A stretch of DNA of 24,299 nucleotides from a virus, in the IMG/VR virus record IMGVR_UViG_3300027247_000024, positions 1 to 24,299 of that record. One strand, written 5' to 3'. Shown in pieces: positions 1-24,299 of the stretch. A program made the translations under genes and the position numbers. The first letter of the stretch is position 1. Each line of letters starts with the position of its first letter. The notes under the pieces are model-generated. The model did no database searches. It was not told where the DNA came from and saw only the letters and a program-made list of their open reading frames with translations.

Positions 1-504
1 CCAGGAAATTCCACTGGTACGTTTAACATCGTTCCAGGAAATGCGACCGGTACGTTTAACAAAGTTCCTGGCACTGGCGTTAGTTTCAATATCGTTCCAG
101 GTAATGCGACTGGTACATTTAACATTGTAGCTGGTAATGCCACTGGTACTTTCAATATCGTACCAGGAAATATTGCTAACTACAACATCATTTTCCCAGG
201 AACTGGCACCTTTAACAAAGTTCCAGGTAATATCTCTGGTTACAACATCATTTTCCCAGGAACAGGTACGTTTAACATCGTTGCTGGAACAGGAACAGGT
301 ACGTTTAATAAAGTTCCTGGTCCTGGAACTGGCACTTTTAATATTGTGCCAGGAAATTCCACTGGTACGTTTAACGTTGTTCCAGGCAACGTGTCAGGAT
401 ATAACGTCGTTCCAGGTAACGTGGCAGGATATAACGTCGTTCCAGGTAACGTGGTAGGTTATAATGTCGTGCCAGGTACCGGCACAGGCAATTATAATGC
501 TACT
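1..504 (+). repeat. Tandem coding repeat array 1 (PGN-x-TGTFNIV type)
   Basis: About 16 in-frame units of 9, 10 or 11 residues occur back to back, and the array runs off the left edge. The core is (P/A)G(N/T)-x-x-G-(T/Y)-(F/N)-N-(I/K/V)-(V/I). Variants include PGNIANYNIIF and PGNVSGYNVV. The DNA is diverged at third positions, so the array is old or under selection at the protein level. Confidence 0.9.
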
Positions 505-1467
505 CCGGGCAATAAAGCTACCAATGCATTTGTCAGTCCAAAATATGGATATACACCGGCTTTTTATAATGCTCCATCTCCTGGGCCTCAGAACTTTAAC
601 GCGCCTTCGAATGGTCCTGCAAACTTTAATGCTCCTTCAAATGGTCCAGCAAACTTCAATGCGGCTAGCAACGGCCCAGCAAACTTCAATGCGGCGAGTA
701 ATGGTCCTGCAAACTTTAACGCTGCAACGAACGGTCCTCAGAATTTCAATGCACCGACTAATGGCCCTCAAAACTTTAACCCTGCTACCAACGGTCCTCA
801 AAACTTCAACGTAGCAAACGGTCCAGCAAACTACAATGCACCTACTAACGGTCCTCAAAACTTCAACGTAGCAAACGGTCCAGCAAACTACAATGCTCCG
901 ACTGGAGGTCCTCAAAACTTTAATGCACCTACAAATGGTCCTCAGAATTTCAATCCTGCTACCAACGGTCCACAAAACTTTAATGCACCAACCAATGGTC
1001 CTCAGAACTTTAACCCTGCGACTAACGGGCCTGCAAACTTTAATCCAGCTACCAATGGTCCTCAAAACTTCAATGCACCGACTAATGGTCCACAGAACTT
1101 TAACGTAGCAAACGGTCCACAAAACTTTAACGTAGCAAACGGTCCAGCAAACTACAATGCACCTACTAACGGTCCACAAAACTTTAATCCTGCTACCAAC
1201 GGTCCACAAAACTTCAATCCTGCAAACAATGGGCCTCAGAACTTTAACCCTGCTACCAACGGTCCTCAGAACTTTAATACACCAACTCCAGCTGTTCCTG
1301 GAAATCCATCGAATACGCTTGGTATTACTTTCCCAGGATCAAATGCTGGGGGCACACCTGCACCAGTAATAAATAGTCAGACGGCAAGTTACTATGCTTA
1401 TCCCGACGGAGCTACGCATTCGGTAACTGTAGCGCCCGGAGGATATATAGATATTACCATTGAATAA
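1..1467 (+). CDS. Repeat-rich tail fibre / adhesin-like virion protein, 5' partial
   Basis: Frame 1 is open from the first base of the window to TAA at 1465-1467, so this is the C-terminal 488 residues of a longer protein. Nearly all of it is two tandem arrays: about 16 units of 9-11 residues built on PGN-x-TGTFNIV (bases 1-504), then 24 units of 9-10 residues built on NGPQNFNAPT (571-1278). A non-repetitive tail of about 60 residues rich in small residues, Tyr and Thr ends in GGYIDITIE. There is no Cys and few charges, and every unit carries one Phe or Tyr followed by Asn, suggesting a regular rod or solenoid. In T4 the slot before gene 13 holds the short tail fibre (gp12) and whisker fibritin (wac) genes. 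A fibre or adhesin role is therefore inferred from position and repeat architecture, not from a recognised domain. A GTG codon at 346 is not the start because the same repeats continue upstream. Confidence 0.7.
   Translation, partial: PGNSTGTFNIVPGNATGTFNKVPGTGVSFNIVPGNATGTFNIVAGNATGTFNIVPGNIANYNIIFPGTGTFNKVPGNISGYNIIFPGTGTFNIVAGTGTGTFNKVPGPGTGTFNIVPGNSTGTFNVVPGNVSGYNVVPGNVAGYNVVPGNVVGYNVVPGTGTGNYNATPGNKATNAFVSPKYGYTPAFYNAPSPGPQNFNAPSNGPANFNAPSNGPANFNAASNGPANFNAASNGPANFNAATNGPQNFNAPTNGPQNFNPATNGPQNFNVANGPANYNAPTNGPQNFNVANGPANYNAPTGGPQNFNAPTNGPQNFNPATNGPQNFNAPTNGPQNFNPATNGPANFNPATNGPQNFNAPTNGPQNFNVANGPQNFNVANGPANYNAPTNGPQNFNPATNGPQNFNPANNGPQNFNPATNGPQNFNTPTPAVPGNPSNTLGITFPGSNAGGTPAPVINSQTASYYAYPDGATHSVTVAPGGYIDITIE
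571..1278 (+). repeat. Tandem coding repeat array 2 (NGPQNFNAPT type, 24 units)
   Basis: Twenty 10-residue and four 9-residue units fill exactly 708 bases. The consensus is (A/P)(P/A)(T/S)NG-P-(Q/A)-N-(F/Y)-N. The 9-residue form is VANGPANYN or VANGPQNFN. Several units are nearly identical in DNA (for example the VANGPANYN - APTNGPQNFN pairs near 810-890 and 1128-1180), consistent with recent duplication by unequal recombination or slippage. Confidence 0.92.
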
Positions 1468-1488
1468 GTGATTTGATAAGGATTTACT

Positions 1489-2082
1489 ATGCCATATAAT
1501 ATCCCTAAGTATGGGAAACAATTGAACTGCTTCGCTGTATGGACAGGAGGATTTACTCCTGAAGAAGTCGATATGATTATCGACTTAGAAAAACTTCAAC
1601 AATTTGAAAAAGGTCAAGTTGGGCTCGATAAGAATGCTCCAGCTCCTGCTGAAACGCGAGATTCAGATATCTCATGGATACACCATGATCAACACAGCGA
1701 TTGGTTATTTCAGCGAATGTCAGGAATCGTTTCTGTCGTAAACTACGATAATTTTATGTATGACATCGAAGGCGTCGAAGCTTTTCAATACACAAAGTAC
1801 GGACCAAATCAACACTATACGTGGCACTGGGATGTCGAGTTCGGTTGGCAGAAATATATAAGAAAGATATCTGCATCTCTACTTCTTTCGGATCCAAGTG
1901 AATATGAAGGTGGAGAGTTAGAGATTGTAAACAACGGAAACTTTGAAGACAAAGTTTCGTTTAAACCGAATAAAGGTGATATCGTATTCTTCGCTTCATG
2001 GATGCCGCATCGAGTGAAGCCAATTACGTCAGGAACTCGTAAGAGTCTTGTAGCATGGGTAATGGGTGAAAGAGAATGTTGA
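1489..2082 (+). CDS. 2-oxoglutarate/Fe(II)-dependent oxygenase (prolyl-hydroxylase-like)
   Basis: A protein of 197 residues with the double-stranded beta-helix signature of the 2OG-Fe(II) oxygenase superfamily. The HxD iron ligands are H113 and D115 (in YTWHWDVEFGW), the distal iron ligand is H174 (in WMPHRVKP), and R184 in TRKSLVAWV is placed to bind 2-oxoglutarate. GGELEI and KGDIVFFASW are the usual core strands. Proteins of this kind hydroxylate protein side chains or small molecules using O2 and 2-oxoglutarate. The start is ATG 1489, 21 bases after the fibre gene, with AAGGA upstream. The stop overlaps the next start. Adjacency to a Pro/Asn-rich repeat protein makes that protein a plausible substrate, but this is inference. 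Confidence 0.88.
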   Translation: MPYNIPKYGKQLNCFAVWTGGFTPEEVDMIIDLEKLQQFEKGQVGLDKNAPAPAETRDSDISWIHHDQHSDWLFQRMSGIVSVVNYDNFMYDIEGVEAFQYTKYGPNQHYTWHWDVEFGWQKYIRKISASLLLSDPSEYEGGELEIVNNGNFEDKVSFKPNKGDIVFFASWMPHRVKPITSGTRKSLVAWVMGEREC

Positions 2083-2813
2083 GTTGGAATCCTTTTAAGA
2101 AGAAACCTATCATTGAGTTTTATTGCCATCGTGATGATGTAGCTACATTGCCGCAACCAAAACCTGCAGCTAAACATATACCCGATTGGTATAAGAGAAT
2201 TCCTCCTCTTATTACAGATGGGAATAATGATCGTGACTGGTCTGGATCACACAGTTTTACTGCAAAAAAATGTATGCCAATGATAGACGCCATGTCATTA
2301 GGTTATGTTATTCCTCTTATCGGCGACTTGACAGTCAGATCAAATCACGATTGCAGTACGATTGAAGTGACATCTTCTCCACAGATCAACGTATGTGAGT
2401 TTCATGACATTCGACAACTGGGAGAAAGATCTGCTCCAGGATTTCCTGCGCCTCCTCTCAAGTTTGTCAATCCATGGATCGTAAAGACTGCTCCGGGTTG
2501 GTCTACTCTTTTCGTAGCACCGATTAATAACTTTGAAAGTCATTTTACTTGTCTGTCAGGATTAGTCGATACTGATACGTATCCAAAGGAAGTCAATTTC
2601 CCTGCAATCTGGCATACTCCAAATGCTGACGTACTTCTACCAGCTGGAACTCCATTGATAGTCGCAATTCCAATTAAGCGCGATGCTATCCCATCAAAGC
2701 CTACGGTAAGAGATATGAAAGAACCAGAACAACACTTGATCAATCTCATATCGAAGATGCAAAACACACGCCGAGGTGTATATACAAAAGAACTGAGAGT
2801 ACCAAGAAAATGA
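2076..2813 (+). CDS. Phage protein resembling DUF6065, copy 1
   Basis: A protein of 245 residues with no catalytic motif I can name. The layout resembles the DUF6065-type proteins seen in phage and bacterial genomes, recalled from memory. It has a short basic N-terminus (WNPFKKKP), IPDWYK at 35-40, GYVIP at 76-80, NPWIVKTAPGWSTLFVAP at 132-149 and PAGTPLIVAIPI at 189-200. The last three blocks recur in the next protein, so the two genes are paralogues. No signal peptide or membrane segment is visible. The gene overlaps the oxygenase by 7 bases and the next gene by 4 (ATGA). Being sandwiched between an oxygenase and a glycosyltransferase suggests a part in the same modification process. Its function is unknown. 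Confidence 0.8.
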   Translation: MLSWNPFKKKPIIEFYCHRDDVATLPQPKPAAKHIPDWYKRIPPLITDGNNDRDWSGSHSFTAKKCMPMIDAMSLGYVIPLIGDLTVRSNHDCSTIEVTSSPQINVCEFHDIRQLGERSAPGFPAPPLKFVNPWIVKTAPGWSTLFVAPINNFESHFTCLSGLVDTDTYPKEVNFPAIWHTPNADVLLPAGTPLIVAIPIKRDAIPSKPTVRDMKEPEQHLINLISKMQNTRRGVYTKELRVPRK

Positions 2814-3550
2814 AAGATCTGTTTTCTTTTTTAAAACCAAAGAAAGATATTCAATTCGTAGACACTAAAAAGTTATCTTATCATAACTTTTCTGTCGAAC
2901 GCGCCGTTGACGTTCCAACAAATACTCGTAAAGTCCAACAAGACAAGTATGGCAAACATCTGATGCCATACTGTCCTGGAATTTTAGATTATGCCCAATT
3001 TGGGTATATCATTCCAGCTTGGGTAGACATTCATATCATGGCAAATAAAGCTGGCACTTCTTGGTATTTGGGTGATAGAGGCCCAAGAGGAGATCGTGGT
3101 TTTGACAATGGCGTGAAGATGGATGAAAAGTTTGTAGAAGGCGCATTTACTCCGATTGGAATTAATCCTACTGCAATCTTGTTTCCATCGCCTTGGAAAA
3201 TCTTTACACAAAAAAACATCAGCGCGTTGTTAATGCCTGCATTCTATCATTCTACTTTCCTTGAAGATTTATATGTAACCCCGGGTTTGGTAGATTATAA
3301 AAACTTTCATATCACAAACTTCATCTGTATGCCGAAGAGAGAATGTAATGTTCATATTAAGGCAGGAGATCCTTTGTTACACGTGATTCCTTTTCTCAAT
3401 AAGGATATCACTGCTTCTGTTGGTCCTGCTACTGATGAGATGATAGATAAAACTACAAATCTCATTCCTGGTGACGATAAGCAATACTATCGAAAGTTTA
3501 TGGGAGTGAAAAAGAAATTTAATATGCAAAAAGAAGAGAATAAACAATGA
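2810..3550 (+). CDS. Phage protein resembling DUF6065, copy 2 (paralogue of upstream gene)
   Basis: A protein of 246 residues, diverged from its upstream neighbour but with the same skeleton: a short start with basic KPKKD, GYIIP at 65-69 followed by a VDI strand, SPWKIFT near 127-133, a TPGLVD segment near 157-162, and KAGDPLLHVIPF at 184-195. The equivalent blocks in copy 1 are GYVIP, NPWIVKT, LSGLVD and PAGTPLIVAIPI. The middle differs: here a Gly/Asp/Arg-rich loop with GDRGPRGDRG (88-97) is inserted. The C-terminus is strongly basic then acidic. It overlaps both neighbours by 4 bases (ATGA), consistent with coupled translation. The molecular function is unknown. Confidence 0.8.
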   Translation: MKDLFSFLKPKKDIQFVDTKKLSYHNFSVERAVDVPTNTRKVQQDKYGKHLMPYCPGILDYAQFGYIIPAWVDIHIMANKAGTSWYLGDRGPRGDRGFDNGVKMDEKFVEGAFTPIGINPTAILFPSPWKIFTQKNISALLMPAFYHSTFLEDLYVTPGLVDYKNFHITNFICMPKRECNVHIKAGDPLLHVIPFLNKDITASVGPATDEMIDKTTNLIPGDDKQYYRKFMGVKKKFNMQKEENKQ

Positions 3551-4569
3551 ACATTTTTGTTTCAGTATGCTCGTACCAAGATCCTTTACTTCCTCATACT
3601 ATCAAGAGTATGATGCAAACCAAATCAAATAGAAACAATGTAGTCTATTCGATCTTTGAACAGACGCGTTATGAGGATTCTTTGGCTTGTACAGAACCTG
3701 TACTCGTAAGCAGAGATGATGTCATCTATAAAAGAATCGATCCTGAATATTCCGATGGTTGTGTTTGGGCAAGATATATTAATATGCTAAACTTGACAAA
3801 CGAGTACGACTTCATCTATCAAGTTGACTCTCATATGTTACACGATCTCAATTGGGATCGCTCTCTCGTGGAAGATTATAAGAGAGCGATGGATATGGCT
3901 GGAACAAATAAAGTAATCATCACTGGATCATGCAAATCATTTTCAATAGAAGAAGTAGATGGCGAGATTAAAACTTATCCTCGTCATGATGAATATGATG
4001 CTTGTCAAGTCAAGTACTACACTATCGATCCTTATAATTTTATTCCAGATGTTCACGGAGATCAGATTCCATCAACTGATATGCCTCGTCCGGCGTTTCA
4101 TATTATGGCCGGAAACTTCTTTACGCATACCGACTGGATCGATGAAGTCGGTTTAGATCCAAAGATCTTCTTTACAGGAGAAGAAATCATGATGACGATG
4201 ATGTCATATGCTGCTGGATATAAGATGTTTCATCATAGTAAGATAGTATCATATCATCTTGAGAACACCGGGAATTGGCATACGAAAACTCCTCCAGAAG
4301 ATGCAAAAGCTGCTCGTAGAAGAGAAATTCTTGCTGAAATTGGTGTGTGGAGATGGAAGCAATATCTCGAAGCGTGTAGAGAAGATCTTCTTCTTGAGTT
4401 TCACAAGGAATTCGGAGTAGATTTTATTAATTTGGAAATTGAAGATCGCGCAAAGACTTATAGTCTTGATGTCATTCCTGGTAAAGTTGATATCCTTGCT
4501 ATTTCGAAGAAACCAAAGAAGAAAGTAAAATTGCCTAAAACTCTTTTTATGAGTGAAGACGAAGAATGA
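3547..4569 (+). CDS. GlcNAc-type glycosyltransferase (PF11397-like)
   Basis: A protein of 340 residues resembling the glycosyltransferase (GlcNAc) family typified by eukaryotic/protist polypeptide GlcNAc-transferases. The N-terminal strand has IFVSVCSYQDPLLPHTI, followed by GCVWARYINML at 71-81 and a DxH metal/nucleotide site at YQVDSHM (D94, H96). Further on are a region with FIPDVHGDQIPS, and the acceptor-side block FFTGEEIMMTMM. In this family the enzyme transfers GlcNAc from UDP-GlcNAc to hydroxyl groups, and the founding members glycosylate hydroxyproline in Skp1. That fits a neighbour that looks like a prolyl hydroxylase, but donor and acceptor here are inferred. The C-terminal 40 residues are a lysine-rich stretch closing with SEDEE. 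Confidence 0.82.
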   Translation: MNIFVSVCSYQDPLLPHTIKSMMQTKSNRNNVVYSIFEQTRYEDSLACTEPVLVSRDDVIYKRIDPEYSDGCVWARYINMLNLTNEYDFIYQVDSHMLHDLNWDRSLVEDYKRAMDMAGTNKVIITGSCKSFSIEEVDGEIKTYPRHDEYDACQVKYYTIDPYNFIPDVHGDQIPSTDMPRPAFHIMAGNFFTHTDWIDEVGLDPKIFFTGEEIMMTMMSYAAGYKMFHHSKIVSYHLENTGNWHTKTPPEDAKAARRREILAEIGVWRWKQYLEACREDLLLEFHKEFGVDFINLEIEDRAKTYSLDVIPGKVDILAISKKPKKKVKLPKTLFMSEDEE

Positions 4570-4572
4570 TAT

Positions 4573-4590
4573 CTTAGATAAATATCTAAG
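4573..4590. promoter_or_regulatory. Inverted repeat containing a possible late-promoter element (GATAAATA)
   Basis: The 51-base gap before the desaturase contains CTTAGATA (4573-4580) and its perfect reverse complement TATCTAAG (4583-4590), separated by AA. GATAAATA at 4577-4584 matches the T4 late element TATAAATA at 7 of 8 positions. It may be a late promoter for the desaturase and downstream genes, a small hairpin, or an operator. The two roles cannot be told apart from sequence. Confidence 0.4.
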
Positions 4591-4620
4591 AAAACTTATC
4601 AATAAAGAAAGCAATGCTCG

Positions 4621-5346
4621 ATGTTCTTAAGGAGCGTAGATAGAACGTATCATCTATTTGTATTACAACTAGCGATGCCTATCATCGCAGTATGGGCAAC
4701 CATAACATATTTTTCATGGCCATGGGTATTAGCTTCCGTAGTCATGTTTTTCCTTATGCGTTGTGTTGGATCTGTGGTAACTTATCATCGAATTCACGGG
4801 CATAGAACACATACGATGCATCCTATCGTAGAGTTTATTTGTACTGGTCTTGGATTTTATGGAAGTATCTCTTCACCAATAGACTTTTGCGCGGCGCATG
4901 TTAATCATCACAAATACATGGATACAGAGAAAGATCCGCATTCTCCTAAGTATCTTGGATGGAAAGCTATGTTTCCACTCTTTTGGGTAAATCGTCAGTC
5001 CGGAGATCTTCGAACTATTATCAGATTAAGTAAAAACAAGATTACGATGTTCTATCATGATTATTATTGGCCTCTACTTCTTATTCCATTCTTACTACTT
5101 TTTGTATCTCTCGAAGCATTCTTGTTTTTGTTTGTAGTTCCTACAGGGATTTCTTTGTTTACACTTTCAATATCTACTCTGAATCATGATAAAAATGGAC
5201 CAAAAAGAATGTCATGGTGGTATGGAATATTAACAGGTGGAGAACATCATCATGACTGGCATCACAATCATGCAACAGACACGAGCGGAGAAGGCTGGCT
5301 CGATTATGTTGCCAATGCAGTAGGCACAAAAAGGGTTAAAAGATGA
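4621..5346 (+). CDS. Integral-membrane fatty-acid (acyl-lipid/acyl-CoA) desaturase
   Basis: A protein of 241 residues with all three histidine boxes of the membrane di-iron delta-9 desaturase family: H56-RIHG-H61 (HxxxxH), H93-VN-H96-H97 (HxxHH), and the terminal box in GEHHHDWHHNHA (H211, H214, H215). Hydrophobic spans near residues 12-55 and 148-188 flank the boxes, as expected for a membrane protein. This family puts a cis double bond into acyl chains using O2 and an electron donor, which raises membrane fluidity. It is shorter than cellular enzymes (usually about 280-380 residues), but the catalytic core looks complete. The start is ATG 4621. An earlier ATG at 4614 is out of frame. A Shine-Dalgarno-like AAGGAG lies just inside the gene (4628) with no start codon suitably placed after it. 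An auxiliary role in host membrane remodelling is inferred. Confidence 0.87.
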   Translation: MFLRSVDRTYHLFVLQLAMPIIAVWATITYFSWPWVLASVVMFFLMRCVGSVVTYHRIHGHRTHTMHPIVEFICTGLGFYGSISSPIDFCAAHVNHHKYMDTEKDPHSPKYLGWKAMFPLFWVNRQSGDLRTIIRLSKNKITMFYHDYYWPLLLIPFLLLFVSLEAFLFLFVVPTGISLFTLSISTLNHDKNGPKRMSWWYGILTGGEHHHDWHHNHATDTSGEGWLDYVANAVGTKRVKR

Positions 5347-5891
5347 ATATCGTAACTACTACAATTAATGACTTATCAGAAGTCGATTTCGATGATCTAT
5401 ACGAGAGATCAAGAGATGCTATCGATGTAAATTGGCCAGCAGATTCTTCTCTTACGGGTGAAGAAAGAAAGGCTAAAATCATAGAAATCATTACGAGTGG
5501 GATTAATAATGAGTGGCCCGGTTTAAATGCTCATAGCCCAAATGATGAGTATTTTATGGCCAAATCTGTAGATACTGATACTAATAAAGTCATGGCACTA
5601 GTATGCGGATATATTATAGATGGAGATACTCATGATGGAAGACATTCACTTGCAGCTGCAGATGAAAATGGTTCAAGAAATTGGCTTTATTCAGAACAGA
5701 CTCGTGCCTCACAAAATCAATATCAAAGAGATAATGGTATAACTAAATTGCTTTTTAGAAATATTCCTACAAATTCTGTTATGCATAAAATTATTAAACG
5801 CCGAGCAAATGCCGGAGATTATGAAGTTATAGAAGAAACTTTAGGATTTGGAGAAGGTTTTACAAATATAAAAGTATTACTAAATCTATGA
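5343..5891 (+). CDS. Hypothetical protein, 182 aa
   Basis: I do not recognise this protein. It is acidic in its first half (a run containing SEVDFDDLYERSRDA), with no signal peptide or membrane span. The middle segment NKVMALVCGYIIDGD looks like a beta-strand pair, and the end GFTNIKVLLNL like a closing strand. The general alpha/beta pattern could fit a GNAT-like acetyltransferase fold, but the acetyl-CoA motif (R/Q-x-x-G-x-G/A) is not visible, so I do not make that call. It overlaps the desaturase by 4 bases (ATGA) and the sulfotransferase by 4, so it should be made together with them. Codon use is more A/T-rich than in the structural genes. Confidence 0.7.
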   Translation: MNIVTTTINDLSEVDFDDLYERSRDAIDVNWPADSSLTGEERKAKIIEIITSGINNEWPGLNAHSPNDEYFMAKSVDTDTNKVMALVCGYIIDGDTHDGRHSLAAADENGSRNWLYSEQTRASQNQYQRDNGITKLLFRNIPTNSVMHKIIKRRANAGDYEVIEETLGFGEGFTNIKVLLNL

Positions 5892-6592
5892 AGTTTCTAT
5901 TGAATGTAGGTGCCGAGAAAGCTGGCACTACTTGGTTATATGATTATTTTCGAAACCACCCAGAATTCTATGATATGGGAAAAGAACTCAATATCATTCA
6001 GAGAGATGATTTGGTTCCTATCTTAGAAGACGTAGACGAATATAGAAAAGATATAGAGTCTTTCTTTCGAACAGTTTCAAGTGTAAATCAAGTGACAGGC
6101 GACTTCACACACTATGAAGGCTCGAGCGAAAACGTTTTTCGACTCGTAAAGAATGGCTTACTAAAATATGATATCGAAGTAGTGCCAGTTTATATTATGC
6201 GAGATCCTATTCGCAGAGCTTGGTCCGCTTGGAATTCTCTCGGAGGAGGTAAGATTTCAACTAAATCGACAGCTTCACAGTTTGTGATGACTAATTTTAT
6301 GTCATGCAAATATAGAGAAACGATAGAAGCTCTAGACAATGTTTTTGCCAATCCGCTCTATTTCTTCTATGAAGATTTTTTTACTCAAGACAATATCAAT
6401 AAGATATGCGATGAGTTGCAGATTTCTCATCTGCCGGCAGAATGCGACATCAAAATCAATGCTTCTCCGTATAAGAAAATACCAGACGCTTTCTTGAAAA
6501 CTTTTGGCAAATCTTCGAAGAACGTGACTGCAGTTAAATATATTTTTGAAAGATTTGAAAATGTACCATGGAAACTCGAGGATTATTCATAG
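5888..6592 (+). CDS. Sulfotransferase
   Basis: A protein of 234 residues with the two PAPS-binding elements of the sulfotransferase fold. The 5'-phosphosulfate loop is GAEKAGTTWLYDYF at 8-21. The 3'-phosphate-binding element is RDPIRRAWSAW at 105-115, in which R105 and S113 are the expected contacts. The family moves a sulfuryl group from PAPS to a hydroxyl or amine on a glycan, protein or small molecule. The protein is somewhat short for the family (about 250-300) but both ends of the fold are present. The 3' end overlaps the next gene, which must be read in another frame. With glycosyltransferases on both sides, a sulfated glycan is a reasonable but unproven product. Confidence 0.83.
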   Translation: MKFLLNVGAEKAGTTWLYDYFRNHPEFYDMGKELNIIQRDDLVPILEDVDEYRKDIESFFRTVSSVNQVTGDFTHYEGSSENVFRLVKNGLLKYDIEVVPVYIMRDPIRRAWSAWNSLGGGKISTKSTASQFVMTNFMSCKYRETIEALDNVFANPLYFFYEDFFTQDNINKICDELQISHLPAECDIKINASPYKKIPDAFLKTFGKSSKNVTAVKYIFERFENVPWKLEDYS

Positions 6593-7154
6593 ATCTACTG
6601 TCGACGAAGATGTTCGCCTAAGATTGCTTGAAGGTTTAAATAGTCCTACGCAAATGCATTACTTTGATCGTAACGAGGCTATGAACGCAACAGACGAAGC
6701 TGTACTCGAGTTTCTCGATAGAGAACAGTTTAACTGTAATAAAACTCACATCGAATATTGGTATCAGTCTCAACAAGGTTCTGGAGATCTGTGGCCTCAC
6801 GTGGACTTTAATGAGAAGCTTCGTTATAGAATTGATGCTGGAGAACAATTAAAACCAGAAGAACTGATGTCTCCAATCACCATCGCATGTTATTTAGAGG
6901 CAACTGATCTTGAAGGCGGAGAATTCTGCATCTCTGAAAGAAGTTGGTTAGACTATGAAAAAGAACTCAACGATCCAGTAGATTTAAAAGAAGAGTTGCT
7001 CAAATATACGCACGAATCTTTTCAACCCTTCGAAGGCGCAGTGTTATACTTCGAGGGCAGTCGATACTATCATTGGATCAACGAAGTCAAACGAGGATCT
7101 CGTAAAAGTATATTGATTAATTTCTGGGATGAGTGTAGCCTTAAGTCCACTTAG
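6561..7154 (+). CDS. 2-oxoglutarate/Fe(II)-dependent oxygenase-like protein
   Basis: The protein has 197 residues when started at ATG 6561. An in-frame TTG at 6546 would add five residues, but ATG is preferred. Neither has a good ribosome binding site, and translation is probably coupled to the sulfotransferase, which it overlaps by 32 bases. The 2OG oxygenase signature is WPHVDFNE (H80, D82), LEGGEF in the core, then YYHWINEV (H171) with R181 in GSRKSILINFW. Eighty-eight residues separate HxD from the distal His, including a charged helical insertion (DYEKELNDPVDLKEELLKY) not seen in the copy at 1489. It is a different subfamily from the other two oxygenase-like proteins here. The 3' end overlaps the opposing gene by 14 bases. 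Confidence 0.8.
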   Translation: MYHGNSRIIHRSTVDEDVRLRLLEGLNSPTQMHYFDRNEAMNATDEAVLEFLDREQFNCNKTHIEYWYQSQQGSGDLWPHVDFNEKLRYRIDAGEQLKPEELMSPITIACYLEATDLEGGEFCISERSWLDYEKELNDPVDLKEELLKYTHESFQPFEGAVLYFEGSRYYHWINEVKRGSRKSILINFWDECSLKST

Positions 7155-7893
7155 TTCCATGGCGAGAACTGTATTTTGTTTCAGGATCGTATGCTGCAAA
7201 GTCTTCGTAGCGAGGATCTCCTGGTTCAGCTCGCTTACCGATGCTATACTCACCGATATGATTGACAATGTTATGGCCTTCTTCGGTCTTCAGCTTACAT
7301 GTCTGCATACCAAGTTGCTGCAATGATTTTGCTACAACATATTCGCTCAAGTTCTTCTCGCCTACTGATTCGGCATGAGGAAGATCTACTATGGCGCGCG
7401 GAAAAACACTTGCCAAACTCCAAAAATATGCCTCAGAAAGTTCGCCACGGTATTTTCCAAGTGTAATGTCTGTTTCATAAGCCTGCGTTTCCTCTTCAAA
7501 GTCATACCATTTCTGTCGTGTCAAACATACCTGAGAAACGTTACGATAATCATGTAAGATCTGAGTCATGTCGAGCATTCGAATCGGACAGTTGAATGTC
7601 ACATCATCTTCTGACAGATACACATAGTCATAATCTCGTTCTCTTAGCAGTTCGAAGGTTCTATTCCATACGTATGGCAAACCCATATTCTGTTGATGTA
7701 AGAAGATCTCAGTAAAGCCAAAATTCTTGGCCAACTCGAACATCGTGCCATCATGACGACCTTTTGGCATGTCGTCGATAAAGATGCCTTCGACTTCACA
7801 ACCTTCAAAGTTTAACATGTCTCGCTGAGATTTGAGTGTAGGAATCAGATACTCGAGACGATTCGTCGACCATATTACTTTACAAACTTTCAT
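7141..7893 (-). CDS. GT-A fold glycosyltransferase
   Basis: A protein of 250 residues with the outline of a family-2-like glycosyltransferase. It opens with KVCKVIWSTNRLEYLIPTL, followed by GIFIDDMPKGRHDGT (nucleotide-binding strand and loop) and NMGLPYVWNRTFELL. The acidic metal site is in YVYLSEDDVTF (E95, D96, D97), and LSEAYFWSLASVFPR lies on the acceptor side. The C-terminal part is Tyr/Asp-rich. No membrane anchor is visible, so it would act on a soluble or membrane-surface acceptor inside the cell. It reads against the flow of the window and starts 4 bases inside the end of the upstream minus-strand gene (7890-7893), so the two form a small operon. Donor and acceptor cannot be read from sequence. 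Confidence 0.8.
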   Translation of the reverse strand: MKVCKVIWSTNRLEYLIPTLKSQRDMLNFEGCEVEGIFIDDMPKGRHDGTMFELAKNFGFTEIFLHQQNMGLPYVWNRTFELLRERDYDYVYLSEDDVTFNCPIRMLDMTQILHDYRNVSQVCLTRQKWYDFEEETQAYETDITLGKYRGELSEAYFWSLASVFPRAIVDLPHAESVGEKNLSEYVVAKSLQQLGMQTCKLKTEEGHNIVNHIGEYSIGKRAEPGDPRYEDFAAYDPETKYSSRHGTKWT

Positions 7894-8441
7894 CGCGCTT
7901 GCTCCGTATCAAAGAAGAATGTTTGAAACAGACGACCATCATATAGATCTTTACCGAAGTAATCTAAGCTGGCATGGAAGAGATCGCCGCTATAAAGAAT
8001 CAATCGATTGTATTTGTTGCCTACAATATCAATCTTATCCCACTTGGTATAGTCATATGCCTCGTGTTCGTTTGTTGGAGCTCGATACTCGCCTGTTTCT
8101 TTATGTCGAAACATTCCTGTGCCTGCGGTATGTGGTGCATCTGGTGACAAGTAACATACACCAGCCCACATACTCGTATGATCGCAATGGATCCACGTTC
8201 TATCTGAAGCAGTAGCGTATTGAAAAGCACCAGTGTAACCCGAGTCTTCGTGCCAATTGGTAATCTTTCCAATCGGATTCATCCAATGCTGAATGCAGTC
8301 CTTGACATCTTGTGTCATGAACGAAGGTGTTCGTTTTCCTGGATAGTTGCCTGTGACGCTAAAGTCTTGTGTAAGAGCAAAGGCTCTGACCGCGTCGGGA
8401 TTAATATAGAAGTTATCGATAATCATCAAGTCTAAGTTCAT
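7890..8441 (-). CDS. DUF6445-like protein, probable 2OG-Fe(II) oxygenase fold
   Basis: A protein of 183 residues resembling DUF6445-type proteins (recalled, not searched). The iron site of a 2OG oxygenase is visible: WIHCDHTSMWAGVCYLSPD gives H85 and D87, YSGDLFHASLDYFG gives H156, and R170 in GRLFQTFFFD is in the 2OG-binding position. GTGMFRHKETG sits between them, as in other members. It is the first gene of the minus-strand pair and probably depends on the minus-strand late promoter at 8473-8480. It is the third oxygenase-like gene within 7 kb and is not closely similar to the other two, so this is not a recent duplication. The substrate is unknown. Confidence 0.78.
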   Translation of the reverse strand: MNLDLMIIDNFYINPDAVRAFALTQDFSVTGNYPGKRTPSFMTQDVKDCIQHWMNPIGKITNWHEDSGYTGAFQYATASDRTWIHCDHTSMWAGVCYLSPDAPHTAGTGMFRHKETGEYRAPTNEHEAYDYTKWDKIDIVGNKYNRLILYSGDLFHASLDYFGKDLYDGRLFQTFFFDTEQAR

Positions 8442-8472
8442 AATATTTCAAGTCCTCATGCTGTACTCGTTG

Positions 8473-8480
8473 TATTTATA
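8473..8480 (-). promoter_or_regulatory. T4-type late promoter for the minus-strand gene pair
   Basis: TATTTATA on the plus strand reads TATAAATA on the minus strand, an exact copy of the T4 late element recognised by the gp55 sigma factor. It is 32 bases upstream of the ATG at 8441 on that strand, the expected spacing for a short leader. Confidence 0.75.
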
Positions 8481-8485
8481 CGGCT

Positions 8486-8493
8486 TATAAATA
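8486..8493 (+). promoter_or_regulatory. T4-type late promoter for gp13-gp17
   Basis: An exact TATAAATA 33 bases before the gp13 start. A weaker copy, CATAAATA, follows at 8502-8509. With the minus-strand copy at 8473-8480 it forms divergent promoters whose elements are only 5 bases apart. Confidence 0.78.
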
Positions 8494-8526
8494 GCCAGAC
8501 ACATAAATATAATAAAGAGGTATTCG

Positions 8527-9270
8527 ATGGCCATTCCTACTACAAAAGCAACATTTAAAGAGTATTGCCTTCGTAAACTCGGCAAACCAGTCATTGAGAT
8601 CAATGTCGACGAAGATCAGGTAGATGATCGTGTTGACGAAGCTTTACGTTACTGGTATGACTATCACTTTGATGGTTCTGAAAGAGTATACTACAAGCAT
8701 GCTATCACGTCAACTGACGTAACAAACAAGTATATCACTCTTCCAGAGAATATCATTGGCGCTGTCAGCATCTTCTCGATGGGTGATCCTTCGATTCGTT
8801 CTGACGACCTCTTTAATATTCGCTATCAGATCGCACTGAACGACCTCTATACTCTGACTAACGTATCGCTTGTTCCATACTACATGGTGATGGAACATCT
8901 TGCTCTGATGAACGAGCTTCTTGTCGGTAAACAGCCGATTCGTTATTCTCGCCATAAAGATCGACTACACGTTGATATGGATTGGAATACAGTTGCTGTC
9001 GGCGAATTCTTACTCGTCGAAGCTTACGAAGTAGTTGATCCAGAAACATGGACAGATGCTTATAACGATCGTTGGCTTCAGAACTATGCTACGACTCTGA
9101 TCAAAGAGCAATGGGGTTCGAACCTTACGAAGTTTACAGGCATGACTTTACCTGGAGGAGTGCAGTTCAACGGAGAGAAAATTTATGATGATGCTGTGGC
9201 CGAAAGAAAAAAACTCGAAGACGAGATGATTTCTTCTTATTCTCTGCCGGTTCTCGATATGATTGGATAA
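8527..9270 (+). CDS. gp13: Neck protein gp13
   Basis: A protein of 247 residues (T4 gp13 is about 309). It is identified by its fit to the T4-like gp13 family and by standing first in an unbroken gp13-14-15-16-17 series. Recognisable parts are an N-terminal helix TFKEYCLRKLGKPV, DQVDDRVDEALRYWYDYHFDG, LPENIIGAVSIF, and a C-terminal GVQFNGEKIYDDAVAERKKLEDE. gp13 joins gp14 at the neck that closes the filled head and receives the tail. The start ATG 8527 has AAGAGG seven bases upstream. Three bases separate it from gp14. Confidence 0.88.
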   Translation: MAIPTTKATFKEYCLRKLGKPVIEINVDEDQVDDRVDEALRYWYDYHFDGSERVYYKHAITSTDVTNKYITLPENIIGAVSIFSMGDPSIRSDDLFNIRYQIALNDLYTLTNVSLVPYYMVMEHLALMNELLVGKQPIRYSRHKDRLHVDMDWNTVAVGEFLLVEAYEVVDPETWTDAYNDRWLQNYATTLIKEQWGSNLTKFTGMTLPGGVQFNGEKIYDDAVAERKKLEDEMISSYSLPVLDMIG

Positions 9271-9273
9271 TAC

Positions 9274-10002
9274 ATGTCGACCAATTTCTATTTCAACAAC
9301 TTTACAAATAGCCAAGAGCAGGTCTTAATTGAAGATCTGGTTCTCGAGTCTATTCAAATTTATGGGCATGATGTATTCTACTGTCCTCGTACACTCGTAG
9401 AAAAAGACGAAATCTACGAAGAAGATGCATTATCACAGTACAACAGTTCTTACTTAATTGACATGTATATTCGTAGCTATGAGAGTTATGAAGGTGACGG
9501 ACAATTCTTGTCGAAGTTTGGTCTTGAAATCAGAGATCAGGTTACATTTACCGTGTCCGTTCGTAACTTTATGAATGAGATTGGCTCAGTAGAAATGATC
9601 GATCGTCCTCAAGAAGGCGATCTCATTTATCTTGCCATGGCAGATCGTTTGATGTATGTCAAATACGTCAATAAAACTCCTGTCTTCTATCAGATGGGCG
9701 CCATTCAAATGTATGATCTCGTTTGCGAGATGTTTGAATACAGCAGCGAGCAGTTAAATACTGGCATTGAAGCCATTGATAGCATTGAGAAATTAAGCAG
9801 CCTCAGCCTCGACGAATTTGGAATCTTGACGAATGACGGTTTACTTCTGGTTACTCAAGAAGGAAATCCTATTATACAAGGCAGCTATGATTTTGGCACA
9901 CAAGCCGGAGATGCATTCGAAGATAATATGGAGTTTGAGACAGGCGGCGACAGCATCCTTGACTGGACACAAATCGATCCGTTTAGTGAGGGACAAGTAT
10001 AA
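9274..10002 (+). CDS. gp14: Neck protein gp14
   Basis: A protein of 242 residues (T4 gp14 about 256). Family features are an N-terminal YFNNF...QEQVLIEDLVLESIQIYG, then VFYCPRTLVEKDEIYEEDALSQY, the Gly-rich GDGQFLSKFGLEIRDQVTF, and an acidic C-terminus (AFEDNMEFETGGDSILDW). With gp13 it forms the neck ring between portal and tail. The start follows gp13 by three bases, and the stop shares its last base with the gp15 ATG. Confidence 0.9.
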   Translation: MSTNFYFNNFTNSQEQVLIEDLVLESIQIYGHDVFYCPRTLVEKDEIYEEDALSQYNSSYLIDMYIRSYESYEGDGQFLSKFGLEIRDQVTFTVSVRNFMNEIGSVEMIDRPQEGDLIYLAMADRLMYVKYVNKTPVFYQMGAIQMYDLVCEMFEYSSEQLNTGIEAIDSIEKLSSLSLDEFGILTNDGLLLVTQEGNPIIQGSYDFGTQAGDAFEDNMEFETGGDSILDWTQIDPFSEGQV

Positions 10003-10832
10003 TGTTTGGAAGAACATGGAATCATGACAGTTTAAGAAAATACATCATCGTATTTGGAACTGTCTTTAACGATATCTATATTAATCGCTTGAGCAATGCC
10101 GGAGAAGTGCTTCAGACGCTGAAAGTTCCTTTGACATACGGTCCAAAAGACAAAGTGCTTTCAAGACTCGAGCAAAGTCCAAGACTCGATAATCAAGTTG
10201 GTATCATTCTTCCTCGTATTTCTTTCGAAATGACGACCATGGAGTATGATCCTACTCGTAAGTTGAATACTCTGAATAAACTGACGAAGCAATCTACTAA
10301 TGCAGGCACAGACGACGAAGTCAAATATCAGTATCAACCTGTTCCATATGACATGCAGTTCGAGATGAACATCTTGGTCAAGAATGCTGAAGATGGCACT
10401 CGTATCGTAGAGCAAATAGTTCCGTACTTTACTCCTGATTTTACAGTGAGTGTCAATCTTGTTCCTGAAGTCGATGGCCCACGAGACATTCCTATCATTC
10501 TAAATAGTATCACTTCTCAAGATGAATATGAAGGTAGCTTTGAACAAAGAAGAGCACTGATCTGGACGCTTAGCTTTACGATGAAAGGTTACTTGTATGG
10601 ACCAACGAAGAAATCAAAATTAATCAAACTCGCAGAAACAACGTTCAGACTTCCAGAAGATGTCGAGACAGGAAACACCGATAATACCGCCAATACAATA
10701 GTCGTGGCTTCGAGACCTGGACTTACTGCGAACGGACAACCTACTACCAACACTGCTTTAAGTATTTCATATGAAGATATTAAGAGCACGGATAACTATA
10801 GCATTATCAATACAATTACTGAGAATATCTAA
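10002..10832 (+). CDS. gp15: Tail sheath stabiliser / tail terminator gp15
   Basis: A protein of 276 residues (T4 gp15 is 272). It matches the gp15 family in LRKYIIVFGTVFNDIYINR at the start, VPLTYGPKDKVLSRL, LPRISFEMTTMEYDPTRKLN, and in EGSFEQRRALIWTLSFTMKGYLYGP in the C-terminal half. gp15 caps the finished tail and provides the surface that docks to the neck. The last 60 residues (after FRLPED) are Thr/Asn-rich and look disordered. Its stop overlaps the gp16 start by one base. Confidence 0.9.
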   Translation: MFGRTWNHDSLRKYIIVFGTVFNDIYINRLSNAGEVLQTLKVPLTYGPKDKVLSRLEQSPRLDNQVGIILPRISFEMTTMEYDPTRKLNTLNKLTKQSTNAGTDDEVKYQYQPVPYDMQFEMNILVKNAEDGTRIVEQIVPYFTPDFTVSVNLVPEVDGPRDIPIILNSITSQDEYEGSFEQRRALIWTLSFTMKGYLYGPTKKSKLIKLAETTFRLPEDVETGNTDNTANTIVVASRPGLTANGQPTTNTALSISYEDIKSTDNYSIINTITENI

Positions 10833-11221
10833 TGAGCAATGAACTTGATAAATTTTTAAACATCGCCTCTGGCGATAACTTACCAGCTGTGATCGAAAAG
10901 AAGATGAGCACTCAAGTCTCGGTAGACTTTGAATATGCTCGCGAGAACATGATGGAAGTCATCAATAAGGGTCAAGAAGCACTCTTTGATCTAATGGATG
11001 TGGCCAAACAAAGTCAGCATCCTCGAGCATATGAAGTCTTGGCAACCATGATGAATACCATGGTGGCAGCAAGCAAAGACTTAGTCGATCTTCAGGCAAA
11101 AAAGAAGAAGATCATGGAAGACGATCCTTCGGCTTCTCCTCAGCAAGTCACAAACAATCTCTTCGTCGGCTCGACAGCAGAGTTACAGAAATATCTGAAG
11201 CAGCACAAAGATGGCGAGTGA
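10832..11221 (+). CDS. gp16: Small terminase subunit gp16
   Basis: A protein of 129 residues (T4 gp16 is 164), mostly helical. The central region, with YARENMMEVINKGQEALFDLMDVAKQSQHPRAYEVLATMM and the following VDLQAKKKKI, is the conserved part of the T4-like small terminase and suits ring oligomerisation through coiled coil. The position directly before gp17 supports the call. It helps the large terminase recognise and cut concatemeric DNA. It overlaps gp17 by 11 bases in another frame. Confidence 0.85.
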   Translation: MSNELDKFLNIASGDNLPAVIEKKMSTQVSVDFEYARENMMEVINKGQEALFDLMDVAKQSQHPRAYEVLATMMNTMVAASKDLVDLQAKKKKIMEDDPSASPQQVTNNLFVGSTAELQKYLKQHKDGE

Positions 11222-12884
11222 AAACTATCTCGGGAATCCGAGACTTAAAAGAGCAGACACAAAGGTCGAGTATACTCCCGAACAAGTCGCAGAGTACATT
11301 AAGTGCTCTGAGGATCCGATCTACTTTATCTTAACTTATTGTAAGATCGTCAACATCGATAAGGGTCTGATCATGTTCCCGCTCTGGGAATTCCAGAAGG
11401 AAATGATCCTCGCCTTCGAAGCCAATCGATTCGTTATCTGTAAGATGCCTCGCCAGGTTGGTAAGACAACTACTGTTGCCGCTTACTTACTTTGGAAGAT
11501 TGTATTCAACGAAGAGTATTCGATCGCTATTCTGGCCAACAAAGACAGACAAGCGCGAGAAATCCTTGGTCGTATTCAGTTAATGTTTGAGCATCTTCCG
11601 AAGTGGCTTCAGATGGGTGTGACTGAATGGAATAAGGGTAACATTAAGCTTGAGAACGGATCTGAAATCCTTGCCTCAGCTACTTCATCATCTGCTATTC
11701 GTGGTACGTCTCAGAACATGGTTTACCTCGACGAGTTTGCCTTCGTTCCGACCAACATTCAAGACGAGTTCTTCGCGTCGGTTTATCCTACCATTTCATC
11801 TGGTCAAAGTTCGAAGGTTCTGGTCACATCGACTCCAAATGGTATGAATATGTTTTACCGCATTTGGACCGAGTCCGAAGAAGGTAGAAATGCTTATGCT
11901 CGTGTCGACGTTCACTGGTCACAGATTCCTGGCCGTGACGAAGCATGGAGAGAACAGACGATCAGTAATACGTCTGAAGAACAGTTCAGACAGGAATATG
12001 AGTGCGAGTTCCTTGGATCTTCGAACACTCTGATCCATCCTACCAAACTTCGTAATATGGTCTATAAACATCCGATTGCACAGGCAGACGGTGGACTCAA
12101 GATCTACGAAGAGCCAGAGCCAGATACAATTTATGCTATCGTAGTTGATACTTCTCGCGGAGCCGGAGCCGACTATTCTGCTTTCATTGTCGTCAACGTA
12201 TCGACGATGCCTTATCGACAAGTAGCAGCATATCGAAATAACCTGATATCGCCGATGATCTATCCGAACATCATCTATAATGCGGCCATCAAATATAACG
12301 ATGCTCTTGTTCTTGTCGAAACAAACGATATTGGTCAACAAGTAGCTGACATCTTGCACTACGATCTTGAGTATGACGGCGTTCTCGTGACTGCAAATAA
12401 CGGCAGAACGGGTCAAAGTCTGTCAGGCGGTTTTGCTACGACGACTCACTATGGTGTCAAGACTACGAAGCAGGTGAAACGAGTTGGCTGTGCCACACTC
12501 AAGACTCTCGTCGAATCTGATAAGTTCTTGATCTATGACTATGACACTATCTATGAGTTGACTCGCTTCTCGCTCAAGAATAGTTTGAAAGGCAACCAGT
12601 CATACGAAGCAGAAGACGGTAACGATGACATGGCCATGTGTTGTGTTCTCTTTGCTTGGTTGACTACGCAGCCTTATCTGAAAGAAATTACGAATATTGA
12701 TATTCGTATGCAAATTTACGAACAGAATGAGAAGATGCTTGAGCAGCAGATGCTTCCATTTGGACTCATGAGTACAGGCGACGATCAACACGATGAAGAA
12801 GTAAACGAATCACTCTTCGATGGTGGACCAAAAGATGATTTCTGGGTTGCCAAGAAGATGGGATTCTTTGAGGGGAACTTTTGA
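11211..12884 (+). CDS. gp17: Large terminase gp17 (packaging ATPase and nuclease)
   Basis: A protein of 557 residues (T4 gp17 is 610). The ATPase domain has Walker A PRQVGKTT at 80-87, Walker B VYLDEF at 171-176 with the catalytic Glu, and the coupling motif TSTPNG at 206-211. The C-terminal RNase H-like nuclease shows D313 (VVDTSRGAG), E370 (LVLVETND) and D472/D473 (DGNDDMAM), matching the T4 catalytic triad by order. It pumps DNA into the prohead through the gp20 portal and makes the headful cuts. All catalytic residues are intact. The stop is followed one base later by the Coq4-like gene, an unusual neighbour. Confidence 0.95.
   Translation: MASENYLGNPRLKRADTKVEYTPEQVAEYIKCSEDPIYFILTYCKIVNIDKGLIMFPLWEFQKEMILAFEANRFVICKMPRQVGKTTTVAAYLLWKIVFNEEYSIAILANKDRQAREILGRIQLMFEHLPKWLQMGVTEWNKGNIKLENGSEILASATSSSAIRGTSQNMVYLDEFAFVPTNIQDEFFASVYPTISSGQSSKVLVTSTPNGMNMFYRIWTESEEGRNAYARVDVHWSQIPGRDEAWREQTISNTSEEQFRQEYECEFLGSSNTLIHPTKLRNMVYKHPIAQADGGLKIYEEPEPDTIYAIVVDTSRGAGADYSAFIVVNVSTMPYRQVAAYRNNLISPMIYPNIIYNAAIKYNDALVLVETNDIGQQVADILHYDLEYDGVLVTANNGRTGQSLSGGFATTTHYGVKTTKQVKRVGCATLKTLVESDKFLIYDYDTIYELTRFSLKNSLKGNQSYEAEDGNDDMAMCCVLFAWLTTQPYLKEITNIDIRMQIYEQNEKMLEQQMLPFGLMSTGDDQHDEEVNESLFDGGPKDDFWVAKKMGFFEGNF
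12870..12876 (+). promoter_or_regulatory. Ribosome binding site that fixes the Coq4-like start at 12886
   Basis: GAGGGGA lies nine bases before ATG 12886. A longer in-frame reading from 12820 would overlap gp17 by 65 bases, add residues unlike Coq4 and lack such a site, so 12886 is chosen. Confidence 0.7.
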
Positions 12885-12885
12885 T

Positions 12886-13593
12886 ATGGATGATTATAAT
12901 TTTGATATAAAACGCATGTTAAGAGCATTGAAGCCAGCGTTATCACATCCTACAAACGGATTGATTTTTATTGCTCAAGTAGTTAGATATGGAAGTGGAC
13001 CTTCTCTGAAGTATACATATAAAAAGATGCTGGAATCTCGACTCGGCGGAGAAATGGCTTTTAGTAATGAAGAAATTTCAAGCTATATTCCTACACTTTG
13101 TGATCGTCCAGAAGGTTCTGTTGGAAGAGTTTCTTATGAAAAGTTTAAAGAACAACAAATAAATGTAGTAAAAGTCAGCCGAAGACAGACAAACGACAAG
13201 TGGATTGAAGCCAAACACCCATATAGTTGGATGGCTAGACGTTATAGGGATACTCATGATATTTGGCATATTCTTACTGGTTATCCAACAACAGTAGATG
13301 GAGAAATGTGCATTACTATGTTTTCGTTTGCTCAAACAAGAGCTTTAAGTTGGCTGACTATTAGTTTGACTATTCTTTTTAATGTAGGAGGACCATTAGG
13401 ATTAAGAAATCTTACACCTACACATCTTAAAATGTTATACGAAGCATATCGAAATGGTAAAAAAGCTAAGTTCTTACTTGCAGAAGATTATGACAAACTA
13501 CTATCTGAAAATTTACAAGATGCTAGGGAAAGATTAAATATCAGAAGTCCACGCTTTTTTATAGATAAATCCCCTAATTTAATGAAGTTATAA
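12886..13593 (+). CDS. coq4: Coq4-like ubiquinone-biosynthesis protein
   Basis: A protein of 235 residues. The Coq4 signature is complete: RYRDTHDIWHILTGYPTTVDGE contains H124, D125, H128 and E140, the HDxxH-x11-E metal site, followed by FSFAQTRAL. Upstream RPEGSVGRVSYEKF (74-87) matches the conserved 'P-G-S-x-G-R-x-Y' block. In eukaryotes Coq4 is a metal- and lipid-binding member of the coenzyme Q complex and has recently been tied to the C1 decarboxylation step; some proteobacteria carry homologues. Here it lies between terminase and tail sheath, among genes that normally adjoin. Its codons (AGA, TTA, AAA) are visibly more A/T-rich than those of gp17 and gp18, suggesting separate acquisition. 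It has no signal peptide. A role in host quinone supply during infection is inferred. Confidence 0.87.
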   Translation: MDDYNFDIKRMLRALKPALSHPTNGLIFIAQVVRYGSGPSLKYTYKKMLESRLGGEMAFSNEEISSYIPTLCDRPEGSVGRVSYEKFKEQQINVVKVSRRQTNDKWIEAKHPYSWMARRYRDTHDIWHILTGYPTTVDGEMCITMFSFAQTRALSWLTISLTILFNVGGPLGLRNLTPTHLKMLYEAYRNGKKAKFLLAEDYDKLLSENLQDARERLNIRSPRFFIDKSPNLMKL

Positions 13594-13596
13594 ATA
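13589..13596 (+). promoter_or_regulatory. T4-type late promoter for gp18
   Basis: An exact TATAAATA that overlaps the stop codon of the Coq4-like gene, 45 bases before the gp18 start. AAAGGGAG at 13627-13634 is the gp18 ribosome binding site. Confidence 0.75.
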
Positions 13597-13640
13597 AAGC
13601 AAATGCAACTTATATGACTAACCTTTAAAGGGAGATAACA

Positions 13641-16250
13641 ATGGCGTTTCAAGTCAGCCCAGGAATTAATGTTTCTGAAATTGATCTTACAACAACTGTT
13701 CCGGCACTTGCGACTACGGTCGGTGGTTTCGGCGGAGTATTTCGTTGGGGACCAGTAGGAAAGTTTGTTCTTGTAGATTCAGAAAATACACTCGCAAATC
13801 GCTTCGGTAAACCAACTTCAGACAACTACGAAACGTTTTATACGGCTGCAAACTTCCTTTCTTATGGAAATGCTCTGTATGTTTCGCGTGCTGCGACCAC
13901 AACAGGTTTTGCAAACACTTCAACTATTACTCTTGACGGTGACGTATCGCTTGCCGCTAATGGTACTGCTCTTGGTCTTACAGCTGGACTTCGCGTACAA
14001 GGTGATGGCATTGCAGAAGATACTTTTGTAACAGCAGTAACTAACAGCGCTATTACAATTTCAAAGGCAGCAACCGCAAGCGCTTCAGCACTTCTTTCAT
14101 TCTTTGCTAATGCTACGACACTTTCTGCTTATGCTGGTAATACAGCTGCAGTTGTTGCATCAAACGTAGTTATTCGCAACTCAGAAGAGTTCGAAAACAA
14201 AGGTGCAACGAACACAGCATTTACAGGAACAGAGTTCGTAGCTCGTTATCCTGGTGCACTCGGTAACTCGCTGAAGGTTTCGATGTGCGATAGCGCAACA
14301 CAATATGCCGAAACAGTTACATTCGAAACTAATACCACTTGGGGTTCAACAACTGCAAACACATATGCTCTTGCTGATCTTACAAGTGCCACTATGTCGA
14401 TCGCCGTAGGCAGCAACACTGCTAACGTTGTCTTCGTGTGGTCAGGTGATGATTTCGCCGATCGTGTAGCTGCTTCTGCAGGTGCTCGTGCAGTCGGTTC
14501 GAACGGCGTATCAGCCAACTTCATCTCGCTTGCAACAGCAAACACGCTGTTCACCAACGGTGATACAGTATGGTATGCTAAGGGAAATTCTTCGACTGCG
14601 AATAGCATTCAAGGTTTATCAGAAGGTACATCGTACTTCATTACTGGAGCGAATACAACCGGCTTTACTCTCTCGTTAACATCTGGTGGAGCAAACGTTG
14701 CCATCTCGAATGGCGCAGCCAACTCGGTTGTTTATTTTACAAAACAATCAGCGACTGACCTCGGTCTTACTCTTGCACAAGCTCGTCTTGCAGTGACCGC
14801 ACTCAAAGATAAGATCACTGTCGGCGATTATATCGAAGTTGGTAATACTTCTATCGGTAAGCAAAACATGAAGGTCACTTCAGAAGGCGCACAAGCCGAT
14901 GACGGTACGAACATCTTCTTCAATATCGGTTTCGATACCACATGGAACAAGTCAACTAACTTCAGCGGTACTTCATTGAAGCGTCAATGGGAATACTTCA
15001 ACGTTGTCGAGTCTGCTCCTGGTGTATCTTCATCGATGACAAACGCAGGTCGCACTGTTACTGACGAAGTTTCAGTTGTTGTAGTTGACGAAGACGGTCT
15101 GATCAGCGGAACACCTGGTCAAGTTCTTGAAATCTACCAAAACCTTTCACGTGCAACAGATGCCAAGAAAGATGACGGTACGACTAACTACTATAAGACT
15201 GCAATCAACGACTTCTCACGTTGGATTTGGGCTACAAACGATCGTGATGGTGCAGCTTCTAATACTCTGTCAAACGTTGCTAATTCTACTAACACGACAA
15301 CTTACACACGTTCGTTCGTTCGTGGTACAGACGGCGCTAACGAAAGCACAGTGTCGATGGCAGCTCTTGGTTCTGCATATGATCTCTTTGCAGATGCAAG
15401 CACAGTCGATGTTTCTCTTATTCTTCAAGGTAAGGCAATCGGAACTAACGACGTTCAGCTAGCCAACTATCTGATCGATAACATTGCAGAAGTTCGTAAG
15501 GATTGCGTAGTATTCGTTTCTCCTGCATATTCTGATGTTGTAGGTATTAACGTAGAAAACCAACAAGCACAGAACATCGTAGACTTTAGAAATGCTTTGC
15601 GTAATACTTCATATGCATTCCTCGATTCTGGTTACAAGTATCAGTACGATAAGTATGCAGATGTATATCGCTACATTCCACTGAACGGTGATATGGCAGG
15701 CATTACTGCACGTAGCGATAGCGTAAGAGATCCTTGGTTCTCACCGGCCGGTTTCACCCGTGGCCAAGTAAAGAACCTTGTAAAGCTTGCTTTCAGCCCA
15801 AGCAAATCTGAAAGAGATCTTCTATATAAGAACGATGTCAATCCAGTTGTGACATTCCCAGGCCAAGGCACAGTTCTTTATGGAGACAAAACTCTTCTAG
15901 GTCGTACAAGCGCATTCGATCGTATCAACGTACGTCGTCTGTTCATCGTTCTTGAAAAAGCGATCGCTACAGCTTCTAACTCTACATTGTTCGAATTCAA
16001 TGACGAATTCACAAGATCGCAGTTTAGAAACCTTGTAGAACCTTACCTACGTGACGTTCAAGGACGTCGTGGAATCGTTGATTTCCGCGTGGTTTGTGAC
16101 GAAACAAACAATACTGCTGAAGTAATCGACAGTAATAGATTTGTTGGAGACATCTACATCAAGCCTGCTAGGTCGATCAACTTCATTCAGCTAAACTTCG
16201 TCGCCGTAAGATCTGGTGTCGAGTTCAATGAAATCGCTGGCCAGTTCTAA
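13641..16250 (+). CDS. gp18: Tail sheath protein gp18, enlarged
   Basis: A protein of 869 residues against 659 in T4. The N-terminus (FQVSPGINVSEIDLTTTVPALATTVGGFGG, then FRWGPVGKFVLV) and the C-terminal third (from KDCVVFVSPAYSD through RRLFIVLEKAI, FEFNDEFTRSQFRNLVEPYL and IYIKPARSINFIQLNF) are classical contractile sheath sequence. The extra length sits in the middle, where the protruding domains of gp18 lie, and includes two Thr/Ala/Ser-rich modules at residues about 95-157 and 290-368 (see separate entries). The sheath subunits form the contracting cylinder around the gp19 tube. The gene has its own late promoter and a strong ribosome binding site, as expected for a high-copy virion protein. 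Confidence 0.95.
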   Translation: MAFQVSPGINVSEIDLTTTVPALATTVGGFGGVFRWGPVGKFVLVDSENTLANRFGKPTSDNYETFYTAANFLSYGNALYVSRAATTTGFANTSTITLDGDVSLAANGTALGLTAGLRVQGDGIAEDTFVTAVTNSAITISKAATASASALLSFFANATTLSAYAGNTAAVVASNVVIRNSEEFENKGATNTAFTGTEFVARYPGALGNSLKVSMCDSATQYAETVTFETNTTWGSTTANTYALADLTSATMSIAVGSNTANVVFVWSGDDFADRVAASAGARAVGSNGVSANFISLATANTLFTNGDTVWYAKGNSSTANSIQGLSEGTSYFITGANTTGFTLSLTSGGANVAISNGAANSVVYFTKQSATDLGLTLAQARLAVTALKDKITVGDYIEVGNTSIGKQNMKVTSEGAQADDGTNIFFNIGFDTTWNKSTNFSGTSLKRQWEYFNVVESAPGVSSSMTNAGRTVTDEVSVVVVDEDGLISGTPGQVLEIYQNLSRATDAKKDDGTTNYYKTAINDFSRWIWATNDRDGAASNTLSNVANSTNTTTYTRSFVRGTDGANESTVSMAALGSAYDLFADASTVDVSLILQGKAIGTNDVQLANYLIDNIAEVRKDCVVFVSPAYSDVVGINVENQQAQNIVDFRNALRNTSYAFLDSGYKYQYDKYADVYRYIPLNGDMAGITARSDSVRDPWFSPAGFTRGQVKNLVKLAFSPSKSERDLLYKNDVNPVVTFPGQGTVLYGDKTLLGRTSAFDRINVRRLFIVLEKAIATASNSTLFEFNDEFTRSQFRNLVEPYLRDVQGRRGIVDFRVVCDETNNTAEVIDSNRFVGDIYIKPARSINFIQLNFVAVRSGVEFNEIAGQF
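13923..14111 (+). other. Inserted Ala/Thr-rich beta module 1 in gp18
   Basis: Residues about 95-157 read as a small beta module: LDGDVSLAANGTALG, then AGLRVQGDGIAEDTFVTAV and AITISKAATASASALLSF. The pattern 'G-x-x-V-x-G-x-G-I-x-x-x-T-x-V-x-x-V ... I-T-I-S-x-x-A-T' recurs as an exposed module in many phage structural proteins (recalled, not searched). T4 gp18 has no such segment here. Confidence 0.5.
14508..14744 (+). other. Inserted beta module 2 in gp18
   Basis: Residues about 290-368 carry ANTLFTNGDTVWYAKG, QGLSEGTSYFITG, GFTLSLTSGGANVAIS and VVYFTK. 'F-x-x-G-D-x-V-x-Y ... G-L-x-x-G-x-x-Y-F-I ... F-x-L-S-x-T-x-G-G' is a repeat-like module common in bacterial and phage surface proteins (recalled). 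It is unlike module 1 and probably a separate insertion. Confidence 0.5.
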
Positions 16251-16272
16251 TAAATAAAATAAACCTAGGAGG
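16249..16272 (+). promoter_or_regulatory. Late-promoter-like element and strong ribosome binding site for gp19
   Basis: AATAAATA at 16249-16256 matches the late element at 7 of 8 positions and overlaps the gp18 stop. AGGAGG at 16267-16272, seven bases before ATG 16280, is the best Shine-Dalgarno sequence in the window and fits the high copy number of the tube protein. Confidence 0.6.
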
Positions 16273-16279
16273 AAAGTAA

Positions 16280-16816
16280 ATGGCTTTTAATATCAATGAA
16301 ATGAGAAGCCAACTAACTTACGGCGGTGCAAGACAAAACCTGTTCCAAGTGGATATTTTTAATCCTGCGAACAGTTCTGGAGATGCAAAAACCCGATTCA
16401 TGTGTCAGGCAGCTCAACTGCCTGGCTCTGACCTCGGTGTCATTCCAGTATTTTACTTCGGTCGTCAAATGAAGTTAGCTGGTGATAGAACATTCGCCGA
16501 ATGGACAGTTACGATTATCAACGATGAAGACTTCCTGATTCGTAACGCCATGGAAGAATGGTCGAATGCTATCAATCGTCTACAACGTAACGTAAGAGAA
16601 ATCAATCGTTATAAGTCACAGGCGACAGTTACTCAGTTTGCTAAGGATGGATCGAAGCTTCGTTCATACGATTTCAACGGTATCTTCCCAAGCAACATCA
16701 GCCCAATCGAACTCGATTGGTCTACAACCGATCAGATCGAACTGTTCCAAGTTACATTCCAGTACGACTATTGGAATGTTGGAGACAGTGTCACAGGCGA
16801 CGCCGGCGGTGATTAA
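16280..16816 (+). CDS. gp19: Tail tube protein gp19
   Basis: A protein of 178 residues (T4 gp19 is 163). The tail-tube fold is visible as GGARQNLFQVDIFNP, then CQAAQLPGSDLGVIPVFYFGRQMKLAGDRTFAEWTVTIINDEDFLIRNAMEEW split over two sheets, NRYKSQATVTQF, and the C-terminal LDWSTTDQIELFQVTFQYDYW. It stacks in hexameric rings to form the channel for DNA inside the sheath. It follows gp18 by 29 bases and ends just before a strong terminator. Confidence 0.95.
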   Translation: MAFNINEMRSQLTYGGARQNLFQVDIFNPANSSGDAKTRFMCQAAQLPGSDLGVIPVFYFGRQMKLAGDRTFAEWTVTIINDEDFLIRNAMEEWSNAINRLQRNVREINRYKSQATVTQFAKDGSKLRSYDFNGIFPSNISPIELDWSTTDQIELFQVTFQYDYWNVGDSVTGDAGGD

Positions 16817-16817
16817 T

Positions 16818-16848
16818 AAGTAAAGGGTAATCATTCCCTTTACTTTTT
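16818..16848 (+). terminator. Intrinsic terminator after gp19
   Basis: AAGTAAAGGG (16818-16827) pairs perfectly with CCCTTTACTT (16836-16845) across the 8-base loop TAATCATT and runs into T's to 16848. It starts two bases after the gp19 stop and should separate sheath/tube transcription from the portal and head genes. Confidence 0.85.
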
Positions 16849-16870
16849 CGTTATTTAAATTGGAGAACCC

Positions 16871-18514
16871 ATGGCCGAGTTATTTGGTTTTGAAATTAAA
16901 AGAAAGCAAGAAGAAAAAGAGCTTCCATCATTTGCCCCAAAACAGGACGATGATGGAGCTCTTGTTCTTGCCGAAGGTGGAGCTTATGGCCAGTATGTTG
17001 ATATGGAAGGTGCCATTCGCACCGAGTCAGAGCTCGTCTCGAAGTATAGAGAGATGGCTCAGCATCCAGACATCGAACTTGCTGTCGATGATATTATCAA
17101 CGAAGCTGTTGTTATTGATCCAAAGAAAGAAGTCGTATCTTTAAATCTTGACGACTTAAAGCAACCAGACAAAGTCAAGAAACTTATCCTCGATGAGTTT
17201 GATAAAGTGCTCGAGCTGCTCGAGTTTAATCAGCACGCCTATGAAATTTTCCGCAAGTGGTATGTCGATGGTAGAATATTCTATCACTTAATGATTGACG
17301 AGAAGGCTCCTCGCGAAGGCATTCAAGAACTACGCTACGTAGATCCTCGCAAGCTTCGTAAAGTCAAAACTTACAAGAAAAGAAAAGCTGCCAAGGATTC
17401 GAACGTCATTATTCCTGCGACGGGCGAAGAGTTCTATATCTACAATGAGAATGGTTTCGGTAAAGTACCAACTCAGCCTAACTATCAAGATCCTACTACA
17501 CAAGGCATTAAGATAGCAGTCGATTCCATTATCAACGTATCTTCTGGCCTTGTCAACGTCAAAGGTGACATGGTTCTTGGTTATCTACAGAAGGCAATTA
17601 AGCCACTCAACCAGTTAAAGGCGATGGAAGACTCATTGGTCATCTATCGTATCTCTCGTGCACCTGAACGTCGTATCTTCTACATCGACGTTGGTAACCT
17701 ACCTAAAATGAAAGCTGAGCAATATCTTCGTGATGTGATGACTCGCTTTAAGAATAAGGTAGTGTACGATGCAGGAACCGGAGAGATTCGCGACGACCGT
17801 AAGCACATGACAATGCTCGAAGATTTCTGGCTACCTCGTCGTGAAGGCGGTAAGGGCACAGAAATCACTACTCTTCCAGGTGGACAAAACCTCGGACAGA
17901 TCGACGATATCGTTTACTTCCAACGTAAGCTTTATAAAGCTCTGAACGTTCCTATCTCTCGTCTTGATCCTGAACAGGCGTTCAACTTCGGAAGAGCCAC
18001 GGAAGTGACTCGTGACGAAGTTAAATTTTCTAAATTCATTACTCGCCTTCGCGCACGATTCTCTGATGTTTTCAATAAGATTCTTGAGAAGCAACTGATT
18101 CTGAAAGGTATTATTACCTCGGAAGATTGGTCAGAATTTAAATACAACTTTAAATATGAATTCACAGAAGATAATCACTTTGCTGAGCTAAAGAACACAG
18201 AGATCCTTCGCGATCGTATCTCGATGCTTCGCGATGTCGATGACTATGCAGGCAAATACTACTCACACGAATGGATCCGCCGCAACGTTCTTTATCAGAC
18301 TGAAGAAGATATGGAACAGATCGACAAGCAGATCGCCGATGAAATTGATAATCCTCAATATGCTCCACCAGAAATGGGTCCAGACGGACAGCCACTTCCT
18401 CCTGGAGATGCAGGCGTGCCGCCTACCGAGGATGATGCTGCTCCTCTGGCGCCTGGAAAACCTAAAGCGAAAGCTACTTCTATTCCAAATGTACCAGATT
18501 TGGTAGGAAAATAA
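16871..18514 (+). CDS. gp20: Portal protein gp20
   Basis: A protein of 547 residues (T4 gp20 is 524). Family blocks are EGAIRTESELVSKYREMAQHPDIELAVDDI near residue 50, NQHAYEIFRKWYVDGRIFYHLMID, LRYVDPRKLRKVK, KAIKPLNQLKAMEDSLVIYRISRAPERRIFYIDVGN, and LYKALNVPISRLDPEQAFNFGRATEVTRDEVKFSKF. The last 55 residues are Pro/Gly-rich and look flexible. Twelve copies form the ring at one head vertex that nucleates the prohead, threads DNA and binds gp17 and the neck. GGAGA stands upstream of ATG 16871. No late promoter is visible in the 54-base gap after the terminator, so its transcription is unclear. Confidence 0.95.
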   Translation: MAELFGFEIKRKQEEKELPSFAPKQDDDGALVLAEGGAYGQYVDMEGAIRTESELVSKYREMAQHPDIELAVDDIINEAVVIDPKKEVVSLNLDDLKQPDKVKKLILDEFDKVLELLEFNQHAYEIFRKWYVDGRIFYHLMIDEKAPREGIQELRYVDPRKLRKVKTYKKRKAAKDSNVIIPATGEEFYIYNENGFGKVPTQPNYQDPTTQGIKIAVDSIINVSSGLVNVKGDMVLGYLQKAIKPLNQLKAMEDSLVIYRISRAPERRIFYIDVGNLPKMKAEQYLRDVMTRFKNKVVYDAGTGEIRDDRKHMTMLEDFWLPRREGGKGTEITTLPGGQNLGQIDDIVYFQRKLYKALNVPISRLDPEQAFNFGRATEVTRDEVKFSKFITRLRARFSDVFNKILEKQLILKGIITSEDWSEFKYNFKYEFTEDNHFAELKNTEILRDRISMLRDVDDYAGKYYSHEWIRRNVLYQTEEDMEQIDKQIADEIDNPQYAPPEMGPDGQPLPPGDAGVPPTEDDAAPLAPGKPKAKATSIPNVPDLVGK

Positions 18515-18520
18515 ATACAT

Positions 18521-18528
18521 TATAAATA
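18521..18528 (+). promoter_or_regulatory. T4-type late promoter for the prohead core genes
   Basis: An exact TATAAATA, seven bases after the gp20 stop and 25 bases before ATG 18553. An overlapping weaker AAATAAATA precedes it at about 18509-18517. TTGGAG follows as the ribosome binding site. Confidence 0.72.
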
Positions 18529-18552
18529 GTAAAAGAATTTTGGAGATTTTAT

Positions 18553-18870
18553 ATGGATATTGACGAACTAATTGGAGCAGCTGTCGAACAGCAGCCAACT
18601 CGCTTTGCTACAGCGTTTGATGATCTCATGGGTCAGAAGATCGTAGCGAGATTAGAAGACGAGCATACCACATATGCTCAACAAATGTTTGCTTCTGACG
18701 AACCTGAAGATACCGATGAAGAAGAATTCGAAGATGATTTGGATTTTGACATCGACGACGAAGAGTTCGAAGATGAGTTCGAAGACGAAGAATTTGATAT
18801 AGAAGATCTCGACCTAGAAGATTTAGATTTAGACACAGAGGAAGAAGACGACGATGGCGAAGACGCTTAA
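18553..18870 (+). CDS. gp67: Acidic prohead core protein, gp67-like
   Basis: A protein of 105 residues. The first 45 are helical (TRFATAFDDLMGQKIVARLEDEHTTYAQQMF). The rest is almost purely Asp/Glu with interspersed Phe and Leu. T4 gp67 (80 residues) has the same plan, a short helical head then an acidic tail, and the same place after gp20. In T4 gp67 is an internal prohead core protein, cut by gp21 during maturation; its acidic fragments stay in the head or are expelled. Here LxE/IxE cleavage sites of the gp21 type (such as DLEDLDLD) are present in the acidic tail. It overlaps the next gene by 17 bases. Confidence 0.75.
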   Translation: MDIDELIGAAVEQQPTRFATAFDDLMGQKIVARLEDEHTTYAQQMFASDEPEDTDEEEFEDDLDFDIDDEEFEDEFEDEEFDIEDLDLEDLDLDTEEEDDDGEDA

Positions 18871-20074
18871 AGATTTCTTAAATGAAAGACAGCTTGGGCC
18901 GATGGTCGTCAAGAATCCTGACGAGCAGAAGTTCATTGACAAGCACGTAGTTGCAAAAACTGACGATCGCAACGGCAATGACGACGAGCTTTTTAAAGGC
19001 TCGAAGGTCAAGATGGCTGATCGCAAGAAAGATCGTAAGGGTTACAATCCTGGCGAAGATGAAGAAGTTTACGAAGAGCTGAAAGGCAATCAGCACAAGA
19101 TCGATGCCAATCATAATGGCAAGGTCGATGCTCATGACTTCAAACTTCTACGTTCGAAGAAGAAAGTTGCTGAGGAAGCTGAAGAGCTAGAAGAACTTTC
19201 TCACGCTACCCTACGCGGTTATCGCATGAAAGCAAAGTCAATTGCTGACAATGAAGGCGGTAAGGATCGTACCGCGAGCCGCGATCTTGCAGGTCGTAAG
19301 TCATACGGCGGCAGAATGGCTGGTATTGAAAAAGCTAAAGTGATGGCTAAAGAAGAAGCCGATCAGATTGACGAACTCAGCGAACCTACTGTACGCACTT
19401 ATTATAATAAGGCTGGCGAACAAGGCAAGAAGATAGCCGATAAGATGAAGATAGGCGGAGGAGATTGGTCAAAGGACGGATCAGATACTAAGACTCTGAA
19501 GAAGCGTGCAGCTGGTCGTACGATGGCTTTGAAGCGCCGTAGTGGCGAAATGAAGATGTCTGAAGAAGCTGAGCAGATCGATGAGATCTCGGCTGAAAAG
19601 AAAGATGCATACGCACAAAAAGCTGGTAAGCAACTTGGCGGTTTGTTTGCAAAAAGCAATAGTGCTGATGGAGCTCGCAAGTACTACAATCGTAAGAATG
19701 CTGTTCGTAAGATTGCCAACGAAGAAGCCGAGCAAGTCGATGAAAAACTCGACATGAAGAAAGCTTCGATGGGAACCGTAGTCAAGGATTTCCAAAAGTC
19801 TGATGCTCCTCAGTTCCAAGGCAAGTCACAGAAGAAGCGCCAAGTCATGGCGATCGCCGCTAAGCTTTCAGCAGAGCGTGGTGGCAAACCACTTCGCAAA
19901 GAAGAGCGTCTACTTGCCAAGCTTGCTGACATTTCTGAAACACACAAGAGAACGATGGTATCGGTCTTTGAAAAACTCAACGAAGATAACCAACGTGAGT
20001 TCATGCTAGCATGCGATACAGCAGAAGGCATCGAGCAAATGTTGGACTTCTCTATTCAACACAGAGGTGAATAA
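18854..20074 (+). CDS. Large prohead core protein with an EF-hand-like loop and protease-site repeats
   Basis: A protein of 406 residues occupying the gp68 position. It is basic and helical. Four copies of an EEAE(Q/E)IDELS-type segment occur near residues 106-119, 167-180, 237-250 and 290-300, the first three followed by a helix containing Tyr and Lys-Ala. Each contains IDE, LEE or VDE, resembling the (I/L)-x-E sites of T4 gp21. D84 to D95 (DANHNGKVDAHD) fits the 12-residue EF-hand calcium loop. The C-terminal 60 residues (LAKLADISETHKRTMVSVFEKL, then DNQREF) look like a folded domain and may be the gp68-related part. It is much larger than T4 gp68 (141). The start is at 18854, where MAKTLKDFLNE begins; the reading frame does not use the acidic gene's frame. 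Confidence 0.65.
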   Translation: MAKTLKDFLNERQLGPMVVKNPDEQKFIDKHVVAKTDDRNGNDDELFKGSKVKMADRKKDRKGYNPGEDEEVYEELKGNQHKIDANHNGKVDAHDFKLLRSKKKVAEEAEELEELSHATLRGYRMKAKSIADNEGGKDRTASRDLAGRKSYGGRMAGIEKAKVMAKEEADQIDELSEPTVRTYYNKAGEQGKKIADKMKIGGGDWSKDGSDTKTLKKRAAGRTMALKRRSGEMKMSEEAEQIDEISAEKKDAYAQKAGKQLGGLFAKSNSADGARKYYNRKNAVRKIANEEAEQVDEKLDMKKASMGTVVKDFQKSDAPQFQGKSQKKRQVMAIAAKLSAERGGKPLRKEERLLAKLADISETHKRTMVSVFEKLNEDNQREFMLACDTAEGIEQMLDFSIQHRGE

Positions 20075-20466
20075 TGGCCGTAACAGTTTCAAATAGAAAA
20101 AATGCCTCGTTCGTTCTTCACGTCTCTGCTGCGAATTCAGGCAACGTAGTTGTCTCTGGCAACAGCACGACGACTAACGTTGCCGGAACATCTACATGCA
20201 TTGCTACCGGTGACGAAGTTATCTCAGGTGCATACATCACTCAAGTTGTATGGGGTACTGACGGCGTCGGTTCGATCCAAGTTCTTAGAGGTTCAACTCT
20301 CGTAGCAGTATACGATTCTACTGGTCAGAAGGATTATGCAGGTTGCGGAATTCCGCTCAATGTAAATCCTACTGCAAACTTAGTAGTTAACTTCGTTGGT
20401 TCATCTAACGCTTACTGCATTGTTGAGCTGCAGAAACTAGGCACCACTTCAGAATATTTGAGATAA
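20074..20466 (+). CDS. Small beta-rich probable virion protein
   Basis: A protein of 130 residues that I cannot place in a named family. It is almost all beta-strand and Gly/Ser/Thr/Val: MAVTVSNRKNASFVLHVSAA, a Thr/Asn-rich turn, AYITQVVWGTDG, IQVLRGSTLVAVYDS, and NAYCIVELQKLGT near the end. The size, composition and place between core protein and protease suggest a capsid-surface (decoration) or other head protein rather than an enzyme. Its start shares one base with the upstream stop (GAATAATGG) and GAGGTGA is just upstream, so expression should follow the core protein. Confidence 0.6.
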   Translation: MAVTVSNRKNASFVLHVSAANSGNVVVSGNSTTTNVAGTSTCIATGDEVISGAYITQVVWGTDGVGSIQVLRGSTLVAVYDSTGQKDYAGCGIPLNVNPTANLVVNFVGSSNAYCIVELQKLGTTSEYLR

Positions 20467-20475
20467 GGTACTAAC

Positions 20476-21153
20476 ATGAAGCTAATCACAGAAGTTGTAG
20501 AAGATCTGAAATGTATCACAGAAGCTCGTGAAGACGGGAAGAAGAACGTATACATCGAAGGTATCTTCTTACAAGGAGGCATTAAGAACCGTAACGGTCG
20601 TATGTATCCTGTAGAAACCCTTGAAAAAGAAGTTAATCGTTACGACGAAACTTACATTCAGAAAGGCAGAGCTCTTGGCGAGTTAGGTCATCCTGACGGT
20701 CCGTCCATTAACCTCGATCGTGTATCTCACATGATCACTTCTTTGAAGAAAGAGGGCGCCAACTTTGTAGGTCGTGCTAAGTTGATGGATACTCCAATGG
20801 GTAACATCGCCAAAGGTCTCATCGGAGAGGGCGTAAAGCTCGGTGTATCTTCCAGAGGCATGGGTTCGTTGAAGCTAAATAGAGAAGGCATCAACGAAGT
20901 TCAAGACGATTTCTATTTGGCCACAGCTGCAGATATCGTAGCAGATCCTTCTGCTCCAGATGCATTCGTGAATGGCATTATGGAAGGCGTAGAATGGGTT
21001 TGGCAAGATGATCTGTTAGTTGCAAAGAAAAATGCACAGAAGATGTTAGAGCAAACTGTGCAAAATATTGAAAGCGCATCTTTTTCGAAGCAGCTCGATG
21101 CTAAAAAGTTTGAAATTTTTGAGAACTTCCTCAATAAAATTTCTAAAATCTAA
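20476..21153 (+). CDS. gp21: Prohead protease gp21
   Basis: A protein of 225 residues (T4 gp21 is 212). The herpesvirus-like serine protease fold shows as NVYIEGIFLQGGIKNRNGRMYP at 24-45, the catalytic His block GELGHPDG (H72), the nucleophile block LGVSSRGMGS (S125 or S126), and DIVADPSAPDAFVNG at 153-167. It sits inside the prohead core, activates itself by cleavage and trims scaffold and capsid proteins at (L/I)-x-E sites before DNA packaging. The C-terminal 45 residues are helical and Lys/Glu-rich, the part expected to be removed or to anchor it in the core. Confidence 0.93.
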   Translation: MKLITEVVEDLKCITEAREDGKKNVYIEGIFLQGGIKNRNGRMYPVETLEKEVNRYDETYIQKGRALGELGHPDGPSINLDRVSHMITSLKKEGANFVGRAKLMDTPMGNIAKGLIGEGVKLGVSSRGMGSLKLNREGINEVQDDFYLATAADIVADPSAPDAFVNGIMEGVEWVWQDDLLVAKKNAQKMLEQTVQNIESASFSKQLDAKKFEIFENFLNKISKI

Positions 21154-21158
21154 CTTAG

Positions 21159-21170
21159 AATAAATAAATA
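21159..21170 (+). promoter_or_regulatory. Late-promoter-like elements before gp22
   Basis: Two overlapping copies of AATAAATA (21159-21166 and 21163-21170), each 7 of 8 matches to TATAAATA, lie 20-32 bases before ATG 21191. AAGGAG at about 21179-21184 is the ribosome binding site. Confidence 0.55.
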
Positions 21171-21190
21171 AAATCTACAAGGAGTCAAAA

Positions 21191-22174
21191 ATGTCAAATA
21201 AAGATACGAGTGAAATCGTTCAAGACGGTATCGATGAATCTGCTGGTTCGGAAACATTGAAGCCGAATCCAACACGCGCAGAGATGCTAGCTACTTTTAG
21301 CTCGCTTCTTGCACAACTGAAGGGTGAAGATCTTTCGCACTTCTTTAACGATTCAATCAAGCAATATAGTGCTGATGGCGTTCCTTCAGCGACTGCTCCT
21401 GGTGGAGCTCCTGCTATTGGTAAGATGCCAATGCCTACGCTGAACGCAGTGAAGGAAGACATCAACGAAGTATTTGATGGCGAAGATCTTACTGAAGAAG
21501 CAAAAGAAAAGTTTTCAACAATCTTCGAATCAGCTGTATCAGCTCGCGTTTCGATCGAAGAAGCTCGTCTCGAAGAAGAATTCGCTACGAAGCTCGACGA
21601 AGCAGTAGAAGAAGTAAAAGAAGAGATCACTACAAAAGTCGATCAGTACCTCGACTATGTAGTAGAATCGTGGATGGAAGATAACAAGCTTGCTATCGAA
21701 TCCACAGTCCGCGCCGATATTGCAGAGAACTTCATGGAAGGCCTCTACAATCTGTTTGCTGAATCATACATCACAGTGCCTGAAGAGAAGCTTGATGTAG
21801 TCGGTGAATTGAAGGCACAACTCGAAGAGCTAGAAGCAAAGCTCGACGAGTCTATAAACACGCAATTAGAACTACAGTCAGTCATCGACGAAGCTACAAT
21901 GGAAGCAACGTTCGACGAAGTGTCTGAAGGTCTTGCTGCTACACAGGTAGAAAAGCTTCGCACACTTGCAGAAGGTATCGAGTTCACAGATAGCGAGTCT
22001 TATGCAAAGAAGCTCGACATTCTAAAGGGCAAGTACTTCTCTGAAAAGAAGGAAGTTAATACTGGCGTTATTTCGGAAGAAGCAACAGAAGGTCTTAACG
22101 AAGAAACTAAGCCTAAAGCAGTTGGTGAAATGGCAAACTATGTCAGCGCGATTTCGAGAACCAAAAAGTTTTAA
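21191..22174 (+). CDS. gp22: Prohead scaffold (core) protein gp22
   Basis: A protein of 327 residues (T4 gp22 is 269), dominated by Glu, Lys, Ala and Leu with a long coiled coil from about 85 to 290 (for example VVGELKAQLEELEAKLDESINTQL). Short LxE and IxE sites are scattered through the molecule. It ends GEMANYVSAISRTKKF, a basic, aromatic C-terminus like the capsid-binding end of T4 gp22. It forms the internal scaffold around which gp23 assembles and is digested by gp21 during maturation. The first 65 residues contain a Pro/Ala/Gly linker (SATAPGGAPAIGKMPMP). Its place between gp21 and gp23 is diagnostic. Confidence 0.9.
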   Translation: MSNKDTSEIVQDGIDESAGSETLKPNPTRAEMLATFSSLLAQLKGEDLSHFFNDSIKQYSADGVPSATAPGGAPAIGKMPMPTLNAVKEDINEVFDGEDLTEEAKEKFSTIFESAVSARVSIEEARLEEEFATKLDEAVEEVKEEITTKVDQYLDYVVESWMEDNKLAIESTVRADIAENFMEGLYNLFAESYITVPEEKLDVVGELKAQLEELEAKLDESINTQLELQSVIDEATMEATFDEVSEGLAATQVEKLRTLAEGIEFTDSESYAKKLDILKGKYFSEKKEVNTGVISEEATEGLNEETKPKAVGEMANYVSAISRTKKF

Positions 22175-22177
22175 TTT

Positions 22178-22185
22178 GATAAATA
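22178..22185 (+). promoter_or_regulatory. Late-promoter-like element for gp23
   Basis: GATAAATA, 7 of 8 to the T4 late element, 33 bases before the gp23 start. AAAGGGAG at about 22206-22213 is the ribosome binding site, the same form as before gp18. Confidence 0.6.
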
Positions 22186-22218
22186 ATAAACAAATCCTAA
22201 GGATAAAGGGAGAATAAA

Positions 22219-23586
22219 ATGTTAGCTGAGGAACTAAATACCAAGTGGAAGCCAGTGCTCGAGCACTCGGATCTTCCAGAAATTACAGATGCTCACAAGC
22301 GCCTTGTCACAGCGACAGTGCTTGAGAACACAGAGCGTGCGCTTCGCGAGGCTGCTGGCCAAGGTAGCTCACAGCAAATGCTTGGCGAAGGTGACGGTCA
22401 CGTCAACTCCGTAGGCAGCGGCCAGGTTGCAAACTTCGATCCAGTACTGATTTCACTCGTACGTCGTTCGATGCCAAACCTTATCGCTTATGACGTTTGC
22501 GGCGTTCAGCCAATGAACGGTCCAACAGGTCTTATCTTCGCAATGCGTTCACAATACGCAAACTCGACAGATTCAACTGTTGCAGAAGCATTCTACAACG
22601 AAGCCAACACAGGTCACGCTTCGCGTCTCGGTGCTGGTCTTAACGCTGCTAACACAGGTGCTGCTTCAGCAACTGCAGTTGGTGCTAACACAGTTGGTAC
22701 AGCTCCTGATACTGCAAACAACGCTGGTAACACATACTACAACTACACGATGGGTCTTCTTGTTGGTTCTGCTGAACTTCTTGGCGCTAACAGCTCATAC
22801 ATCTTCCCGGAAATGGGCTTCTCAATCGAGAAGGTAACTGTATCTGCTAAGACACGCGCTCTGAAGGCAGAATACACCCTAGAACTTGCACAAGATCTGA
22901 AGGCAATTCACGGTCTTGACGCAGAAGCCGAACTTTCGAACATCCTTTCAGGTGAAATCCTTGCGGAAATCAACCGTGAAGTTGTTCGTTCGATCATCAT
23001 CACTGCTGAAAAGGGTGCAACTGAAGGAACCACAACAGCTGGTATCTTCGACCTCGACACCGATTCAAACGGTCGTTGGTCAGTTGAAAAGTTCAAGGGC
23101 CTTCTGTTCCAAATCGAACGTGAATGCAACAAGATTGCAAAAGAAACACGTCGCGGTAAGGGTAACGTAATCATCTGCTCGTCTGACGTTGCTTCGGCAC
23201 TTCAAATGGCTGGCGTTCTTGATTACGCTCCTGCGATGAACACATCGTCACTGAACATCGACGACACAGGCAACACATTTGCTGGTGTTATCAACGGTCG
23301 CATTAAGGTCTATATTGATCCATATGCTGGCACAAACTTCTTGGTAGTAGGCTACAAGGGTTCGAATCCGTTCGACGCTGGTCTGTTCTATTGCCCATAC
23401 GTTCCACTACAAATGGTTCGTGCAGTTGATCCAGGTTCATTCCAACCGAAGATCGGCTTCAAGACACGTTACGGAATGGCACCGAATCCATTCGCTAAGG
23501 GTACTACAGCTGCTTCGACAACTGCAGTTCTTGAGCAAGATTCGAACAAGTACTACCGTCGCGTTCTTGTTAACAACCTTATGTAA
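22219..23586 (+). CDS. gp23: Major capsid protein gp23
   Basis: A protein of 455 residues (T4 gp23 is 521). It opens with LNTKWKPVLEH and continues with the gp23-typical FDPVLISLVRRSMPNLIAYDVCGVQPMNGPTGLIFAMRS, then VSAKTRALKAEYTLELAQDLKAIHGLDAEAEL, and ends with GFKTRYGMAPNPF. It forms the hexamers of the head shell in HK97 fold. T4 gp23 loses its N-terminal 65 residues to gp21. The best matching site here is L55-G-E57, just before GDGH, which would remove 57 residues. The 145-175 region is Ala/Asn/Thr-rich and variable among relatives. No separate gp24 vertex gene follows. Codon use is strongly biased to C-ending and Arg CGT/CGC codons, as expected for the most abundant protein. Confidence 0.96.
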   Translation: MLAEELNTKWKPVLEHSDLPEITDAHKRLVTATVLENTERALREAAGQGSSQQMLGEGDGHVNSVGSGQVANFDPVLISLVRRSMPNLIAYDVCGVQPMNGPTGLIFAMRSQYANSTDSTVAEAFYNEANTGHASRLGAGLNAANTGAASATAVGANTVGTAPDTANNAGNTYYNYTMGLLVGSAELLGANSSYIFPEMGFSIEKVTVSAKTRALKAEYTLELAQDLKAIHGLDAEAELSNILSGEILAEINREVVRSIIITAEKGATEGTTTAGIFDLDTDSNGRWSVEKFKGLLFQIERECNKIAKETRRGKGNVIICSSDVASALQMAGVLDYAPAMNTSSLNIDDTGNTFAGVINGRIKVYIDPYAGTNFLVVGYKGSNPFDAGLFYCPYVPLQMVRAVDPGSFQPKIGFKTRYGMAPNPFAKGTTAASTTAVLEQDSNKYYRRVLVNNLM

Positions 23587-23618
23587 TATAAGAGTTGGAA
23601 CAACCAACCTAAAAACTG

Positions 23619-23649
23619 GAAGGGGAGTCGAAAGGCTCCCCTTCTTTTT
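23619..23649 (+). terminator. Intrinsic terminator after gp23
   Basis: GAAGGGGAG (23619-23627) pairs perfectly with CTCCCCTTC (23636-23644) across an 8-base loop (TCGAAAGG) and is followed by TTTTT. A small additional hairpin (GTTGG/CCAAC, 23594-23608) precedes it. It isolates the capsid transcript. Confidence 0.88.
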
Positions 23650-23662
23650 GGCATGTACAATA

Positions 23663-23670
23663 TATAAATA
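23663..23670 (+). promoter_or_regulatory. T4-type late promoter after the gp23 terminator
   Basis: An exact TATAAATA, 14 bases after the terminator and 35 before ATG 23706. It restarts late transcription for the tail-tube-fold gene. Confidence 0.75.
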
Positions 23671-23705
23671 GTGTGTATAATGGGTATTACAGCCGAAGGA
23701 AAGAT

Positions 23706-24218
23706 ATGACAGCCGTAAATAATATAAACAAAAACTTTCTGTCACCTTTAGGCTATAAGTTTACTTTGGCTCGAGCACCTGCGATTAGCTATAATGTACA
23801 GAATGTTCGTTTTCCTGGAGTACAGATGAGTAACGGCGAGAGTCCAACTCCGTTCGTTCCGATTCCAGTCACAGGCAAACTGACTTATAGTCCTCTCGAT
23901 CTGACGTTTCGCGTGAATGAAGATATGACAGATTATCTCGAGATCTATAACTGGATGGTAGCACTCGCTTCTCCAGTAAGTTTCGATGGATATAAGGCTT
24001 TACAGAATTCTCAAGTTGGAGGCACAGCTGCTTTATATTCAGATCTCAACTTACAGATTATGAATAGTAGCATGAACTCGAATATTATGATAACTTTTTA
24101 TGATGCATTTCCAGTGAGTATTGGAGATATTGAGTTTAATACTACAGATACTAGTGTCAATTATATAGAATGCAGTGTAGAGTTTAAATATCTAAGGTAT
24201 GATATTACTAAATTATAG
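23706..24218 (+). CDS. Tail-tube-fold protein in the gp3 slot (gp3 / tube-initiator-like)
   Basis: A protein of 170 residues. The start is ATG 23706, with AAGGA five bases upstream; an in-frame GTG at 23673 would add 11 unlikely residues. The segment KFTLARAPAISYNVQNVRFPGV, followed by PIPVTGKLTYSPLDLTFRVNEDMTDYLEIYNWMVAL, is the hallmark of the phage tail-tube/baseplate-hub fold shared by gp19, gp48 and gp54. It ends with a strand, VEFKYLRYDITKL. In marine T4-like phages the gene between gp23 and uvsY is usually annotated as gp3, the tube-terminating ring. The sequence clearly supports the tail-tube fold; which ring it forms is less sure. Confidence 0.68.
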   Translation: MTAVNNINKNFLSPLGYKFTLARAPAISYNVQNVRFPGVQMSNGESPTPFVPIPVTGKLTYSPLDLTFRVNEDMTDYLEIYNWMVALASPVSFDGYKALQNSQVGGTAALYSDLNLQIMNSSMNSNIMITFYDAFPVSIGDIEFNTTDTSVNYIECSVEFKYLRYDITKL

Positions 24219-24226
24219 GATTTGTT

Positions 24227-24299
24227 ATGAAAATTGATGACATTTATGCAGAATGGGAAAAGGATTCCCAGATTAATCGCTCTGAGCTCGGCGACGAAG
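24227..24299 (+). CDS. uvsY: UvsY recombination mediator, 3' partial
   Basis: Only the first 24 codons are in the window, MKIDDIYAEWEKDSQINRSE followed by LGDE. This fits the start of T4-like UvsY (T4 begins MRLEDLQEELKKD), and marine T4-like phages place uvsY after the small tail gene that follows gp23. UvsY loads the UvsX recombinase onto gp32-coated single-stranded DNA. The ribosome binding site is weak (AGGA at 24217-24220, overlapping the preceding stop). Confidence 0.75.
   Translation, partial: MKIDDIYAEWEKDSQINRSELGDE

Follow-up and report, generated by a model that had tools for sequence, protein, structure and literature searches.

A compact and divergent phage lineage of delta-9-type acyl desaturases, exchanged and lost at one locus of T4-like phages

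An uncultured T4-like phage encodes a protein that, judged by its sequence profiles and predicted fold, represents a short phage lineage that has diverged within the delta-9 acyl-desaturase family, and divergent alleles of this desaturase swap at one site among closely related phages. The stretch of DNA analysed, hereafter the window, comes from IMG/VR as a virus record of 24.3 kb (24,299 nucleotides) whose terminase and major capsid protein are at most ~57% and ~62% identical, respectively, to those of T4-like phages, many of them cyanophages. Its phage origin is secure because T4-like genes gp13 to gp23 follow; tRNA genes, sought as a clue to the host, were not found. Positions 1489-8441 of the window are dense in modification genes, encoding two 2OG oxygenases, DUF6445 and DUF6065 proteins, glycosyltransferases and a sulfotransferase-like protein. 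Directly upstream of the cassette, positions 1-1467 encode a long, apparently tail-fibre- or adhesin-like protein in which PGN and NGPQNFN-type units form a tandem array with periods of ~27-33 nt.

The initial annotation had described a membrane acyl desaturase with three His boxes, an assignment that motifs, profiles, predicted fold and selection all support. Each of the box histidines (H56, H61, H93, H96, H97, H211, H214 and H215) is indeed in place, and H189, located between boxes 2 and 3 and absent from that annotation, brings the number of histidines to the nine that are typical of stearoyl-CoA desaturase (Table 1). Across 28 phage desaturases, with identities to the window protein down to 20%, the invariant columns are G50, H56, R57, H61, H93, H96, H97, D105, P106, H107, H189, E208, H211, H214 and H215, and no others; because the columns that survive such divergence are these residues, the histidine pattern is not due to chance. 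A secondary feature of SCD/delta-9 desaturases is absent from the window protein, namely the second-shell asparagine (the N of INSLxH in cellular enzymes, four residues before H189), which is Ser185 here and alanine in relatives. The second-shell asparagine has a role in SCD1. The gene is under purifying selection, with a dN/dS of 0.03 between the window and its relative L004 (simple Nei-Gojobori; a rough value, given the high dS of 1.8), 0.03-0.13 among close pairs, and 0.05-0.19 for pairs with computable dS other than window/L004.

Table 1. Features of the desaturase locus (positions in the window).
Feature	Position	Strand	Remarks
Membrane acyl desaturase (SCD1/delta-9 type by motifs, profiles and predicted fold), 241 aa	4621..5346	+	ATG start, TGA stop, intact ORF
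His box 1, HX4H = HRIHGH (H56-H61)	4786..4803	+	H56/H61 invariant
His box 2, HXXHH (H93-H97), then DPH (residues 105-107)	4897..4911	+	Invariant
H189, ninth metal-ligand-type histidine	5185..5187	+	Invariant in 28; aligns with H of INSLxH (cellular desaturases)
His box 3, HXXHH (H211-H215)	5251..5265	+	Invariant
Downstream ORF, 182 aa	5343..5891	+	4-nt overlap with desaturase stop; no family match
3' remnant of deleted upstream gene (~177 aa)	4602..4641	+	No Pfam match; resembles a sulfotransferase by eye
Perfect 9-bp inverted repeat TCTTAGATA-AA-TATCTAAGA	4572..4591	.	Spacer left by gene deletion
T4-type late-promoter-like motif GATAAATA	4577..4584	+	36 nt before desaturase start codon

Assignment to a family depended on profiles built from many sequences. 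The window protein has no match to the Pfam family PF00487 (FA_desaturase), and a relative matches it below threshold (0.0024), the best-scoring relative reaching 18.1 bits against the curated cut-off of 29.7; NCBIfam DesA matches the window protein partially (1.7e-7), and phmmer relates it to SCD1 at 4e-5. Members of the family were gathered from IMG/VR at 91% to 47% identity and other virus-encoded desaturases were added. A PDB search with a profile of 27 phage desaturases placed SCD1 (5e-32, profile positions 9-239) 76 bits ahead of alkane monooxygenase (AlkB; 1e-8), although this profile is biased towards SCD1 because some of its rows are ordinary delta-9 desaturases. A profile restricted to the family of the window protein matched SCD1 at 6e-5 and did not match AlkB. 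As a control, the family profile was run on an Acinetobacter genome in which PF00487 matches at seven places; it scored 50 and 35 bits on two of the DesA/delta-9 type and less than 6 bits on the remaining five, which include hydroxylase-like paralogs. An AlphaFold2 model from a deeper alignment (pLDDT 91.5, pTM 0.89), which superseded an earlier one (pLDDT 78), has the four-transmembrane fold of SCD1, and the only significant Foldseek matches in the PDB were SCD entries (TM 0.77 by query, 0.59 by target), with AlkB not among the matches. Thus, the grouping with hydroxylases that the initial annotation had named as grounds for abandoning its claim was looked for by profile and fold comparison and was not found.

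With SCD1 (PDB 4ymk, 6wf2, 4zyo) the window protein shares the nine-histidine ligand set, the DPH motif and the predicted fold across nearly its full length, but it is only 18-19% identical, ~100 aa shorter, and carries serine in place of the second-shell asparagine. The nearest cellular relatives by profile are bacterial DesA/DesC-type delta-9 desaturases (relatives of NCBIfam NF049918; best 1e-14), which at ~300-430 aa have longer ends; overall, the window protein is ~60-190 aa shorter than cellular relatives. A close cellular donor was not found in 398 Pseudomonadota genomes, a narrow-alignment profile search of genome contigs returned no cellular relative, and a genome-contig search with the Acinetobacter protein gave matches essentially in Acinetobacter only. 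The FA_desaturase of Pelagibacter phage Mosig (QOI69044.1, 216 aa) is likewise compact and comes from a T4-like phage, but it is ~23% identical to the window protein, sits in another gene neighbourhood, and clears the Pfam cut-off that the family of the window protein fails. A tree unites the two families (support 93/98) on long branches, and this grouping is not relied on here.

Wherever the sequence of a relative extends far enough to tell, its desaturase occupies a hotspot upstream of gp13. When L058, L061 and L066 are compared with the window, flanking genes are mostly 82-99% identical whereas the desaturases are ~50-56% identical; L004 displays the reverse pattern, with a desaturase identity of 91% and several flanking genes at 64-86%. 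Between phages, the identity of the desaturases is no guide to that of gp13 (Spearman 0.19; the pairs are not independent), and L066 groups with L070 and L071 in the desaturase tree but with L061 in the gp13 tree (100/100 in both cases). Given these discordant identities and groupings, homologous desaturases replace one another at this site. Divergence of the 182-aa downstream ORF tracks the desaturase allele.

The same site has also lost genes. An upstream sulfotransferase-like gene (~177 aa) is intact in L004, L005, L058 and L061, and only its 3' end persists in the window. In L358 and L396, a matching spacer remains as a scar where most of the cassette has gone: the desaturase and the 182-aa gene are missing, as are the sulfotransferase-like gene and the greater part of the 2OG oxygenase; since phages without the cassette exist, the desaturase is not essential. 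Palindrome matches in L395 and L397 were dropped, as they are terminator-like sequence with no adjoining phage-family genes. In L065 (799-1908), a 369-aa ORF joins an N-terminally truncated desaturase, in frame, to the protein encoded just before the desaturase in L063, either a natural deletion fusion or an assembly error.

A Coq4 gene (12820-13593; Pfam Coq4 4e-21) is flanked by terminase, whose end it overlaps, and by tail sheath. Coq4-like genes were found at 42 loci of IMG/VR with identities of 61-100%, and those that could be placed have this same location. The proposal that the desaturase is paired with this quinone gene holds insofar as both are present and co-occur in the closest lineage, with the desaturase found in 10/10 Coq4 contigs that have enough upstream DNA (about seven distinct viruses). 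The two genes are, however, 7.5 kb apart and separable: L358 retains Coq4 but has a deletion of the desaturase cassette, and conversely the desaturase is present in L065 and L071, where gp17 and gp18 are adjacent and no Coq4 stands between them. On these cases Coq4 is no obligate partner of the desaturase and the two were rejected as a functional unit; shared lineage is the best explanation for the association.

The candidate late promoter of the desaturase is an octamer, GATAAATA, identical to the site before gp23 and with the same geometry as the sites before gp13, gp18, gp19, gp22 and gp23. Its ATAAATA core occurs 13 times in the window against 5.4 expected (0/100 shuffles as high), and most plus-strand copies precede a structural gene (gp13, gp18, gp19, gp67-like, gp22 or gp23) by 17-44 nt, a spacing that corresponds to the T4 late-promoter arrangement. 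Two TATAAATA motifs in opposite orientations at 8473-8493, between the divergent DUF6445 gene and gp13, likely constitute a bidirectional late promoter.

Most likely, the enzyme desaturates acyl chains of the host membrane in the late phase of infection, and we consider it quite probable that the protein is a compact SCD/delta-9 acyl desaturase that is expressed late, unsaturates host acyl chains and fluidises the membrane. As a stearoyl-CoA/delta-9-type acyl desaturase, the enzyme would have four transmembrane helices and a di-metal (presumably di-iron) centre; a phage late promoter would drive its expression during infection, and it would insert into the host inner membrane. There, with O2 and with electrons supplied by a host carrier, it would introduce a double bond into host acyl chains, with acyl-CoA or the acyl groups of membrane lipids as substrate, and the membrane would become more fluid in the late phase of virion assembly and lysis.

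We regard it as unlikely that a di-iron enzyme with the desaturase fold performs some other reaction, as a hydroxylase, ketolase or monooxygenase acting on a lipid or a lipid-linked glycan. Such a reading draws on the catalytic diversity of the superfamily, the replaced second-shell asparagine and a setting among glycosyltransferase, sulfotransferase-like and 2OG-oxygenase genes, but it conflicts with the 76-bit preference for SCD1 over AlkB, the negligible scores of hydroxylase-like paralogs in the control genome, and SCD1 being the only significant PDB fold. The same adjoining genes, downstream of tail-fibre-like genes, could instead suggest that an active desaturase works with these surface-modifying enzymes, its substrate being the acyl chain of a lipid at the outer surface and not bulk phospholipid, for example against superinfection. 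This seems quite improbable, as L063 and L071 keep the desaturase while the neighbours differ, and nothing was found that ties the gene directly to lipid A or another surface lipid.

Very unlikely, in our view, is that the desaturase is a passenger of a recombination hotspot and matters little to the phage. Its loss with a scar in L358 and L396 and the loss of the neighbouring gene in the window would fit a passenger; strong purifying selection, the greater frequency of swaps for other intact alleles than of loss, and the retention of the gene in all ten informative Coq4 contigs argue against it.

Lipid desaturases had been called rare in phages, and among isolates this stands: Mosig is the sole genuine phage record with a detectable relative among 50,697, and a nucleotide search for the cassette among phage isolates gave no match. 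Matches labelled as Acinetobacter phage were set aside, the protein being taken as bacterial because it is 96-99% identical to Acinetobacter chromosomal copies; one such record, L074 (CAKLQH020000002.1, Acinetobacter phage MD-2021a), looks bacterial-chromosomal, with btuB and baeR beside the desaturase. Cyanophage lipid desaturases were reportedly the subject of a 2018 paper in the ISME Journal (doi 10.1038/ismej.2017.159), which the published studies named below cite. Among environmental viruses, rarity does not hold, as at least 574 IMG/VR stretches (which may include non-phage stretches) encode a delta-9-type desaturase, more than 90 environmental desaturases are of the Mosig type, and examples have been published, including the vFAD desaturases of Arctic brine viruses (PMC7300359), desaturases in Baikal Nitrospirota viruses (PMC7678222) and one in a fonsimyophage (PMC7029224). 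The membrane-fluidity hypothesis was put forward in those studies (PMC7300359, PMC7678222, PMC7029224), whose desaturases are the same kind of auxiliary gene with the same proposed membrane role, a likeness by description. Phage desaturases are, therefore, a known kind; new here are the divergent family, its swap-and-loss genome position and its likely late expression.

The family of the window protein is a divergent addition to the lipid-desaturating enzymes of phages, and because Pfam misses it, Pfam-based counts of phage desaturases will come out too low. It is conceivable, although we hold it doubtful, that it represents a phage-specific minimal desaturase lineage with its own late promoter, remodelling host lipids for assembly or lysis and diversified by frequent allele replacement; if so, the phage may adjust the acyl product to its host or to temperature. 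The interesting part of the family is its pattern of exchange and loss: closely related phages that have exchanged desaturases of ~50% identity at a single locus, and others in which natural deletions occurred, provide matched pairs for testing how the enzyme may benefit the phage.
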